In this document: one piece after another, positions 1-64,000 of the stretch
Numbering within the stretch: position 1 is the stretch's first letter
Layout of the letters: every line of letters begins with the position of its first letter
Assembly (NCBI RefSeq): GCF_009765225.1
Contig: NZ_VMSF01000001.1
Span: forward strand, 1,674,001-1,738,000
Length of the DNA stretch: 64,000 nucleotides
DNA from: Leifsonia sp. AG29
GTDB taxonomy: Bacteria > Actinomycetota > Actinomycetes > Actinomycetales > Microbacteriaceae
Direction of reading: 5' to 3'
The notes under the pieces: model-generated
Database searches by the model: none
What the model was told of the DNA's origin: nothing
What the model saw: the letters and a program-made list of their open reading frames with translations, nothing else
Translations under genes and position numbers: made by a program

Positions 1-876
1 CCCGACATCCAGCGCTCCGGGGTGTTCCCGCTGCTCGAGCCCATCGACGAGACCGCCGGCACCGCCGGCCCGACCGGCTCCGACCCGTGCCTCGCCGCCG
101 ACCAGCCGGAGATCGCGCCGTTCGACCGCACGGTCCCGCTCGACTACGCCGCCCACCGCCGCGACGCCGGTCACGCCGTGCGGCTGGGACTCGCGGGGGT
201 CACCTCCATCGGAGAGAGCCTCGCCGAGCGCATCGTCGCCGAACGGGAGGCGTACGGCCCCTACCGCGACCTGGCCGACCTCTCCCGGCGCGTCGGCCTG
301 AACACCGCCCAGCTGGAGGCGCTCGCCGCGGCGGGCGCGTTCGACGGCTTCGATCTGAGTCGCCGTCAGGCGATCTGGGAGGCGGGCAACGCCGCGCAGG
401 AACGTCCCGAGTTCCTCGCGGGCACGGCGATCACCGTGCAGCCGCCCCTCCTGCCGTTGCTCTCCCCCGCCGAGCAGCTGGCGAGCGATCTGTGGGCGAC
501 CGGGATCTCTCCGGACGACCATCCGGTGCGCTTCCTGCGCCCGGCGCTCGCCGCTCGGGGCGTTCGGACGGCCGAGTCGCTCAGCACCGCCGAGTCCGGG
601 CGCCGCATCGAGGTCGGCGGCGTGGTCACGCATCGGCAGCGCCCCGCGACCGCCGCGGGCGTCACCTTCCTCAACATCGAGGACGAGACCGGCCTCGTCA
701 ACGTCATCTGCCCGGTCGGGGTCTGGAACAGGTTCCGGCGGGTGGCGCGCCAGTCACCGGCGATGATCGTGCGCGGCATCCTCGAGCGCAGCGAGGAGGG
801 CGTGGTCAACGTGGTGGCCGACCGCATGGAACCTCTCGAGACGGGCATGCGGACCGTGTCGCGCGACTTCCACTGA
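1..876 (+). CDS. dnaE2: Error-prone DNA polymerase DnaE2 (ImuC), C-terminal part
   Basis: This is the last 291 residues of a much longer protein (the family is roughly 1,050-1,150 aa) whose start lies left of the window. Residues about 60-120 form the helix-hairpin-helix region (GVTSIGESLAERIV, then YRDLADLSRRVGL), and residues about 195-275 are an OB fold (GGVVTHRQRP, FLNIEDETGLVNVI). It ends in SRDFH, close to the usual DnaE2 terminus. DnaE2 is a C-family polymerase used in SOS mutagenesis with ImuA/ImuB in actinobacteria; those partners are not visible here. The catalytic PHP and palm domains lie outside the window. Identification as DnaE2 rather than DnaE1 rests on the short C-terminus without a tau-binding tail. 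Confidence 0.9.
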   Translation, partial: PDIQRSGVFPLLEPIDETAGTAGPTGSDPCLAADQPEIAPFDRTVPLDYAAHRRDAGHAVRLGLAGVTSIGESLAERIVAEREAYGPYRDLADLSRRVGLNTAQLEALAAAGAFDGFDLSRRQAIWEAGNAAQERPEFLAGTAITVQPPLLPLLSPAEQLASDLWATGISPDDHPVRFLRPALAARGVRTAESLSTAESGRRIEVGGVVTHRQRPATAAGVTFLNIEDETGLVNVICPVGVWNRFRRVARQSPAMIVRGILERSEEGVVNVVADRMEPLETGMRTVSRDFH

Positions 877-905
877 CCCCGAGCGGCCACACGCGAGCCG
901 GCGCC

Positions 906-1685
906 TCAGCCGTCTTCGAAGCGCAGGTGCCGGACGCTGCGACCGTTCCGGCGCACCAGGCGGAGCGACTCCACCCCGATCCTGATATGCGTCTCGACGA
1001 ACTCGCGCGTCACGCCCAGGTCGCTCGCGGCGGTCTTCACGCCCTCGGGCACCATCGGCTGATCGCTCACGAGCAGCAACGCGCCGCTGGGGATATGGTT
1101 GGCGAACCCGGCCGCGAACAGCGTCGCGGTCTCCATGTCCACCGCCATGCACCGCGTCTGCCGCAGGTAGGTCTTGAACGCGTCGTCGTGCTCCCAGACC
1201 CGGCGGTTCGTCGTGTACACCGTCCCGGTCCAGTAGTCCTGCTTGAAATCGCGGATCGTCGTCGACACGGCGCGCTGGAGCTGGAACGCCGGAAGCGCCG
1301 GGACTTCTGGCGGCATGTAGTCGTTGGAGGTGCCCTCGCCTCGGATCGCCGCGATCGGCAGCACGAGGTCGCCCAGCTGGTTCTTCTTCTTCACGCCCCC
1401 GCACTTGCCGAGGAACAGCACCGCCTCGGGCGAGACGGCGCTCAGGAGGTCCATGATGGTCGCGGCGTTGGGGCTGCCCATCCCGAAGTTGATCATGGTG
1501 ATGCCGTCGGCCGTCGCGTTCGGCATCGACCGGTCGCGGCCGCGCACCTCGACGTCGTTCCAGGCGGCGAACCGCTCGACGTAGTCGACGAAGTTCGTGA
1601 GGAGGACGTACGACCCGAACTCGTCGAGGGGGGTCCCCGTGTACCGGGGCAGCCAGTCCCGGACGATCTCCGACTTCTCTTTCAC
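906..1685 (-). CDS. amn: AMP nucleosidase (short actinobacterial form)
   Basis: The predicted enzyme hydrolyses AMP to adenine and ribose-5-phosphate in the cytoplasm. It belongs to the PNP/UDP-phosphorylase fold. The 259-aa protein has the family glycine-rich loop (INFGMGSPNAATIMDLL), the base/ribose site VDMETATLFAAGF and a late SDQPM motif. E. coli Amn is nearly twice as long; this is the catalytic-domain-only form seen in actinobacteria. The start is GTG at 1685, preceded by a good AAGGGAG at about 6 bases. It converges on dnaE2 with 29 bases between the stops. A different nucleosidase specificity (MTA/SAH-like) is less likely given the GMGSPN and MGEL-like arrangement. Confidence 0.85.
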   Translation of the reverse strand: MKEKSEIVRDWLPRYTGTPLDEFGSYVLLTNFVDYVERFAAWNDVEVRGRDRSMPNATADGITMINFGMGSPNAATIMDLLSAVSPEAVLFLGKCGGVKKKNQLGDLVLPIAAIRGEGTSNDYMPPEVPALPAFQLQRAVSTTIRDFKQDYWTGTVYTTNRRVWEHDDAFKTYLRQTRCMAVDMETATLFAAGFANHIPSGALLLVSDQPMVPEGVKTAASDLGVTREFVETHIRIGVESLRLVRRNGRSVRHLRFEDG

Positions 1686-1746
1686 CGCGCTCCCTTCCCG
1701 ATCCGAGAACCGGCAGAGCCCCCGGCGCGCTGCGCCGGACGGCCGG

Positions 1747-2475
1747 TCAGCCGATCCTGGTGCCGAGGAGCGCGCCGATCGCGAACGTCGCCGCCAGCGC
1801 GAGCGCGCCTCCGATCACCACTCGAAGCATCGCACGACCGCGCGAGCTTCCGCCGATCCACGCCGCCACGTAGCCGGTGATGGCGAGCGCGACGAGGACG
1901 ACGACGAAGGTGACGGGGATGCGGACCGCCGCGGGCAGGAGAATCGTGACGAGCGGCAGGATCCCACCGATCGTGAACGCGACGGCAGAGGCCAGCGCCG
2001 CGTGCCACGGGCTCACCACGTCGTCCTGGTCGATGCCGAGCTCAGCCGACAGGTGGGCTCCGAGCGCGTCGTGCTCGGTCAGTTCGAGGGCGACCTGCCG
2101 CGCGGTCTCCGGGCGCAGGCCCTTCGCCTCGTAGAGGCCGGCCAGCTCGGCCAGCTCCTCTTCGGGCATCTCCGCGAGCTCGCGGCGCTCCTTCTCGATG
2201 AGCGCGTGCTCGCTGTCGCGCTGGCTGCTCACCGAGACGTACTCGCCGAGGGCCATCGAGATCGCGCCTCCGACGAGCGCAGCCAGCCCGGCCGTGAGGA
2301 TCGCCGCCACCGAGCCGGTGGCGCCCGCCACACCGACGACGACTGCGGCGACGGAGACGATGCCGTCGTTCGCGCCGAGCACGCCCGCCCGGAGCCAGTT
2401 CAGTCGCTGAGAGAGGCCGCCCCGGTGGGGCTCGGAGGCGTGGGCGTTGGGGGTCTCCGTCGCGTCGTCGGTCAT
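1747..2475 (-). CDS. VIT1/CCC1-family divalent metal (Fe2+/Mn2+) transporter
   Basis: A 242-aa membrane protein. The first segment has the VIT-family signature LRAGVLGANDGIVSVAAVV. About five hydrophobic helices are visible (two after residue 25, three in the last 90 residues), split by a charged stretch rich in Glu (EKERRELAEMPEEELAEL) that corresponds to the metal-binding cytosolic domain of the family. It probably exports or stores iron or manganese; the substrate is inferred from the family. I chose ATG at 2475 because a -10 hexamer TAGGCT (minus strand, 2487-2482) sits exactly 6 bases upstream, giving a leaderless mRNA. GTG at 2481 is the alternative. Confidence 0.85.
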   Translation of the reverse strand: MTDDATETPNAHASEPHRGGLSQRLNWLRAGVLGANDGIVSVAAVVVGVAGATGSVAAILTAGLAALVGGAISMALGEYVSVSSQRDSEHALIEKERRELAEMPEEELAELAGLYEAKGLRPETARQVALELTEHDALGAHLSAELGIDQDDVVSPWHAALASAVAFTIGGILPLVTILLPAAVRIPVTFVVVLVALAITGYVAAWIGGSSRGRAMLRVVIGGALALAATFAIGALLGTRIG

Positions 2476-2481
2476 ATGCAC

Positions 2482-2487
2482 AGCCTA
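2482..2487 (-). promoter_or_regulatory. -10 hexamer TAGGCT, leaderless promoter of the VIT-family gene
   Basis: TAGGCT on the minus strand ends 6 bases before the ATG at 2475, which would place the transcription start at the start codon. No Shine-Dalgarno is present between them. The -35 element is not clear. Confidence 0.5.
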
Positions 2488-2527
2488 GGAAGCCGGCGCG
2501 CTCCTCCGCCAGGAAGGTACGGCACGC

Positions 2528-3046
2528 CTAACTCGCGGGTGTCACCGCCGCGCCTCCCTCGGCCCGGTCGGCCCGCTTGCGGAGCTGCACGCGGTACTCC
2601 CGAACGGTGAGCGCGACGATGAGGACATCGAACACGGTCAAGGCGAACAGGCCCCACGAGAAGTGCCGAGCCAGTTCGTAGCCCTGCCAGCCGATGAACA
2701 CGACGAGGAAGCCGAGCATCCACGGGTACGCCCACAGTCTGTCGCGCAGCACCGCCCAGACGAGCACGACCTTCACGAGCCCGTGGACGATCAGGTAGAA
2801 GGCACCGAACAGCGTCGCGGACCCGGTCACCTGGTGAGACCAGTGCAGCAGCCAGCCGGCCACCGGATCGGTCGGGTCCTCCGAGAGCTCGTGCTGGGTC
2901 AGCAGGCGCACGATCGCGTGGATCCGCTCGGGCGTCAGAAACAGGAGGAGCGCCCCGCCGACGAGCTCGAGCACACCGTCCAGCCCCTTCAGGAAGACGG
3001 TCACCCGGAAGGCGAGGTCGAGGAACCGTGCGCGGGTCATACGCAC
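2528..3046 (-). CDS. DUF2127-type membrane protein
   Basis: A protein of about 172 aa with four hydrophobic segments (near residues 12-35, 75-95, 105-125 and 130-150). The pattern WAYPWMLGFLVVFIGWQGYEL, followed by FDVLIVALTVREY, is typical of DUF2127 proteins, whose function is unknown. The C-terminus is basic and then acidic. GTG at 3046 is preferred because GAGGGG lies 6 bases upstream; TTG at 3052 and ATG at 3040 are in the same frame. It lies between the VIT gene and the helicase on the same strand and may be co-transcribed with the helicase (28 bases from its stop). Confidence 0.75.
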   Translation of the reverse strand: MRMTRARFLDLAFRVTVFLKGLDGVLELVGGALLLFLTPERIHAIVRLLTQHELSEDPTDPVAGWLLHWSHQVTGSATLFGAFYLIVHGLVKVVLVWAVLRDRLWAYPWMLGFLVVFIGWQGYELARHFSWGLFALTVFDVLIVALTVREYRVQLRKRADRAEGGAAVTPAS

Positions 3047-3074
3047 ATCCAACCCCTCGCGGCCGGGAGCGGGG

Positions 3075-4904
3075 TCAGTGCGCGCCGAGTCGTTTGCGGA
3101 GGTAGTCGATCCGGGCCTGGAGCTGGGTGACGCTCGCCTGCGCGACCGCGGGGCCGCCGCACGCCCGACGGAGCTCGGCGTGGATCAGACCGTGCGGCTC
3201 GCCGGAGTTCTTCGCGTAGAGCCCGACGAGGCTGTTGAGCAGTTGGCGCTGCTCCTTGAGCGTGCGGTGGAGGGGCGCCGGAGGGTGGCCCTGCGCCTCC
3301 TGGGGACGCGCGGTGTGCCTCCTCGCCTGCCGCTGCTGCCGCTGCATGAGGAGCTCGTGCACCTGGTCGGGCTCGAGGATTCCCGGCAGCCCGATGAAGT
3401 CGAACTCCTCGTCCGTCCCGGGCACGGCGAACCCGCCGAATTCCCGTCCGTCGTAAAGCACCCGGTCGAAGTTCGCCTCGGAGCCGAGCGCCTCGAACGC
3501 GAACTCCTCGGTCAGCGCCTCGGAGGCGCGATCGTCGCGGTTTGCCTCGGCGACCATGGCGTCTTCGGGGTTCCACAGATCACCCTCGGCGCCCTCCTCC
3601 GAGACCCGGTCGAGCGCGTGGTCGCGCTCCAGCTCGAGCGCGTTCGCAAGCGCCATCAGCGTGGGAACGTTCGGCAGGAACACCGAGGCGGTCTCACCGC
3701 GCCGGCGTGCTCGCACGAAGCGCCCGATCGCCTGGGCGAAGAACAGCGGCGTGGAGGCGCTCGTCGCGTACACGCCGACGGCGAGCCGCGGCACGTCGAC
3801 GCCCTCCGACACCATGCGGACGGCGACCATCCACCGCGAGTCGCCGCGGGAGAACTCGTCGATCCGGTCGCTCGCCTCCTTCTCGTCGGACAGCACGACC
3901 GTGACCGGCTCGCCGCTGATCTGGTGCAGCAGGTCGGCGTAGGCCCGTGCGGCGTAGTGGTCGGTCGCGATGACGAGCCCGCCCGCATCCGGGATGGAGG
4001 CGCGGACCTCGCTGAGGCGCCGGTCGGCGGCCGCGAGCACGGCCGGGATCCATTCGCCGCGCGGGTCGAGCGCGGTGCGCCACGCCTGGGACGTGATGTC
4101 CTTGGTGTTGCCCTCGCCGAGGCGCGCCTCCATCTCGTCGCCGGTCTTCGTGCGCCAGCGCATGTGGCCCGCGTAGACCATGAAGATGACGGGACGGACG
4201 ACCCCGTCGGCGAGGGCGCGGCCGTAGCCGTAGTTGTAGTCGGTGAGCGACGTCCGGATCCCCTGCCGGTCCGGCAGGTAGGTCACGAACGGGATGGGGG
4301 CCGTGTCGGAACGGAACGGCGTCCCCGTCAGCGACAGCCTCCTGGTGGCCCGCTCGAACGCGTCGCGGATGCCGTCGCCCCAGCTGAGGGCGTCGCCGCC
4401 GTGGTGGACCTCGTCGAGGATCACGAGCGTCTTGTGCGACTCGGTGATGTCCTTGTGGAGACTCGGCCGCATCGCGACCTGGGCGTACGTCACCGCGACG
4501 CCCTTGTAGTGGCGCGCGTACCGCCCGTCGGAGTTCTTGAAGTCGGGGTCGAGCGCGAGGCCGACGCGCGCGGCCGCCTCCGCCCACTGGCGTTTCAGGT
4601 GCTCGGTCGGTGCGACCACCGTGACTCGCTCGACCGTCCGGCGCGAGAGCAGTTCTGTGGCGAGCCGGAGCGCGAACGTGGTCTTACCGGCACCCGGTGT
4701 CGCGGAGGCGAGGAAGTCACGGGGCTCGTTGACGAAGTACGCGTCGAGGGCCTCCGCCTGCCACGCGCGCAGCTTTCCCGCGGTTCCCCACGCGGCCCGC
4801 TCGGGGAAGGACGGGGACAGATGCTCGGCCGCGAAGCTTCCGGCGTGTGCGCCCGGACGGTCCTCCGCATCGGCGGGCTCGGGGGCTGAAGCTGTCGTGT
4901 CCAC
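3075..4904 (-). CDS. DEAD/DEAH-box superfamily 2 helicase
   Basis: A 609-aa SF2 ATPase. In order it has a Q-like region (LRAWQAEALDAYF), Walker A (TPGAGKTT, about residue 75), Walker B DEVHH (about residue 170), the SLTGTPFRSD motif III region, and a C-terminal helicase domain ending in motif VI (QAIGRFVRARR). The last 130 residues carry a Gln/Arg-rich stretch and a helical tail. It resembles UvrB/RecG-class and type I restriction-subunit helicases, but no nuclease or methylase partner is nearby, so its role (repair or RNA) is unknown. GTG at 4904 was chosen because the minus-strand -10 TAGATT sits 8 bases upstream; the upstream extension to 4988 has no such support and overlaps the divergent gene. 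Confidence 0.85.
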   Translation of the reverse strand: MDTTASAPEPADAEDRPGAHAGSFAAEHLSPSFPERAAWGTAGKLRAWQAEALDAYFVNEPRDFLASATPGAGKTTFALRLATELLSRRTVERVTVVAPTEHLKRQWAEAAARVGLALDPDFKNSDGRYARHYKGVAVTYAQVAMRPSLHKDITESHKTLVILDEVHHGGDALSWGDGIRDAFERATRRLSLTGTPFRSDTAPIPFVTYLPDRQGIRTSLTDYNYGYGRALADGVVRPVIFMVYAGHMRWRTKTGDEMEARLGEGNTKDITSQAWRTALDPRGEWIPAVLAAADRRLSEVRASIPDAGGLVIATDHYAARAYADLLHQISGEPVTVVLSDEKEASDRIDEFSRGDSRWMVAVRMVSEGVDVPRLAVGVYATSASTPLFFAQAIGRFVRARRRGETASVFLPNVPTLMALANALELERDHALDRVSEEGAEGDLWNPEDAMVAEANRDDRASEALTEEFAFEALGSEANFDRVLYDGREFGGFAVPGTDEEFDFIGLPGILEPDQVHELLMQRQQRQARRHTARPQEAQGHPPAPLHRTLKEQRQLLNSLVGLYAKNSGEPHGLIHAELRRACGGPAVAQASVTQLQARIDYLRKRLGAH

Positions 4905-4912
4905 TTGGATCC

Positions 4913-4918
4913 AATCTA
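4913..4918 (-). promoter_or_regulatory. -10 hexamer TAGATT, leaderless promoter of the helicase gene
   Basis: TAGATT on the minus strand lies 8 bases before GTG at 4904 with no Shine-Dalgarno, consistent with a leaderless transcript diverging from the SGNH hydrolase gene. Confidence 0.45.
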
Positions 4919-4986
4919 CCCGAGAGCACTGACGCCCTCCCTCGGGGCGCCCCGCCCGGGCCTCGGGGGCGTTGCAGAATGGGAGC

Positions 4987-5790
4987 ATGGTCGAACCCCA
5001 GCACCCCTGGTCCCGCTACGTCGCTCTCGGAGACTCGTTCACCGAGGGCATCGGCGACCCCGAGCCGCGAAGCCCGGGAGGTCATCGCGGCTGGGCCGAC
5101 CGCGTCGCGGAGGTGCTCAGCCAGAAGACCGAGGACTTCGCGTACGCGAATCTCGCCGTTCGCGGCAAGCTCATCAAGCAGATCCTCGACGAGCAGGTCG
5201 AGCCCGCGGTGGCCCTGCGGCCCGACCTCATCACGCTCTCCGCGGGCGGCAACGACGTCATCCGGCCCGGCACCGACCCGGACCAGATCGCGGCGCTCTT
5301 CGACGAGGCGGTGAGGAGGCTCAGCGCCGATGGAGCGACGGTCGTCGTCTTCACCGGGGTCGACGTGGGCTTCTCCCCCGTGTTCCGCGGCATCCGCGGC
5401 AAGGTCGCCATCTACAACGAGAACATCCGCGCCATCGCCGCGCGCTACGACTGCATCGTCGCCGACCAGTGGGCGCTCACCGAGATCCAGGACGTGCGCA
5501 TGTGGGCGCCCGACCGCCTCCACCTGGCTCCGCTCGGGCACCACACCGTCGCGCGCATGGTGCTGGCGGCGCTCAACGTGGAGAACGAGCTGCAGCCGCT
5601 CCAGCCCGAGCCGCTCCCTCCCCGGACGTGGCGTCAGGCGCGCTCCGAAGACCTCTCCTGGGCGCGCGAGTACCTCGTCCCGTGGGTTCTCCGGCGGATC
5701 CGGCACCAGTCCTCGGGCGATCACATCACCCCGAAGCGCCCCGATGCGGGTCCGTTCCACCTCGCCCGGGACGAGAGCAGAACGGACTGA
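4987..5790 (+). CDS. SGNH/GDSL-family hydrolase
   Basis: A 267-aa esterase or lipase of the SGNH fold. Block I is ALGDSFTEG with nucleophile Ser17, block III is GGND, and the catalytic Asp/His pair is in DRLHLAPLGHH. There is no signal peptide, so it probably acts in the cytoplasm; the substrate is unknown. ATG at 4987 is preceded by GGGAG, and also by CAGAAT 6 bases upstream that could act as a -10 for a leaderless mRNA. It diverges from the helicase gene and converges on the carboxypeptidase gene; a weak GC hairpin lies in the 39-base gap. Confidence 0.88.
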   Translation: MVEPQHPWSRYVALGDSFTEGIGDPEPRSPGGHRGWADRVAEVLSQKTEDFAYANLAVRGKLIKQILDEQVEPAVALRPDLITLSAGGNDVIRPGTDPDQIAALFDEAVRRLSADGATVVVFTGVDVGFSPVFRGIRGKVAIYNENIRAIAARYDCIVADQWALTEIQDVRMWAPDRLHLAPLGHHTVARMVLAALNVENELQPLQPEPLPPRTWRQARSEDLSWAREYLVPWVLRRIRHQSSGDHITPKRPDAGPFHLARDESRTD

Positions 5791-5829
5791 CCCCGGGTCG
5801 GGGTTCAGCCGCCCGACGATGACCCGATC

Positions 5830-7092
5830 TCAGGCGCCGAGGCCTCCGGGGTGCGCAAGGCGCCACAGGAACCCGGGGTCGGGGACGTCCTTCGTGAGCG
5901 CGAGATCGACCGTCTCGGTCTTGCCGTTGAGCGTGAACCGGGCCGTGCCGACCGTGTCGCCCTTGAAGCCCGAGTGCAGCGGCTTCGACTCGAGCGAGAC
6001 CTCGATGGGCGTGTCCGACCACACGACGAAGGTCTTCGTCGTGGTCGCGACGAGCTTGGAGGTGGCTCCCCACGCGGTTGTGTAGGTCCCGAACTCCTGG
6101 CCCTTCGTCACGGCCGTCACCTCGTGGAACCCCGCCTTCATGCTGTCGAGGAGGCCCTTCACGCCGGCCCACAGGTCGTCGTGGGTCGGGGCGCCGAGCA
6201 CGACCCCGAGGACCCGCACCGTGTTCGACCCGCCGACGGGGAGCTGCGCCGAGAACAGGAGGCAGTTCCCGGCCTGGTCCGTGTTGCCGGTCTTGATGCC
6301 GTCGACGCCCGAGTAGCCGAGGAGCGTGTTCGTATTGTCCTGGGCGCCCGCCCCCGGCAGCGTGGCCGTCTTCTGCGAGACGATCGACGACAGCACGGGC
6401 GACGCGAGGACGAGCTTGCCGATGCCGATGAGGTCGGTCGTGTTACTCACGTTCCCGGGGTCGAGGCCGTCGGCGCTCACGATGCGCGTCGCCGTGAAGC
6501 CGTGCGCCTTCAACCAGCCGTTCGCCGCAGAGACATAAGCGCTCTCGGAGCCGTAAGCCCAGTTCGCGAGGGAGATCGCGTAGTTGTTGGCCGACGGCAG
6601 GAGCATCGCGGTGAGCGCCTCCTTCTCGGTCATCTTCGTTCCCGCCTGGACGGGAGCCCACGAACCGCCGGCCGCGACCACCTCGTGCCAGATGTCGACG
6701 TCGGCCTGCGTGAACGCGATGCTCGGCCCCTGGTCGTCGCCGTTCAGCGGCTTCTTGTCGAGGACGACGAGAGCCGTGACGGTCTTGGTGATGCTCGCGA
6801 TCGGCACGCTGGCCGTACCGCCGTGCGCCTGCGTGGCGTTCGGGACGTCCGGCGCGGTGATCGCGGCCGAACCATAGCCGGGCCAGGCCAGCTGTGCGGC
6901 CGGCTGGACGATGGCCTTCTCCTGATCGGTGGCCGCCGCGGTCGCCGGCAGCGGAGCGACGAGCGATCCCACCACGTAGAGGAAGAACACGAGCACGGCC
7001 CCCACTCCCCCGAAGACGAGGATGCGCCGGCGCCGGTAGACCTGACGGCGGGACAGACGGCGCGAGGGATCGACGGAGACTTGCTGGGGCAC
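5830..7092 (-). CDS. D-alanyl-D-alanine carboxypeptidase (peptidase S11, PBP5-like)
   Basis: A 420-aa membrane-anchored penicillin-binding protein that trims D-Ala from peptidoglycan pentapeptides. The N-terminus is basic, followed by one transmembrane helix (about residues 25-48). The active-site triad motifs are present: SITK (Ser100/Lys103), SANNYA (SxN) and KTG in GIKTGNTDQ. The C-terminal domain is beta-rich. The start is GTG at 7092, one base from the stop of the TrmH-type gene (7094-7096), so translation is probably coupled. The ATG upstream in frame lies inside that gene and is unlikely to be used. Confidence 0.88.
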   Translation of the reverse strand: MPQQVSVDPSRRLSRRQVYRRRRILVFGGVGAVLVFFLYVVGSLVAPLPATAAATDQEKAIVQPAAQLAWPGYGSAAITAPDVPNATQAHGGTASVPIASITKTVTALVVLDKKPLNGDDQGPSIAFTQADVDIWHEVVAAGGSWAPVQAGTKMTEKEALTAMLLPSANNYAISLANWAYGSESAYVSAANGWLKAHGFTATRIVSADGLDPGNVSNTTDLIGIGKLVLASPVLSSIVSQKTATLPGAGAQDNTNTLLGYSGVDGIKTGNTDQAGNCLLFSAQLPVGGSNTVRVLGVVLGAPTHDDLWAGVKGLLDSMKAGFHEVTAVTKGQEFGTYTTAWGATSKLVATTTKTFVVWSDTPIEVSLESKPLHSGFKGDTVGTARFTLNGKTETVDLALTKDVPDPGFLWRLAHPGGLGA

Positions 7093-7093
7093 G

Positions 7094-7936
7094 TCAGGAG
7101 TGTAGCGAGACCGCCCGCCGGGCACCCTGAGAACGCGCCCGCAGCGCCCAGAGCGCCACCGCGCTCGCCGAGGCGACGTTGAGCGAATCGACCCCGTGCA
7201 GCATCGGGATGGTCACCACGGCGTCTGCGGCCGTCAGCGCGCGCCGGCTCAGGCCGTCCCCCTCCGAACCGAGGACGAGGGCCACGCGCTCAGGCGCGGA
7301 CGCGGCGAAGGCGTCGAGGCTCACGGCATCCTCGGCGAGGGCGAGGGCTGCGATCGAGAAGCCCGCGTCGTGCAGCACGGGCGCTGCGGCATCCCACTCC
7401 GGGAGGCGCGTCCACGGCACCTGCAGCACGGTACCCATGCTCACCCGGACACTTCGGCGGTACAGGGGGTCCGCACACCGGGGCGAGACGAGCACGGCGT
7501 CCGCGCCGAGGCCGGCCACCGAACGGAAGATCGCGCCGACGTTCGTGTGATCGACGATGTCCTCGAGGACGACGACGAGCCGGGCATCGCGCAGAAGCTC
7601 TGCCGGGTCGGGGAGCTGCGGTCGATGCATGGCCGCGAGTGCCCCGCGGTGCAGGTGGTATCCGGTGAGCTGTTCGAGCACGGCGGCGTCGCCGACGAAG
7701 ACCGGAACCTCTGGGTAATCCGCGAGGAGCGCCTCCACGTCCGGCAGCCACTGCTCCTGCAGAAGCACCGATCGCGGAACGTGGCCCGCACTGAGGGCGC
7801 GCGTGATCACCTTGGTCGACTCCGCGATGTAGAGGCCGCCCTCCGGCTCGGTGACACGCCGGAGCGCCACGTCGGTGAGCCGCGAATAGTCGGCGAGGCC
7901 GTCATCGTCGAGATCGGTGATCCGGTGGAGGCGCAT
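7094..7936 (-). CDS. TrmH/SpoU-family RNA 2'-O-methyltransferase
   Basis: A 280-aa SPOUT methyltransferase that transfers methyl from SAM to a ribose 2'-OH in tRNA or rRNA. An N-terminal L30e-like substrate-binding region (residues about 20-115) precedes the knot domain. Motif 1 is NVGAIFRSV, motif 2 is LGSEGDGLS and motif 3 is IPMLHGVDSLNVASA. The target nucleotide cannot be read from sequence. ATG at 7936 is the only sensible start; it diverges from the sirtuin gene across 81 bases. Confidence 0.88.
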   Translation of the reverse strand: MRLHRITDLDDDGLADYSRLTDVALRRVTEPEGGLYIAESTKVITRALSAGHVPRSVLLQEQWLPDVEALLADYPEVPVFVGDAAVLEQLTGYHLHRGALAAMHRPQLPDPAELLRDARLVVVLEDIVDHTNVGAIFRSVAGLGADAVLVSPRCADPLYRRSVRVSMGTVLQVPWTRLPEWDAAAPVLHDAGFSIAALALAEDAVSLDAFAASAPERVALVLGSEGDGLSRRALTAADAVVTIPMLHGVDSLNVASASAVALWALRARSQGARRAVSLHS

Positions 7937-8017
7937 GGGTCCAGATTGCCAGCAGCCGGAAACAATTCCGAAAACTGGGGTGTTTAGGCTGGGTGGAGGG
8001 GTCGTCGGGAGGTGCAC

Positions 8018-8863
8018 GTGAACACGCTGGCCAGCGAGCTGTCCCCGGAGGTGCTCCGGGGCATCGACCAGGCCGCTGAGCTCCTCGTGGGGCGCCGCTT
8101 CACCGTGCTCACCGGCGCGGGCGTCTCGACCGACTCGGGCATCCCGGATTATCGCGGCGAAGGCGCTCCGAAGCGGACGCCGATGACCTTCCAGCAGTTC
8201 CTCGCCGACGATCGCTACCGCAAGCGCTACTGGGCCGGAAGCCACCTGGGCTACCGCCGTTTCGCCGCCGCTCGGCCCAATGACGGGCACCGGGCGATCG
8301 CCCGGCTGGAGGCGTCCGGAGCGTCCAACGGCGTCATCACGCAAAACGTCGACGGACTCCACAAGCAGGCCGGCTCGCAGCGAGTCGTCGACCTGCACGG
8401 CGCCATGGACCGCGTCCTCTGCCTGGTGTGCGGGCAGATCTTCGCCCGTGAGGCGATCACCGCGCGCATCGACGCCGCCAACCCGTGGCTCGACACCGAG
8501 GGCGCGGTCGAGATCGCACCGGACGGCGACGCCGTGGTGACGGACATCGACGCCTTCGACGTGCCGGACTGCACCGTGTGCGGCGGTCACCTGAAGCCCG
8601 ACGTCGTGTTCTTCGGCGAGTTCATCCCGGCCGAGAAGTACCGCGAGGCCAGCGCGCTCGTTCGTTCGGCCGAGGCGCTCGTGATCGCGGGCTCCTCCCT
8701 GGTCGTCAACTCGGGCATTCGGCTCCTCGAGCAGGCCCGGCGCCGCCGCCTCCCGATCGTGATCGTCAACCGGGGCGAGACGAAGGGCGACTCGCGCGCG
8801 ACCGTTAAGCTGGATGCCGGGACGACCGAGACGATGGTCGAGCTGGCCCGCCGGCTCGCCTGA
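8018..8863 (+). CDS. cobB: Sir2-family NAD-dependent protein deacylase
   Basis: A 281-aa sirtuin that removes acyl groups from lysines using NAD+. Visible motifs are TGAGVSTDSGIPDYRG (NAD binding), TQNVDGLH with the catalytic His in DLHG, and two Cys pairs (CLVCG and CTVCGG) that form the zinc site; the pocket motif FFGE follows. The start was set at GTG 8018 because GGGAGG lies 5 bases upstream; GTG 8012 overlaps that ribosome binding site. It is followed after 46 bases by the phosphatase gene on the same strand. Confidence 0.9.
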   Translation: MNTLASELSPEVLRGIDQAAELLVGRRFTVLTGAGVSTDSGIPDYRGEGAPKRTPMTFQQFLADDRYRKRYWAGSHLGYRRFAAARPNDGHRAIARLEASGASNGVITQNVDGLHKQAGSQRVVDLHGAMDRVLCLVCGQIFAREAITARIDAANPWLDTEGAVEIAPDGDAVVTDIDAFDVPDCTVCGGHLKPDVVFFGEFIPAEKYREASALVRSAEALVIAGSSLVVNSGIRLLEQARRRRLPIVIVNRGETKGDSRATVKLDAGTTETMVELARRLA

Positions 8864-8909
8864 CCGGCTCCGGCCGACCGCGGAGGCGTCCCGCGACGAA
8901 AGGACGTGC

Positions 8910-9509
8910 GTGACGCTCATCTCGCTGGTCCGGCACGGCCAGACCGACTGGAATCTCGCCAGACGCATCCAGGGGTCGAGTGACATCCCGCTCAACGCGA
9001 CCGGCCGCGCCCAGGCGGAGGCCACCGGGCGCGCCCTCGCCGGAGGCCGGTTCGACGCGATCTACGCGAGCCCGTTGAGCCGGGCGCTCGACACGGCACG
9101 GATCATCGCGACGCATGTCGGGCTCCCGGAGCCGACGCGGCTGCCTGCGCTCGCCGAACGCCAGTACGGCGAGGCCGAGGGGCTCACCGGAGCCGAGATC
9201 CTCGAGCGCTGGCCGGAGGGCATCCCGGTTCCGGGCCGCGAGTCCCGGGAGGAGGTCGTGGCGCGGGCGCTTCCCGCCCTCAAGCAGCTCGGCGAGCGCC
9301 ACCCCGACGAGCAGGTCATCGTCGTGAGTCACGGCGGCGTCATCTCGTCGCTCGTGCGGCACGTGACCGATCACGCGCTGCCGGGTCCGGGCGAGGTGAT
9401 CCCCAACGGGTCCGTGCATCGTTTCCGCTATGCCGGCGGCCGCCTGACGCTCGACCGATTCAACCTCGGGCCCGAAGACCACGACCTGCTCACCGCTTCG
9501 GTGATGTGA
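8910..9509 (+). CDS. Histidine phosphatase (phosphoglycerate-mutase-like)
   Basis: A 199-aa protein with the branch signature RHGQTDWN near residue 8, whose His is the phosphate acceptor, and SHGGVISS with the second His near residue 140. These are features of broad phosphomonoesterases and cobalamin/GpmB-like enzymes; the substrate is unknown. GTG at 8910 is preceded by AAAGGA at 5 bases, and translation from upstream codons would add a non-homologous extension. Its 3' end overlaps the convergent glycosyltransferase gene by 20 bases. Confidence 0.88.
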   Translation: MTLISLVRHGQTDWNLARRIQGSSDIPLNATGRAQAEATGRALAGGRFDAIYASPLSRALDTARIIATHVGLPEPTRLPALAERQYGEAEGLTGAEILERWPEGIPVPGRESREEVVARALPALKQLGERHPDEQVIVVSHGGVISSLVRHVTDHALPGPGEVIPNGSVHRFRYAGGRLTLDRFNLGPEDHDLLTASVM

Positions 9510-10578
9510 CCTCCGCGGTCGCCATGAGCACGGAGAGAAGGTGGGCGGCGGAGCGCTCCCAGGTGTAGCGCTCCACCTCCCGCTTAGCGGCGGCGGACCG
9601 CGCCGCCCAGATGCCCGGCTCCTCGAGGTGCTTGACCCGCGCAGCCAGCTGCTCCGCTGAATCCGGGGCGAAGAACAGCGCCGCCTGGCCCCCGATCTCG
9701 CGGAAGATGGGGATGTCGCTCACGACGACCGGGGTCCCGAGGATCATGGACTCGACGAGCGGGATCCCGAAGCCCTCATCGTGGGATGCGCTGACGAGCG
9801 CCGTCGCCGCTGCCACCGTCTCGGCGTACTCCTCGTCGCTCGCGCCGTCGTGGAAGACGAGCCGCGCTCCGGGAGCCAGCCCGCTCAGCCGGTGCTGTTC
9901 CGCCTCGGAGACCCGGCTCATCAGATGGAGGGTGTACTCCGGGAGGAGCGTCATGGCGCGGACCAGCGTGTCGACGTTCTTGTAGGGCATGAAGGAGCCC
10001 ATGTAGACGAGGCTCTTCGTCTCGGGTGCTGTCCGCGAGGCCCGTTCCGGCGAGATCGGCGGCATGTCGGCCGCGTTGGGTACGACGTACACGGGCTTGC
10101 GGGTCAAATGGTGCTCGGCGATGAGCGCCTTCGTCGTCTCGGAGACCGTGACGACGGCGTCCGACCGGTTGAGCAGCATCCGCTGCGGCCACCAGGCGAG
10201 GTGATAGAGGCGCCACAGCCCCCGGACGAACGCGGGCAGGTCGCGAGGAGGCTTGGGGTGGCGGTAGTAGATGAGGTCGTGGACCGTGAGCACCAGTCGG
10301 TAGCGCCGACCAAAGCCGCCCATCGTCTGCATCGGCGTGAACACGATGTCGGGGCGCAGCTTGTTAACCCGGCGGGCCACCCACGGCTCGCGCGGCGACG
10401 TCGGCGATGGGGCCAGCTCCCACGGGAGGTCGGGCAGCATCTCCAGCTGGCGGTGGTCACTGATCAGCATGGTGACGGGATGACGCCGGCCGAGGGCGGC
10501 CACGAGGCCCGCGGTGTACCGGCTGATGCCGTCGTGCCGGCCGATGCGCGTGTAGCGGCAGTCGAAGACGATCCTCAT
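9490..10578 (-). CDS. Glycosyltransferase family 4 (GT-B fold)
   Basis: A 362-aa GT-B enzyme. The N-terminal domain starts with the DGISRYTAGL acceptor loop. The C-terminal nucleotide-sugar domain has YMGSFMPYKNVDTLVRA and the E-x7-E-like region SHDEGFGIPLVESMILGTPVV. It most resembles mannosyl- or rhamnosyltransferases that act on polyprenyl or glycolipid acceptors; donor and acceptor are not determined. ATG at 10578 lies 11 bases after the stop of the alpha/beta-hydrolase gene, so the two are an operon. No transmembrane segment is evident. Confidence 0.82.
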   Translation of the reverse strand: MRIVFDCRYTRIGRHDGISRYTAGLVAALGRRHPVTMLISDHRQLEMLPDLPWELAPSPTSPREPWVARRVNKLRPDIVFTPMQTMGGFGRRYRLVLTVHDLIYYRHPKPPRDLPAFVRGLWRLYHLAWWPQRMLLNRSDAVVTVSETTKALIAEHHLTRKPVYVVPNAADMPPISPERASRTAPETKSLVYMGSFMPYKNVDTLVRAMTLLPEYTLHLMSRVSEAEQHRLSGLAPGARLVFHDGASDEEYAETVAAATALVSASHDEGFGIPLVESMILGTPVVVSDIPIFREIGGQAALFFAPDSAEQLAARVKHLEEPGIWAARSAAAKREVERYTWERSAAHLLSVLMATAEVTSPKR

Positions 10579-10589
10579 GTCGGCCGCCG

Positions 10590-11510
10590 TCACTTGAGGA
10601 AGGCCTGAACGGCCTGTGCGGCCGCGGCGGGGGTCTCGTAGTGGATCAGGTGGCCGACCTCCGGGATCGCCACGATCTCCGCATCCGGGAACAGACGCTG
10701 AAGGCGGTACTCCGCCGCGATCGGCGTGATGTCGTCCTTCTCCGCCGCGACGAGGAGGGTGTGCTCCGGGATCCGGGCGGCGTATTCGCTCACGTCGTGG
10801 GCGACGGAGGCGCGGAACGCCTCGAGCACGACCCTCCGGTCGCTGAACGCCGAGAAGTAGCGGTCGTGCTGGTCGTGGATCCAGCGGCGCAGGCGCTTGT
10901 CGCGCGTCTTCGCCATGGCCTCGCTCATGACACGGACGATGAGACGGTTGCGCAACAGCGCGAAGCCGAGCCGCTCCGGGAGGGCGGCGGCGAGCCAGTA
11001 GTAGAAGATGGCCAGCCGAGTGAGGACGCCGCGCGGTCCGCGGAGCGCCGGCTGTCCGATGGGATTGACAAGGATGACCGAGTCCGGATGGAGGCCGTCC
11101 GCCCGCTCCGCATCCGTGCCTTCGCCCGGGCCTCCGGCGAGCGCCGCGGCGACGACGATGGAGCCGAACGAGTGCCCGAGGAGCACGAGCCGACCGCCCG
11201 GGTCGACGGCGGCGACGAACGCGCGGAGCCACCGGCTGTACCCGTCGATGTCGTGCGCGGCCACGGTCAGCGGTGTGGACTCGCCGAACCCCGGGAGGTC
11301 GGGCGAGATCAGCCGCAGACCGGGCAGTTGCGCGACCACCGGCTCGAGCCCGTGGTGGTCGCCGCGGAAGCCGTGCACGAGAACGAGGACCGTGTCGGAT
11401 GCGGGGTCGCCGTAGTCCCAGAACCGGGTCGTCCCGCCGAGCAGGCGGACCTCACCCGTGCGCACCGGTACCCGGTCGAGAGCCGCGGCGTATGGTGAGG
11501 AAACAGTCAT
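10590..11510 (-). CDS. Alpha/beta-fold hydrolase
   Basis: A 306-aa alpha/beta hydrolase with oxyanion region HGFRGDHHG, nucleophile elbow GHSFGS (near residue 130), a lid of about 70 residues rich in Arg and Leu, a likely acid in AEKDDITP and the catalytic His in GHLIHYE. The substrate is unknown. ATG at 11510 is used; the in-frame upstream ATG (to 11657) would run through the treS promoter. It is the first gene of a two-gene operon with the glycosyltransferase and diverges from treS. Confidence 0.82.
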   Translation of the reverse strand: MTVSSPYAAALDRVPVRTGEVRLLGGTTRFWDYGDPASDTVLVLVHGFRGDHHGLEPVVAQLPGLRLISPDLPGFGESTPLTVAAHDIDGYSRWLRAFVAAVDPGGRLVLLGHSFGSIVVAAALAGGPGEGTDAERADGLHPDSVILVNPIGQPALRGPRGVLTRLAIFYYWLAAALPERLGFALLRNRLIVRVMSEAMAKTRDKRLRRWIHDQHDRYFSAFSDRRVVLEAFRASVAHDVSEYAARIPEHTLLVAAEKDDITPIAAEYRLQRLFPDAEIVAIPEVGHLIHYETPAAAAQAVQAFLK

Positions 11511-11530
11511 CCGACTCAGTCTAGGCAGAC

Positions 11531-11584
11531 TGGACAGGGCACCGTTCCGACGCCCTAGACTTTCCTGGTTGCAATCGCTTGCAT
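11531..11584 (+). promoter_or_regulatory. treS promoter with LacI-type operator
   Basis: A candidate -35 TGGACA (11531-11536) and -10 TAGACT (11556-11561) are separated by 19 bases. Just downstream, TTGCAATCGCTTGCAT (11569-11584) matches the LacI-family operator layout TTGCAAnCGnTTGCAA, with 5 of 7 paired positions symmetric about the central CG. An operator over the transcription start implies repression by a sugar-responsive LacI regulator. The regulator is not in the window. Confidence 0.55.
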
Positions 11585-11619
11585 CGGCATCGATCGGCTC
11601 CCCCGCCGAAAGGAGAACC

Positions 11620-13329
11620 GTGAGTTTCACCGCGCCTATCACGCTGCCCGGACTCACCCTCGACCCTCAGTGGTACCGCCGGTCGGTGTTCTACGAGGTC
11701 ATGGTGCGCTCCTTCGTCGACAGCAACGGCGACGGCTCCGGGGACATCGCGGGGCTCATCTCCAAGCTCGACTACCTGCAGTGGCTGGGCATCGACGCGC
11801 TGTGGCTGCCTCCCTTCTTCATGTCCCCGCTCCGCGACGGCGGTTACGACGTGGCCGACTTCAAGGCGATCCTCCCCGAGTTCGGGACCATCGACGAGTT
11901 CCGCGAGCTCGTGACGAAGGCGCACGAGCGCAACATGCGCATCATCATCGACCTCCCCATCAACCACACCTCCGACCAGCACGAGTGGTTCCAGCAGTCG
12001 CGATCGGACCCCGAGGGCCCGTACGGCGACTTCTACGTGTGGAACGAGACGAACGACAAGTGGCCGGACATCCGCATCATCTTCGTCGACACCGAGGACT
12101 CCAACTGGGCCTTCGACGAGGCGCGCCGCCAGTTCTACTTCCACCGTTTCTTCTCGCACCAGCCCGACCTCAACTACGAGAACCCGGCCGTGCACGAGGC
12201 GATGTACGACGTCATCCGCTTCTGGCTCGACCTGGGCGTCGACGGCTTCCGTCTCGACGCGATCCCCTACCTCTACGAATCCGACGAGGGCAACGGCGAG
12301 GGCGAGCCGAAGACCCACGAGTTCATCAAGCGCCTTCGCGAATGGGTGGACCGCGAGTACCCCGGCCGCATCATGGTGGCGGAGGCGAACCAGTGGCCGC
12401 GCGAGGTCGCGGCGTTCTTCGGCACGGAGGACGAGCCGGAGTGCCACATGGCCTTCGACTTCCCGGTCATGCCGCGTATCTTCTACGCGCTCCGCTCACA
12501 GCAGGCGAACGAGCTCATCCGGGTGCTGTCGGAGACCACCGACGTGCCGGAGGGCTCTGCGTGGGGCGTGTTCCTGCGCAACCACGATGAGCTCACGCTC
12601 GAGATGGTCAGCGAGGAGTACCGCCAGGCGATGTACGGCTGGTACGCCTACGACCCGCGCATGCGGTCCAACATCGGCATCCGGCGCCGCCTCGCCCCGC
12701 TGCTCGACAACTCGCGGGCCGAGCTCGAGCTCGCCCACGCCCTCCTGTTCTCCCTCCCCGGGAGCCCGTTCCTCTACTACGGCGACGAGATCGGGATGGG
12801 CGACAACATCTGGCTCCCCGACCGCGACAGCTCCCGCACGCCGATGCAGTGGACGCCCGACCGCAACGGCGGCTTCTCGACCGCCGACCCGGGCAAGCTG
12901 TACCTCCCGGTCGTGCAGTCCCTCGTGTTCCACTACAACCAGGTCAACGTGGAGGCGCAGCTCGCCCAGTCGCGCTCGCTCCTCCACTGGATCCGCAACG
13001 TCATCCACGTCCGGAAGGCGCACCCGGTCTTCGGGCTCGGCGACATCCGCGTGCTGCCCACCGATCACGAGTCGGTGCTGGCGTTCGTGCGGTCGTACGC
13101 CGGAAGCGGTTCGCACTTCGGCGACCAGCCGGAAGACGTGCTCTGCGTGTTCTCGTTCGCGCACAACCCGGTCTCCGTCACGTTGGAGGCGCCCGAGTAC
13201 GCGGGGAGCGCCCTCTACGATCTGTTCGGCGGCGCGGAGTTCCCGACCATCGCCGACGACGGCCGGTTCACGCTCACGCTCGGCACCCAGAACTTCTACT
13301 GGCTCCACATCGAGCCGCGTCGCGACTGA
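11620..13329 (+). CDS. treS: Maltose alpha-D-glucosyltransferase (trehalose synthase)
   Basis: A 569-aa GH13 enzyme that interconverts maltose and trehalose; in mycobacteria it also feeds the GlgE glucan pathway. The opening WYRRSVFYEVMVRSFVDSNG is diagnostic of TreS. Catalytic residues are the nucleophile Asp213 in DGFRLDAIP, acid/base Glu255 in VAEANQWP and Asp323 in LRNHDE; the first conserved region is DLPINHTSDQH. The length matches stand-alone TreS, with no fused maltokinase domain. GTG at 11620 follows AAAGGAG at 4-5 bases. Maltokinase and GlgE are not adjacent. Confidence 0.93.
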   Translation: MSFTAPITLPGLTLDPQWYRRSVFYEVMVRSFVDSNGDGSGDIAGLISKLDYLQWLGIDALWLPPFFMSPLRDGGYDVADFKAILPEFGTIDEFRELVTKAHERNMRIIIDLPINHTSDQHEWFQQSRSDPEGPYGDFYVWNETNDKWPDIRIIFVDTEDSNWAFDEARRQFYFHRFFSHQPDLNYENPAVHEAMYDVIRFWLDLGVDGFRLDAIPYLYESDEGNGEGEPKTHEFIKRLREWVDREYPGRIMVAEANQWPREVAAFFGTEDEPECHMAFDFPVMPRIFYALRSQQANELIRVLSETTDVPEGSAWGVFLRNHDELTLEMVSEEYRQAMYGWYAYDPRMRSNIGIRRRLAPLLDNSRAELELAHALLFSLPGSPFLYYGDEIGMGDNIWLPDRDSSRTPMQWTPDRNGGFSTADPGKLYLPVVQSLVFHYNQVNVEAQLAQSRSLLHWIRNVIHVRKAHPVFGLGDIRVLPTDHESVLAFVRSYAGSGSHFGDQPEDVLCVFSFAHNPVSVTLEAPEYAGSALYDLFGGAEFPTIADDGRFTLTLGTQNFYWLHIEPRRD

Positions 13330-13346
13330 GCAGCGCGGCGACCCAT

Positions 13347-13382
13347 CGAGCCTGTGGAGGGGCGCGTCCCTCCACAGGCTCG
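13347..13382 (+). terminator. Hairpin terminator after treS
   Basis: Perfect 15-base arms (13347-13361 and 13368-13382) enclose a 6-base loop, 17 bases after the treS stop. There is no T-tract, which is common for actinobacterial terminators. Confidence 0.7.
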
Positions 13383-13415
13383 GCGAGTCGCCGCGATGTG
13401 CGCTGCGGTGCTCCC

Positions 13416-13421
13416 TAGCCT
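13416..13421 (+). promoter_or_regulatory. -10 hexamer TAGCCT, leaderless promoter of the exonuclease gene
   Basis: TAGCCT ends 6 bases before ATG 13428 with no Shine-Dalgarno, consistent with a leaderless mRNA. Confidence 0.5.
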
Positions 13422-13427
13422 GAATAC

Positions 13428-14153
13428 ATGACGTGGCACCGCGAACTCGGCGTTTTCGACCTCGAGACGACGGGCATCGACGTCGAATCGGCTCGCATCG
13501 TCACCGCGCACGTCGGTCTCCTCGACGAGCGCGGCGACGTCGTCCGGCGCCGCGACTGGCTCCTCGACCCGGGCACCGATATCCCCGCCGAGGCGACGGC
13601 CGTCCATGGCATCACGACGGCGCGCGCCCGCCGGGACGGAATGCAGGCCGCGGCCGGGGTCGCGGCGATCGTGGCCCAGCTGCGGAGTCTGTTCGAGCGT
13701 GGAATCCCCGTCGTCGCCTACAACGCGCCCTACGACTTCACGCTGCTCGACCGGGAGGCACGGCGCCACGACATCGCCCCGCTCGAGTCGCCGTTGCCGG
13801 TCGTCGACCCGCTGGTGATCGACCGCGCGGTCGACCGCTACCGCCGCGGCAAGCGGACGCTGTCGGTCACAGCGGTGCACTACGGCGTGAGCCTCCTCGA
13901 CGCGCATGACGCCGGAGCCGACGCGATCGCCGCGGGACGGGTGGCGCAGGCGCTCGCCCGCGTGCACGCCGAGGCGCTCGCCATGGAGGCTGCCGAGCTC
14001 CACCTGCGCCAGGTCGACTGGTGCCGAGAGCAGGCCGCCGACTTCCAGGAGTACATGCGACGCGTGCGCGACCCGCAGTTCACCGCGTCCGGGCACTGGC
14101 CGGTCCGGCCGCCGGCGCACGACGAAACCCGGTCTTCTGCCGCCGTCGCCTGA
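13428..14153 (+). CDS. DEDDh-family 3'-5' exonuclease (DnaQ-like)
   Basis: A 241-aa protein whose first 180 residues are an RNase T/DnaQ-like domain. Exo I is FDLETTG (Asp/Glu), Exo II is YNAPYDFTLLD (Asp) and Exo III is HDAGADA (His/Asp), so all metal ligands and the general-base His are present. The last 50 residues are helical and end in a disordered tail. It is likely a stand-alone proofreading or repair exonuclease; it is not fused to a UvrC-like domain. The start is supported by the leaderless -10. Confidence 0.85.
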   Translation: MTWHRELGVFDLETTGIDVESARIVTAHVGLLDERGDVVRRRDWLLDPGTDIPAEATAVHGITTARARRDGMQAAAGVAAIVAQLRSLFERGIPVVAYNAPYDFTLLDREARRHDIAPLESPLPVVDPLVIDRAVDRYRRGKRTLSVTAVHYGVSLLDAHDAGADAIAAGRVAQALARVHAEALAMEAAELHLRQVDWCREQAADFQEYMRRVRDPQFTASGHWPVRPPAHDETRSSAAVA

Positions 14154-14157
14154 CCGC

Positions 14158-14163
14158 TAGGGT
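14158..14163 (+). promoter_or_regulatory. -10 hexamer TAGGGT, leaderless promoter
   Basis: TAGGGT lies 7 bases before ATG 14171 and begins 5 bases after the exonuclease stop, so the DUF4190 gene seems to have its own leaderless promoter. Confidence 0.45.
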
Positions 14164-14170
14164 CGGGGCC

Positions 14171-14647
14171 ATGAGCGACCCCGATCTGAACCCTCAGCCC
14201 CTCCCGCCGGAGCACGGCGCGGGCGCCCCGCCAGAGCCGGGGAACACCGGTGCGACTCCCCCGCCGGCCGATGCCGCGCCGCAGCAGCCTGGGTATCCGG
14301 CACCGCAGCCCGGCTACGGCTCGCCCCAGCAGCCCGGCTACGGCTCGCCCCAGCAGCCCGGCTACGGCGCGCCCGCGTACGGTGCCCCCGGGTACGGCGC
14401 TCCTGCGCAGCCCGGGTACAACGCGCTCGCGATCGTCGGCTTCATCCTCGCGTTCTTCGTCAACATCGTCGGAATCATCCTTGGGTTCGTGGCGCTCGGT
14501 CAGATCAAGCGAACCGGCGAACAGGGGCGCGGGCTCGCGATCGCGGCGGTCGTCATCGGCTTCGCGGAGATCGCGCTCGGCATCCTCCTGGCGATCGTCT
14601 TCTCGGTCATCTTCGGTGCGGCGGTCAGCCACTACCGCACCTACTAG
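14171..14647 (+). CDS. DUF4190-type membrane protein with Pro/Gly/Tyr-rich N-terminus
   Basis: A 158-aa protein. Residues 1-85 are low-complexity and contain repeated PQQPGYGS/PGYGAP units. Residues about 88-112 and 128-152 form a two-helix DUF4190 domain with the family signature IILGFVALGQIKRTGEQGRGLA between the helices. The function of DUF4190 is unknown; the disordered tail is likely cytoplasmic. The start is ATG 14171 behind a leaderless -10. The next gene is a short paralogue. Confidence 0.85.
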   Translation: MSDPDLNPQPLPPEHGAGAPPEPGNTGATPPPADAAPQQPGYPAPQPGYGSPQQPGYGSPQQPGYGAPAYGAPGYGAPAQPGYNALAIVGFILAFFVNIVGIILGFVALGQIKRTGEQGRGLAIAAVVIGFAEIALGILLAIVFSVIFGAAVSHYRTY

Positions 14648-14707
14648 GCACGTGCCCGATAGCGGCACCCCCTTCTCGTGGGGCTATTGAGGCCCTGCCC
14701 CGGCCGA

Positions 14708-14713
14708 TAGTGT
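14708..14713 (+). promoter_or_regulatory. -10 hexamer TAGTGT, leaderless promoter
   Basis: TAGTGT lies 7 bases before ATG 14721 with no ribosome binding site between, mirroring the promoter of the upstream paralogue. Confidence 0.45.
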
Positions 14714-14720
14714 CTGGCGC

Positions 14721-15020
14721 ATGACGGACTCCTCTCTGAATCCCCAGCCCCTCCCGCCGCAGGCGGCCCCCTACGGCGCTGCCGCCGAACCCCGATGGAA
14801 CACGATGTCGATCGTGGCGTTCATCGTCACCTTCTTCGTCAGCATCGTCGGGATCATCCTCGGCTTCATCGCGCTCTCCCAGATCAAGCGCACCGGGGAG
14901 CGCGGCCGCGGGCTGGCGCTGGCAGCCGTCATCCTCGGCTTCGCCTCGATCGTCCTGACCGTCATCTCGATCATCGCGATCGTCGGCTTGGCGGCCGCCG
15001 GTCACTACTCGGGTTCCTGA
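14721..15020 (+). CDS. DUF4190-type membrane protein, short paralogue
   Basis: A 99-aa protein that shares the N-terminal SLNPQPLPP peptide and the two-helix core (GFIALSQIKRTGERGRGLA) with the gene at 14171, but lacks the long PGYG repeat tail. Two transmembrane helices are visible (about residues 28-52 and 65-93). The pair looks like a tandem duplication in which one copy gained or lost the repeat region. Function unknown. Confidence 0.83.
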   Translation: MTDSSLNPQPLPPQAAPYGAAAEPRWNTMSIVAFIVTFFVSIVGIILGFIALSQIKRTGERGRGLALAAVILGFASIVLTVISIIAIVGLAAAGHYSGS

Positions 15021-15120
15021 CCGGGCTCCCTGGCCGGGGCCCTCACCGACCTCACTGATCCGGTTCTGGCCGGACGCGCAACGATCCACAGCCTCCCGGC
15101 CTGCGCCGGGCGCGAATGGT

Positions 15121-15260
15121 CACTAATGGCCCCCTCAGCTGCCGATGTCGGCAATGAGGGGGCCATTAGTGCCAACTCAGTTCCGCTGTCGGCAATGAGG
15201 GGGCCGTTGGTGCCGACTCAGCGGCCGATCCCGGCCGCGGGGCCATTGGTGCCGACCCAG
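15121..15260. repeat. Long hairpin and three diverged ~40-bp repeat units
   Basis: A perfect 17-base inverted repeat (15121-15137 and 15155-15171) has an inner GCCGA/TCGGC stem. Its right half begins a 33-base unit (15148-15180) repeated at 15189-15221 and, in shorter form, at about 15238-15260. The spacing is about 40 bases and each unit ends in a GGTGCCGAC-like stretch. It lies downstream of the DUF4190 gene and just outside the integrated element. It could act as a bidirectional terminator; it also looks like a dispersed intergenic repeat family. The 15021-15348 interval otherwise shows no gene. Confidence 0.75.
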
Positions 15261-15289
15261 CCGGCGAGCCCACGCCCCCCACGCACGAC

Positions 15290-15319
15290 GAAGGCCCCCA
15301 CCAAGCGGCGGGGGCCTTC
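15290..15319 (-). terminator. Original rpmE2 terminator, stranded on the far side of the element
   Basis: Ten-base perfect arms (15290-15299 and 15310-15319) form a GC-rich hairpin. Read on the minus strand it lies about 30 bases after the remnant rpmE2 stop codon at 15349-15351, which is the position expected for the terminator of rpmE2 before insertion. Confidence 0.65.
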
Positions 15320-15351
15320 ATCTCTGCGGCGCGAACGCCGCCGGCGGCTTA

Positions 15352-15369
15352 CTTGCCGAAGTTCTTGTA
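15352..15369. repeat. Left attachment core (attL), remnant of the rpmE2 3' end
   Basis: This 18-base copy is identical to 23667-23684. Read on the minus strand with the adjoining TTA at 15349-15351 it encodes the YKNFGK tail and stop of the ancestral rpmE2. In the rebuilt circular junction, CTAACTGG (15376-15383) pairs with CCAGTTAG (23657-23664) as an inverted repeat around the core, as expected for a serine-integrase attP. The centre of symmetry falls on the TT of AAGTTCTT (15362-15363). Confidence 0.85.
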
Positions 15370-15383
15370 CCGCACCTAACTGG

Positions 15384-15389
15384 TACGGT
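15384..15389 (+). promoter_or_regulatory. -10 hexamer TACGGT, leaderless promoter of the integrase
   Basis: TACGGT ends 7 bases before ATG 15397 and abuts the right arm of the attP-like inverted repeat. A 17-base spacer would place the -35 region inside the att core. Confidence 0.4.
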
Positions 15390-15396
15390 CGATCAC

Positions 15397-16949
15397 ATGA
15401 GCAGAACCCAGCCACGACGTGCCGTACTTTACGTGCGCCTTTCGAAGGACTCCGAGCGCTCAACATCCATCGCGGGCCAGCACTCCGACCTCCACGCGAT
15501 CGCGCACCGGGAGGGCTGGAAGTCGTGGCGACATTCGTGGACAACGGCCGCTCGGGCGGCAAGGAGCGCGCCAACGCTCAAGCTGCCTACGACATGGTAT
15601 ACAGCGGCGCCGCCGACGTCCTCGCTGTTTACGCATACGACCGATGGAGTCGTCAGGGCATCGAGAAAGCAGCCGACGTGATCCGGCTTGTCCGCGAGCG
15701 CCAGGAGTCTGGCCACCCGGCGCTATTCTTCGCAGAGCGGGAGGGCATCCGCTCTGACCGTGACGACTGGGAAATGCAACTGGCGTTCGCCGCCGACATC
15801 GCGAAGAAGGAACGCGACCGCACTCGTGCGCGCCAGATCGCAGCTCGCGACAGGATGCGCCGGGAGGGTCGCAACCCCGGCTATGGCACACCGCCGCTCG
15901 GCTACCGAACCGGCCCTCATCCGACGCTCTCGACTGGACGTGGCTTGCTCGTGATTCCCGAGGAAGCGGAGATTATCCGAGAGATTGCGGATCGCCTCGT
16001 CCGCGGCGAGTCTACGGTCAAAATCGGCTACGACTTGACGGAGCGAGGGTTCCCTCGAGCGCGGTCGAAATACCGCAAGGCACTACTAGCGGGTGACGAT
16101 CCCACTGGCCTGGACAGGGGCGCTTGGGAGCCGCCCCGCATCCGAGACACATGGATTAGTGACCATCTCCTCGGGCGCGTCAGCTTCAAGGGCGCACCCG
16201 TTCTCGACGTATCAACTGGCCTCCCGCTCACTCCGTTCGAGCCCATCCTCGACCTCGAAACGATACTCAAGATACGAGAGCGCTTTTCAGCGAAGCGCGG
16301 CGAGCAACGCCTACGGCGCGCAGCTCGGCTACTTTCCGGGGTCGCCTACTGCGGTATCTGCGACGAAAAGTCCTACCCTAAGGTGTCACGTGGTGTTCCC
16401 TACTATCAGTGCTCTGGCGTCGCCCGCGGTAAGAAGTGCCCTCAACCACGGATCGACGCCGCGCTCGTCGAATCCATGGTGTCAGACCTGTACCTGGCGG
16501 TCCGCGGGGACGCACCGGAGGTTCGAGTGGTGGAACATCTGAGCGATCCTGAAACGGTCGCCCTGCTCGCGACGGTGTCCGAACAAATCTCAGTGGAGAC
16601 GGCACGGTGGGCCGCGCTCGATGGCGATGAGGCAGATGCAGTCCTTGCGACCATCGGAGACCTCAAACGGCGCCGGAGCGAACTGCAAGCCATCAAGCCA
16701 CGGCGGACCATTGAAGTCGTTGAGACCGGTCGGACCTTCGCGGCCGCGTGGGCAGACGCCGACACGGACGGACGACGAGCGATGTTGCTGGACGCTTTGG
16801 ACCATGTGAGCGTCTACCCACGCTCGAACACCGACCGAGTAGTCGCCCACTGGTACGAGGGCATCGACCAGCCAGAAGGGCACTCCAGCGGCCCCGACAA
16901 CCCCGCCAATCGTCGCGCGCCGCGTTCCGTTCGCGTCTCAGAGCTTTAG
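15397..16949 (+). pseudogene. Large serine recombinase (integrase), interrupted by a frameshift
   Basis: The catalytic domain starts in one frame (residues 1-40, AVLYVRLSKDSERSTSIAGQ, catalytic Ser16) and continues in another from about 15515-15523 (EVVATFVDNGRSGG, then the YAYDRWSR and ERDRTRARQ regions). Restoring one missing base near 15513-15520 gives an intact protein of about 517 aa, a normal length for a large serine integrase. A recombinase domain (GYGTPPLGYRTG) and a zinc ribbon (CGIC...C...C, 16344-16440) follow, then a coiled-coil segment. It lies 27 bases from attL, the usual place for an integrase. The change is either a real inactivating deletion or a sequencing error. Confidence 0.85.
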
Positions 16950-16961
16950 CCGAGGATCCGG

Positions 16962-17231
16962 ATGCTGACCTATGCCGAGGCAATGGCGCGAGTCCGCGAA
17001 GACTACGCCGCCACGTGGCTCGAGTCGCACCCTGGCGGCACGTTCCACACGGACCCCGACGGCTACGAGGACGGCAGCGCCTACCTCGTCCCCGTCTCCG
17101 ACCCGTGCGGGCCGCCGATGGTCGACGACGCGCCAGCCGTGCTTGTGGACAAGGTCACCGGCGGGGTGAGCCACCACTCGCCTCTCGACATTCTCGACCG
17201 CATGGGGGCCATGACGCCGATATCGGTCTAG
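16962..17231 (+). CDS. Small unknown protein, immunity/YrhB-like character
   Basis: An 89-aa acidic protein starting 12 bases after the integrase stop, with GAGGA before ATG 16962, so it is probably co-expressed with the integrase. The arrangement (a helical start YAEAMARVREDY, a strand with YLVPVSD, then VLVDKVTGGVSHHS) resembles small YrhB/Imm35-type proteins, in which a VDK.TG turn is common. That resemblance is by eye and weak. No excisionase-type HTH is visible. Confidence 0.55.
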   Translation: MLTYAEAMARVREDYAATWLESHPGGTFHTDPDGYEDGSAYLVPVSDPCGPPMVDDAPAVLVDKVTGGVSHHSPLDILDRMGAMTPISV

Positions 17232-17422
17232 CCTCCCGGAACCCGGACTGGCTCTTATCGGCAGGCGCTCATAGCGTCCAGATCACCTAGCGCGCGCTTT
17301 CGCCTGGGGGCATTTGGGCGGCGCGCCCCGCGCTCAGCGCCGAGCCCGAGGCACCGTACACGTCGCGGCCGCCAGTGTCAGCGCGGGTCACCGAGCGTCC
17401 ATGCAGCGGCGCACGGAGCGCC

Positions 17423-17938
17423 CTACGACGCTTGGTCCGTACGTCCAGAGGCGCCTCTGGAGTTGGCATTTGCGGGCGACGCATGGTCCATCGCTCGCTC
17501 ATAGGCGATCGGATCGAACGCCTCTATCCAGCCATGATGAATGGCTGCGAATTCCTCAGCAAGCCCGTTGAGATAGGAGGCTTCCAGCGGCGTATTTTGC
17601 GGCAATCCGCCTGAGTTGGGAATGTGAACCAGTACCGGCCGCCCGCTCTCGACCAAGTTGCCCGGGATGCTGTGTAGTACGGCGTTGCGCTGTCTCGCGG
17701 CTGATTTTGCCCGCTCTAACCAGTCGACGCAGTGAAGCGCCTGTGGCCGCCCGTCGTGTTTGAGTAACGCGACCGCGTCGTCAATCAGCCGTCCTAGGTT
17801 CTTCTTGGAACCGATACTCTTAAGAATTTGTTCGGCGACGGCCCGCGCCCTGTCCTCAACATTGATAGCGGCCCAGGCAAGCCTCCCAAGCGCCATGATG
17901 ACGTCGTTGTCGAGGTCGTCCCACGTGCCGTCAGTCAC
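17423..17938 (-). CDS. HEPN-like helical protein (candidate)
   Basis: A 171-aa, mostly helical protein. RNAVLH at residues 84-89 fits the R-x4-6-H motif of HEPN ribonucleases and substrate-binding HEPN proteins, inside a context (WLERAKSAARQRNAVLHS) typical of the motif helix. GTG 17938 was chosen because upstream residues to 18076 are basic, low-complexity and run into the 31-base inverted repeat; no good ribosome binding site decides it. It is transcribed opposite to the integrase and capsid genes, as cargo genes often are. A toxin or defence role is inference only. Confidence 0.5.
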   Translation of the reverse strand: MTDGTWDDLDNDVIMALGRLAWAAINVEDRARAVAEQILKSIGSKKNLGRLIDDAVALLKHDGRPQALHCVDWLERAKSAARQRNAVLHSIPGNLVESGRPVLVHIPNSGGLPQNTPLEASYLNGLAEEFAAIHHGWIEAFDPIAYERAMDHASPANANSRGASGRTDQAS

Positions 17939-18046
17939 AAGGTAATGGTAGCGGCGCCGGTTAGGCCCAGCCGTGCAGTCCGTTGGCGCCGCAGTCCGCC
18001 ACGTTGCACGCCGAGCGAGGTGAGGCGGAGCGCTCCGGTGTCGGGA

Positions 18047-18153
18047 GTGTGACGAAAGTGACGAAAATGACGTCACCTTCTATTACTTGTACGAGTCTCT
18101 CTCTCTTATGGCCGGAATAGAGGGTGACGTCATTTTCGTCACTTGCGTCACAC
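18047..18153. repeat. 31-bp inverted repeat built of GTGACGAAA units
   Basis: Arms 18047-18077 and 18123-18153 are reverse complements at 30 of 31 positions, around a 45-base AT-richer spacer. Each arm contains two GTGACGAAA-type units and the palindrome TGACGTCA. It sits in the 334-base gap between the minus-strand HEPN-like gene and the plus-strand zinc-finger gene. It could be a divergent operator or a replication or packaging signal; nothing in the window decides between them. Confidence 0.85.
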
Positions 18154-18272
18154 AACCTCATCCGGCGCCTGGAAATGGGCGCTTAGCACTCTCGGCGCGG
18201 CCAGCGGTGGGCACACTGGCGCACTACTCAGGTGTACCAAGATGTGCACGTTCGGTTCCCGAGGAGGCCCCC

Positions 18273-18443
18273 ATGTCCAGCAGTTCGCGATGCTCCCAGT
18301 GTGGCGTTGCAATAACGAGCAAGCGGCGAGACGCTCGCTATTGCGGTGCTCCCTGTCGGGCTGCCGCGAGCCGCGGGCGTGCCGCCTCCACCATCGCCAC
18401 GCTCACCGTCCTCGCCGCCATCCGTGAGGTCGCCCCTGGCTGA
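18273..18443 (+). CDS. Small zinc-finger protein
   Basis: A 56-aa protein with Cys7, Cys10, Cys24 and Cys28 (C-x2-C-x13-C-x3-C, with a YCGAPCR second knuckle), a four-cysteine knuckle like that of DUF2116-type and HNH-associated zinc fingers. A basic helix rich in Ala and Arg follows. GAGGAG (18261-18266) precedes ATG 18273 by 6 bases. It is the first gene after the inverted repeat and precedes the capsid gene by 213 bases. It may be a DNA-binding regulator of the element; that is inference. Confidence 0.6.
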   Translation: MSSSSRCSQCGVAITSKRRDARYCGAPCRAAASRGRAASTIATLTVLAAIREVAPG

Positions 18444-18656
18444 CGCCATGGCTGGCGTCGAACGAGCACTCGACGGCCGGTAAAGCCGCTGACGTCCCCA
18501 ACCGCTACTCGGTAGTGCCGGGCGGGCGGAGACCCACTCGCGCCCTCGGGCGCTCCTCGACGACCGGGCAGAGTCCGGCGCGTCCAACTACGCAAGCGCG
18601 TCCCATCCCTCCCGTCAGGCGCCCACAGGCGCCGCTAACTCCCTAGGAGTGCCTCC

Positions 18657-19550
18657 ATGGCTACCAACACCCTCCTCGTCCCCTCCGAGGTCGCCTCGCT
18701 CGCCGCCGAACTCCTGGCCGGTGACCTCGGCGTCGCTGCCACCGTCTCGACCGACGTGCGGGCAGATTTCGCCGACCGCGTGGGTTCTAGCATCCGCGTC
18801 CGCGTCCCGGGCGCCGTCAAGGCCATCGACCGCGGCGTCGGCGAGGTCTCGCCGCTCACCCGCCAGAACATCGCCGAGCAGTACATTACGGTCACCCTTG
18901 AGCACGACCGCGGCTCGGTCGTCCCGATCAGCGACGCCGACTACACGCTCAACCTCAAGGAGTACGGCGTCCAGGTGCTTTCGCCCCAGGTCTCGGCCAT
19001 CGCCAACTCCATCGAGCGTGACGTCGTCGCCAAGCTCAAGGCAGCGCCCGTCGACGCGGGCATCGCCTACGACCCGGCCAAGCCGACCGACGCCCTCGCT
19101 GCGATCCGCACCCGCCTCCGCTCCAACGGCGTCCCCGCGTCCACCAAGCTTCACCTCGCGGTCGCGCCGGACGTGTATGGCGACCTCCTGGCCGCTGGCG
19201 CGTTCAACGACAACGCGACCGACGGCGGCCTCAGCGTCGCCAAGTCGTTCACCGTCATCGAGTCCAACCGTCTCGAGGCCGGCGAGCTGATCGGCTACAT
19301 CCGCAACAGCATCGCTCTCGCCGTGGTCGCCCCCGAGGCACCGCAGGGCGCCCCGTTCTCGGCCTCGCAGGCCGTTGAGGGCGGGGCCGTCCGCATCGTC
19401 AACGCCTGGGACCCGAGCGTCGGCGTCGACACCTCGTACGTGAACACGTTCGTCGGCGTCGCGGCCATGCCGCTTCCGGTTGTCGACGAGGACGCCGGGA
19501 GCGTGACCCTCGTGACCAACGGGGGCATCGTGCACGTCGCCTCGGCGTAA
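18657..19550 (+). CDS. Major capsid (coat) protein, P22 gp5-like
   Basis: A 297-aa protein that begins TLLVPSEVASLAAELLAG and continues with GSSIRVRVPGAVKAIDRGVG, then an alternating beta pattern (QYITVTLEHDRGSVVPISDAD). This layout is typical of P22-type coat proteins found in actinobacterial phages and prophages. Residues about 95-180 form the spine-helix-like region (SPQVSAIANSIERDVVAKL) and the C-terminus is beta-rich. AGGAG (18645-18649) lies 7 bases before ATG 18657. A hairpin follows the stop, then small connector genes. No scaffold or protease gene is visible. Confidence 0.72.
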   Translation: MATNTLLVPSEVASLAAELLAGDLGVAATVSTDVRADFADRVGSSIRVRVPGAVKAIDRGVGEVSPLTRQNIAEQYITVTLEHDRGSVVPISDADYTLNLKEYGVQVLSPQVSAIANSIERDVVAKLKAAPVDAGIAYDPAKPTDALAAIRTRLRSNGVPASTKLHLAVAPDVYGDLLAAGAFNDNATDGGLSVAKSFTVIESNRLEAGELIGYIRNSIALAVVAPEAPQGAPFSASQAVEGGAVRIVNAWDPSVGVDTSYVNTFVGVAAMPLPVVDEDAGSVTLVTNGGIVHVASA

Positions 19551-19566
19551 CCGCCCCCTCCAGACC

Positions 19567-19609
19567 GGGGCTCGCCCGCAGGTATTAGGCCAGCGGGCGG
19601 GCGAGCCCC
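19567..19609 (+). terminator. Hairpin after the capsid gene
   Basis: Perfect 13-base arms (19567-19579 and 19597-19609) flank a 17-base loop, 17 bases after the capsid stop, with no T-tract. It may partly terminate transcription or protect the capsid mRNA so that coat protein is made in excess of the downstream genes. Confidence 0.6.
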
Positions 19610-19631
19610 TCACCTCTCCGAAAGGTCACGT

Positions 19632-19877
19632 ATGACTAACCTCGACCGCGCACGGTACCTCAGCATCGTCGAGGCGGCCGTCCGCGACTACCCTGTCAAC
19701 CTCTCGGCGCTCTCGTCTGCGCAGCGCGCTGCGCTCGAGGCTCAAGCCGAGCGCCAGCACACGACGCCCCAAGCCGTCCTCGACGCCGCCCGCGACGAGG
19801 TCCTCGCCAGCATCGAGGCAGAGCGCGCAGGGCGCGCCATCGCCCTCGAGGTAGTCGCCGAGAGCGGAGGCGGGTGA
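19632..19877 (+). CDS. Small unknown protein downstream of the capsid gene
   Basis: An 81-aa protein, helical and rich in Ala, Arg and Glu (RYLSIVEAAVRDYPVNLSALS, then QRAALEAQAERQHTTPQAV). It shows no membrane segment or known motif. It starts at ATG 19632 after GAAAGG and ends in TGATG, overlapping the next start by one base, so the three genes from here to 20400 are one translational unit. The position between coat and connector suggests a minor head or accessory protein; function unknown. Confidence 0.65.
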   Translation: MTNLDRARYLSIVEAAVRDYPVNLSALSSAQRAALEAQAERQHTTPQAVLDAARDEVLASIEAERAGRAIALEVVAESGGG

Positions 19878-20005
19878 TGGCCGGACCGTCCAAGCGGTTC
19901 CTCAAGGGCAAGTACACGCCGCCGCCCGCACCTCGGATGCCTCGCGCGCCCTACCCCACGCCGAGCATCCCGCCTCGCCCGGCGCCCTCGAGACGTTCCG
20001 AGTGA
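19877..20005 (+). CDS. Very small basic proline-rich protein
   Basis: A 42-aa protein starting at ATG 19877 inside the previous stop (TGATG) and ending in GTGA that overlaps the next GTG start. About a third of residues are Pro and most others are Arg, Lys or small residues (KRFLKGKYTPPPAPRMPRAP). The double overlap with both neighbours is the main evidence that it is translated. It may be a disordered linker or decoration peptide of the head; function unknown. Confidence 0.55.
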   Translation: MAGPSKRFLKGKYTPPPAPRMPRAPYPTPSIPPRPAPSRRSE

Positions 20006-20400
20006 CCGCGCTCCCGCCGCCCGTCGCGGACCTCGAGGCACGCCTCGGCCTGGCCTCTGGAACGCTTGACGGCGATGACCTCGCCCGCGCCTGGGCCGCC
20101 CTCAACGACGCCGCCGTCCTCGCCGTAGCCGAGGCCGGCGTCGTGGCCGGCGAACGCTGGCACGTCGACGCTCCCGCCGTCGTCACCCTCGTCGTGCTCA
20201 AGGCCGCCCGCCGCGAGTACGAGAACCCGCGAGGTGTCCAGCAGGAGACCCAAGGCGACCACTCGATCGGCCTTACCGAGACCTCCGGCGTGTACCTCAC
20301 GCCCCGCGAGCTCATGCAACTCCAACGGGCCGCGTTCGGTGGCTCGGGCCGGTTCCTCGGCTCGATCCGCACCCCTAGCGCCTACCCGCAACGCCCCTAA
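20002..20400 (+). CDS. Probable phage head-tail connector / head-completion protein
   Basis: A 132-aa protein with an N-terminal helical bundle (VADLEARLGLASGTLDGDDLARAWAALNDAA) and a central helix (PAVVTLVVLKAARREYENPRG). It ends in SIGLTETSGVYLTPRELMQL, a pattern typical of gp6/gp15-like connector proteins, in which helices pack against the portal and a loop lies between. GTG 20002 overlaps the upstream stop. It follows the coat gene as connectors do in complete phages, but the portal it would bind is absent from the element. Confidence 0.65.
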   Translation: MTALPPPVADLEARLGLASGTLDGDDLARAWAALNDAAVLAVAEAGVVAGERWHVDAPAVVTLVVLKAARREYENPRGVQQETQGDHSIGLTETSGVYLTPRELMQLQRAAFGGSGRFLGSIRTPSAYPQRP

Positions 20401-20514
20401 CTGTCCGGCACGCGCGACGACGCGCGCATCGGCTAGCGCCGCGTCGAGGCCCTTGCCCTTTCCGCTTGACGCGGCGCCGTCGCTGCCTCTCCGCCGTGAC
20501 GCGGATGACGACGG

Positions 20515-20556
20515 GCCGGGCCCGTCCTCCCTCTCTCGAAGGACGACGGGCCCGGC
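20515..20556. terminator. Bidirectional hairpin terminator
   Basis: Perfect 12-base arms (20515-20526 and 20545-20556), extended by a GTCCT/AGGAC bulged stem, stand between the convergent connector gene (ending 20400) and Cas2-like gene (ending 20568). The rest of 20401-20514 holds no evident gene. Confidence 0.75.
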
Positions 20557-20567
20557 ACATTCTCGTA

Positions 20568-20840
20568 CTAGGCGTTCTTACGGATCCAATCCCAGACCTC
20601 CTTGTCCAGCCATCCTTGGCGGTCTTGCCCGGACACGTTGACCACGAAGATGTTGTCGTTCGCGTCGAGGACCGGGCCGAGGTTGTCATAGATGCCCTGC
20701 GCTGTGAGCGAGTATCCGCTCACCATCCACGTCGACTCCATCAGCTTGGCCCACGCTCCATATGCCTTGATCTTTTGCGAGAGCTTCTCGTACTTCTGCC
20801 CAGGTGTGTTGAGGTCGTAGGTGATCAAATAGGCGGTCAT
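20568..20840 (-). CDS. Cas2/SinR-like small ferredoxin-fold protein
   Basis: A 90-aa protein starting YLITYDLNTPGQKYEKL, with ESTWMVSGYS and NDNIFVVNVSG strands and a C-terminal helix WLDKEVWDWIRK. The beta-alpha-beta-beta-alpha-beta order and the early Asp (YDLN) match Cas2-fold proteins of the stand-alone SinR type. AAGGAAG precedes ATG 20840 by about 7 bases. No cas1 gene or CRISPR array is present, so it is not a CRISPR adaptation gene. It is transcribed opposite to the capsid operon and may be toxin-like (VapD/Cas2 fold); that is inference. Confidence 0.6.
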   Translation of the reverse strand: MTAYLITYDLNTPGQKYEKLSQKIKAYGAWAKLMESTWMVSGYSLTAQGIYDNLGPVLDANDNIFVVNVSGQDRQGWLDKEVWDWIRKNA

Positions 20841-21586
20841 TGGCCGCTTCCTTTCGGGAACAAGCCACCTACCGTGGCGGCGCGCCGCCTAGTCCGGGTG
20901 ATCCGCATCCCGACGTACTTGGGATACCCTCGAGTGAGAATCCGGCCAGATTCGACCCAAGAGGCCCGAGAACGGTAGAGCCCGTGTCTCGGGCGTTCTT
21001 GTTCTTGTCTCAAGTCTGCGCGACACCTACGACGCGAAAACGACGACACGCCGAGTAATCTCCCGGGGCCTCATTCGTTAATGACTATGGTTTCGCAGCC
21101 ATCGAGCCTCCTGGCTCCGGGCATCAAGACGCGCCGCGCTCGCTCCAAGGGCCTTGGGTGGCGCGAACACCAGTCGGGACCGCCCGGTATTGTCTCTTTA
21201 GACGCGGCGGGGCTGTCGACCGCGGTACGCGCAAAACGGCAGATTGCACCGCATGAACCGACCTGTCACAGGCATGACCATCATTGCGCCTTGCGCCGAG
21301 CCACACCCCGCAATGCGACGACGCCGGGACCCCTGGGGGCCCCCTCCCCCCTCCCCCCTCCCTCCCGGCCCGGTTAGGCATAGGGCCTCGGGGCGCGCGC
21401 GAGTCTGGGGGTTCGAGCAGCTCGAGTGAGACGCCTCGCGCCCGCGGTCCGAGGGCTGAGCCGCCGCTTTGACTCCGCCCACCCACCACAACAACTGCTC
21501 GCCTACGCACACACTTCGCTGTGCCTTGTTCGGCGTCAACTGAGTCTGCCGTCGACCGCGAGTCGCGGCACGTGTGCATCCGGTCG
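20841..21586. other. 746-base interval without a supported gene
   Basis: It holds a perfect 8-base-arm hairpin (20964-20971 and 20987-20994, 15-base loop) followed by a T-rich stretch, which may be a terminator. At 21340-21366 there is a 27-base run of only C and T that gives a strong G-quadruplex pattern on the minus strand. Open frames on both strands (for example 21253-21429 plus, 21198-21635 minus) lack ribosome binding sites and have unconvincing composition, so I call no gene. Confidence 0.5.
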
Positions 21587-22030
21587 ATGGTGAACCTAGG
21601 GAGCGTGGACCTTCAACGCACGCTCCTTCTCGCATTGATCCTCCTGGGCGCGGGGTTGCCGGTCCTTGGGGCCGGCCTGGCCTACCGGAACGGAAGAGAG
21701 ACGCTCAGAAGGCATGAGGCGGACATGGCCGAGTCTGAGGCCCTCCGTCTTGAATGGGGAAAGGCTCAAGCGGCGGCCATGCAGTCAGCCGCTACCTGGA
21801 ACGCCGAATCTCGGAAGATCACGGCGCACTATCACCAGCAGTTCAAGGAGCGTGGGCTCCTAGTCCCGTCCTTCGATACGGCGGGTCAAAACGCTACGGG
21901 TGATCTAGCCATACTCCCCGTTCTCCGGTTACTCGGCAGGGGCCAAGGGTGGAACGTCGCGCTGGTCGCTGCCGGAGTGTTGTGCTCCACGGTGGCCGCC
22001 GTATGGTCCCTCTGGCTCCCACCTGTCTAA
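21587..22030 (+). CDS. Small membrane protein, two transmembrane helices
   Basis: A 147-aa protein with a first hydrophobic helix at about residues 11-30 (TLLLALILLGAGLPVLGAGL), a charged, probably cytoplasmic helical middle (RETLRRHEADMAESEALRLEW) and a second helix at about 122-142 (VALVAAGVLCSTVAAVWSLWL). The start is uncertain: ATG 21587 has no clear ribosome binding site, and GTG 21605 has AGGGAG but only one base away. No family recognised. It is in the element with another membrane protein downstream. Confidence 0.55.
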   Translation: MVNLGSVDLQRTLLLALILLGAGLPVLGAGLAYRNGRETLRRHEADMAESEALRLEWGKAQAAAMQSAATWNAESRKITAHYHQQFKERGLLVPSFDTAGQNATGDLAILPVLRLLGRGQGWNVALVAAGVLCSTVAAVWSLWLPPV

Positions 22031-22067
22031 GGCGCTGCCTGCCGCTCGCCGAGTTCACGCCCCGGGC

Positions 22068-22073
22068 TAGACT
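22068..22073 (+). promoter_or_regulatory. -10 hexamer TAGACT, leaderless promoter
   Basis: TAGACT ends 6 bases before ATG 22080 with no ribosome binding site, so the gene is probably transcribed from its own start codon. Confidence 0.5.
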
Positions 22074-22079
22074 CCGATC

Positions 22080-22613
22080 ATGATTCACCTGGTGGCGCAC
22101 TTTTGGGCGCACCCCGCGCCCGCACCAGATGGACTAGCGATCGCGGCGTTCGCTCTCTCCCTTATTGCGTTGCTTTGGAATATCGCTCTGACGTTCGTCC
22201 GTTGGCCGCGCGTGGCCACGGACATTCGTCAAAGCGCCTTCGCCACCGTCAACGGACCCGGCGACGGACGCGAGGTCCTTTACCTGGTGTCGGCAACCAA
22301 TATGGGCGCCGAGCCGACAACAGTGTGGAACGTCGCACTTGCAGAGAAGGGCAGCAGACGGGGTCAGTACTATGCGTCGGTCGAGAACGAGCGGGCAAAC
22401 GGCAGAGCAGTCGACGGACCCGAACTTCCCGCGACTCTCCCCGCTCGGTCAACCCTGACGTGGACGTTCGGCCACGAGGTAACCCGACACGTCCAACCCG
22501 GTACCGTCACTCAAGGGGTCGTCCAGCGCTTCCGGCCCCTCCGATGGTGGCATTCGCCTGAGCGTCTCCAATGGAAGGAATACAGATCGGCGCGCTCTCG
22601 GGTGCGCGATTAG
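22080..22613 (+). CDS. Single-pass membrane protein of unknown function
   Basis: A 177-aa protein with one N-terminal transmembrane helix (about residues 17-38, LAIAAFALSLIALLWNIAL) and a soluble beta-rich C-terminal domain containing LYLVSATNMGAEPTTVWNVAL, a pattern seen in Ig-like or DUF-type domains. Cytoplasmic placement of the domain follows from the positive residues after the helix (RWPRVATDIR). No family recognised. A strong terminator follows the stop. Confidence 0.65.
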   Translation: MIHLVAHFWAHPAPAPDGLAIAAFALSLIALLWNIALTFVRWPRVATDIRQSAFATVNGPGDGREVLYLVSATNMGAEPTTVWNVALAEKGSRRGQYYASVENERANGRAVDGPELPATLPARSTLTWTFGHEVTRHVQPGTVTQGVVQRFRPLRWWHSPERLQWKEYRSARSRVRD

Positions 22614-22651
22614 GCCCCCGGCTTCGAGAACTCTCGAGCCCGGGGGCTTTT
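22614..22651 (+). terminator. Rho-independent terminator
   Basis: Fifteen-base arms (22614-22628 and 22633-22647, two mismatches) with a 4-base loop are followed by TTTT. This is one of the few classical T-tract terminators in the window. It serves the gene ending at 22613 and may also serve the convergent gene ending at 22694. Confidence 0.75.
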
Positions 22652-22693
22652 CGTCGTTTCTGCCCCAGCAGCCCTGCCGCCCGAGGTGCCGAT

Positions 22694-23149
22694 CTACGCT
22701 CGTGCTCGCGAAAGTCGAGTCTGGATCTTCTCGAGCAATTTCGACGGGAACTGATCCTCCATCCACAGCTCGTAGTAGCCCCCGGTCCCGTGCCTTGCAA
22801 GAACTGCTGCGGCTCCCTCGGCAATCGCCTGCGCCAGTTCTCGAAGCGGCATTGTCGCATCGAACTTGACCACCCCTGTGGCGTCTGGCTCGTCGACCCA
22901 AGTTCCGAACCAGATGATTTGAAGCCGCACGCGACCTTGTTGCTTTTCGAACTGCCACCAAAATGCGCCGGGCTCTTCGGACCAGAAACATCGCGCAGCG
23001 GCAGCGCCGTCGAGCAAGCCTTCAACCGCTCGGAGGAGATCTCCTAACGCGTCGCTCAGGTAAGACGCAGTCACGTGGGCGGACTGAACCCCGTAGCGTA
23101 CGTCCGCGTAGGCCCAGCCAGCCCGCCTAAGCCGGAAATCGAACTCCAT
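22694..23149 (-). CDS. Unknown soluble protein of an actinobacterial family
   Basis: A 151-aa protein with a layout (ASYLSDALGDLLRAVEGLLDG, then CFWSEEPGAFWWQFEK and VRLQIIWFGTW) that I associate with a widespread, uncharacterised actinobacterial family often found near polymorphic-toxin immunity genes. That association is from memory and unverified. ATG 23149 starts it; no ribosome binding site decides otherwise. It lies in the right arm of the element on the minus strand with the next small membrane protein. Confidence 0.6.
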   Translation of the reverse strand: MEFDFRLRRAGWAYADVRYGVQSAHVTASYLSDALGDLLRAVEGLLDGAAAARCFWSEEPGAFWWQFEKQQGRVRLQIIWFGTWVDEPDATGVVKFDATMPLRELAQAIAEGAAAVLARHGTGGYYELWMEDQFPSKLLEKIQTRLSRARA

Positions 23150-23324
23150 GCCAGCACCGTAGTCCCAGCCCCCTCAGCTTCGTCGGACCGATCGCAGCCT
23201 ATGGTGTCGGAACTTGCGATCCTTCATTTGGCCGCCTTCGAGGGACCGCACGAGTCAAGTGAAACGAAAGCACCGCCTCGCCGACCGACAACTTCTTGAA
23301 CGTGCAAACGCATGGCATCGCTCG

Positions 23325-23588
23325 CTACGAAGTGATCCGAGCCACGATGTTCACGACCCCCACGACCGCGATGAGCGGCCCTATGATCACGAAAGGTACT
23401 AATGCCCATCGCTGGTTGCTCGTTGTGTAAATGCGATCGGCGACCCTCTTTCCGAAGCGGTCCGTCCCTCGGCGCCGGAAGAACTCCACGAGACGATCAG
23501 GATGCCTGAGGCCGTAGATGCCGAGGACAGTGAATCCCGTGCTCGCTACCGTCGAGATGATCAGCCCGGCCAGTGGGACGTTGCTCAA
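23325..23588 (-). CDS. Small membrane protein, two transmembrane helices
   Basis: An 87-aa protein with hydrophobic helices at about residues 5-25 (LAGLIISTVASTGFTVLGIYG) and 63-83 (LVPFVIIGPLIAVVGVVNIVA), separated by a basic loop (RHPDRLVEFFRRRGTDRFGKR). It is the last gene before attR. No family recognised; such a hairpin protein could be a holin-like or immunity protein, but nothing shows this. Confidence 0.6.
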   Translation of the reverse strand: MSNVPLAGLIISTVASTGFTVLGIYGLRHPDRLVEFFRRRGTDRFGKRVADRIYTTSNQRWALVPFVIIGPLIAVVGVVNIVARITS

Positions 23589-23613
23589 CGGTCTCAGTTT
23601 CCCCTGCGTACGA

Positions 23614-23643
23614 CGAAAGCCCCGCTCTGAGGCGAGGCTTTCG
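23614..23643 (-). terminator. Element-supplied terminator for rpmE2
   Basis: Eight-base perfect arms (23614-23621 and 23636-23643) form a hairpin 18 bases after the current rpmE2 stop (minus strand). It lies inside the element and replaces the original terminator now stranded at 15290-15319. Confidence 0.6.
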
Positions 23644-23660
23644 AGGTGGTGATGAGCCAG

Positions 23661-23915
23661 TTAGTTCTTGCCGAAGTTCTTGTAGCGCGAGTTGAACTTC
23701 TCGACGCGACCGGCCGAGTCGAGGATGCGCTGCTTGCCCGTGTAGAACGGGTGCGACTCGGACGAGATCTCGACGTCGATCACCGGGTAGGTGTTGCCGT
23801 CCTCCCACTCGATGGTCTTGTCGCTGGAGCGGGTGGAACGGGTGAGGAACGTCGCACCCGAGGCCAGGTCGCGGAAAACCACGGGGGCGTAGTCGGGGTG
23901 GATGCCAGTCTTCAT
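23661..23915 (-). CDS. rpmE2: 50S ribosomal protein L31 type B
   Basis: An 84-aa L31 of the B type: [41 protein letters not shown] and the RYKNFGK tail, without the CxxC zinc ligands of the A type. Type B forms are generally used when zinc is scarce. ATG 23915 follows AAGGA at about 8 bases. The last residue (Asn) and stop come from the integrated element: the ancestral end was YKNFGK-stop, as still seen at 15349-15369. The core repeat 23667-23684 lies inside the coding sequence. Confidence 0.93.
23667..23684. repeat. Right attachment core (attR) inside rpmE2
   Basis: This 18-base copy is identical to 15352-15369. On the left it is bounded by CCAGTTAG (23657-23664), which pairs with CTAACTGG at 15376-15383 in the circular form; on the right it continues into the native rpmE2 sequence. 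Confidence 0.85.
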
Positions 23916-24058
23916 CAGGACTTCCTTGTTGCGTATCGTGTTCGGTCGGTCTTGTCCGCGCTGGACCGCGAGGACGGGAAGCTTACGGTCCGCCACGGTT
24001 CCGGCCCGCACTACGGCAGGAAGATGTCGAGGACCAGCTATCGATTCTAGCAGATCGG

Positions 24059-24859
24059 TCAGTCGGTCGCGGACTGCCGCGCGCGCGCGGCGTACCGGCC
24101 GTCGACCTCGCTGATCTCGACGTCGACCCCGAAGGCCTCGCTCAGGTTCTCGCCGGTGAGGACCTCGGCGAGCGGTCCTTGCGCCGCGACGCGCCCCTCC
24201 TTGAGGAGCAGCGCACGGTTGAAGCCCTGCGGGATCTCCTCGACGTGGTGGGTCACCATCACGATCGCGGGCGACTTCGGGTCGCGCGCGTAGCCGCCGA
24301 GCAGCTGGAGGAGCTCCTCCCGGCCGCCGAGGTCGAGGCTCGCGGCCGGCTCGTCGAGCAGCAGGATCTCGGGGTCGGTCATCACCGACCGGGCGATCTG
24401 CACGCGCTTCTGCTCGCCGTCGGACAGGCTGCCGAAGGTGCGGTCGGCGAGGTGGTCGAGGTGCCACTCGGCGAGCACGCGACGGGCGCGGCGCTCGTCG
24501 ATCTCCTCGTAGACCTCGTTCCAGCGGCCGGTGACCGCGTACGCCGCGGTCATCACGACGTCGAGCACCTTCTCACCGCGCGGGATGCGCCGTGCCAGCG
24601 CACTGGAGGCGAAGCCCAGCATCGGTCGCAGCTCGGCCAGGTCGCTGCGGCCCACCGCCTCGCCGAGGAGCGTCGCCTCGCCGGAGGTGGGGTGGAGGGA
24701 CGCGGCCGCGATCTGCAGCAGCGTCGTCTTTCCGGCGCCGTTCCGCCCGAGGATGACCCACCGCTCGTCCGGCTGGACCGCCCAGTCGATTCCCTGGAGG
24801 ACGGTGTTGCCGTCCCGCACAACGGACACGTCGGAGAGTCTGAGAACGCTGTCGGCCAT
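24059..24859 (-). CDS. ABC transporter ATP-binding protein (single domain)
   Basis: A 266-aa ATPase with Walker [11 protein letters not shown]-loop region [13 protein letters not shown], signature LSDGEQKR, Walker [11 protein letters not shown] and H-loop VTHHVEEI. No permease is adjacent, and it is monomeric with no ABC-F linker, so it may pair with a distant transporter or act alone. The start ATG 24859 has a -10 TAGGCT 7 bases upstream that overlaps the glgA stop codon. It is on the same strand as glgA and rpmE2. Confidence 0.85.
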
Positions 24860-24866
24860 GCTCTCT

Positions 24867-24872
24867 AGCCTA
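24867..24872 (-). promoter_or_regulatory. -10 hexamer TAGGCT sharing the glgA stop codon
   Basis: TAGGCT (minus strand) starts with the TAG stop of glgA (24872-24870) and ends 7 bases before ATG 24859, allowing leaderless expression of the ABC ATPase independent of glgA. Confidence 0.45.
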
Positions 24873-26078
24873 GTCGGCCGCGCCCGCGGCTTCCGACGGC
24901 GCGAGCGAGCGATAGACGTCGCGCGTCTGCTCCGCGATGGCCGTCCAGCTGAACGACGTCTCGGCGCGTTCACGTCCGGCGCGGCCCATCTCGGCGGCGC
25001 GCACGGGGTCCGAGACCACCTCCGTCAGCGCCGCCGCCAGGTCGGCCACGAAGCGCTCCGGGTCGGTGGGGGTGCCGGTGCCGTCCTGCAGCTGCTGGAT
25101 GGGGACGAGGCGACCCGTGACGCCGTCGACGATGACCTCCGGGATGCCTCCCGTGGCGGTGCCGACGACCGGGAGCCCGCAGGCCATCGCCTCCAGGTTG
25201 ACGATCCCGAGCGGTTCGTAGATCGACGGGCAGACGAAGACCGTGGAGGCGGTGAGCGCGATCCGCAGCTCGTCGTTCGGCAGCAGCCGGTCGATCCAGA
25301 CGACGCCGTCGCGCTCGCGCTGGAGCTGTTCGACGAGTCCGGTGACCTCGGCCATGATCTCGTCGGTGTCGGGGGCGCCGGCGCACAGGATCAGCTGCAC
25401 CTCCGGAGGGAGGCTGCGCGCAGCGCGCAGCAGGTACGGCAAGCCCTTCTGGCGGGTGATCCGGCCGACGAAGACGACGGCCGGGCGCTCCGGGTCGATG
25501 CCCAGCGCTCGAGCCCGCTCGTCGTCGTGGAGCGGCGTCCAGCGCTCGAGGTCGATCCCGTTGTAGATCACCGTCACCCGGGCCGGGTCGAGGAACGGGT
25601 AGGCCGCGAGGATGTCGCGCCGCATGCCCTCGCTCACCGCGATGATCATGTCCGCCGAGGCGTACGCCGTCTGCTCGATCCAGCTGGACACCCGGTAGCC
25701 GCCGCCCAGCTGCTCGGCCTTCCACGGACGCAGCGGCTCGAGGCTGTGCGCGGTGATGACGTGGGGAACACCGTGGAGGAGCTTCGCGAGGTGGCCCGCA
25801 TGATTCGCATACCAGGTGTGCGAGTGGACGACGTCCGCTCCCCCGGCGTCCTGCGCCATCTGGAGGTCGACGCCGAGCGTCGCGATGGCTCCGTTCGCCT
25901 TCCGGAGCTCCTCGGGAACGCGGTATGCGAAGGTGCCGGCCTCCTCACGCTCCTCGCCGAAACAGCGGACCAGCACCTCCGTGTCGGCGCGGAGGGCCCG
26001 GACGAGCTCGGTGACGTGGACCCCTGCACCCCCGTAGATGTCCGGTGGATACTCCCGGGTCAGAAGGTCGACGCGCAT
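24870..26078 (-). CDS. glgA: Glycogen synthase / alpha-maltose-1-phosphate synthase (GT4)
   Basis: A 402-aa GT-B enzyme opening LLTREYPPDIYGGAGVHVTEL, the signature of actinobacterial GlgA; the C-terminal domain has VFVCPSIYEPLGIVNLEAM (E-x7-E). It uses ADP-glucose to build alpha-glucan; the close M. tuberculosis homologue (GlgM, Rv1212c) makes maltose-1-phosphate for GlgE. It is arranged divergently from glgC as in mycobacteria. It is distinct from GT5-type GlgA. ATG 26078 lies 7 bases after a TAGCGT -10, so the mRNA is probably leaderless. Confidence 0.9.
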   Translation of the reverse strand: MRVDLLTREYPPDIYGGAGVHVTELVRALRADTEVLVRCFGEEREEAGTFAYRVPEELRKANGAIATLGVDLQMAQDAGGADVVHSHTWYANHAGHLAKLLHGVPHVITAHSLEPLRPWKAEQLGGGYRVSSWIEQTAYASADMIIAVSEGMRRDILAAYPFLDPARVTVIYNGIDLERWTPLHDDERARALGIDPERPAVVFVGRITRQKGLPYLLRAARSLPPEVQLILCAGAPDTDEIMAEVTGLVEQLQRERDGVVWIDRLLPNDELRIALTASTVFVCPSIYEPLGIVNLEAMACGLPVVGTATGGIPEVIVDGVTGRLVPIQQLQDGTGTPTDPERFVADLAAALTEVVSDPVRAAEMGRAGRERAETSFSWTAIAEQTRDVYRSLAPSEAAGAAD

Positions 26079-26085
26079 GACGAGA

Positions 26086-26118
26086 ACGCTAGTACAGCGA
26101 ACAGTTGACCTCTACTGT
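26086..26118. promoter_or_regulatory. Divergent glgA/glgC promoter pair
   Basis: On the minus strand TAGCGT (26091-26086) lies 7 bases before ATG of glgA. On the plus strand TACTGT (26113-26118) lies 7 bases before ATG of glgC. Both transcripts would be leaderless; only 47 bases separate the two start codons, so a shared regulator is possible. Confidence 0.5.
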
Positions 26119-26125
26119 TAGGGGC

Positions 26126-27370
26126 ATGGCAGCAGGGAAGAAGATCTTCGGCATCGTCCTCGCGGGCGGAGAGGGCAAGCGGCTCATGCCGTTGACAGCG
26201 GACCGGGCCAAGCCCGCCGTCCCGTTCGGCGGGCAGTACCGGCTCATCGACTTCGCTCTGTCGAACCTCATCAACTCGCAGCTGCGCCAGATCGTCGTCC
26301 TGACCCAGTACAAGTCCCACTCGCTCGACCGTCACGTCTCGCAGACCTGGCGGCTCGACGGCATGCTGAACTCGTACATCGCCTCCGTGCCGGCGCAACA
26401 GCGCCTCGGGAAGCGCTGGTTCAGCGGGTCGGCCGATGCGATCCTCCAGAGCCTCAACCTCCTCCGAGACGAGCGCCCCGACATCGTCGTCGTCGTCGGC
26501 GCAGACCACGTCTACCGGATGGACTTCGGGCAGATGATCCAGGCACACGTCGACTCCGGAGCCGCGGCCACCGTCGCCGCGATCCGCCAGCCGATCTCAC
26601 TCGCCGACCAGTTCGGCGTCATCGAGGTCGACGGTGCGAGGCCTGACCGGATCGCCGCGTTCCGCGAGAAGCCGAAGGACCCGGTGGGCCTGCCGGACTC
26701 GCCGGATGAGGTGCTCGCCTCCATGGGCAACTACGTCTTCGATGCCGACGCGCTCATCGACGCCGTGATCCGCGACGGCGACAAGCCGGACTCGAACCAC
26801 GACATGGGCGGCGACATCATCCCGGACTTCGTCTCGCGCGACGAGGCCGCGGTGTACGACTTCAACAACAACGACGTCCCCGGTGCGACCGATCGCGACC
26901 GCTACTACTGGCGGGACGTCGGGACCATCGACTCGTTCTTCGAGGCCCACCAGGACCTCATCTCGACGCTCCCGGTCTTCAACCTCTACAACCGGTCCTG
27001 GCCGATCTTCAGCCAGGTGCTCAACTCGCCGCCCGCGAAGATCGTGCGCGACGGCCGCGGCGCCCTCGGCACGACGATCGACTCGATCGTGTCGCTCGGC
27101 TCGGTGATCTCGGGCGCGCATCTCGAGCGCAGCGTCCTCGGACCGTGGGCGAAGGTCGACTCCGGCGCGAAGGTCGTCGACTCGGTGGTGTTCGACCGGG
27201 CGATCATCGAGCCCAACGCGTTCGTCGGCCGCGCCATCCTCGACAAGGACGTCGTCGTCGCCGAGGGCGCCCGCATCGGCGTCGACCAGGAGCGCGACCG
27301 CGCACGCGGCTTCACCGTGACGGAATCCGGCATCACCGTGGTCGGAAAGGGAGTCCACGTCGTCCCATGA
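26126..27370 (+). CDS. glgC: Glucose-1-phosphate adenylyltransferase
   Basis: A 414-aa enzyme that makes ADP-glucose from glucose-1-phosphate and ATP, the committed step of bacterial glycogen synthesis. The N-terminal nucleotidyltransferase domain has [19 protein letters not shown] and later [13 protein letters not shown]; the C-terminal part is a left-handed beta-helix ([20 protein letters not shown]). ATG 26126 was chosen for the leaderless -10. It overlaps serB by the ATGA at 27367-27370. Confidence 0.95.
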
Positions 27371-28044
27371 CGCCTCCCGAGCAGCACCACCGGGCCGCCG
27401 ATGATCCCGCCCGCTTCCTAGTCGTCCTCGACGCCGACTCGACCCTGATCCACGACGAGGTGATCGAGCTGCTCGCCGAGGAGGCCGGCTCGCGCACCGA
27501 GGTCGCCGACATCACCGAGCGCGCCATGCGCGGGGAGCTCGACTTCGAGCAGAGCCTGCGTGAGCGCGTCCGCACCCTGGCCGGCCTCCCCGTCTCCGTC
27601 TTCGAGCACGTCGGCGAGCGGATCCGCGTCACTGACGGCGTTCCCGAGCTGATCGCCGGCGTCCACGCCGCCGGCGGCGAGGTGGGCGTGGTCTCGGGAG
27701 GCTTCCACGAGATCCTCGACCCGCTGGGTGCGCGGCTCGGCCTCGACCACTGGCGCGCCAATCGGCTGGCCGTCACCGACGGCGTCCTGACCGGCGAGGT
27801 GGAGGGACCGGTCGTCGATGCCGCCGCGAAGGCTCAGGCCCTGCTGTTCTGGGCGGCCGCCGCCGGCGTGCACCTTCGGCAGACGATCGCCATCGGCGAC
27901 GGCGCCAACGACCTTCGCATGATGGCTGAGGCGGGCCTCGCCGTCGCCTTCAATGCGAAGCCGAAGGTGCGGGCCGAGGCCGACCTGGTCATCGACCGGC
28001 AGGACCTGTCGCAGGTGCTGCCGCTCCTCGGGCTGAGAGGCTGA
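27367..28044 (+). CDS. serB: Phosphoserine phosphatase
   Basis: A 225-aa HAD-superfamily enzyme of the last step of serine synthesis (phosphoserine to serine). The DxDST motif (Asp22, Asp24) is LDADSTLI, motif II is VVSGGF and motif III/IV is [10 protein letters not shown]. It lacks the ACT domains of some homologues and ends soon after the HAD core. It overlaps glgC by 4 bases and converges on fabG with a 6-base gap, so there is no room for a terminator between them. Confidence 0.9.
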
Positions 28045-28050
28045 CCGGCG

Positions 28051-28761
28051 TCAGTGCCCCATGCCGAGGCCGCCGTCGACCGGGATGACCGCCCCCGAGA
28101 TGTAACCGGCGTCGTCGCCCGCGACCCAGGCGACGACCTTCGCCACCTCGGAGGGCGACGCGAACCGCCCGGCCGGGATGCTCTTCTTGTACTCGGCCTG
28201 CTGCGCCTCCGGCAGCTCGGCTGTCATGTCCGTCTCGATGAATCCGGGAGCCACGACGTTCGCGGTGATGCCGCGGGCGCCGAGCTCGCGGGTGATCGAC
28301 CGGGCCATGCCGACGAGGCCCGCCTTCGATGAGGAGTAGTTGACCTGGCCCGCGCCGCCGAACAGGCCGACCACGCTCGAGATGAGGACGATCCGCCCGA
28401 AGCGGGCCTTCAGCATGCCCTTGGAGGCGCGCTTGACGACCCGGAAGGCCCCGCCCAGGTTCGTGTCGACGACCGAGTCGAACTCCTCGTCCGACATGCG
28501 CATGAGGAGGGTGTCCTTCGTGATCCCCGCGTTCGCGACCACGACCTCCACGGGACCGAGCTGCTCCTCGACCTCCGCGAACGCCGCATCGATGGAGGCG
28601 CTGTCCGTCACGTCGGCGCGCACGGTGAGCGCTCCCGCAGGGCCCTCGCCCGACCGAGCCGTCACGGCGACGCGGTGCCCCTGAGCGAGGAACTCCTCGG
28701 CGATCGCGTAACCGATGCCTCGGTTTCCGCCGGTCACGAGCACGGTGCGCGGAGTGGTCAT
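28051..28761 (-). CDS. fabG: 3-oxoacyl-ACP reductase family SDR
   Basis: A 236-aa short-chain dehydrogenase with TGGNRGIG for NADP(H) binding, the NAG motif (ANAGITKDTLL), catalytic Ser in ISSVVG and YSSSK (Tyr/Lys). GFIETDMTAELP and the terminal GMGH match FabG of the MabA type. It reduces beta-ketoacyl thioesters in type II fatty-acid synthesis. ATG 28761 follows GAGAGG at about 8 bases; upstream residues in frame are not conserved. A role outside fatty-acid synthesis (other SDR) is possible since no other fab gene is adjacent. Confidence 0.85.
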   Translation of the reverse strand: MTTPRTVLVTGGNRGIGYAIAEEFLAQGHRVAVTARSGEGPAGALTVRADVTDSASIDAAFAEVEEQLGPVEVVVANAGITKDTLLMRMSDEEFDSVVDTNLGGAFRVVKRASKGMLKARFGRIVLISSVVGLFGGAGQVNYSSSKAGLVGMARSITRELGARGITANVVAPGFIETDMTAELPEAQQAEYKKSIPAGRFASPSEVAKVVAWVAGDDAGYISGAVIPVDGGLGMGH

Positions 28762-28823
28762 AGGGTTTTTCCTCTCGATCAGGGCCGAACCCAGTTTATG
28801 GACGTACGCTGGAGGCGACGCAC

Positions 28824-29126
28824 ATGAAGCCTTCACGCCCTTCCATCACGAGCCTCCCGTTGTCCCCCGACGAGGAGCGCAAGCACCGGATGATCAAGTA
28901 TTCGGTCGCCATGGGCGTGCGCGTCGTGTGCCTGTTCGCGGCCATCCTCGCACCGGGGTGGTGGGCCGCCGTGCCCATCATCGGAGCGATCTTCCTCCCG
29001 TACTTCGCCGTCGTCATCGCGAACGTCTCCGTGGAGCCGCGCCAAGCAGAAGTCCAGCGTCCAGGCAATATCCTTCCGGTAGCGCCTCCACCCGGAGGGG
29101 GCGGCGACCGGCCGGCGGACGAGTGA
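28824..29126 (+). CDS. DUF3099-family membrane protein
   Basis: A 100-aa protein typical of the actinobacterial DUF3099 family: SITSLPLSPDEER at the start, two hydrophobic helices (about residues 28-47 and 48-70) around GWWAAVPIIGAIFLPYFAVVIAN, and a Pro/Gly-rich tail. Function unknown. GGAGG lies 8 bases before ATG 28824. It starts a run of co-directed genes ending in SURF1, so it may be part of a respiratory or membrane operon. Confidence 0.8.
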   Translation: MKPSRPSITSLPLSPDEERKHRMIKYSVAMGVRVVCLFAAILAPGWWAAVPIIGAIFLPYFAVVIANVSVEPRQAEVQRPGNILPVAPPPGGGGDRPADE

Positions 29127-29171
29127 GCCCCGGCATCCATGAGCCGGAGGACCGATGAGCGGAGGCTGCCC

Positions 29172-29396
29172 ATGATCGGGCTGGGCGAGCCCGAGCCCCT
29201 CACGTGCTCCCGTGCCGGGTGCCGTGAACGGGCCGCGTGGCGCATTGAGTGGCGCAATCCGAAGATCCACTCGGAAGATCGGGTCAAGGTGTGGCTCGCG
29301 TGCGACGAGCACGTCGGTTTCCTCCGCGACTTCCTCGCGGCACGGGACTTCCCGGTCGTCGTGGCCGCGATCGCGGACGAGAGGTCGACGGCATGA
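29172..29396 (+). CDS. Small Cys-rich (zinc-ribbon-like) protein
   Basis: A 74-aa protein with Cys12, Cys17, Cys44 and His47 (C-x4-C-x26-C-x2-H), suggesting one zinc or iron site in a two-part ribbon (TCSRAGCRERAAWRIEWRNP, then LACDEHVGFLRDFL). Similar short actinobacterial proteins exist, with no clear function. ATG 29172 was chosen because GGAGG lies 6 bases upstream; ATG 29139 is in frame with poorer signals. Its TGA overlaps the SURF1 ATG (29393), so the two are translationally coupled. Confidence 0.7.
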   Translation: MIGLGEPEPLTCSRAGCRERAAWRIEWRNPKIHSEDRVKVWLACDEHVGFLRDFLAARDFPVVVAAIADERSTA

Positions 29397-30271
29397 GCGA
29401 CACCGCGCCCGAGGCGACGGCATCGCCCGGCTGGCGCTTCGCCTTCTCGCGCCGGTGGCTCGGCTATCTCGCGTTCGCGATCGTCTTCGCCGTCGCGTGC
29501 GGCTTCCTGTCGAATTGGCAGTTGGCCCGGAGCAAGGAGGCGGCCGCGGCCAATGCCGTCATCTCCGCGAACTTCTCCGCGAAGCCCGTTCCGCTCACCC
29601 AGGCACTGCCGGGTCTCGCCTCCTATTCCGCGAAGCAGGAGTGGCAGCGGGTGTCGGTGACGGGAACCTACGAGCGCGACCACGAGCTCCTCGTGCGCAA
29701 TCGTCCGTTCAACGGCAACCCGGGCTTCGAGGTGCTGACGCCGCTCCGAACCGCCGACGGCGCCCTGTTCATCGTGGACCGCGGGTGGCTCCCCACCGGG
29801 AGCCGCACCGATTCTCCCGACTCCGTTCCCCCGGCCCCGAGCGGCAAGGTCACCGTCATCGCGCGGCTGAAGGCCAGTGAGCCGGCGATTCCCGGCAGAA
29901 CCGCCACGGGCAATCAGGTGGGGACCATCCAGCTCTCGGTCGTCAAGGAGAAGCTCGGCGACGCGGACGTCTACACGGGCGCCTACGGCCTCCTGGACCG
30001 GCAGACGCCGGCGCCCGCGACGGCGCCGACCGCAACGGTCACCTCCCCGCCGACGCAGGACGAGGGCCTCCACTGGTCGTACATGATCCAGTGGATCATC
30101 TTCGCCCTCATCGGGTTCTTCGGACTCGGCTACGCCCTCGTCACCGAGTACCGCCGGCGCAACTCCGACGACCCCGCGGAGCGGGCGCGGGCGGCCGAGC
30201 GAGAGCGCCGGCGCCGGGCCCGCCGCACCGATGCGGACGTCGAGGACGAACTGCTCGACGCCGCCCGCTGA
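29393..30271 (+). CDS. SURF1-family cytochrome oxidase assembly protein
   Basis: A 292-aa protein with two transmembrane helices (about residues 20-41 and 232-253) and a periplasmic middle domain, the usual SURF1 layout. The SURF1 signatures are GFLSNWQLARSKE, RPFNGNPGFEVLTPL and FIVDRGWLP. The basic C-terminal tail (RRRNSDDPAERARA) is probably cytoplasmic. It probably helps insert haem into cytochrome c oxidase, alongside ctaA and ctaB elsewhere in the window. The start overlaps the preceding stop. Confidence 0.9.
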   Translation: MSDTAPEATASPGWRFAFSRRWLGYLAFAIVFAVACGFLSNWQLARSKEAAAANAVISANFSAKPVPLTQALPGLASYSAKQEWQRVSVTGTYERDHELLVRNRPFNGNPGFEVLTPLRTADGALFIVDRGWLPTGSRTDSPDSVPPAPSGKVTVIARLKASEPAIPGRTATGNQVGTIQLSVVKEKLGDADVYTGAYGLLDRQTPAPATAPTATVTSPPTQDEGLHWSYMIQWIIFALIGFFGLGYALVTEYRRRNSDDPAERARAAERERRRRARRTDADVEDELLDAAR

Positions 30272-30279
30272 TCGCGTGC

Positions 30280-30328
30280 TATCGTCGTCACGATCGTGTT
30301 CCGACGTCACGATCGTGTTCCGACGTCA
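30280..30328 (+). promoter_or_regulatory. Promoter-proximal tandem palindromes (19-bp repeats)
   Basis: A 19-base unit is repeated exactly at 30286-30304 and 30305-30323 and begins a third time (30324-30328). Each unit contains the perfect palindrome CACGATCGTG (30289-30298 and 30308-30317). A possible -10, TATCGT, is at 30280-30285. Palindromes at one-unit spacing just after a promoter look like cooperative operator sites. They precede the mini-ORF and the patatin gene. Confidence 0.6.
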
Positions 30329-30341
30329 GGAGGTGAGACCC

Positions 30342-30395
30342 ATGTACGCAATGACAGCAGTGGGCGCTCCCTCTCGTCCACGATCGCGCGACTGA
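30342..30395 (+). CDS. 17-residue leader peptide ORF (candidate)
   Basis: ATG 30342 follows AGGAGGT at 8 bases, the strongest ribosome binding site in this interval. The peptide is MYAMTAVGAPSRPRSRD, ending 48 bases before the patatin ATG. A short, well-initiated ORF in the leader of a gene suggests translational control or attenuation. There is no run of one amino acid that would show a starvation signal. It could also be a chance ORF. Confidence 0.4.
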   Translation: MYAMTAVGAPSRPRSRD

Positions 30396-30443
30396 CCTCG
30401 TCGCCACCGGAGCGCCGCCCTCCTCGTAGAAACGGCGACTCCC

Positions 30444-31391
30444 ATGAACTCCCCCACCTCTTCACCGCATTCCGACCCGGCGCACACGCGAACGGGGTCC
30501 ACCGCACGGCCCGCTGAACGGGCACTCGTCCTCGGCGGAGGCGGCTCCACCGGCAACGCGTGGCTGATCGGCGTGGTCGCCGGCCTCGCCCAAGGCGGCC
30601 TCGACGTCACAGCCGCCGAGTTGACCGTCGGGACATCTGCGGGGGCCACCGCAGCCGCACAGCTGGCGGGCGCGTCTCCCGCAGGCCTTTACCGAGCGTC
30701 CCTGGTCGCTCCCCCGCCGCGACCCGCTCCCCCGTCGAACTCCGGAGGCGCGTCGCCCGCGAGGCCCGCGGTCACCGGCGTGCACCGCGTGCAGAGCATC
30801 ATCGATTCCGCACACGACATGGACGACATGCGCCGGCGCATGAGCGCCTCCGCACTCGAATTGGACGCCGAGTCCGACGGCTCCTGGTCGGAGCGGTGGC
30901 GGGCCATCGCCGCCGGGCGCCTCCCGGGCCGCGACTGGCCCGAGAGACGCGTGCTGATCACCGCGGTCGATGCGCGCACCTCCCTCCCGGTCGTGTTCGA
31001 CAGGGACAGCGGCATCGACATCGCCGACGCGGTCGCGGCCAGCACGTCGAGCGGGCTCCCCCTCCGGCTGGGCGACGACCGTTACATCGACGGCGGCTTC
31101 CGGATCAATGCGGAGAACGCGGACCTCGCCGCGGGCGCCGGCCGGGTGCTCGTGCTGTCGCCGCTCGGCGGACGTTCGCTGACTCCGGAGCGGTGGGGCG
31201 TGCACCTCTCGACGCAGCTCGACACCGTGCGGGCCTCCGGCAGCGACGTCCGCCTCGTCTCACCGACGGCGGAGGCCGAGCCGCTGTTCGGCGTCAACGG
31301 CATGGACCTGTCCCTGCGCCCGGCCGCCGCCCGCGCGGGCTTCGAGCAGGGGCTGGACCTCGCGCCGGCTCTCACACCGTTCTGGAGCTGA
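30444..31391 (+). CDS. Patatin-like phospholipase
   Basis: A 315-aa protein with a patatin domain: glycine-rich oxyanion loop LGGGGSTGNAW, nucleophile Ser65 in VGTSAGA and the catalytic Asp216 in DGGFR, forming the Ser-Asp dyad. A Pro-rich insertion (residues about 80-110) is unlike most homologues. No signal peptide. The likely reaction is hydrolysis of lipid esters; the substrate is unknown. It converges on the ABC-F gene with only 4 bases between stops. Confidence 0.85.
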   Translation: MNSPTSSPHSDPAHTRTGSTARPAERALVLGGGGSTGNAWLIGVVAGLAQGGLDVTAAELTVGTSAGATAAAQLAGASPAGLYRASLVAPPPRPAPPSNSGGASPARPAVTGVHRVQSIIDSAHDMDDMRRRMSASALELDAESDGSWSERWRAIAAGRLPGRDWPERRVLITAVDARTSLPVVFDRDSGIDIADAVAASTSSGLPLRLGDDRYIDGGFRINAENADLAAGAGRVLVLSPLGGRSLTPERWGVHLSTQLDTVRASGSDVRLVSPTAEAEPLFGVNGMDLSLRPAAARAGFEQGLDLAPALTPFWS

Positions 31392-31395
31392 ACGC

Positions 31396-32994
31396 CTAGG
31401 CGAGGGAGATCAGGTCGAGGTAGTCCTTGTTCCAGTGGTCCTCGACCCCGTCGGGGAGGATGAGGACGCGCTCGGGATTGAGCGCCTCGACCGCTCCCTC
31501 GTCGTGGCTAACGAGCACGACCGCTCCCTCGTAGTGCGCGAGAGCGTCCAGGATCTCCTCGCGGCTCGCCGGGTCGAGGTTGTTCGTCGGCTCGTCGAGC
31601 AGCAGCACGTTGGCACCCGACACGACGATCATGGCCAGCGCGAGGCGCGTCTTCTCGCCACCGGAGAGGACACCGGCCGGCTTGTGGGCGTCGTCTCCGG
31701 TGAAGAGGAACGAGCCCAGGACCTTACGCGCCTCGGTCTCGGTCAGCGACGGCGACGACGACACCATGTTCTGCAGGACGGTGCGCTCCACGTCGATGGT
31801 CTCGTGCTCCTGCGCGTAGTAGCCGATCCGGAGCCCGTGGCCCGGCTCGACCGCGCCGGTGTCCGGCTTGTCGACACCGGCGAGCATGCGCAGGAGCGTC
31901 GTCTTGCCGGCACCGTTTAGGCCGAGCACCACCACTTTCGATCCGCGGTCGATCGCGAGATCCACCGCCGTGAAGATCTCGAGCGAGCCGTAGCTCTTCG
32001 ACAGATCCGACGCCTGGAGGGGCGTCTTGCCGCACGGTGCGGGCGTCGGGAAGCGGAGCTTCGCGACCCGATCGACCTGGCGGACGTCCTCGAGCCCGGC
32101 GAGCAGCTTCTCCGCCCGCGCCACCATCTGGTGCGCGGCGGCCGCCTTCGTCGCCTTCGCGCCGAACTTCGCCGCTTGGAGCTGGAGCGCGCTCGCCTTC
32201 TTCTCGGCGTTCACCCGCTCCTTCTTCCGGCGCTCCTCATCGGCGGCGCGCTGGCGCTGGTAGTTCTTCCAGCCCATGTTGTAGATGTCGATGACCTGAC
32301 GGTTGGCGTCGAGATAGAAGACGCGGTTGACCGTCTCGCCGACGAGCTCCACGTCGTGGGAGATCACGATGAAGCCACCGGTGTAGCTCTTGAGGAAGTC
32401 TCGCAGCCACACGACCGAGTCGGCGTCCAAGTGGTTGGTCGGCTCGTCGAGGATCATGGTGCGGGCATCGGAGAAGAGGATGCGCGCGAGCTCGATGCGA
32501 CGCCGCTGGCCACCCGAGAGCGTCTTCAGCGGCTGATCGAGGATGCGGTCCGGGAGGTTCAGATTGGAGGCGATGGAGGCCGCCTCGGCCTCGGCCGCGT
32601 AGCCCCCCAGCAGGTGGAAGCGCTCCTCCAGCCGGCCGTACTTCTTCATGGCGGCTTCCGAAACAGTGCTGTCCGTGCTCGCCATGTCGAGCGTCGCCTG
32701 CTGCATGCCGAGCACGATCGAGCCGAGGCCCCGGGCGTCGAGGATGCGCGTGCGCGCCAGGTCGTCGAGGTTGCCGGACCGGGGGTCCTGAGGGAGGTAC
32801 CCGAGCTCGCCCGAGCGTTCGACCTTGCCGGCGGTCGGCAGGAGGTCGCCGGCGAGCACCTTCGTGAGGGTGGTCTTGCCGGCGCCGTTGCGGCCGACGA
32901 GTCCGATCTTGTCGCCGTCGGCCACGCGGAAGCTGACGTCCTCCATCAGAAGGCGGGCGCCCACGCGCAGTTCGAGGTCGTGCACGGCGAGCAC
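31396..32994 (-). CDS. ABC-F family ATPase (translation factor type)
   Basis: A 532-aa protein with two ABC domains: Walker [10 protein letters not shown] and GLNGAGKTT, signatures LSGGQRRR and LSGGEKTR, Walker B ILDEPTN and LLDEPTN. A charged helical linker between domains (about residues 245-300, ADEERRKKERVNAEKK) is the ribosome-contacting P-site tRNA-interaction motif of ABC-F proteins. There is no membrane domain. It acts on ribosomes, as an EttA-like factor or a resistance factor. GTG 32994 follows AAGGA at some distance. Confidence 0.88.
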   Translation of the reverse strand: MLAVHDLELRVGARLLMEDVSFRVADGDKIGLVGRNGAGKTTLTKVLAGDLLPTAGKVERSGELGYLPQDPRSGNLDDLARTRILDARGLGSIVLGMQQATLDMASTDSTVSEAAMKKYGRLEERFHLLGGYAAEAEAASIASNLNLPDRILDQPLKTLSGGQRRRIELARILFSDARTMILDEPTNHLDADSVVWLRDFLKSYTGGFIVISHDVELVGETVNRVFYLDANRQVIDIYNMGWKNYQRQRAADEERRKKERVNAEKKASALQLQAAKFGAKATKAAAAHQMVARAEKLLAGLEDVRQVDRVAKLRFPTPAPCGKTPLQASDLSKSYGSLEIFTAVDLAIDRGSKVVVLGLNGAGKTTLLRMLAGVDKPDTGAVEPGHGLRIGYYAQEHETIDVERTVLQNMVSSSPSLTETEARKVLGSFLFTGDDAHKPAGVLSGGEKTRLALAMIVVSGANVLLLDEPTNNLDPASREEILDALAHYEGAVVLVSHDEGAVEALNPERVLILPDGVEDHWNKDYLDLISLA

Positions 32995-33025
32995 AGTGAG
33001 GGTCCTTACGTTCGGTGGTCGTGCG

Positions 33026-33055
33026 GAGGTCCCGGCACGCTCGTGCCGGGACCTC
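33026..33055 (-). terminator. Terminator at the end of the suf operon
   Basis: Perfect 14-base arms (33026-33039 and 33042-33055) with a tight loop lie between the DUF59 gene (ending 33083) and the ABC-F gene (starting 32994), both on the minus strand. Confidence 0.75.
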
Positions 33056-33082
33056 TTCGTCAGTGCTGTCGGTGGGCGACGG

Positions 33083-33412
33083 TCAGATCGCGAAGCCGAG
33101 GGCGCGCATCATGTCGCGGCCGTCGTCGGTGATCCGCTCCGGACCCCACGGCGGCATCCACACCCAGTTGATGCGGAATGCCTCGACGATGCCGTCGAGC
33201 GACTCGGCGGTCTGCTCCTCGAGCACGTCCGTGAGCGGGCAGCCGGCGCTGGTCAGCGTCATCGAGATGATCAGGGCGTTGTTCTCGTCGTCCCAGGCCA
33301 GGTCGTAGATGAGACCCAGGTCGACGACATTGATCCCGAGCTCGGGATCCATGACGTTCTTGAGCGCCTCCTCGACCTGGTCGAAGAGCGCGGGGCTCAG
33401 CGTGGCGGGCAT
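33083..33412 (-). CDS. sufT: Metal-sulfur cluster assembly factor (DUF59/SufT-like)
   Basis: A 109-aa DUF59 protein with VMDPELGINVVDLGLIYDL and the single conserved Cys in TSAGCPLTDVL. Proteins of this family help mature or load Fe-S clusters on target proteins. It is the last gene of the suf operon, 9 bases after sufC. The C-terminal WVWMPPWGPERITDDGRDMM is typical of actinobacterial members. Confidence 0.9.
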   Translation of the reverse strand: MPATLSPALFDQVEEALKNVMDPELGINVVDLGLIYDLAWDDENNALIISMTLTSAGCPLTDVLEEQTAESLDGIVEAFRINWVWMPPWGPERITDDGRDMMRALGFAI

Positions 33413-33421
33413 GTCAGGATT

Positions 33422-34216
33422 CTACGCTTCGGCCAGCTCGACCGCGTCGGCCTTGGCGGGCTCGGGGGCGTCGACGAAGCGGTCGTAGCCCTCCTCCTCG
33501 AGGCGGTCGGCCAGCTCGGGGCCGCCCTCCTCGGCGACGCGGCCGGCCACGAAGACGTGGACGAAGTCCGGCTTGATGTACCGGAGGATCCGCGTGTAGT
33601 GCGTGATCAGGAGGATGCCGAGGCCGGTGGTCTCCTTGGCGCGGTTCACACCCTCCGAGACGACCTTCAACGCGTCGACGTCGAGCCCGGAGTCCGTCTC
33701 GTCGAGCACGGCGAACTTCGGCTTGAGCAGCTCGAGCTGCAGGATCTCGTTGCGCTTCTTCTCGCCTCCCGAGAACCCCTCGTTGACGTTGCGCTCGGCG
33801 AAGGAGGAGTCCATGCGGAGCCGGCCCATGGTCTCGCGGACGTCCTTCACCCAGGTGCGGATGGCCGGCGCCTGGCCGTCGATCGCCGTCTTCGCGGTGC
33901 GGAGGAAGTTCGTGTTCGTCACGCCGGGGATCTCGACGGGGTACTGCATCGCGAGGAACAGCCCGGCACGAGCCCGCTCGTCGACGGTCATCGCGAGGAC
34001 GTCCTCGCCGTCGAGGGTGATGCTCCCCTGCGTGACGGTGTACTTCGGGTGGCCGGCGATCGTGTAGGCGAGCGTCGACTTGCCCGAGCCGTTGGGGCCC
34101 ATGATCGCGTGGATCTCGCCCTCGCGGATGGTGAGGTCGACCCCGTTGAGGATGGGCTTCGTGCCCTGGTCGGTCTCGACGGTGACGTGCAGGTCGCGGA
34201 TCTCGAGGACTGACAT
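33422..34216 (-). CDS. sufC: Fe-S cluster assembly ATPase SufC
   Basis: A 264-aa ABC-type ATPase of the SufBCD scaffold: Walker A GPNGSGKST, signature FSGGEKKRNEI and Walker B AVLDETDSGLDVDAL. The long loop after Walker A (YTVTQGSITLDGEDVLAMTVDE region) is SufC-specific. It drives conformational changes in SufB-SufD during cluster building. ATG 34216 starts 2 bases after the Rieske stop, within the operon. Confidence 0.95.
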   Translation of the reverse strand: MSVLEIRDLHVTVETDQGTKPILNGVDLTIREGEIHAIMGPNGSGKSTLAYTIAGHPKYTVTQGSITLDGEDVLAMTVDERARAGLFLAMQYPVEIPGVTNTNFLRTAKTAIDGQAPAIRTWVKDVRETMGRLRMDSSFAERNVNEGFSGGEKKRNEILQLELLKPKFAVLDETDSGLDVDALKVVSEGVNRAKETTGLGILLITHYTRILRYIKPDFVHVFVAGRVAEEGGPELADRLEEEGYDRFVDAPEPAKADAVELAEA

Positions 34217-34218
34217 GC

Positions 34219-34548
34219 TTACTGGATCTCTTTCGTTGCGTGCGGGTCGATGTAGACGTCTCCGTCGATGATCTCGACCGTGAAGACGGGGACCGGCTCG
34301 TAGGCCGGGAGGTTGAGGGGCTTGCCGGTGACGAGCGAGAACTGCGACCCGTGGGCCCAGCACTCCAGGGTCTCGTCCTCGACGAAGCCCTCGGAGAGCG
34401 AGATCTCGCCGTGCGTGCAGGTGTCGCCGATGGCGTGGATGTCGCCCGCGGAGTCTTTGACGACGGCGATGGGGACGCCGTCGAGGACCACTCGCTTGGC
34501 CTGGTTCTCGACGAGCTCGTCGACGGCGACGGCGCGCTGGCCGGCCAT
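34219..34548 (-). CDS. Rieske [2Fe-2S] ferredoxin-like protein in the suf operon
   Basis: A 109-aa non-haem-type Rieske protein with ligands Cys44/His46 (CTHG) and Cys63/His66 (CWAHGSQF). It resembles the small ferredoxin components of dioxygenases. Its TAA/TGA overlap with sufD (ATG at 34548) and 2-base gap to sufC show it is part of the Suf operon, an arrangement common in actinobacteria. It may supply electrons or act as a cluster-loading test substrate; unknown. Confidence 0.9.
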   Translation of the reverse strand: MAGQRAVAVDELVENQAKRVVLDGVPIAVVKDSAGDIHAIGDTCTHGEISLSEGFVEDETLECWAHGSQFSLVTGKPLNLPAYEPVPVFTVEIIDGDVYIDPHATKEIQ

Positions 34549-35753
34549 CAGGCCTCCGCCCCGGCGTCGGCCTGCGCAACCGGGGAGCTGTCGAGCTCCG
34601 CCTCGATCTTGGCCTGGAGACGCTCCTGGAGCGACGGCGAGCCGATCTGCTGGACGATTTCGGACAGGAAGCCACGGACGACGAGGCGCCGCGCCTCCTG
34701 CTCGGGGATGCCGCGGGACTGCAGGTAGAACAACTGCTCGTCGTCGAAGCGGCCCGTCGCGCTCGCGTGCCCGGCGCCCACGATGTCGCCGGTCTCGATC
34801 TCGAGGTTCGGGACGGAGTCGGCGCGCGCGCCGTCCGTGAGGACCAGGTTGCGGTTCTGCTCGTACGTGTCGGTGCCGACCGCCTTCGGGCCGATCAGCA
34901 CGTCGCCGATCCACACGGTGCGGGCTCCGTGCCCCTGCAGGGCGCCCTTGTAGGTGACGCGGCTGCGGGTCTCGGGACCGTCGTGATGCACATAGACCTG
35001 CTGCTCGAGGTGCTGGGACGCGTCGGCGAAGTAGGCGCCGAGGAGCTCGGCGTCGGACCGGGCGCCGGCGAGGTGGGCCGACGGGTTCAGGCGCACCACG
35101 CCTCCGCCGAGGGTCACCGCCACGTGCTTGAGGTGGGCGCCATCGGCGAGCTCGGCGAAGTGGGCGGCGACGTGGAGTGCGTCGTCGTCCCACTCCTGCA
35201 GCGTGACCACGGTCAGCCGGGCACCCTCGCCGAGGAGGAACTCCACGTTCTCGGACAGGTGCGCCGCCCCCCTGTTCTGGAGGATCAGCGTCGCCTCTGC
35301 CGCCGGGGCGACGTCGACGACGGTATGGGCGCCCCTGGGTGCTGCGCCCAGGGCGCTCCGGCTCAGCGTGATCTCGCGGTGATCGCCCTCGACGGCCTCG
35401 ATCCGGACCAGCAGAGCCTGCTCGAAGGCCGACCACGCGTTCGCGGAGGCGCGGTCCTCGGGCTTGCCTGCGGCACCGATCCGGCGGTCGTCGCGCTCGA
35501 TCCATGCGGTGCTCACGCCGGGTGCCGCGGTGACGTCGTAGACGTACGGCGAGCCGTCGAGATCGCCCGAGGTGAGCTCGGCGATGCGGGCCACCGGCGT
35601 GTACTTCCACATCGCCTCGCGGCCGGTGACGGCCGGGAAGTCGGCGACCTCAGTGGAGGTGAACCGCTCGGAGCGGGTCTGCACCGGCACGGGCGCGCGC
35701 AAGTGCGTCGCCGGCGCGTCGGGGGTCTGCGTCGGGGTGGGTGCGGTCGTCAT
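34548..35753 (-). CDS. sufD: Fe-S cluster assembly protein SufD
   Basis: A 401-aa beta-helix protein, the partner of SufB in the scaffold. The central parallel-strand region has VEFLLGEGARLTVVTLQEW and GALQGHGARTVWIGDV, and the C-terminus ends in the SufB/SufD signature QLFYLQSRGIPEQEARRL. It lies between sufB (1 base away) and the Rieske gene. The N-terminal 50 residues are less conserved, as usual. Confidence 0.95.
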   Translation of the reverse strand: MTTAPTPTQTPDAPATHLRAPVPVQTRSERFTSTEVADFPAVTGREAMWKYTPVARIAELTSGDLDGSPYVYDVTAAPGVSTAWIERDDRRIGAAGKPEDRASANAWSAFEQALLVRIEAVEGDHREITLSRSALGAAPRGAHTVVDVAPAAEATLILQNRGAAHLSENVEFLLGEGARLTVVTLQEWDDDALHVAAHFAELADGAHLKHVAVTLGGGVVRLNPSAHLAGARSDAELLGAYFADASQHLEQQVYVHHDGPETRSRVTYKGALQGHGARTVWIGDVLIGPKAVGTDTYEQNRNLVLTDGARADSVPNLEIETGDIVGAGHASATGRFDDEQLFYLQSRGIPEQEARRLVVRGFLSEIVQQIGSPSLQERLQAKIEAELDSSPVAQADAGAEA

Positions 35754-35754
35754 A

Positions 35755-37173
35755 TCAGCCGACAGAGCCTTCCATGCCCATCTCGATGAGCTTGTTGAGT
35801 TCGAGTGCGTATTCCATCGGGAGCTCGCGAGCGATCGGCTCGATGAAGCCGCGGACGATCATCGCCATGGCCTCGTCCTCCGGGAGCCCCCGGGACATCA
35901 GGTAGAACAGCTGCTCCTCGCTCACGCGCGAGACGGTCGCCTCGTGGCCGAGCTGCACGTCGTCGACCCGGATGTCGATCGCCGGGTACGTGTCGGAGCG
36001 CGAGATGGTGTCGACCAGCAGGGCGTCGCACCGGACGGTGTTCGCCGCGTGGTGCGCGTTCGCGTCGACACGGACCTCGCCGCGGTAGCCGGCCCGGCCG
36101 CCGCCGCGGGCGATCGACTTCGAGACGATCGAGGACTGCGTGTACGGCGCCATGTGGATCATCTTCGCGCCGGCGTCCTGGTGCTGGCCCGGCCCGGCGA
36201 AGGCGACCGAGAGGGTCTCGCCCTTGGCGTGCTCACCCATCAGGTAGATGGAGGGGTACTTCATCGTCACCTTGGAGCCGATGTTGCCGTCGATCCACTC
36301 CATCGTCGCGCCCTCGGCGGCGGTCGCCCGCTTGGTGACGAGGTTGTAGACGTTGTTCGACCAGTTCTGGATGGTCGTGTAGCGGACGCGGGCGTTCTTC
36401 TTCACGATGATCTCGACCACCGCGGAGTGCAGCGAGTCGGACTTGTAGATCGGCGCGGTGCAGCCCTCGATGTAGTGGACGTAGCTGCCCTCGTCGGCGA
36501 TGATCAGCGTCCGCTCGAACTGGCCCATGTTCTCGGTGTTGATGCGGAAGTAGGCCTGGAGCGGGATCTCCACGTGGACGCCCTTCGGCACGTAGACGAA
36601 CGACCCGCCCGACCACACAGCCGTGTTCAGCGCGGCGAACTTGTTGTCGCCTGCGGGGATCACCGTGCCGAAGTACTCCTCGAAGATCTCCGGGTGCTCG
36701 CGGAGGGCGGTGTCCGTGTCGAGGAAGATGACGCCCTGCTGCTCGAGGTCCTCGCGGATCTGGTGGTAGACCACCTCGGACTCGTACTGCGCGGCGACGC
36801 CGGCGACGAGGCGCTGGCGCTCCGCCTCCGGGATGCCGAGCTTCTCGTAGGTGTTCCGGATGTCCTCCGGAAGGTCCTCCCAGCTCTGCGCCTGCTTCTC
36901 GGTGGAGCGGACGAAGTACTTGATGTTGTCGAAGTCGATCTCCGACAGGTCGGCGCCCCAGGTGGGCATCGGCTTGCGCTCGAACAGCTGGAGCGCCTTG
37001 AGCCGGCGCTGCAGCATCCACTCGGGCTCGTTCTTGAGGGCCGAGATGTCTTTCACCACCCCGGGACCCAGCCCACGACGCGCGGAGGCACCCGCCGCAT
37101 CGGAGTCGGCCCAGCCGAACTCGTACTGCCCCAGTGAGGCGAGTTCCGGCCGGTCGATCAGGATGTCTGACAT
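35755..37173 (-). CDS. sufB: Fe-S cluster assembly protein SufB
   Basis: A 472-aa scaffold protein on which new clusters form. Signatures are [43 protein letters not shown] with the conserved Cys, and the C-terminal [19 protein letters not shown]. It is the first gene of the operon; no sufR regulator precedes it here. ATG 37173 follows GGAAGGA and GAGGT. The likely promoter is about 230 bases upstream. Confidence 0.97.
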
Positions 37174-37488
37174 ATCTACCTCGTCTTCCTTCCACTCGTA
37201 ACCGGATATCAGTCCGGCTCATTCCCCTCCGCCGCCGGGGGTGGCGACGGAGCGTCCTGATTGCGCGGGTGGCTGGTGTGCGTACCTAAACTGTTCGAGG
37301 ACACGGGCGACGCTGCCCCGGCTTGCACGGCTGCCGCCGCTCTCTCGAGCGGGGAGGAGGCCGTGCCGGCACGCGCAGGATCGCGCGTTTCTCGAACCCA
37401 TCGATTCTACAGGTGCAGGACGGTAAAAGTAGAGGAGCGGCTGCGCGTTGGCCGTGTATCCCCCACCCCCGAACGAGGAACCACACCC
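37174..37488. promoter_or_regulatory. Divergent sufB/ctaA regulatory region
   Basis: This 315-base interval has no gene. On the minus strand TAGAAT (37409-37404) is a good -10 for sufB and would give a leader of about 225 bases. On the plus strand a weak TTGCGC (37261) with TACCTA or TAAACT (37283-37292) could drive ctaA. No sufR gene or clear operator is visible. GAGGA precedes the ctaA start. Confidence 0.45.
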
Positions 37489-38430
37489 ATGAAGCGAATC
37501 ATCGCCTGGCTGCCCACCCGCGTCGCTACGCCGCTGCGGGCGATCGCCTGGGTGTACCTGGTGGGCCAGATCGTCCTCGTCGGCACGGGAGGTGCGGTCC
37601 GCCTGACCTCCAGCGGGCTCGGCTGCCCGACCTGGCCGAAGTGCACGGACGCCTCTCTCGTGAACACGCCCGAGATGGGCATCCACGGCGTCATCGAGTT
37701 CGGCAACCGCGTGCTCAGCGCCCTCCTCGCCGTCGTCGCGGTCATCGCCTTCCTGATGGTCGTGCGGATGTACCGCTCCCGCAGGGACCTCTTCTGGCTC
37801 GCGCTCGGCGCGGGGCTCGCCATCCCGGCGCAGGCCGTGCTCGGCGGGATCAGCGTCCTGACCGGGCTGAACCCCTACGTCGTCGGCCTGCACTTCGTCG
37901 TGTCCATCGCGCTGGTGGCGGTCTGCACGGCCTTCCTCGTCCGCGTCTACGCCGTGCCGGGTCCGCGGGTGCGGGCGGTGCCCGGCTGGTTCGCGGGCAT
38001 CGCGCACCTGACCAGCGCCTTCGTGGCTCTCACCGTGCTCATGGGCATCCTCACCACGGGGTCCGGCCCGCACGCCGGCGACAGCGGGGCGAAGCGCAAC
38101 GGGCTGAACCCCGAGATCCTCCAGCACGTCCACGCGGTGCCCGCGTACGTGACGTTCGCGCTGACCCTCGTCCTGGTCGCCGGCTCGTTCCGGCTGCGCA
38201 CGACCCCGGTTCACCGCTACGCGCTCTGGCTCCTCGCGGTCGAGGTCGCCCAGATCGCCGTGGGACTGATCCAGGCGAACACCGGGCTCCCGGGCATCCT
38301 CGTCGGCATCCACATGGTCCTCGCCGCGACTCTCGCCGCCGTCATGACGGCCGTCGTGCTGGCGCTCAAGGCCCCGGTCGCCGCGCTCGAGCCGAGCGAC
38401 GCCACCCCCGCCGAGGCCCTCCGGGCCTGA
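37489..38430 (+). CDS. ctaA: Haem A synthase (COX15/CtaA)
   Basis: A 313-aa membrane protein with about eight helices in two four-helix halves. It oxidises haem O to haem A. The conserved His-containing segments include GIHGVIEFGNRVLSALLA and VGLHFVVSIAL in the first half and QHVHAVPAYVTFAL and VGIHMVLAATLA in the second. GLGCPTWPKC near residue 45 is the usual first external loop with the Cys pair. ATG 37489 follows GAGGA. It is divergent from sufB and close to ctaB. Confidence 0.93.
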   Translation: MKRIIAWLPTRVATPLRAIAWVYLVGQIVLVGTGGAVRLTSSGLGCPTWPKCTDASLVNTPEMGIHGVIEFGNRVLSALLAVVAVIAFLMVVRMYRSRRDLFWLALGAGLAIPAQAVLGGISVLTGLNPYVVGLHFVVSIALVAVCTAFLVRVYAVPGPRVRAVPGWFAGIAHLTSAFVALTVLMGILTTGSGPHAGDSGAKRNGLNPEILQHVHAVPAYVTFALTLVLVAGSFRLRTTPVHRYALWLLAVEVAQIAVGLIQANTGLPGILVGIHMVLAATLAAVMTAVVLALKAPVAALEPSDATPAEALRA

Positions 38431-38436
38431 CCACGC

Positions 38437-38979
38437 TCACACCGCCGGCAGCGCCCGCGTCAGGGTACCGATGACGGCCGGGCGTTGCTCGCCGCGGAAC
38501 TCCACCGACCGGGGGCGGTCGTCGAACGCGAACCCGACGGCCTCTGCCAGGCGCCTGCTCCTGTCGTTCCCGGCGAGACATTCCCAGCGCAACTGCTCGA
38601 AGCCCGGGCCTGCGGGCGAGAACGCGTAGCGGCACACCGCGGCCACCGCCTCCCGCATGTACCCGTGCCCGCGCGAGCCCGGAGCCAGCCAGCACCCGAA
38701 CGACCCGGACCGCGCGGCGTCGTCGCGCCGGAGCTCGACCGCCCCCAGGAGGGTCGGCGTGCCGCGCAGGCGGACGGCCCACACCGTGTAGCGGCCGCTG
38801 GTCTCGCCGTGCAGGCCGTAGCTGCGGACGAAGAACTCCGCGTCCTCCCGCGTGAACGGCGACGGGAGCGGCACCCAGCGCAGGATCTCCGGGTCGCGGC
38901 AGATGGCGAGCACCGCGTCGGCGTCCTCCTCGCGCGGCGCGTCGAGCACGAGGCGCTCCGTCAGCAGCCGCGGCGTCAT
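38437..38979 (-). CDS. GNAT-family N-acetyltransferase (RimJ/RimL-like)
   Basis: A 180-aa acetyltransferase. RLLTERLVLDAPREEDADAV is the start, and the acetyl-CoA region is GCWLAPGSRGHGYMREAVAA (the R/Q-G-x-G pattern is SRGHGY), followed by ECLAGNDRSRRLAEAVGF. This fits the RimJ/RimL subgroup, whose members acetylate ribosomal proteins or small molecules. The substrate is unknown. It converges on ctaA with 6 bases between. Confidence 0.85.
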   Translation of the reverse strand: MTPRLLTERLVLDAPREEDADAVLAICRDPEILRWVPLPSPFTREDAEFFVRSYGLHGETSGRYTVWAVRLRGTPTLLGAVELRRDDAARSGSFGCWLAPGSRGHGYMREAVAAVCRYAFSPAGPGFEQLRWECLAGNDRSRRLAEAVGFAFDDRPRSVEFRGEQRPAVIGTLTRALPAV

Positions 38980-39022
38980 GCGCCCATGGTAGGGGCTGCG
39001 TGTCGCAGAGCGCGTCCGGGCG

Positions 39023-39943
39023 TCAGAACGGGAGGAGCGGGTCGATCGCGACCGCGAGGAAGATGAGCGTGAGGTAGGCGATCGAGCCGTGGAACACGCG
39101 CATCGGCGACACAGACTCGTGACGGATCGCGAGGTTGTAGAGGCGGTGCGACTCGTAGATGAACCAGCCGCCAGCGACCAGCGACACCGCCGTGTACAGC
39201 AGCCCCATGTGGCCGACGGGGATCAGCAGGAGCGAGCAGGCGACCATCGCCCAGGCGTACAGGATCACCTGCAGGCCGACCGCCTGACGGCCTCGGACGA
39301 CGGCGAGCATCGGGACGCCGGCGTCGCGGTAATCGGCCCGGTATTTCATCGACAGCGGCCAGTAGTGCGGCGGCGTCCAGAGGAAGATGATGCCGAACAG
39401 GATGAGCGGCGCCCAGTCGAGCGACCCCGTCACCGCGGCCCAGCCGATCAGGACCGGCATGCAGCCGGCGATGCCGCCCCAGACGATGTTCTGCGGGGTC
39501 CGGCGCTTGAGGATGAGCGTGTAGAAGACGACGTAGAGCAGGATGGCGAGCACCGAGAGGCCCGCCGCGAGCCAGTTGGTGAACACGCCGAGCACGAGGA
39601 CCGACGCGACGCCGAGGGCCCACGCGAAGACGAGCGCCTCGCGGTCGCTGAGCTCGCCGGTGACCAGCGGGCGGTTCTTGGTACGCCTCATCACACGGTC
39701 GATGTCGCGGTCGATGTAGCAGTTGAACGCCCCCGCGGAGCCCGCCGACATGTAGCCCCCCACCACCGTCGCGAGCACGAGCCACAGGTTCGGGATGCCG
39801 CGGGCGGCGAGGATCATCGTCGGCACCGTGGTCACGAGCAGCAGTTCGACGACGCGGGGCTTGGTGAGGGCGACGTACGCCTTCACCTTGCGGGCGGCGC
39901 CGATGCGGCTCGGTCCGACACGGCTCTCTACGGCGACGTCCAT
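39023..39943 (-). CDS. ctaB: Protohaem IX farnesyltransferase (haem O synthase)
   Basis: A 306-aa UbiA-superfamily prenyltransferase with about nine hydrophobic helices. It attaches farnesyl to protohaem to make haem O, the substrate of CtaA. The first Asp-rich motif is [20 protein letters not shown] and the second region is [17 protein letters not shown] 39943 starts it. It diverges from tkt across 337 bases. Confidence 0.95.
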
Positions 39944-40280
39944 TGCTCCTCGGCTGTTGTCCTGTCCATGTGCTGCGCGACCGCGGAGCGGCCCGGCGAC
40001 GGCGCCCGCGCACCGCGGGCGACCCTCCGACAGTCTACGTCACATGCGGGGCGCTACCCCGGGTCGCTGTGTTACACAACCGTCTGGGGGAACACCCCAC
40101 GTTTCGTGCGTGTTACCTATACTTGGAGGTGCTCGCCAGCCGGAGCCCCCGAAACCCGCGACTGTTCGCCGACCGTCACGGTCGGATTCCGGCGCCGATG
40201 ACGTCCACGGCGCGCACTACCTCAACCGGTGCGGGTTCCACAGACGGCCCTCACCATCTCTACGAAGGGTCAGTTTTCAC
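39944..40280. promoter_or_regulatory. Divergent ctaB/tkt regulatory region
   Basis: This interval has no gene. TATACT at 40118-40123 is a very good -10 for tkt, giving a leader of about 150 bases with a small GACCG/CGGTC hairpin; the -35 is unclear. On the minus strand TAGACT (40037-40032) could be the ctaB -10. Confidence 0.5.
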
Positions 40281-42374
40281 GTGGCAGCACTGCAGTGGGA
40301 TCCCATTGACAACAAGGCGGTAGACACGGTCCGCGTTCTCGCGGCCGACGCGGTGGAGAAGGTGGGCAACGGGCATCCCGGCACCGCCATGAGCCTCGCC
40401 CCCGCCGCCTACCTGCTCTTCCAGAAGGTGATGCGCCGCGACCCTCGCGACCAGCACTGGATCGGCCGCGACCGTTTCGTCCTCTCCGCCGGCCACAGCT
40501 CGCTGACGCAGTACATCCAGCTCTACCTGGGCGGCTACGGCCTCGAGCTCGACGACCTCAAGGCCCTCCGCACGTGGGGCTCCCTCACACCCGGCCACCC
40601 GGAGTACGGACACACCGACGGAGTGGAGATCACGACCGGCCCGCTCGGTCAGGGCATCTCCTCTGCCGTCGGTTTCGCTTATGCGCAGCGTTTCGAGCGC
40701 GGCCTGTTCGATCCGGACGCCGCCCCCGGCGCCAGCCCCTTCGACCACTTCACCTACGTGATCGCCTCCGACGGCGACCTGGAGGAGGGCATCAGCTCCG
40801 AGGCCTCCAGCCTCGCGGGGCACCAGGAGCTCGGGAACCTGATCGCGATCTACGACGCGAACCAGATCTCCATCGAGGACGACACCGACATCGCGTTCAC
40901 CGAGGACGTCCGCGCGCGCTACGAGGCCTACCACTGGCACGTCCAGGTCGTCGACTGGAAGAAGACCGGCGTCTACAAGGAGGACGTCGAGGAGCTCTAC
41001 GAGGCGATCCAGAACGCCCAGGCCGTCAGCGACAAGCCGTCGCTGATCATCCTCAAGACGATCATCGGCTGGCCGTCGCCCAAGAAGCAGAACACGGGCA
41101 AGATCCACGGCTCGGCCCTGGGTGCCGACGAGCTGCGCGCGGTGAAGGAGGTGCTCGGCTTCGACCCCGACAAGACCTTCGAGGTCGCCGACGAGGTCCT
41201 CGAGCACACCCGGAAGGCCGTCGAGCGCGGCGCCGAGCAGCGGGCCGAGTGGCAGAAGGGCTTCGACGCCTGGGCGGAGGCCAACCCGGAGCGCAAGCAG
41301 CTTCTGGACCGCCTCCTGTCGGGAGCCGTTCCCGAGGGCCTCGAGGAGGCCCTCCCGGTCTTCGAGCCCGGCAAGGACGTCTCCACCCGCGCTGCGAGCG
41401 GAAAGGTGATCAACGCGATCGCCGGCGTGATGCCCGAGCTCTGGGGCGGTTCCGCCGACCTCGCCGAGTCGAACAACACGACCATCGAGGGCGCGCCCTC
41501 GTTCGTCCCGACCGAGCGCTCCACGCACGAGTGGAGCGGCAACCCCTACGGCCGGGTTCTCCACTTCGGCATCCGAGAGCACGCGATGGCGGCGATCCTG
41601 AACGGCATCGTGCTGCACGGCCCGACGCGGCCGTTCGGCGGCACGTTCCTCATCTTCAGCGACTACCAGCGCCCGGCGCTGCGTCTCGCCGCTCTGATGC
41701 AGGTGCCGTCGATCTTCGTCTGGACCCACGACTCGGTCGCCCTCGGCGAGGACGGCCCCACCCACCAGCCGATAGAGCAGCTCTCGACCCTGCGCGCGAT
41801 CCCCCAGTTCGACGTCGTCCGCCCGGGCGACGCGAACGAGGTGGCCTGGGCCTGGAAGACGATCCTCGAGCGCCGCAAGGGCCCCGCGGGCATCGCGCTG
41901 ACGCGCCAGAACATCCCGGTCTTCGAGCGCGGAGAGGGGGACGCCGAGGGCGACACCCTCGCCTCCGCGAAGAACGTCGCCAAGGGCGCCTACATCCTGG
42001 CCGAGGCGCCGGGAGGCACGCCCGACGTGATCCTCATCGCCACCGGTTCCGAGGTGCAGATCGCCCTCGAGGCCCGCGAGGTCCTCCGCGGCGAGGGCAT
42101 CAATGCCCGGGTCGTCTCGGCCCCGAGCCTCGAATGGTTCGCCGAGCAGTCCGCCGAGTACCGGGAGTCCGTGCTCCCGGCCGCGATCAAGGCCCGGGTC
42201 TCGATCGAGGCCGGCCTCGCTCTGGCCTGGGACAAGATCGTCGGCGACCACGGCCGGAGCGTCTCGATCGAGCACTTCGGCGCCTCGGCCGACTACAAGA
42301 CGCTGTTCCGCGAGTTCGGCATCACGACCGAGCACGCCGTCGCCGCCGCGAAAGAATCGCTCGCGTCGCTCTGA
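40281..42374 (+). CDS. tkt: Transketolase
   Basis: A 697-aa thiamine-diphosphate enzyme of the non-oxidative pentose-phosphate pathway. The first signature is [19 protein letters not shown]; the ThDP site is [13 protein letters not shown] with a late NxN-type DANQISI; the second signature is [13 protein letters not shown]. It transfers two-carbon units between sugar phosphates. GTG 40281 follows a modest AAGGG. It begins the operon tkt-tal-pgi-zwf-opcA-pgl. Confidence 0.96.
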
Positions 42375-42403
42375 GCGCGGGCAGAAGGAAGAGAAGAAGA
42401 ACA

Positions 42404-43534
42404 ATGACCGACGCAACTTCCACGACCGCAAGCCCGACGGCGGCGCTGTCCGCCGCCGGCGTCAGCATCTGGCTCGACGACCTGTCGCGTGAGCGCATCA
42501 CCTCCGGCGGCCTCCAGAAGCTCATCGCCGAGAAGAACGTGGTCGGCGTGACGACCAACCCGACGATCTTCGCGGCCGCGCTCTCCAAGGGCGAGGCCTA
42601 CGACGCCCAGGTCCGCGAACTCGCCGCCCGGGGCCTCTCCGTGGACGACGCGATCTTCGAGATCACTACCGATGACGTCGCCAACGCGAGCGACGTCTTC
42701 CACGAGGTGTTCGAGCGCTCGAACGGCGTCGACGGCCGCGTTTCCATCGAGGTGGAGCCGGGCCTCGCACACGACGCCAAGGCGACGATCGAGGCCGCCA
42801 AGAAGCTGTCGGCGAAGATCGACAAGCAGAACGTGATGATCAAGATCCCGGCGACGGTCGAGGGCCTCGAGGCCATCACCGAGACCATCGCCGCCGGGAT
42901 CAGCGTCAACGTGACCCTGATCTTCAGCCTCGACCGCTACCGCCAGGTCATCGACGCCTACCTCACCGGCCTCGAGAAGGCGCGGGAGGCGGGCATCGAC
43001 CTGTCCGGCATCCACTCCGTCGCCTCCTTCTTCGTCTCCCGAGTCGACACCGAGGTGGACAAGCGCCTCTCGGCGGTCGGCGGCGAGGAGGCCGAGTCGT
43101 TGAAGAGCAAGGCCGGCATCGCCAACGCCCGCCTCGCCTACGAGGTCTACGAGCAGGCCTTCGCCGACGAGCGCGCCAAGAAGCTGGTCGAGGCGGGTGC
43201 CAACGAGCAGCGTCCGCTCTGGGCGTCCACCGGCGTCAAGGACCCGAGCCTCCCGGACACCCTCTACGTCGAGGCGCTCGTCGCCCCGAACGTCGTCAAC
43301 ACGATGCCCGAGAAGACGCTCGACGCGACCTTCGACCACGGCACCATCACCGGCGACACGGTGACGGGCGCCTACGCCGAGTCCAAGGAGGTGCTCGACC
43401 GCCTCGCCGCGCTCGGCATCAGCTACGACGACGTGACCGAGACCCTCGAGCGCGAGGGCGTCGAGAAGTTCGTCGTCTCCTGGGGCGAGCTCGTCGAGAC
43501 CGTGAAGACCGCCCTCGAGGGAGCCGCCAAGTGA
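42404..43534 (+). CDS. tal: Transaldolase
   Basis: A 376-aa TIM-barrel enzyme of the actinobacterial long form. [15 protein letters not shown] opens it, [10 protein letters not shown] is the first signature, the Schiff-base Lys is in [15 protein letters not shown], and [11 protein letters not shown] follows. It transfers dihydroxyacetone units from sedoheptulose-7-phosphate. AAGGAAGAGAAG precedes ATG 42404. The stop overlaps the pgi GTG by 4 bases, so expression is coupled. Confidence 0.96.
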
Positions 43535-45141
43535 CCTTCCGCATCCACGTCACGGGCGCGGCCGCTGAGGCGGTCCGCACCGTCGTGCCGCAGCTGGTCG
43601 CCGACAAGGTGGCCTCCGGGATCACCGCGCAGGATCCGGCCCTCTGGGGACCGGCCGCCGAGGCCGAGGCGTCGAAGCGCCTCGGCTGGACCGAGGCGGT
43701 CGCGATCTCGCGCCCGCTGGTCGCCGAGATCGTCGCCCTGCGCGACGAGCTCCGCTCGCAGGGCGTCCACCACATCGTCCTCGGGGGGATGGGAGGGTCC
43801 TCCCTGGCCCCCGAGGTGATCTCGCGCACCGCCGAGGCCGAGCTGACCGTGCTCGACTCGACCGAGCCGGGCCAGGTGCTGTCGGCCCTCCGGGACCGTC
43901 TCGAGGCCACCGCCGTCGTCATCTCGTCGAAGTCGGGTTCCACCCTCGAGACCGACAGCCAGCGCCGCGTGTACGAGAAGTGGTTCCAGGACGCCGGCAT
44001 CGACCCGCGCGGCCGGATCGTGGTCGTCACGGACCCGGGCTCGCCGCTCGACCAGTCCGCCCGCGAGGCGGGCTACCGGGTGTTCAACGCCGACCCGAAC
44101 GTCGGCGGCCGCTACTCGGCCCTCACCGCGTTCGGGCTGGTCCCCTCGGGACTCGCGGGTGTCGACCTCACGGAGCTGCTCGATGAGGCCGACGCGACGC
44201 TCGTCGAGCTCGCCGTGGACAACGAGCAGAACCCGGGCCTCGTGCTCGGCGCCGCGATCGCGGGCACGAACCCGCTGAAGGACAAGCTCGGGATCGTCGC
44301 CGACGGCACCCACATCGTCGGGTTCGCCGACTGGGCCGAGCAGCTGATCGCCGAGTCCACGGGCAAGGAGGGAACGGGACTCCTGCCCGTCGTCCTGGAC
44401 AAGCTCGCGCCAGAGCTCGAGCTCAAGCCGGCCGACCTCCAGGTCGTGCGGCTCGTCTCCAACGCGGAGGCGCACCACCTGTTCCCCGCCGACCGCCACG
44501 AGGGCGAGATCCTCGTCTCGGGCAGCCTCGGCGCACAGCTCATCGTCTGGGAGTACGCCACCGCGGTCGCCGGCCGACTGCTCGGCATCAACCCGTTCGA
44601 CCAGCCCGACGTCGAGGCCGCCAAGGTCGCCGCGCGCTCGCTGCTCGACAACCGGCCCGAGCCGGCCGCCCCCGCGTTCACCGCCGGAGGCGTGGAGGTG
44701 CGCACCACAGGCTCCTTCCTCGGCGACGCCACCACGCTCGACGCCGCCGTGGACGCCCTCCTCGCGCAGCTGGGACCGGACGGATACGTCTCGGTGCAGG
44801 CCTACGTGGACCGGATCGCGCTGCCCCAGCTCGCCGGCATCCGGGACCTCCTCGCCGCGAAGGCGAAGCGTCCGGTCACGTTCGGCTGGGGCCCGCGGTT
44901 CCTGCACTCCACCGGTCAGTTCCACAAGGGCGGCCCGGCGGTCGGCGTGTTCCTCCAGATCACGCAGGCCCCCGTGGAGGACCTCGAGATCCCCGGACGG
45001 CCGTTCACGTTCGGCCAGCTCATCCAGGCCCAGGCCGCCGGCGATGCCAGCGTTCTCGGCGAGCACGGCCGTCCCGTGCTGACCCTGACCCTCGCGAACC
45101 CCGAGGCCGACGTGGTCTCGCTGTTCGAGGCCGTGAACTGA
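43531..45141 (+). CDS. pgi: Glucose-6-phosphate isomerase
   Basis: A 536-aa enzyme that interconverts glucose-6- and fructose-6-phosphate. It resembles the isomerase half found fused to transaldolase in some bacteria: [27 protein letters not shown] (phosphate loop), and a late [17 protein letters not shown] with catalytic His/Lys residues. Here it is a separate gene overlapping tal. GTG 43531 is the start. It has no signal peptide and is cytoplasmic. Confidence 0.93.
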
Positions 45142-45169
45142 GGCCGTGGATTCTAAAGAAAGTAGGGCG

Positions 45170-46711
45170 ATGTCCCCGGTGGAAATCACCCCGGAGTTCA
45201 ACCCGCTGCGGTTGCCCTCCGACCGACGGCTCAACCGGATCGCGGGGCCGAGCAGTCTGATCATCTTCGGCGTGACGGGAGACCTGTCGCGCAAGAAGCT
45301 GATGCCGGCCGTGTACGACCTCGCGAACCGGGGCCTCCTGCCGCCCGGGTTCTCCCTCGTCGGGTTCGCCCGGCGCGACTGGGAGGACCAGGACTTCGAG
45401 AAGGTCGTCTACGACGCCGTGAAGCAGTACGCGCGCACCCCCTTCGACGACGCCGTGTGGCAGCAGCTCGCCCAGGGCATCCGGTTCGTGCCCGGCGAGT
45501 TCGACGACGACGCGGCCTTCCAGCGCCTCAAGGAGACCGTCGAGGCGCTGGACGCGGAGCGCGGCACGATGGGCAATCACGCCTTCTACCTGTCGATCCC
45601 GCCGAAGGCGTTCCCGATCGTCACCGAGCAGCTCCGGAAGTCGGGCCTCGCCGATCAGAGCGGCACCGGGTGGCGGCGTGTCGTCATCGAGAAGCCGTTC
45701 GGGCACGACCTGCAGTCGGCTCGCGAGCTGAACAAGGTGGTCGAGACGGTCTTCCCGCCGGACTCGGTGTTCCGCATCGACCACTACCTCGGCAAGGAGA
45801 CCGTCCAGAACATCCTGGCGCTCCGCTTCGCGAACGAGCTGTACGAGCCGATCTGGAACGCCAACTACGTCGACCACGTGCAGATCACGATGGCCGAGGA
45901 CATCGGCGTCGGCGGCCGGGCCGGCTACTACGACGGCATCGGCGCGGCGCGCGACGTCATCCAGAACCACCTCCTGCAGCTGCTCGCGCTGACGGCCATG
46001 GAGGAGCCCATCTCCTTCGACGCCGCAGACCTGCGCGCCGAGAAGGAGAAGGTGCTCGCCGCGGTCCGCCTCCCGCAGGACCTCGCCACCTCCACCGCCC
46101 GGGGCCAGTACTCGAACGGCTGGCAGGGCGGCGAGAAGGTCGTCGGCTTCCTCCAGGAGGACGGGATGAACCCCGAGTCGACGACCGAGACCTATGCCGC
46201 GATCAAGCTCGGCATCGGCACCCGGCGCTGGGCGGGCGTGCCCTTCTACCTCCGGGCCGGCAAGCGCCTCGGGCGTCGCGTGACCGAGATCGCCGTGGTC
46301 TTCAAGCGGGCGCCGCAGCAGCTCTTCGCCGAGTCGCAGACGAGCGCGCTCGGTCAGAACGCGCTCGTCATCCGGGTCCAGCCGGACGAGGGCGTGACGA
46401 TCCGGTTCGGATCGAAGGTGCCGGGCGCCGGCATGCAGGTGCGCGATGTGAGCATGGACTTCGGCTACGGCCACGCCTTCACCGAGGCGAGCCCCGAGGC
46501 CTACGAGCGCCTCATCCTCGATGTCCTTCTCGGCGACCCGCCGCTCTTCCCCCGTCATGAGGAGGTCGAGCTCTCCTGGAAGATCCTCGACCCGATCGAG
46601 AAGTTCTGGGCGACGCAGGGTCAGCCCGAGCAGTACCGCCCCGGAACCTGGGGCCCGAAGTCGGCCGACGAGCTCCTCGCCCGTGACGGCCGCGTTTGGA
46701 GGCGTCCATGA
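45170..46711 (+). CDS. zwf: Glucose-6-phosphate 1-dehydrogenase
   Basis: A 513-aa NADP-dependent enzyme that opens the oxidative pentose-phosphate pathway. FGVTGDLSRKKLMPAVYDL binds the coenzyme and RIDHYLGKETVQN is the substrate-site signature with catalytic His. ATG 45170 gives the usual actinobacterial start SPVEITPEFNPLRLPSDRRL; GTG 45146 is an upstream option. It overlaps opcA by 4 bases, matching the known functional partnership. Confidence 0.96.
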   Translation: MSPVEITPEFNPLRLPSDRRLNRIAGPSSLIIFGVTGDLSRKKLMPAVYDLANRGLLPPGFSLVGFARRDWEDQDFEKVVYDAVKQYARTPFDDAVWQQLAQGIRFVPGEFDDDAAFQRLKETVEALDAERGTMGNHAFYLSIPPKAFPIVTEQLRKSGLADQSGTGWRRVVIEKPFGHDLQSARELNKVVETVFPPDSVFRIDHYLGKETVQNILALRFANELYEPIWNANYVDHVQITMAEDIGVGGRAGYYDGIGAARDVIQNHLLQLLALTAMEEPISFDAADLRAEKEKVLAAVRLPQDLATSTARGQYSNGWQGGEKVVGFLQEDGMNPESTTETYAAIKLGIGTRRWAGVPFYLRAGKRLGRRVTEIAVVFKRAPQQLFAESQTSALGQNALVIRVQPDEGVTIRFGSKVPGAGMQVRDVSMDFGYGHAFTEASPEAYERLILDVLLGDPPLFPRHEEVELSWKILDPIEKFWATQGQPEQYRPGTWGPKSADELLARDGRVWRRP

Positions 46712-47670
46712 TCGTCGATCTTCCCGCGACGACCGTCAGCAACATCTCGAAGGCGCTCGTCAAGATCCGCGAGGAGGGCGGCGCCGTCGCCCTCGGCCGC
46801 GTCCTGACGCTCGTCATCGCGACGCACCTCGGTCAGGAGGAGGAGGCCATCGAGGCCGCCAACGACGCCTCCCGCGAGCACCCGATGCGCGTCATCGTGG
46901 TCTCGACGGAGGAGGAGCGCAGCCACAACGGCGACGGCCGCCTCGACGCGCAGATCCGCGTCGGCGGCGACGCCGGCGCCAGCGAGGTCATCGTCCTGCG
47001 CGCCTACGGTGAGACGGCGAGCGACGAGGAGGGCCTCGTCACCGGGCTGCTCCTCCCGGACGCGCCCGTCGTGGTCTGGTGGCCGGGCATCGCACCGGCC
47101 AAGGTGTCGCATTCGCCGCTCGGCCGGATCGCGACGCGACGGATCACCGACGCCTCCGCGCAGCCGAACCCGCAGGAGGCGCTCTTCCACCTCTCCGAGA
47201 CGTACGCGCCGGGCGACACCGACTTCGCATGGACGCGCCTGACGCTCTGGCGGGCGCAGCTCGCCGCCGTGCTGGATCAGCCGCCCTACGAGCCGATCAC
47301 CTCCGTCGAGGTGGCCGGGGCCGCCGACTCCCCGTCGACGCTCCTGCTCGCCGCGTGGCTGCGCAAGCAGCTCCAGGTCCCGGTGCAGTACGACCTCGCC
47401 TCGCGCGCGATCGGCTCCGGCGGGATCCACGGCGTCCGGATGGAGCGCGCCTCGGGGACGATCGAACTCGAGCGCGAGATCCCCAATGTGGCCAAGCTGT
47501 CGCAGCCGGGTCAGCCCTCCCACGACCTCTCGCTCCCCCGCCGCAGCCTCCGCGATTGCCTCGCCGAGGAATTGCGTAGGCTGGACCCGGACGACCTGTA
47601 CGGTGAGGTCATCACAGAGGGCCTGGCACTCCTGCAGGCCGCCGACGAAGGAGCGGGCGCGACAGCATGA
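46708..47670 (+). CDS. opcA: Glucose-6-phosphate dehydrogenase assembly protein OpcA
   Basis: A 320-aa protein that in actinobacteria and cyanobacteria activates or assembles Zwf. Family features are the N-terminal DLPATTVSNISKALVKIREE, a middle VVVWWPGIAPAKVSHSPLG, and SSTLLLAAWLRKQL-like region. GGAGG lies 5 bases before ATG 46708, which sits in the zwf stop (ATGA). It is followed by pgl with another 4-base overlap. Confidence 0.95.
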   Translation: MIVDLPATTVSNISKALVKIREEGGAVALGRVLTLVIATHLGQEEEAIEAANDASREHPMRVIVVSTEEERSHNGDGRLDAQIRVGGDAGASEVIVLRAYGETASDEEGLVTGLLLPDAPVVVWWPGIAPAKVSHSPLGRIATRRITDASAQPNPQEALFHLSETYAPGDTDFAWTRLTLWRAQLAAVLDQPPYEPITSVEVAGAADSPSTLLLAAWLRKQLQVPVQYDLASRAIGSGGIHGVRMERASGTIELEREIPNVAKLSQPGQPSHDLSLPRRSLRDCLAEELRRLDPDDLYGEVITEGLALLQAADEGAGATA

Positions 47671-48437
47671 CGAACGAACGGCGGGTGCTGGTCCACCCCG
47701 ACAGGGAGGCGCTGGCCGCCTCGGTGGCGGCCCGGTTCCTCACCAAGACGATCGACATCCTCGACGACCAGGGCCACGCCGACATCGCTCTCACCGGCGG
47801 CGGCATGGGGGATGCGGTCCTCCAGGCCGTCAACGCCTCACCCGCCCGCGACACCATCGACTGGACCCGGGTCCACTTCTGGTGGGGCGACGAGCGCTTC
47901 GTCGAGCGTGCAAGTGAAGACAGGAACGAACGTCAAGCACACGCCGCTCTGCTGGACCACATCGCCGTGCCGCCGGAGAACCTCCACCCCTTCCCCGCGT
48001 CGGATGAGATCGCCGACATCGACGAGGCCGCGCGGGTCTACGCGTCCGAGCTCGAGGCGTTCGCCGCCGACGGTCAGCTGTTCCCGAAGTTCGACATCAC
48101 CTTCCTCGGTGTCGGGCCTGACGGTCACATCGCGTCGCTCTTCCCGGACCGGCCCGGAATCCGGGAGACGGAGGCGACGGTCATCGCTGAGCGCAACTCG
48201 CCCAAGCCTCCCCCGCAGCGCCTGAGCCTCACCCGTCCGGTGATCAATGCGTCGGACCGCATCTGGCTCGTCCTCTCGGGCACGGATAAGGCGAGTGCTC
48301 TCGGGCTGGCCCTCGCTGGGGCCAGCTACACCGAGGTCCCGGTGGCTGGAGCCAAGGGCCGCAAGCGCACCGTGTTCTTCGTCGACAAGGACGCCGCGGT
48401 CGACGTGCCCGAGAATCTCATCGCGCCGAGCTACTGA
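47667..48437 (+). CDS. pgl: 6-Phosphogluconolactonase
   Basis: A 256-aa member of the Pgl/NagB family that hydrolyses 6-phosphogluconolactone, the product of Zwf. Motifs are IALTGGGMGDAVL, HFWWGDERFV and the catalytic region FLGVGPDGHIASLFPD. It overlaps opcA by the usual ATGA and is the last gene of the operon; 27 bases separate its stop from the convergent gene at 48465. Confidence 0.95.
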   Translation: MTNERRVLVHPDREALAASVAARFLTKTIDILDDQGHADIALTGGGMGDAVLQAVNASPARDTIDWTRVHFWWGDERFVERASEDRNERQAHAALLDHIAVPPENLHPFPASDEIADIDEAARVYASELEAFAADGQLFPKFDITFLGVGPDGHIASLFPDRPGIRETEATVIAERNSPKPPPQRLSLTRPVINASDRIWLVLSGTDKASALGLALAGASYTEVPVAGAKGRKRTVFFVDKDAAVDVPENLIAPSY

Positions 48438-48464
48438 GCAGTCCGTCCGGGCTCGCAGAGGTAT

Positions 48465-48893
48465 TCAGGCCGCTGCCCGCAGGCGGTCGCGCAGGACCTG
48501 CAGCCGCGCGGCGGGCGCGCCCGTGAGCGGCGCATCGCTGCGGATCGTGAGACGATTGCGCCGGCGGAGCTCGAAGGGTGCGTCCATCGCGTGGGTCAGC
48601 AGGTGCAGGTAGAACGCCAGGAGGCGCGAGCACTCGTCGCGGATCTCCTCGTTGCGACCCGCCAGGTCGAGGTCTTCGATCCACCGTCCGAGCTGCGCGA
48701 AGCGGAGACGGAGCCGGAGCCCCGACCTCGCGACGGCCGCACTGACCCGCTCCCCGTCGCTGCACTCGGCCAGCAGCCGGTCGGCGGCCGTCGCTGCGAT
48801 CACGGCCTCGTCGAGCACAGCCTGCAGCGTGAGCGTGTCGACCAGACGACCGGTCGCACCGACAGGATCGGAACGCTCCCCGGGTTTCTGCAT
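48465..48893 (-). CDS. Unknown small helical protein
   Basis: A 142-aa, highly helical protein rich in Arg, Leu and Ala (LVDTLTLQAVLDEAVIAATAADRLLAE, then LRLRLRFAQLGRWIEDLDL). No membrane segment, cysteine motif or signal peptide. I do not recognise a family. It lies between pgl and rbpA, is on the minus strand, and its ATG 48893 is followed upstream by the rbpA terminator, so it has its own promoter. Confidence 0.65.
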   Translation of the reverse strand: MQKPGERSDPVGATGRLVDTLTLQAVLDEAVIAATAADRLLAECSDGERVSAAVARSGLRLRLRFAQLGRWIEDLDLAGRNEEIRDECSRLLAFYLHLLTHAMDAPFELRRRNRLTIRSDAPLTGAPAARLQVLRDRLRAAA

Positions 48894-48950
48894 CGCGCGT
48901 ACCTCCTAGCGCCGAGTGTAGGCCGGGCCGGGCCACGACACCAGAAACGA

Positions 48951-48980
48951 CGAGACCGCCCGCTCACGCGGACGGTCTCG
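48951..48980 (-). terminator. Terminator after rbpA
   Basis: Thirteen-base arms (48951-48963 and 48968-48980, one mismatch) with loop TCAC lie 20 bases after the rbpA stop on the minus strand. Confidence 0.7.
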
Positions 48981-48999
48981 ACGGACTGGCGGGTCTCGC

Positions 49000-49365
49000 C
49001 TAGTTGCTGGTCGGCTTGCCCCGGCGGGCGCGGAGCTGGTTGAGGGCGTCCTCCAGCAGCTGCTCGGCCTCCTCCTCGGAGCGACGTTCCTTCACGTAGG
49101 CGAGGTGCGTCTTGTACGGCTCGGTCTTGGCGACCTCCGGAGGGTTCTCCTTGTCGCGGCCTGCGGGCAGGCCGGTCGACGGGGAGTCGATCACATCCGG
49201 GATCTCCTCCTCGGGGAGGTTCGCTGCGAAGTACCGGACGGTCTCGTTGCCGAGAGCGTCCCAGTACGAGACGGCGATGCGGTCCGCGTGGAAACCGCGG
49301 TCCTGCTCCCCCATCGGGCCCGCGCCGACGCGCGAGCCACGGATTGCACTTCCTCCGGAAGCCAT
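49000..49365 (-). CDS. rbpA: RNA polymerase-binding protein RbpA
   Basis: A 121-aa actinobacterial transcription factor that binds RNA polymerase and group 1/2 sigma factors and stabilises the open complex. RGSRVGAGPMGE is the basic linker/N-terminus, followed by a small beta core (RIAVSYWDALGNETVRYFAAN) and the sigma-interaction helix (SEEEAEQLLEDALNQLRARR). This form lacks a four-Cys zinc site. ATG 49365 is the start. It follows secG with a 24-base gap. Confidence 0.93.
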   Translation of the reverse strand: MASGGSAIRGSRVGAGPMGEQDRGFHADRIAVSYWDALGNETVRYFAANLPEEEIPDVIDSPSTGLPAGRDKENPPEVAKTEPYKTHLAYVKERRSEEEAEQLLEDALNQLRARRGKPTSN

Positions 49366-49389
49366 GCTTCTCCTCTGGTGAGATGAGCG

Positions 49390-49635
49390 CTATGCGCTGA
49401 ATTTGGTGATGAGGCCGAGGACCACGATGCACGTGATCCAGATCAGGCCGAGAATCACCGTGATGCGGTTCAGGTTCCGTTCCGCGACCCCCGATGCGCC
49501 CAGGTTGGACGTCACGCCGCCGCCGAACATGTCGGACAGACCGCCGCCGCGGCCCTTGTGCAGCAGGATGAGCAGGGTCAGCAGGAGGCTGGTGATGCCC
49601 AGCAGCACCTGGAGGACGACCTGGAGAATGAGCAC
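49390..49635 (-). CDS. secG: Preprotein translocase subunit SecG
   Basis: An 81-aa membrane protein of the SecYEG channel with two hydrophobic helices (about residues 3-25 and 58-78) and the SecG loop KGRGGGLSDMFGGG between them. GTG 49635 follows AAAGG at 6 bases. It is the last of the gap-pgk-tpiA-secG group, with 94 bases after tpiA. Confidence 0.92.
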   Translation of the reverse strand: MLILQVVLQVLLGITSLLLTLLILLHKGRGGGLSDMFGGGVTSNLGASGVAERNLNRITVILGLIWITCIVVLGLITKFSA

Positions 49636-49729
49636 GCGGAACCTTTCGAGAACAACCGGGCTTGACCCGGGAAACCAACGACCAGTATAACCGCCGTCCC
49701 GCCGTCGGTGCGGATCGGACCTGAACGGC

Positions 49730-50533
49730 TCAGAGACCGACGTGCTTCTGGTACCGGACGATGGCCGCGAACTCGGCCACATCGAGGCTCGCGCCGCCGA
49801 CCAGGGCCCCGTCCACGTTCGGCTCGCGCATGAACCCGGCGATGTTGCCCGACTTGACCGAACCGCCGTAGAGGATGCGCGTCTTGGCCGCGACCTCCTC
49901 GCCGAGCACCTCGGCGACCACGCCGCGGAGCGCGGCCGCCACCTGCTCGGCCTGTTCCGGCGTTGCAGCCTGGCCGGACCCGATCGCCCACACCGGTTCG
50001 TAGGCGACCACGATGTCAGCGGCGGAGTCGACACGCGACAGAGCGGTCCGGAGTTGGGCCACCGGGACCGCACTCGCGCCGTGCTTCTCGAGGTCGTCGG
50101 CGGTCTCGCCCACGCAGATGATCGGAGCCACGCCGTGCGCCAGCGCCGCCGCGACCTTGCCGGCGACCTGCTCATCGGTCTCGCCGTGCAACGTCCGCCG
50201 CTCCGAGTGGCCGATGATGACGTACCGGCACTCGAGCGCCGCGAGGAACGCCGCGGCGATCTCACCGGTGTACGCGCCCGACTCGTGCTCGGACACATCC
50301 TGGCCGCCGAAGGCGAGCGGCAGCTTGTCGGCTGCCACGAGCGTCTGAACGCTCCGCAGGTCGGTGAACGGCGGGAACACCGCGACCTCGACCGCGCTGA
50401 AGTCGTGCGACGCGTCCTTCAGCGTCCACGCGAGCTTCTGCACGAAGGCGATCGACTGAAGGTGGTCCAGGTTCATCTTCCAGTTGCCGGCGATGAGCGG
50501 CACCCGCCGCTGGACCGGGTTCACTGCTGCCAT
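49730..50533 (-). CDS. tpiA: Triosephosphate isomerase
   Basis: A 267-aa TIM barrel with Lys19 in GNWKMN, His109 in GHSERR and Glu179 in AYEPVWAIG. It interconverts glyceraldehyde-3-phosphate and dihydroxyacetone phosphate. ATG 50533 lies within the 3' end of pgk (13-base overlap), so the two are coupled. Confidence 0.97.
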   Translation of the reverse strand: MAAVNPVQRRVPLIAGNWKMNLDHLQSIAFVQKLAWTLKDASHDFSAVEVAVFPPFTDLRSVQTLVAADKLPLAFGGQDVSEHESGAYTGEIAAAFLAALECRYVIIGHSERRTLHGETDEQVAGKVAAALAHGVAPIICVGETADDLEKHGASAVPVAQLRTALSRVDSAADIVVAYEPVWAIGSGQAATPEQAEQVAAALRGVVAEVLGEEVAAKTRILYGGSVKSGNIAGFMREPNVDGALVGGASLDVAEFAAIVRYQKHVGL

Positions 50534-51738
50534 CCGAGGACCTCCAGACCGGGGAGGCGCTTGCCCTCGAGGAACTCGAGGCTCGCACCGCCTCCCGTTG
50601 AGATGTGACCGAAGTCGCTGTCGGCGAAGCCGAGGGCGCGCACCGCTGCGGCGGAGTCACCCCCGCCGACGACGCTCAGGCCGTCGACCTCCGTCAGCGC
50701 CTGCGCGACAGCCTTCGTGCCGGCGGCGAACGGCGCCAGCTCGAACACGCCCATGGGTCCGTTCCAGAAGACCGTGCGGGCACCGCGGACGTACTCCGCG
50801 AACAGCTCGCCCGTCTCGGGGCCGATGTCGAGCCCGAGGCCCTTCTCGCCCCAGTCGGTGTCCTCGATCGCGTCGACGGGTCGCACCACGTGCTCCGCAT
50901 CCGCGCCGAACTTCGAGGCGACGACGACATCGCGCGGAAGCACGATCTCGACCCCCAGCTCCTCGGCCTTGGCGAGGTAGCCCTTGACGGTTTCGAGCTG
51001 GTCGCGCTCGAGCAAGCTCGAGCCGACCTTGTGCCCCTGAGCCGCGAGGAACGTGAACAGCATCCCTCCGCCGATGAGCAGCGAGTCGACCTTCGGCAGC
51101 AGGTGACCGATGACGCCGAGCTTGTCGCTCACCTTGGACCCGCCGAGCACGACCGCATACGGGCGCTCGGGATTCTCGGTGAGCCGGTCGAGCACCTCAA
51201 GCTCGGCCGCGATCAGGGTGCCGGCGGCGCTCGGGAGGAGCTGTGCCAGCTCGTAGACGCTCGCCTGCTTGCGGTGGACCACCCCGAAGCCGTCCGAGAC
51301 GAACGCGTCGCCGAACGCGGCGAGCTTCTCGGCGAACGCGCGGCGCTCGCCCTCGTCCTTGCTGGTCTCGCCGGGGTTGAACCGGAGGTTCTCGAGAAGG
51401 GCGACGTCGCCGTCGCCCAGACCGGCGACCGTCTCCTCTGCGCCCGAACCGACGGTGTCGTGCGCGAAGGCCACCGGCTTGCCGAGCAGCTCCGAGAGCC
51501 GCTGGGCCACCGGTTCGAGGCTGTATTTCGCGTCCGGCGCGCCGTCGGGGCGGCCGAGGTGAGAGACGACCACGACGCGGGCGCCCTGCTGGATCAGGGC
51601 GTTGAGCGTGGGAATCGACGCCCGCACACGCCCGTCGTCCGTGATCGTCGAGCCCTCGAGGGGCACGTTCAGATCACAGCGGACGACGACGCGCTTTCCT
51701 GCGAGCGAACCGAGTGAGTCGAGTGTGCGGAGCGTCAC
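50521..51738 (-). CDS. pgk: Phosphoglycerate kinase
   Basis: A 405-aa two-lobed kinase that makes ATP from 1,3-bisphosphoglycerate. RVVVRCDLNVPLEG is the signature, with HLGRPDG for substrate binding, GGSKVSDKLGV and GGGDSAAAV (nucleotide end). GTG 51738 follows AGGGA. It lies 15 bases after gap and overlaps tpiA. Confidence 0.97.
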   Translation of the reverse strand: MTLRTLDSLGSLAGKRVVVRCDLNVPLEGSTITDDGRVRASIPTLNALIQQGARVVVVSHLGRPDGAPDAKYSLEPVAQRLSELLGKPVAFAHDTVGSGAEETVAGLGDGDVALLENLRFNPGETSKDEGERRAFAEKLAAFGDAFVSDGFGVVHRKQASVYELAQLLPSAAGTLIAAELEVLDRLTENPERPYAVVLGGSKVSDKLGVIGHLLPKVDSLLIGGGMLFTFLAAQGHKVGSSLLERDQLETVKGYLAKAEELGVEIVLPRDVVVASKFGADAEHVVRPVDAIEDTDWGEKGLGLDIGPETGELFAEYVRGARTVFWNGPMGVFELAPFAAGTKAVAQALTEVDGLSVVGGGDSAAAVRALGFADSDFGHISTGGGASLEFLEGKRLPGLEVLGWQQ

Positions 51739-51753
51739 GTCGGTTCCCTGCCG

Positions 51754-52770
<1,017 letters not shown>

Positions 52771-52819
52771 TTACTCGATGGGCGCCGTGGCGCTCGTTTG
52801 GATTGGTGAAGCGGACGGC

Positions 52820-52850
52820 GGCGTCCCGGAGGCGGTCCCTCCGGGACGCC
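52820..52850 (-). terminator. Terminator between sodA and gap
   Basis: Perfect 13-base arms (52820-52832 and 52838-52850) with a 5-base loop lie 7 bases after the sodA stop on the minus strand, separating sodA from the glycolytic cluster. Confidence 0.8.
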
Positions 52851-52856
52851 ATCCGG

Positions 52857-53483
52857 TTACGACAGTAGCAGCAGACCCGAGGTCTTCTCACGCGCGCGGA
52901 CGAAGCGGGCGTCGACGTCCGCCCAGTTCGTGATGTTCCAGAACGCCTTGACGTAATCGGCCTTCACATTGACGTAGTCGAGGTAGAAGGCGTGCTCCCA
53001 CATGTCGAGCATGAGGAGGGGGACGGTCGCCGCGGCGAGGTTGCCCTGGTGGTCGTAGAGCTGCTCGATGATGAGCTTCTGCCCCAGCGAGTCCCACGCG
53101 AGGATGGACCAGCCGGATCCCTGGATCCCCAGCGCGGAGGCCGTGAAGTGCGCGCGGAACTTGTCGAACGAGCCGAAGAACTCGTCGATCGCCGCGCCGA
53201 GCTCGCCGGCCGGCTTGTCGCCGCCGTCCGGGGAGAGGTTGTTCCAGAACACGGTGTGGTTGACGTGCCCGGCCAGGTTGAAGGCGAGGTCCTTCTCCAG
53301 CTTGTTGACGTACGTGAGGTCGCCGGCATCGCGCGCCTCCGCGAGCTTCGCGAGGGCGGTGTTCGCACCGTCGACGTAGGTCTTGTGGTGCTTGTCGTGA
53401 TGCAGCTCCATGATCCGGCCGCTGATGTTCGGCTCGAGCGCCGAGTAGTCGTAGGGCAGGTCAGGCAGCGTGTAGTCGGCCAT
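52857..53483 (-). CDS. sodA: Superoxide dismutase (Mn/Fe family)
   Basis: A 208-aa dismutase. Metal ligands are in [12 protein letters not shown] (first His), [10 protein letters not shown] (second His), and [11 protein letters not shown] (Asp and His). [13 protein letters not shown] is the usual linker. Fe versus Mn cannot be fixed from sequence. GGAG lies 9 bases before ATG 53483. It has its own terminator and is inserted between whiA and gap. Confidence 0.94.
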
Positions 53484-53590
53484 TACTCATCTCCACTGTT
53501 GTTGTGATTCGCGCGACTCGTCGAGTCCGCTGGAAGCAACCCGATCGGCCGTCGGATGCTTCCGGGCGGCCGTGGGTCCTCGTCCGAAAC

Positions 53591-54571
53591 TTACACCTCG
53601 TCCAGGTCGGACGGGAGGTTCGCCTCCGTGCCGGGCACGCCCAGGTCGGCGGCGCGCTTGTCCGCCATCGCCAGGAGCCGCCGGATGCGGCCGGCCACCG
53701 CGTCCTTCGTCATGGGCGGGTCGGCGTGGTGGCCGAGCTCGTCGAGGCTGGCATCGCGGTGCGCGAGCCGCAGCTCGCCCGCGTACCGGAGATGCTCCGG
53801 GACCTCCGGGCCGAGGATCTCGAGGGCGCGCTCGACCCGGGCGCACGCGGCGACGGCGGCCTGGGCCGACCGTCGGAGGTTCGCGTCGTCGAAGTTGACG
53901 AGCCGGTTCGCCGTCGCGCGGACCTCGCGGCGCTGGCGCAGCTCCTCCCAGTTGGCGACGGTCTTCGCGGCACCCATCGCGACGAGCATCGCGCTGATCT
54001 GCTCGCCGTCGCGGATGACCACGCGATGGACGCCTCGTACCTCCCGGGCCTTGGCGGCGACGCCGATGCGGCCGGCAGCACCGACGAGGGCCATCGCGGC
54101 CTCGTTGCCGGGACAGGTCACCTCCAGCGCGGCCGAGCGGCCGGGGTCGGTGAGCGAGCCGTGCGCGAGGAAGGCGCCGCGCCAGACGGCTGCCAGCTCC
54201 TCCCGGGAACCCGTCGTGAGCCGGTTGGGCAGTCCGCGGATCGGACGGCGGCGGGCGTCGAGGAGACCGGTCTGGCGGGCGAGCGTCTCGCCTCCCTCCA
54301 GCACGCGGACGAGGTACTGGCTGGTCCGCCGGATACCGGACGCGGAGATCACCGACACCTCGCTGCGGACGCCGTAGAGCTCGGCCAGGTCCTTGCGCAC
54401 GCGGCGCGCCAGTTCGGGCGTGTCGAGCTCGCTCTCGACGGCGATGCGGCCGCCGATGAGGTGCAGCCCGCCCGAGAAGCGGAGGATGGTCGCGAGCTCC
54501 GCGGCGCGGACGGTGGTCTTCCCGACCTGCACCTGGGTCAGCTCGTCTTTGACGTCGGCGGTGAGAGCCAA
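53591..54571 (-). CDS. whiA: Sporulation/cell-division regulator WhiA
   Basis: A 326-aa DNA-binding protein with an N-terminal LAGLIDADG-homing-endonuclease-like domain ([28 protein letters not shown]) and a C-terminal helix-turn-helix ([28 protein letters not shown]). In Streptomyces it controls sporulation septation; in non-sporulating relatives its role is cell division. The start is TTG at 54571, supported by AAGGA about 6 bases upstream. Confidence 0.95.
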
Positions 54572-54629
54572 TCGGATTCCTTACTGTGTCGGACGGCGAG
54601 GGTGGTGCCGTGGAGACGGGCGGCCGGCG

Positions 54630-55502
54630 TCATTCACGGCCGAGGTCGCGGTGCTTCGTGTTCACCGCGACGCCGGGAAAGCCTCTCAACCGGGACGCGA
54701 GCTCTTCGACGATCGCGACGGACCGGTGCTTTCCGCCTGTGCAGCCTATCGCGATCGTGGCGTGCCGTTTGTTCTCGCGCTGGTAGCCCTCGAGGATCGG
54801 GCGCAGGGCGGCGACGTAGGCGCCGATGAACTCCGCCGCGCCGTTCTGGCCGAGGACGTAGTCGCGCACCGGCTCGTCCAGCCCGGTGAAAGGACGCAGC
54901 TCCGGGTCCCAGAACGGATTCGGGAGGAACCGGGCGTCGGCCACCATGTCGGCGTCCGGAGGGAGGCCGTACTTGAACCCGAAGCTCAGCACCGTGATCT
55001 GCACGCCGGCGGTGTTCTCGGTGGCGAACGTCTCCGTGATGTTGGTCGCCAGCTGGTGGATGTTGAGATCGGAGGTGTCGACGATGATGTCGCTCGCCTC
55101 CCGGATCTCGCGCAGCCGGGCGCGCTCGGCCGTGATGCCGTCGAGGATCGTCCCGTTGCCCTGCAGCGGGTGTGGGCGGCGCACCTGCTCGAAGCGTCGC
55201 ACGAGCACCGCGTCGGACGCCTCGAGGAACAGCACCCGGACCTTTGTGCCCTCGCGGAGGCTCTGGATCATGTCGCGGAGATCGGCGAAGAAGTTCCGGC
55301 CGCGGACGTCGACGACGGCCGCGATCCGCGGCAGGCCGGAGTCGGCCCGGTTCGCGAGCTCGATCAGGGGGCGGAGCATCTGCGGCGGCAGATTGTCGAC
55401 CACGTACCAGTCGAGGTCCTCCAGGGCGTTCGCCACGGTGGAGCGTCCGGCGCCCGACATGCCGGTGACGATCAGCACCTCCTGCTGCTCGGTGTCCGTC
55501 AT
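54630..55502 (-). CDS. rapZ: RNase adapter protein RapZ (YvcJ)
   Basis: A 290-aa P-loop protein with VTGMSGAGRSTVANALEDL (the Walker Lys is replaced by Arg, as in other actinobacterial members) and the C-terminal domain signature IGCTGGKHRSVAIVEEL. In E. coli RapZ targets small RNAs to RNase E; in Gram-positives the role of YvcJ is unclear. It is between uvrC and whiA, as is usual, but the yvcK gene normally found next to it is missing. Confidence 0.93.
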   Translation of the reverse strand: MTDTEQQEVLIVTGMSGAGRSTVANALEDLDWYVVDNLPPQMLRPLIELANRADSGLPRIAAVVDVRGRNFFADLRDMIQSLREGTKVRVLFLEASDAVLVRRFEQVRRPHPLQGNGTILDGITAERARLREIREASDIIVDTSDLNIHQLATNITETFATENTAGVQITVLSFGFKYGLPPDADMVADARFLPNPFWDPELRPFTGLDEPVRDYVLGQNGAAEFIGAYVAALRPILEGYQRENKRHATIAIGCTGGKHRSVAIVEELASRLRGFPGVAVNTKHRDLGRE

Positions 55503-55538
55503 CGCCGGTGCCCTTCCGCTCGCCGTGTGCCTCCCAGC

Positions 55539-57554
55539 CTAGCGATCGGCCGGGTCTGCGGCGGCCTGCTGCGCCCCCTCCCCTGCTAGACGCTCGTAGA
55601 CGGCGGCGGCCGTGGTCTTCCCGACGCCGCGGACCTCGGCGATCTGCTCGGGCGTGGCCTTGCGCAGCTGCGCGACCGAGCCGAAGTGCTTGAGCAGCTC
55701 CTTCACGCGCGCCGGACCCAGCCCCGGGATCTCGCCGAGGACGGTGGTGATGTCGCGCTTGCGCCGCGACCGCTGGTAGGTGATGGCGAACCGGTGAGCC
55801 TCGTCGCGCAGCCGCTGGATCAGGAACAGGGCGTCGCTGTTCCGCGGGAGGATCACGGGGAAGTCGGAGTCGGGCAGCCAGATCTCCTCGAGCCGCTTGG
55901 CGATCCCCGCCAGCTGGATCCCCTGCACGCCGGACTCCTCGAGCGCCCGCTGGGCGGCAGCGACCTGCGGCTGGCCGCCGTCGACGATGAGGAGGTTCGG
56001 TGGATACGAGAACTTCTTCCGGCGTCGTTCGGCCGAATCCTCGGCGGCGGCGGCTGAGACGTCGATGACCGGGTCGTCTCCCCCGCCGACCGCATCGCCG
56101 GCGGCGCCGGGGTCGGCGGATGCCGTGGCGCCGTCGTCGGCGAGATAGGCGAGACGGCGCGACAGCACCTGGTAGATCGACTCGGTGTCATCCGTGGACT
56201 CGGGGATACTGAACCGGCGGTACTGATCCTTGCGCGGGAGACCGTCCTCGAAGACGACCATCGACGCGACGATGTTCGTGCCGCTCAGGTGCGAGACGTC
56301 GAAGCACTCCATGCGCAGTGGCGCCTCGTCCATGCCGAGCGCGTCCTGGATGTCGTTCAGGGCCTTCGATCGCGCCACGAAGTCGCTGCTGCGCCGGGTC
56401 TTGTAGAGGATGAGCGCGTTCTTCGCGTTCATCGCCACGGTCTGGGCCAGCGCGGCCTTGTCGCCGCGCTGCGCGATCTTGAGCTCCACGCGGCCGGTCA
56501 GCCGCCCGCGCGGCGCCGACGGATCGGAGATCTCTCGCCGGCGCTGCGTGAGCCACTGCTCGAGCTCGGCGGCGTCCTCCGGGAGCTCGGGGACGAGGAT
56601 CTCGCGCGGCGGAGCGTCGGCACCCTCGTAGGCGTTCTGGACCACGGTCTCGACGAGCTCGCCCAGCTCCATGTCGAGTTCCTTGTCGACGACCCAGCTC
56701 CGCACACCGCGGATCCGGCCGCCGCGCACGATGAACTGCTGCACGGCGGCGGCCAGCTCGTCGTGGGCGATGCCGAACACGTCGGCGTCGACGTTCTCCG
56801 GGAGGACGACCGCCGTCTTGCCGAGCGCACCCTCCAGAGCCTGGATCGCGTCGCGATGCCGGGCCGCGGCCTCGTAGTCCATCGTGCTGGCGGCCTGCTT
56901 CATCTTCTCGTTCAGGTCGCGCAGGTAGCCGCTGTCGTTGCCGGCCATGAACGACGCGAAGTCGATCGCGAGAGCCTTGTGATCGCCCGGGGAGATCCGG
57001 CCGACGCAGGGGGCCGCGCACTTGCCGATGTCGCCCAGGAGGCACGGCCTCCCCGTCAGCTCGGCGCGGCGGTAGACGCCGTCGGAGCAACTGCGGACCG
57101 GGAAGGCCTTCAGCATCAGGTCGACCGTCTCGCGGATCGCCCAGACCTTCGTGTACGGCCCGAAGTAGCGGGCGTCCTTGATGTTGCGATTGCGCGTGAT
57201 CATCACCCGCGGGATGCGGTCCCCCAGCGTCACCGCCAGGTACGGGTAGGTCTTGTCGTCCCGGAACTTGACGTTGAACGGAGGGTTGAACTCCTTGATC
57301 CAGGTGTACTCGAGCTGGAGCGCCTCGTACTCGCTCGCGACGACCGTCCACTCCACGCTGGCCGCCGTGGTGACCATGCGGCGGGTGCGCTCGTGGAGGC
57401 TGCGGAGCGGCTGGAAGTAGTTGCTCAGCCGCGAGCGGAGGTTCTTGGCCTTGCCGACGTAGAGCACCCGTCGGTTCTTGTCGCGGAAGCGGTAGACGCC
57501 GGGCTGCGTGGGGATCTCGCCGGCCTTCGGCCGGTAGCTGACGGTCTCGGCCAT
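55539..57554 (-). CDS. uvrC: Excinuclease ABC subunit C
   Basis: A 671-aa nuclease of nucleotide excision repair. The N-terminal GIY-YIG domain has [20 protein letters not shown], followed by a UvrB-binding UVR motif ([20 protein letters not shown]), the RNase H-like endonuclease half ([22 protein letters not shown]) and a tandem helix-hairpin-helix end. About residues 455-500 are a disordered Gly/Asp/Ala insertion not usual in shorter UvrC proteins. It starts 3 bases after the uvrA stop. Confidence 0.95.
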
Positions 57555-57557
57555 CCC

Positions 57558-60434
57558 CTATGCCGCGCCCTGAGCGCTCTCGCCCTGCAGGATCTCCTTG
57601 AGGAAGTACCCGGTGTGGCTGCCCGGCGCCTCGGCGACCTGCTCGGGTGTCCCCGTGGCGATGACCTGACCGCCGCCGGCGCCGCCCTCCGGACCCATGT
57701 CGATGAGCCAGTCGGCCGACTTGATCACGTCGAGGTTGTGCTCGATGACGATGACGGTGTTGCCCTTGTCGAGCAGGCCGTTGAGCACCAGGAGGAGCTT
57801 GCGGACGTCTTCGAAGTGGAGGCCGGTGGTCGGCTCGTCGAGCACGTAGACGCTCCGCCCGTTCGACCGGCGCTGCAACTCGGTCGCCAGCTTGACGCGC
57901 TGCGCCTCGCCGCCGGAGAGCGTTGTCGCGCTCTGACCGAGCCGGACGTAGCCGAGGCCCACGTCGACCAGCGTCTGCAGGTACCGGTGGATCGCCGAGA
58001 TCGGCTTGAAGAACTCGGCCGCCTCGCTGATCGGCATGTCGAGGACCTCGGCGATGTTCTTCCCCTTGTAGTGGACCGTGAGGGTGTCCCGGTTGTACCG
58101 GGCGCCTCCGCACACCTCGCACGCGACGTAGACGTCGGGCAGGAAGTTCATCTCGATCTTGATCGTGCCGTCTCCGGAGCACGCCTCGCAGCGGCCGCCC
58201 TTGACGTTGAAGCTGAAGCGGCCGGGCTGGTACCCGCGTGCCTTCGCCTCCGGGGTCTCGGCGAACAGCGTGCGGATGCGGTCGAACACGCCGGTGTAGG
58301 TGGCGGGGTTCGACCGCGGGGTGCGGCCGATCGGCGCCTGGTCGACGTGGACGACCTTGTCGAGGTTCTCGAGGCCGGTGACCGTGCGGTGCTTGCCGGG
58401 GACCTTCCTGGCGCCGTTCAGCTTGTTGGCGAGCACCCGGTAGAGGATGTCGTTCACGAGCGAGGACTTGCCCGACCCGGACACGCCCGTGACGGCGACG
58501 AAGGTGCCGAGCGGGAAGTCGACCGTCACCTTCTTGAGGTTGTTCGCCTCCGCATCGACCACGCGGATCATGCGCTTCTTGTCGACCTTGCGGCGCTTCG
58601 ACGGGACCGCGATCTCCCGACGGCCGGCGAGGTAGTCCCCGGTCAGCGACTCGGTGTTCGCCACCAGCTCGTCGTACGAACCGGAGTGGACCACGTGGCC
58701 ACCGTTGACACCGGCGCCCGGTCCGATGTCGACGATCCAGTCGGCCGTGCGGATGGTGTCCTCGTCGTGCTCGACCACGATGAGCGTGTTGCCGAGGTCG
58801 CGCAGCGCGACGAGCGTGTCGATGAGGCGGCGGTTGTCGCGCTGGTGCAGACCGATGCTCGGCTCGTCGAGCACGTAGAGCACGCCGGTGAGCCCGGAAC
58901 CGATCTGCGTCGCCAGGCGGATGCGCTGCGCCTCACCCCCCGAGAGAGTCGCCGCGGCCCGGGACAGGTCGAGGTAGCTCAGTCCGACCTGGATGAGGAA
59001 GTCGAGGCGGATCTTGATCTCGCGGAGGACCTGGGCGCCGATCTTCTGCTCGCGCTCGGTGAGGTGCAGCTTCTCCATGAACGACCGGGCGTCGCTGAGG
59101 CTCAGCTCGGAGGCGTCGGCGATGCTCTTGCCGTGCACGAGGACGGCCAGCACCTCGGGCTTCAGCCGCTTGCCCTTGCACACCGGGCACGGCACCTCCC
59201 GCAGGTACTCGGCCCAGCGGGCGCGCTGCGTGTCGGTCTCGGCCTGCAGGTACTGGCGCTCGATGTACGGGACCACTCCCTCGAAACCGGAGGTGTACGA
59301 CATCTCGCGGCCGTATCGGTTCTTCCAGCGGACCTTGACCTCGAAGTTGTCCCCGTTCAGGACGGCCTCCTTGACGTTCGCGGGAAGCTTGCCCCACGGC
59401 GTCTTGAGGGAGAACTTGAGATCGCGGGCGAGGCCCTCGAGGAGCTTCTCGTAGTACTGGAACAGTCCTTTGCCCTGCGTCGTCCAGGGGACGATGACGC
59501 CCTCGGCGATGCTGAGGCTGTCGTCGCCGAGCAGCAGGTCTTCATCGACCGCCATGCGGGTCCCGAGGCCCGAGCATTCCGGGCACGCGCCGAACGGCGC
59601 GTTGAACGAGAAGGTGCGGGGCTCGATCTCGGTCAGCTGGATCGGGTGACCGTTGGGGCACGAGAGCTTCTCGCTGAACGACTGCCACGCCTCCGGTCCT
59701 TCGCGGTCGACGAAGTTGACCTGCACGAGCCCGTCGGTCAGCCCGAGGGCCGTCTCGAGCGAGTCGGTCAGCCGGCCCAGGATGTCGGGGCCGGCCACGA
59801 GGCGGTCGACGACGACCGAGATGTCGTGCTTGTACTGCTTCTTGAGCGTCGGAGGCTCGGACAGCTGCACCTGCTGCCCGTCCACCAGGGCGCGCGAGTA
59901 CCCGCTCGCCGCGAGTTCCTTGAAGAGGTCGACGAACTCGCCCTTCTTCTGCGAGACGACCGGGCTCACCACCATGTAGCGGGTACCGGGTTCGAGCTCC
60001 ATCAGCTGGTCGGCGATCTGCTGCACGGTCTGACGCTGGATGCGCTCACCGCACACGGGGCAGTGCGGCACCCCGATGCGGGCCCACAGCAGTCGCATGT
60101 AGTCGTAGATCTCGGTGATCGTGCCCACCGTCGACCGCGGGTTGCGGTTGGTGGACTTCTGATCGATGGACACGGCAGGACTCAGACCCTCGATGAAGTC
60201 GACATCCGGCCGGTCCACCTGGCCCAGGAACTGCCGGGCGTACGCCGACAGGGACTCGACGTAGCGCCGCTGCCCTTCCGCGAAGATCGTGTCGAACGCG
60301 AGCGACGACTTACCCGATCCGGACAGTCCCGTGAACACGACGAGGGAGTCGCGCGGGATCTCGAGGTCGACGTTGTGCAGATTGTGCACGCGGGCTCCGC
60401 GCACGCTCAGGTGGGAACCCGCGATCTTGCTCAT
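57558..60434 (-). CDS. uvrA: Excinuclease ABC subunit A
   Basis: A 958-aa ATPase that detects DNA damage and loads UvrB. Two ABC modules are visible (Walker [10 protein letters not shown] near residue 35 and [10 protein letters not shown] near 650; signatures LSGGEAQR twice) with zinc-binding Cys pairs ([26 protein letters not shown]). ATG 60434 was chosen ([17 protein letters not shown] is the usual start); ATG 60476 adds a Ser-rich extension. A LexA box and -10 lie upstream at 60548-60568. Confidence 0.94.
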
Positions 60435-60547
60435 GCTTCCCCGACTGCCGCTCAGACTGCTGCTCACTCGTTCCATTCTCCGCTATCCGTCGTCTGCTCC
60501 GGGGGCTGTTCGCCCAGCGCGCACCTGGCCTGCTGCGCGCGAGGCGC

Positions 60548-60568
60548 TCGAAGATCCGTTCGATTCTA
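60548..60568 (-). promoter_or_regulatory. LexA (SOS) box and -10 upstream of uvrA
   Basis: On the minus strand TCGAACGGATCTTCGA (60563-60548) matches the actinobacterial/Gram-positive SOS box TCGAAC-N4-GTTCGA at 11 of 12 fixed positions. It directly follows, sharing one base with, the -10 TAGAAT (60568-60563), an ideal place for repression. It implies DNA-damage induction of uvrA-uvrC. No -35 is clear. The rest of 60435-60651 shows no gene. Confidence 0.7.
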
Positions 60569-60651
60569 CCCGTCTTGAGGCAGAGCGCTCCCACCTTCGG
60601 GAGTGTAGAAGGGACCACCGACATTCGTTCGCGCCGGGAGCTCGACGGCCC

Positions 60652-61146
60652 TCAGTCCGGACGGCGACGCAGCAGCACGGGAGCGAGTACGGCGACCAGC
60701 GCCACCACCGCCGCGCCCGACGCGATCGCCGCGAGGGACTGGGATCCGCGCGCCAGGAGCAGGAGGGCGACCGTGCCCGGCTGGACGACGACCTGCACCC
60801 CCAGGTACCGGCGGAGCGACGGGAGGAGCGCGGCGGGCTGCAGGCGTGCGACAAGCGGAGTGACGAGCGCCCAGGAGGCGAGCACGTGCATCGCGTGGAC
60901 GCCCGCGATCAGGGCGAGCAGCCGCACCGAGGGGCCGCCCGGCTCGAGGAGGCAGGAGAACGCGAGCGCGCCGATCAGGACCCAGGCCGTCAGCCACCGC
61001 GGAACGGCGACGGAGATCCCCGCGAGGACGGCGGCGATCGCCTGCCATGGGCCGTTCGGTGTGCCGATCAGCGCCAGAGCCAGCGCGATGGCGACGAACA
61101 AAGCCCGAAGCGCCCACCCGGGGACGGTCACGCCCAGGCCGCTCAT
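60652..61146 (-). CDS. Unknown membrane protein of the DUF58/MoxR cluster
   Basis: A 164-aa protein with about five hydrophobic helices (for example [17 protein letters not shown] and [18 protein letters not shown]) and Arg-rich loops. It starts at ATG 61146 within the stop of the DUF58 gene (4-base overlap), so it is the last gene of the MoxR operon. No family is recognised. Confidence 0.7.
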
Positions 61147-62483
61147 CGTGGTCGCCTCGGCCGCGAGAGCACCGAGAGCCGCGCCTCCCGCTCGGTCGCG
61201 TCGCCCCAGGGGACGAGCTCCGCACCGGAGGCTTCCAGCTGTGCGAGGCGCAGCGCCCGCTCCAGTTCGATCGCGCGCAGTGCGATGCGCTCGCGCAGCG
61301 GGAGCTGCGACGAATCGCGGTGCGGCAGGACGTCGACGGCGATCACGCGATGCCCGGCCGCGCGCCAGGAGAGCGCGAGCCGCACGGGCTGATCGTCGAG
61401 GAACGTCGCGAACAGGTACACGAGCGCGCCCGGAGCCAGGCGCGGAGGGCGCACGCGATCGTGCGCCGCGCCGGTCGCGCGTGTCAGCTCGACGGCGCGA
61501 AGCACGCGTTCGCGATGCCGCGCTCCCGCTCGGGGCGGGACCACTCGGCCCGGGACGGCGAGGTCGTCGAAGCCCACCCGGTCACCGCTCCGCGCGTATG
61601 CCGCGGCCAGAGAGGCTGCGGCCTCCCGGGCGACGTCGAGCGACGAGACGGCGGGACGCGGATGGACGCGCGCCCAGTCGCCCACGGGAGCACCGAGGTC
61701 GTCGCGCGAGTCGATCACGAGCTGGATCGCGGCGTCCGAGGTCGCCGTCGTCCGCCGGACGTAGAGCTCCCCCTGACGACCGGCCCTCGCGGTCGCCTTC
61801 CAGTCGATGCGCCGGAGCCGGTCGCCCGGCCGGAACACGTCGATGTCTCGGAACTCCCCGCCCTCGCCCGGCCGGCTGGAGGTGTGCTGACCCGTGAGGC
61901 CGAGGAGCCTCGCGGGCAGCGGGAGGCTCCGCACCACCCGCCGCAGCGGGGACACCACGCGCTCGACCTGCGCCTCCGCCCCCGGCTCCCCCACCCATCC
62001 GGCGTCTGCACCGACCGGCCTCGCACGGACCGCGAGGAGCCGCTGCGGCCCCGAATGCACGAGCGGGACGTCGATTCGCAGCGCCGCTCCGGCGCGCGGG
62101 GTGACCACGGCATCGACAGGAGGCGCGCCCGCCCGGGTCAGCCGGAGGTGGAGGGCATCGGAGCGGGAGGACGCGGAGACTGAGACGTCGACACCGGTGA
62201 GGGCGGCTTCCGGTGTAGCCGAGAGCGCCAACGCCGGCGGAACAGCCGCCGCTGTGGTGACCTCGACCGCGTCGGTGGCCGGCCGCCGGTCCCAGCTCAA
62301 GGCAGCCGCGATGAGCAGCGGCGCGCCGACCAAGGCCGGCTCGACGCGACTCAGCACGAAGCCGGCCACGACGCACACCAGACCGACGACGACGGCACCC
62401 GCCAGTGCGGGGCTCATCGCCCATCGGACACCGACTGCTGTGCGCTCCGTCGCGCGAGCGCCGCTCGTCTCTGGGGCGTTCAT
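61143..62483 (-). CDS. DUF58 domain protein (von Willebrand factor-like)
   Basis: A 446-aa protein with two transmembrane helices near the N-terminus (about residues 23-58) and a DUF58 domain with the defining stretch [20 protein letters not shown], then [20 protein letters not shown], which resembles a VWA-type metal site. DUF58 proteins sit next to MoxR ATPases and are thought to work with them in membrane-protein or cell-envelope maturation. It follows the MoxR gene by 16 bases. Confidence 0.88.
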
Positions 62484-62499
62484 CGGGTGACCGTGGTGC

Positions 62500-63555
62500 T
62501 CACCGGGCCGGCTCAGCGGCGACCCCCGCGTCCGTCGCCGCAGGGCGACCGACGGCGGGCGGACCGGCCACCCCGTTCACGACCTCTCTCACGACGTCCT
62601 CGGGCTGGACACCGGTCGTCCACGCCTGGACGGTCAGCGTGAGCCGGTGCGCCAGCACCGGGACCGCCGCCCTCTTCACGTCGTCGGGGATCACGTAGGA
62701 GCGGGCATCGAGCACGGCTAGAGCGCGAGCGACGAGCAGAAGGCCCTGCGAACCGCGCGGGGAGGCTCCCACCTCCACCGACCGGTGCCGCCTCGTCGCC
62801 GCAGCCAGGGCCACGCAGTAGTCGACGATGTCAGGATCCACATCGACCGCCTCCACACCGGCCTGCATCGCGAGCAGCGTCGCGGCATCGGTCACGGGCT
62901 CGACCGTGGCGACCTCATGCCGCCGCCTCACGCGCGCCTGGAGCACACTCGACTCGCCGGCCGCGTCCGGGTAGCCGACGCGGAGCCGCACCATGAAGCG
63001 ATCGAGCTGGGCCTCGGGCAGGGCGTAGGTCCCCTCCGACTCGATCGGGTTCGCCGTGGCGACGACGTGGAACGGACGCGGGAGGGGGAAACTGCGCCCC
63101 TCGACCGAGACCTGCCCTTCCGCCATCGCCTCGAGCAGGGCCGACTGCGTCTTGGGCGACGTGCGGTTGATCTCGTCGGCGAGGAACAGCCCGGTGAAGA
63201 CGGGGCCCGGGCGGAACTCGAAGTCGGCGACGGCCGGCACGTAGACGAAGGACCCGGTGATGTCGGACGGCAGCAGGTCGGGAGTGCACTGGAGCCTCCG
63301 GAAATCGAGGCCCACCGCCGACGCGATGCTGCGGGCAGCCAGAGTCTTGCCGAGCCCCGGTACGTCGTCGAACAGCACGTGACCCCCGGAGAGGATCGTC
63401 GCGAGAGCGAGGCGGAGAGGCTCCACCATGCCGACCACGACCGTGCCGACGCGATCGAGCACCGCTGCCCCGAGGCGTGCCACCTCGGCGACGGGAAGCG
63501 GCTCGGTCGCGTGGCCGTCCGGAGGATGCGGGGTGACAGGCGGGTCAACGGCCAT
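62500..63555 (-). CDS. MoxR-family AAA+ ATPase
   Basis: A 351-aa AAA+ protein. Walker A is DVPGLGKTLAARSIASAVG, Walker B is LFLADEINRTSPKTQSALLEA with sensor 1 VVATANPIESEGTY, and the arginine region LPEAQLDRF follows, with a winged-helix C-terminus. MoxR proteins act as chaperone-like ATPases with DUF58 and VWA partners; the target is unknown. ATG 63555 overlaps the 3' end of the next gene upstream by 11 bases. Confidence 0.9.
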   Translation of the reverse strand: MAVDPPVTPHPPDGHATEPLPVAEVARLGAAVLDRVGTVVVGMVEPLRLALATILSGGHVLFDDVPGLGKTLAARSIASAVGLDFRRLQCTPDLLPSDITGSFVYVPAVADFEFRPGPVFTGLFLADEINRTSPKTQSALLEAMAEGQVSVEGRSFPLPRPFHVVATANPIESEGTYALPEAQLDRFMVRLRVGYPDAAGESSVLQARVRRRHEVATVEPVTDAATLLAMQAGVEAVDVDPDIVDYCVALAAATRRHRSVEVGASPRGSQGLLLVARALAVLDARSYVIPDDVKRAAVPVLAHRLTLTVQAWTTGVQPEDVVREVVNGVAGPPAVGRPAATDAGVAAEPAR

Positions 63556-64000
63556 GACGGGACTCCTCGGTGGGGCGGACAGGGCTGACGGAGAGTTCCT
63601 CCAGGCGAGCGAGCAGAGCCTCCACCTGCACGGTACGCGGCGCCTGCGCTCCGCGTGCGACGAGGGACACCGCGGAGGGCCCGATCAACCGCTGAAACGT
63701 GTCGGCGTGCGCCGGGTCGTCGAGGTCCACTCCGTGCGCGGCGAGGGCGCGGGCCGCCAGCGATCTGACCCTGCGCATGCCTTCGGCTGAAACCCGGCCA
63801 CCGCGCGCGCCGAGCGCCCAGCCCAGCTGGACGACGTCCCGCCGGGATCCGGGTCGTGCGGGCGCCGGGTCGGGAGCCCAAGCCACGGGTGCCGCGTCGC
63901 CGATCATCGAGAGGCAGGAGGTGAGGCCGAGTGCGATGGCGCCGAGGCCGGCCGCGTGCGCAGCGTCCATCCCCAGGTACCACGCGCAGGCGCCGACCGC
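63545..64000 (-). CDS. Unknown protein of the MoxR operon, 5' end outside the window
   Basis: The frame stays open to the window edge, so only the C-terminal 151 residues are seen. Before the in-frame Met at 63970 the readable residues (AVGACAWYLGMDAAHAAGLG) continue a hydrophobic helix, so translation likely starts further upstream and Met 63970 is internal. The visible part contains one hydrophobic helix (about the first 32 residues) followed by an Arg/Ala-rich helical domain. It overlaps the moxR start by 11 bases. No family recognised; DUF4129/transglutaminase partners are usual at this position but not shown here. Confidence 0.6.
   Translation of the reverse strand, partial: AVGACAWYLGMDAAHAAGLGAIALGLTSCLSMIGDAAPVAWAPDPAPARPGSRRDVVQLGWALGARGGRVSAEGMRRVRSLAARALAAHGVDLDDPAHADTFQRLIGPSAVSLVARGAQAPRTVQVEALLARLEELSVSPVRPTEESRHGR

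Follow-up and report, generated by a model that had tools for sequence, protein, structure and literature searches.

The window analysed (the whole 64,000-nt stretch of DNA from Leifsonia sp. AG29) contains an integrated island of 8,315 bp (positions 15352–23666) that is quite likely to be a cos-type phage satellite, for which a helper phage supplies the portal, terminase and tail; both the packaging and the helper are inferred. The island is bounded by exact att repeats, the attL core at its left end (CTTGCCGAAGTTCTTGTA, 15352–15369, forward strand) forming an 18-bp exact direct repeat with the attR core at its right end (23667–23684, forward strand). The size set by these repeats agrees with the ∼8.3 kb estimated in the original prediction. 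The attachment site is the 3′ end of the host bL31 gene, which encodes a type B ribosomal protein (23661–23915, reverse strand; NCBIfam NF002462, E = 6.3e-41); the attR core falls within its final codons. A bL31 match was present in all 28 genomes of the genus, and in each of the 26 element-free genomes the two flanks are joined at the core, without the 8-kb insert. Genome G005 has a related, diverged element of 8.7 kb with exact ends in the same site, its MCP (major capsid protein) being ∼40% identical to that of the window. For eight other elements, single loci gave only repeats of 9–12 bp, a length expected by chance, and left the att repeats undefined.

Next to attL lies the gene for a large serine integrase (15397–16949, forward strand; PHROG 95 integrase, E = 7.5e-57; Pfam Resolvase, Zn_ribbon_recom and Recombinase). 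In three-frame translation, the frame of 15397 covers its N-terminal part and that of the ORF 15126–16949 the remainder, the gene being split near 15520 by a frameshift not mentioned in the original prediction. Exact ends plus an integrase are what is expected of an integrated mobile element, with the reservation that the integrase of this copy is frameshifted. The G005 integrase is also frameshifted, at a different place; barring errors of assembly, both copies may therefore be grounded, and the window copy may be so even if the element family is alive.

The coat protein, i.e. the MCP (297 aa; 18657–19550, forward strand), is of the HK97 type. It matched PHROG 283 ‘major head protein’ with an E value of 3.7e-33, and tblastn matched it to 269 phage records; the 40 listed all carry a major capsid or head protein annotation, the best ranked of them aligning over 100% of the query at 36.5% identity. 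The coat-protein call of the original prediction thus survives. The match to Pfam P22_CoatProtein (E = 2.7e-4, 20.3 bits) remained under the 24-bit cut-off. The AlphaFold model of the protein was poor (mean pLDDT 45.8), and its top Foldseek matches (phage Douge capsid protein, E = 3.7e-7, TM 0.34) would be consistent with an HK97 fold, carrying no weight by themselves. Encapsulins were among the weak Foldseek matches of the same model, and HK97-fold proteins do serve as encapsulin-like compartments or gene transfer agents. That the island MCP is a capsid domesticated in either way is nevertheless scarcely credible: the terminase, portal and tail required for a gene transfer agent were not detected with the HMMs from related phages, and the module moves with an integrase, att and cos while the cargo varies. 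Both possibilities were rejected for want of the supporting genes.

Two tiny genes that the original prediction had linked to the coat gene proved to be real. One encodes an 81-aa protein (19632–19877, forward strand) with homologues directly downstream of the MCP gene in three other elements (L034, L035 and L081); no PHROG match was found below E = 0.16, and it is possible, by inference only, that it acts as an assembly or size factor. The other encodes a small zinc-finger-like protein (18273–18443, forward strand; start codon picked by eye), a conserved MCP neighbour whose longer ORF (18087–18443) matched PHROG 6975 (E = 2.4e-7) and whose cluster was found in 14 of 16 elements. The gene previously described as connector-like (20002–20400, forward strand) matched PHROG 137 ‘head-tail adaptor Ad1’ (E = 4.8e-17). 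Its product reaches 61% identity to Ad1 proteins of related phages, nine of which were compared, and, to judge from sequence, is the Ad1 of Casidaviridae-type siphophages. Ad1 identity exceeded MCP identity in all 63 satellite-phage pairs (7 satellites × 9 phages; ∼57% versus 39%), in 21 of 36 phage-phage pairs and in 19 of 21 satellite-satellite pairs. The comparison included seven of the eight elements with a full Ad1, leaving out G767 (nearly identical to G652) as well as the partial Ad1 of L065. These values speak for a tail-facing part that tracks the phages and a shell protein that has diverged, although the MCP may merely evolve fast, since Ad1 also lies above MCP in satellite-satellite pairs. 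The Ad1 tree was unresolved, with satellites and phages intermixed.

The gene set recurs elsewhere, as the original prediction had proposed to check: besides the window element, fifteen other small elements carry this type of MCP without TerL or portal. TerL, portal, protease, major tail and tape measure genes were detected by HMM in none of the 16, so that autonomous-virion genes are lacking as far as related-phage HMMs can tell. For the window, these HMMs found no TerL, portal, protease, scaffold or tail gene in bases 5001–35000, in line with the earlier claim that terminase, portal, protease and tail are missing. Since the HMMs derive from related phages, unrelated gene types could be missed. 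As a positive control, the TerL HMM matched 13 of 15 prophage loci, five of which had contributed to it (8 of 10 among loci not used in building). The two without a match, L046 and L047, represent phages of different types; a strongly divergent TerL could therefore escape detection. Likewise, no match to the PHROG 2 TerL was found near the elements of G000, G005, G052, G404, G413, G356 and G307. A full prophage with unrecognised genes was rejected, given that the TerL HMM matched most prophage loci and no element. The remaining head genes are distributed unevenly: Ad1 was present in eight of the 16 elements by HMM, a scaffolding protein in three (none in the other 13) and TerS in six, and some elements also carry Hc1. 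A single weak tail-terminator match (1e-6) was seen in L009, and the MCP of L081 carries an in-frame stop.

The 19 family-level MCP matches comprised six small elements and 12 loci taken as prophages (10 by reading the locus, G266 and G193 because a TerL lies no more than 8 kb from the MCP), G219 being placed in neither group because its TerL is on another contig. The 12 order-level matches comprised seven small elements and five prophages. Of 15 genomes at the class level, 11 besides that of the window were fetched (G1061 and G916 were left out), and loci L133, L136, L138 and L139 were not fully resolved. L034 and L080 are one element, and L129 was counted separately from the 16. The window MCP found no relatives when queried against viral contigs and genome contigs; nor did the L064 MCP against viral contigs, and the L049 MCP retrieved only itself. 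A single-protein query with the TerL of the G158 prophage, for which there was no positive control, found no relative in 11 element-carrying genomes; no co-resident helper of that type was therefore seen.

The MCP and Ad1 are phage genes, the integrase is frameshifted, and a cos could also be a prophage remnant; the island might thus be a decayed prophage, a Casidaviridae-type deletion derivative from which the genes for packaging, portal, tail and lysis have gone, with MCP and Ad1 left by chance. Independent decay should, however, scatter the MCPs among those of phages. Instead, all 15 MCPs placed on the tree (that of L081, with its in-frame stop, was excluded from trees) formed one clade with 100/98 support, outside 25 phage and prophage rows. 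The same clade had 99/98 support in a 13-row version and 100/98 in the 15-row version, and its sister group was formed by the MCPs of Casidaviridae-type phages (Tbone, Liebe and Zeta1847). The nesting among full-prophage and phage MCPs that would mark a decayed prophage was thus not seen. In the two pairs measured, neither of which includes the window, the MCP is under purifying selection while integrases have been swapped: dN/dS was 0.135 for G413/G356, with MCPs 96% identical in amino acids and integrases sharing 35%, and 0.236 for G404/G052. Both values lie below 1, as anticipated in the original prediction. Decay also sits poorly with the variable gene order (Ad1 precedes the MCP in G005 and follows it in the window), with the exact att ends, and with the cos-like site retained in 13 of the 16 elements. 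We regard a decayed prophage as very unlikely, contradicted as far as sampled by the MCP clade, the dN/dS values and the exact ends. The outcome that would have refuted the satellite proposal (homologues in full prophages only, with this island an evident deletion derivative) did not materialize, given the fifteen other small elements and their single MCP clade.

A putative cos packaging site, with a hairpin and the cosN GGCATAGGG at 21377, was located at 21332–21421 (forward strand), with a phage-like flank downstream. It is 84.5% identical over 71 bp to the genome ends of phage Tbone (E = 2.6e-9), and its cosN differs by one base from the GGCATAGCG of all six phages. Phages with such a cos include Tbone, Liebe and Zeta1847, which belong to Casidaviridae genera, and SuMoo. 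This site, missing from the original prediction, would supply a packaging mechanism. A PWM built only from the six phage ends scored 63.0 at the window cos and 21.1–63.7 in 13 of the 16 elements, compared with a maximum of 12.8 in 423,690 control positions (flanking DNA, both strands); all 13 passing sites lie on the MCP strand. Two sites that did not pass the PWM, those of L063 (score 8.3) and L064 (negative even at its best position), were admitted on visual inspection and pattern match alone, and L065 has no recognisable cos. The exact 9-mer cosN with a hairpin-like stretch occurred in seven of the 16, while a pattern tolerating the variant base of the window gave one match in the window and none in 100 shuffles. 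The exact phage pattern also matched seven IMG/VR contigs, all of which carry related TerL and TerS genes, indicating that the motif marks a phage packaging region; a second cos pattern gave no matches in viral contigs. Two elements with a cos and no MCP were found (L166 and L167), so an MCP is not required for being a cos satellite.

The six TerS-bearing elements share the arrangement of the phages, with cos and TerS on one strand and the cos upstream by 65–272 bp; in four of the six the site passes the PWM. Similarity to the phage flank beat all 200 shuffles in six of nine elements lacking TerS (L036, L050 and L066 failed), versus none of the six that have it. Elements without TerS thus appear mostly to copy the phage cos flank, and those with TerS to keep the cut region next to another flank.

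What is new here, on the evidence of these alignments, is that the elements bear a site like the cos packaging site of Casidaviridae-type phages. The family probably travels in the virions of one identifiable helper phage group, the helper being inferred; support for the use of a helper in packaging and transfer is indirect only, resting on the phage-type cos detected by PWM in 13 of 16 elements. The original prediction of a satellite is supported by the island's own MCP, the 16 small elements with 15 MCPs in one clade, the MCP dN/dS values and the cos; the idea that it makes its own head holds only in part, as a complete head is not encoded (portal, protease and scaffold are lacking). We propose that, upon phage infection or induction, an active integrase would excise the island, whose DNA would then be copied by an unknown route. 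Helper terminase would cut and package this DNA at the borrowed cos, the island MCP would build or co-build, on the helper portal, a capsid fitting the small genome, and Ad1 would connect this capsid to the helper neck and tail. Transfer, excision and particles have not been observed so far.

The closest parallel is provided by the cos-type SaPIs. According to the available parts of two papers (PMC5052747, PMC8569155), SaPIbov5 carries a phage cos and obtains small capsids through Ccm, a capsid-protein homologue; SaPIbov4/5 are likewise chromosomal satellites with a conserved phage cos, in which that homologue redirects capsid size. The window element has both features, a phage-type cos (the phages named above being helpers by inference only) and a capsid-protein homologue (the PHROG 283 MCP; no comparison with Ccm was made). 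By analogy, the MCP would most likely replace or remodel the helper shell as the SaPIbov5 Ccm does, an inference. The extent of replacement is less clear. In the accessible text of PMC8569155, Ccm occupies the pentamers of a T = 4 capsid. An MCP placed likewise only at the vertices (or another subset) of a mixed capsid with helper MCP hexamers is a real, if somewhat less than even, possibility that would suit the absence of a protease from all 16 elements and of a scaffold from 13; the scaffolding protein of the other three fits a fuller shell of their own. Relative to cos-SaPIs, the satellites described here occur in another phylum, with other phages, and add Ad1, accompanied in some members by TerS, scaffold or Hc1. 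Given the different phylum from that of the staphylococcal SaPI backbone, the island is not classed among the cos-SaPIs. SaPI integrases are tyrosine-type, in contrast to the serine integrase found here. We infer that the likeness is due to convergence; the proteins were not compared.

Other satellites share fewer features. The cf-PICIs resemble the window element in having an MCP and a head-tail connector of their own; as described in the portions of PMC10690885 available, they also encode a protease, portal, TerS, TerL and HNH, of which the portal, protease and TerL are absent from all 16 elements, which therefore do not satisfy the cf-PICI definition. The same portions describe MulchRoom and MiniFlayer, Streptomyces phage satellites that are likewise actinobacterial with capsid genes, as encoding TerS, TerL, portal, MCP, scaffold and adaptor and parasitising virulent phages. 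Candidate PICIs of Mycobacterium, including phiRv1 and phiRv2, resemble the window element in having an integrase and an MCP in one prophage-like region. From what is available of PMC10654092, they are integrated, some have serine integrases and some a terminase or scaffold, their MCPs are highly diverse, and only Mycobacterium was covered; capsid kinship is suggested there as a possible, undemonstrated hint at the inducing phages, and those parts mention no cos site. Integrase-plus-MCP islands in mycobacteria were thus already known from that source. PICMIs of Vibrionaceae are likewise small satellites; the parts of PMC10803314 available state that they encode no capsid remodelling genes, and those of a review (PMC11389934) that PICMI-like satellites package several DNA copies per particle.

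Taken more broadly, the evidence tips slightly towards actinobacterial ‘shell-swapping’ cos satellites: an old coat clade derived from Casidaviridae-type phages, with an optional capsid module, in a trick that would have arisen at least twice (L129 being the second case). Their hybrid virions would combine a satellite shell and adaptor with the portal, terminase and tail of the helper. Packaging would follow either of two strategies, one copying the entire cos of the helper, the other keeping the cut region only and adding an own TerS and a new flank. If true, the family would be the actinobacterial counterpart of the SaPI Ccm, with a helper group readable from the satellite cos. A cos in common with an isolated phage group makes helper identity and packaging route a testable pairing. 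The natural series (MCP alone, plus Ad1, plus scaffold, plus TerS, and MCP-less relatives) probes the minimal head-gene set of a satellite and bears on how a swapped coat protein alters the capsid. The cos motif and MCP profile can also find such satellites where terminase-based searches miss them.

The cargo bears on a different role. Methylase, restriction or GmrSD-type domains occur in four of the six elements scanned, and SaPIbov5 Ccm also interferes with its own helper, according to the available parts of PMC5052747. The MCP could then be a decoy or poison that co-assembles into infecting capsids, with defence-like cargo protecting the host and the cos and integrase serving occasional transfer only. 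We hold this interference role to be rather unlikely: a pure decoy needs no Ad1, TerS or cos, the conserved cos and Ad1 point to packaging, and the cargo scan gave no clear defence annotation for any window gene. Interference and packaging are not mutually exclusive. The window cargo comprises an 89-aa protein matching PHROG 3585 ‘immunity protein’ (16962–17231, forward strand; E = 5.8e-7), a Cas2-like 90-aa protein (20568–20840, reverse strand; PHROG 1090, unknown function, E = 2.7e-28; Cas2 matches weak), and two ORFs of unknown function (17423–18076 and 22694–23149, both reverse strand) without matches in Pfam, PHROGs, PADLOC or NCBIfam. A protein with a hydrophobic N-terminal segment, seen in its translation (22080–22613, forward strand), had no confident family match in these four collections, and an 87-aa hydrophobic ORF from the ORF list (23325–23588, reverse strand) had none in PADLOC or NCBIfam. 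The translation of 21605–22030 (forward strand; no PADLOC or NCBIfam match) reads as a hydrophobic, probably membrane, protein, and by eye a similar ORF is present in the G005 element.

The island occupies 8,315 bp of the window (C1:1674001-1738000 of a 3.68-Mb genome), a length fixed by an 18-bp direct repeat (CTTGCCGAAGTTCTTGTA) at its left (15352-15369) and right (23667-23684) ends and in agreement with the ~8.3 kb originally predicted. It adjoins the gene for the type B ribosomal protein bL31, and its GC content is 65.4%, versus 69.9% for the remaining window. The bL31 protein was matched in all 28 genomes of the genus. The site was empty in the 26 that lack an element: left-flank matches reached the repeat core, right-flank matches started in it, and both flanks lay in one short locus without the 8-kb insert (in some, the left-hand gene was a few hundred bases more distant). 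Genome G005 carried a second element at the same bL31 site, with 8,728 bp between repeats. Its major capsid protein (MCP) was ~40% identical to that of the window element, and the head-tail adaptor gene (ad1) preceded that of the MCP.

The window MCP (18657-19550) was observed to be full-length and intact. The original prediction of a P22-gp5-like coat protein was borne out as to coat function by matches to PHROG 283 (3.7e-33) and PHROG 267 (1.2e-14), while the Pfam P22 model matched only below its cut-off. Ad1 (20002-20400) matched PHROG 137 (4.8e-17). The integrase matched PHROG 95 (7.5e-57), read in two frames: its N-terminal part (frame 15397) resembles the continuous N-terminus of the G005 integrase and ends near 15520, the other frame continuing onward. 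The G005 integrase is frameshifted too, at a separate, later position. The window copy may be grounded; these frameshifts cannot be distinguished from assembly errors. A stand-alone Cas2-like cargo protein (PHROG 1090, function unknown) is encoded at 20568-20840 on the minus strand.

An MCP profile search gave matches in 19 of 398 genomes of the family and 12 of 396 of the order, full prophages being told apart from small elements by reading 20-kb loci. Adding two IMG/VR contigs, G005 and one locus each of Curtobacterium luteum, Actinotalea sp. and Arthrobacter sp. brought the number of small elements to 16. HMMs trained on at most 15 related phages and prophages were searched ~10 kb either side of the MCP gene, except on contigs L049 (6.8 kb) and L050 (9.0 kb). 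They found the MCP in 16/16 elements and, in agreement with the predicted lack of packaging and tail genes, no large terminase (TerL), portal, protease, major tail protein or tape measure in any of the 16. Other head genes were Ad1 (8/16), scaffold (3/16) and Hc1 (2/16); one element (L009) gave a single weak tail-terminator match (1e-6). As a control, the TerL HMM matched 13 of 15 prophage loci (8 of 10 outside the training set); TerL types unlike the training phages could escape it. The small terminase (TerS) was found in six elements, five by PHROG 1496 (E 7.8e-18 to 5.7e-4) and L063 only by clustering with these five. A zinc-finger-like gene cluster was present in 14/16 elements, and cargo with methylase, restriction or GmrSD-type domains in four of six scanned.

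Five elements have in common a 270-350-aa protein (L049:1828-2649, L063:11341-12204, L064:7586-8410, L066:11489-12529, L082:11749-12747), without a PHROG match in the three members checked, that may act in replication or regulation. In C. luteum NS184 an in-frame stop near 10181 interrupts the MCP gene (L081:10001-10894), pointing to a dead copy or to an error in the draft assembly. One carrier genome, G356, contains two PHROG 2 terminase genes far from its element (C1:667601-668650 and C1:1508984-1510129); other prophages are therefore present, any helper role for the satellite being conjectural.

On maximum-likelihood trees the satellite MCPs formed one clade (support 99/98 with 13 rows, 100/98 with 15). 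Its sister group comprised nine MCPs (Mysterium, Tbone, SuMoo, Liebe, GardenState, Zeta1847, Emotion, SWEP2 and the G158 prophage); Casidaviridae is the family to which NCBI taxonomy assigns Liebevirus, Yangvirus (Tbone), Zetavirus and their relatives. Searched against 50,697 phage records, the window MCP gave 269 matches at E 1e-5, none exceeding 60% identity. In an alignment of seven satellite and four phage rows, a two-residue piece near residue 40 was absent from the satellite rows, and the loop near residue 185 was shorter in most of them, though hardly in G005. Selection on the capsid gene, another of the proposed checks, gave dN/dS below 1 in both pairs measured: 0.135 for G413/G356 (MCP identity 96%) and 0.236 for G404/G052 (81%). 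The window MCP has no close relative suitable for such a test. The G413 and G356 integrases are only 35% identical. The MCP is thus a kept module, joined to varied integrases and cargo.

Ad1 faces the portal and tail. It was nearer than the MCP to the phage homologues in all 63 satellite-phage pairs (seven elements, nine phages), mean identities being ~57% and ~39%, whereas phage-phage pairs showed no such difference (62% vs 61%; Ad1 higher in 21/36). Ad1 was also the more similar between satellites (56% vs 42%; higher in 19/21), so faster MCP change within satellites explains part of the effect. Our reading is that the satellites, without portal and tail, form a mixed virion with a shell protein that has diverged on its own path. 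The related phages have genomes of 40-49 kb, roughly fivefold longer than the island, from which we infer that a smaller shell or multimers would be needed for packaging. Whether the MCP builds the whole shell, supplies pentamers or interferes is not settled.

Six related phages had in common, at their genome ends, a G-rich/C-rich hairpin, then GGCAT/AGCGYCT, then a flank. The best blastn match of these ends to the elements was Tbone against window positions 21343-21413 (84.5% over 71 bp, E 2.6e-9), within a putative cos site (21332-21421) lying between predicted genes. A 90-column matrix built from the six phages scored 63.0 in the window and 21.1-63.7 in 13 of the 16 elements; control maxima were 12.8 for flanking DNA (423,690 positions) and 16.7 for resampled sequences (40 per element). 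Of the others, L063 scored 8.3, L064 has an exact GGCATAGCGCCT after a hairpin yet fails the matrix, and no site was recognised in L065. Seven of the 16 elements had the 9-base cut region in its exact form together with a hairpin-like stretch. The window cut region is one base off all six phages; a 34-base pattern permitting its variant base matched once in the window and in none of 100 shuffles. Seven IMG/VR contigs had the exact phage pattern, all with related TerL and TerS. In the six TerS-bearing elements the site shared the strand of TerS and preceded it by 65-272 bp; four of these six sites passed the matrix. Past the cut region, the flank was phage-like beyond 200/200 shuffles in six of nine elements lacking TerS versus none of six bearing it, a comparison chosen post hoc and including some related elements. 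The best flank partners were Tbone for the window and SuMoo for G005. To judge by their names, satellite contig L050 and L175, a contig of a related phage that has the cos pattern, derive from a single IMG metagenome (3300042923).

The island belongs to a real satellite-like family, for which cos packaging is well supported at the sequence level. The cos-satellite explanation as a whole, in which packaging and helper use are inferred, we hold to be quite probable; confidence is limited by the one-base change in the window cut region and by a TerL control that depends partly on the training set. 'Candidate PICIs' with integrase and MCP have been described in Mycobacterium (PMC10654092), and cos satellites with a capsid-protein homologue are documented in staphylococci (PMC5052747, PMC8569155). 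Further satellite literature was also consulted (PMC10690885, PMC8758107, PMC11389934, PMC9862828). Searches of open-licence papers, a scope that leaves out most subscription papers and preprints, turned up no account of the family, of its cos site or of its helper group.

The window cos site was also used as a query against the 398 genomes of the family. Apart from short, weak matches, this identified two additional elements with a serine integrase and no MCP: L166:3267-11011 (cos score 44.0, zinc-finger-like gene) and L167:8300-15080 (42.2, TerS). A class-level search found an element in another actinobacterial family (genome G1031, L129:6678-15000) with a serine integrase and an MCP outside the satellite clade, in which the HMMs described above matched neither TerL nor portal. 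Its cos-like flank (GGGATAGCG ... GGGTCTGAGG) scored 5.5, below the pass level. This element is probably an independent origin of the satellite lifestyle. The capsid module is thus an optional part, probably acquired at least twice. Four elements from different genera (L009, L033, L036 and L166) have a common attachment region, judged by eye to resemble dprA and, in three of the four, located near xerC-rpsB-tsf, which suggests a second favoured integration site for the family.
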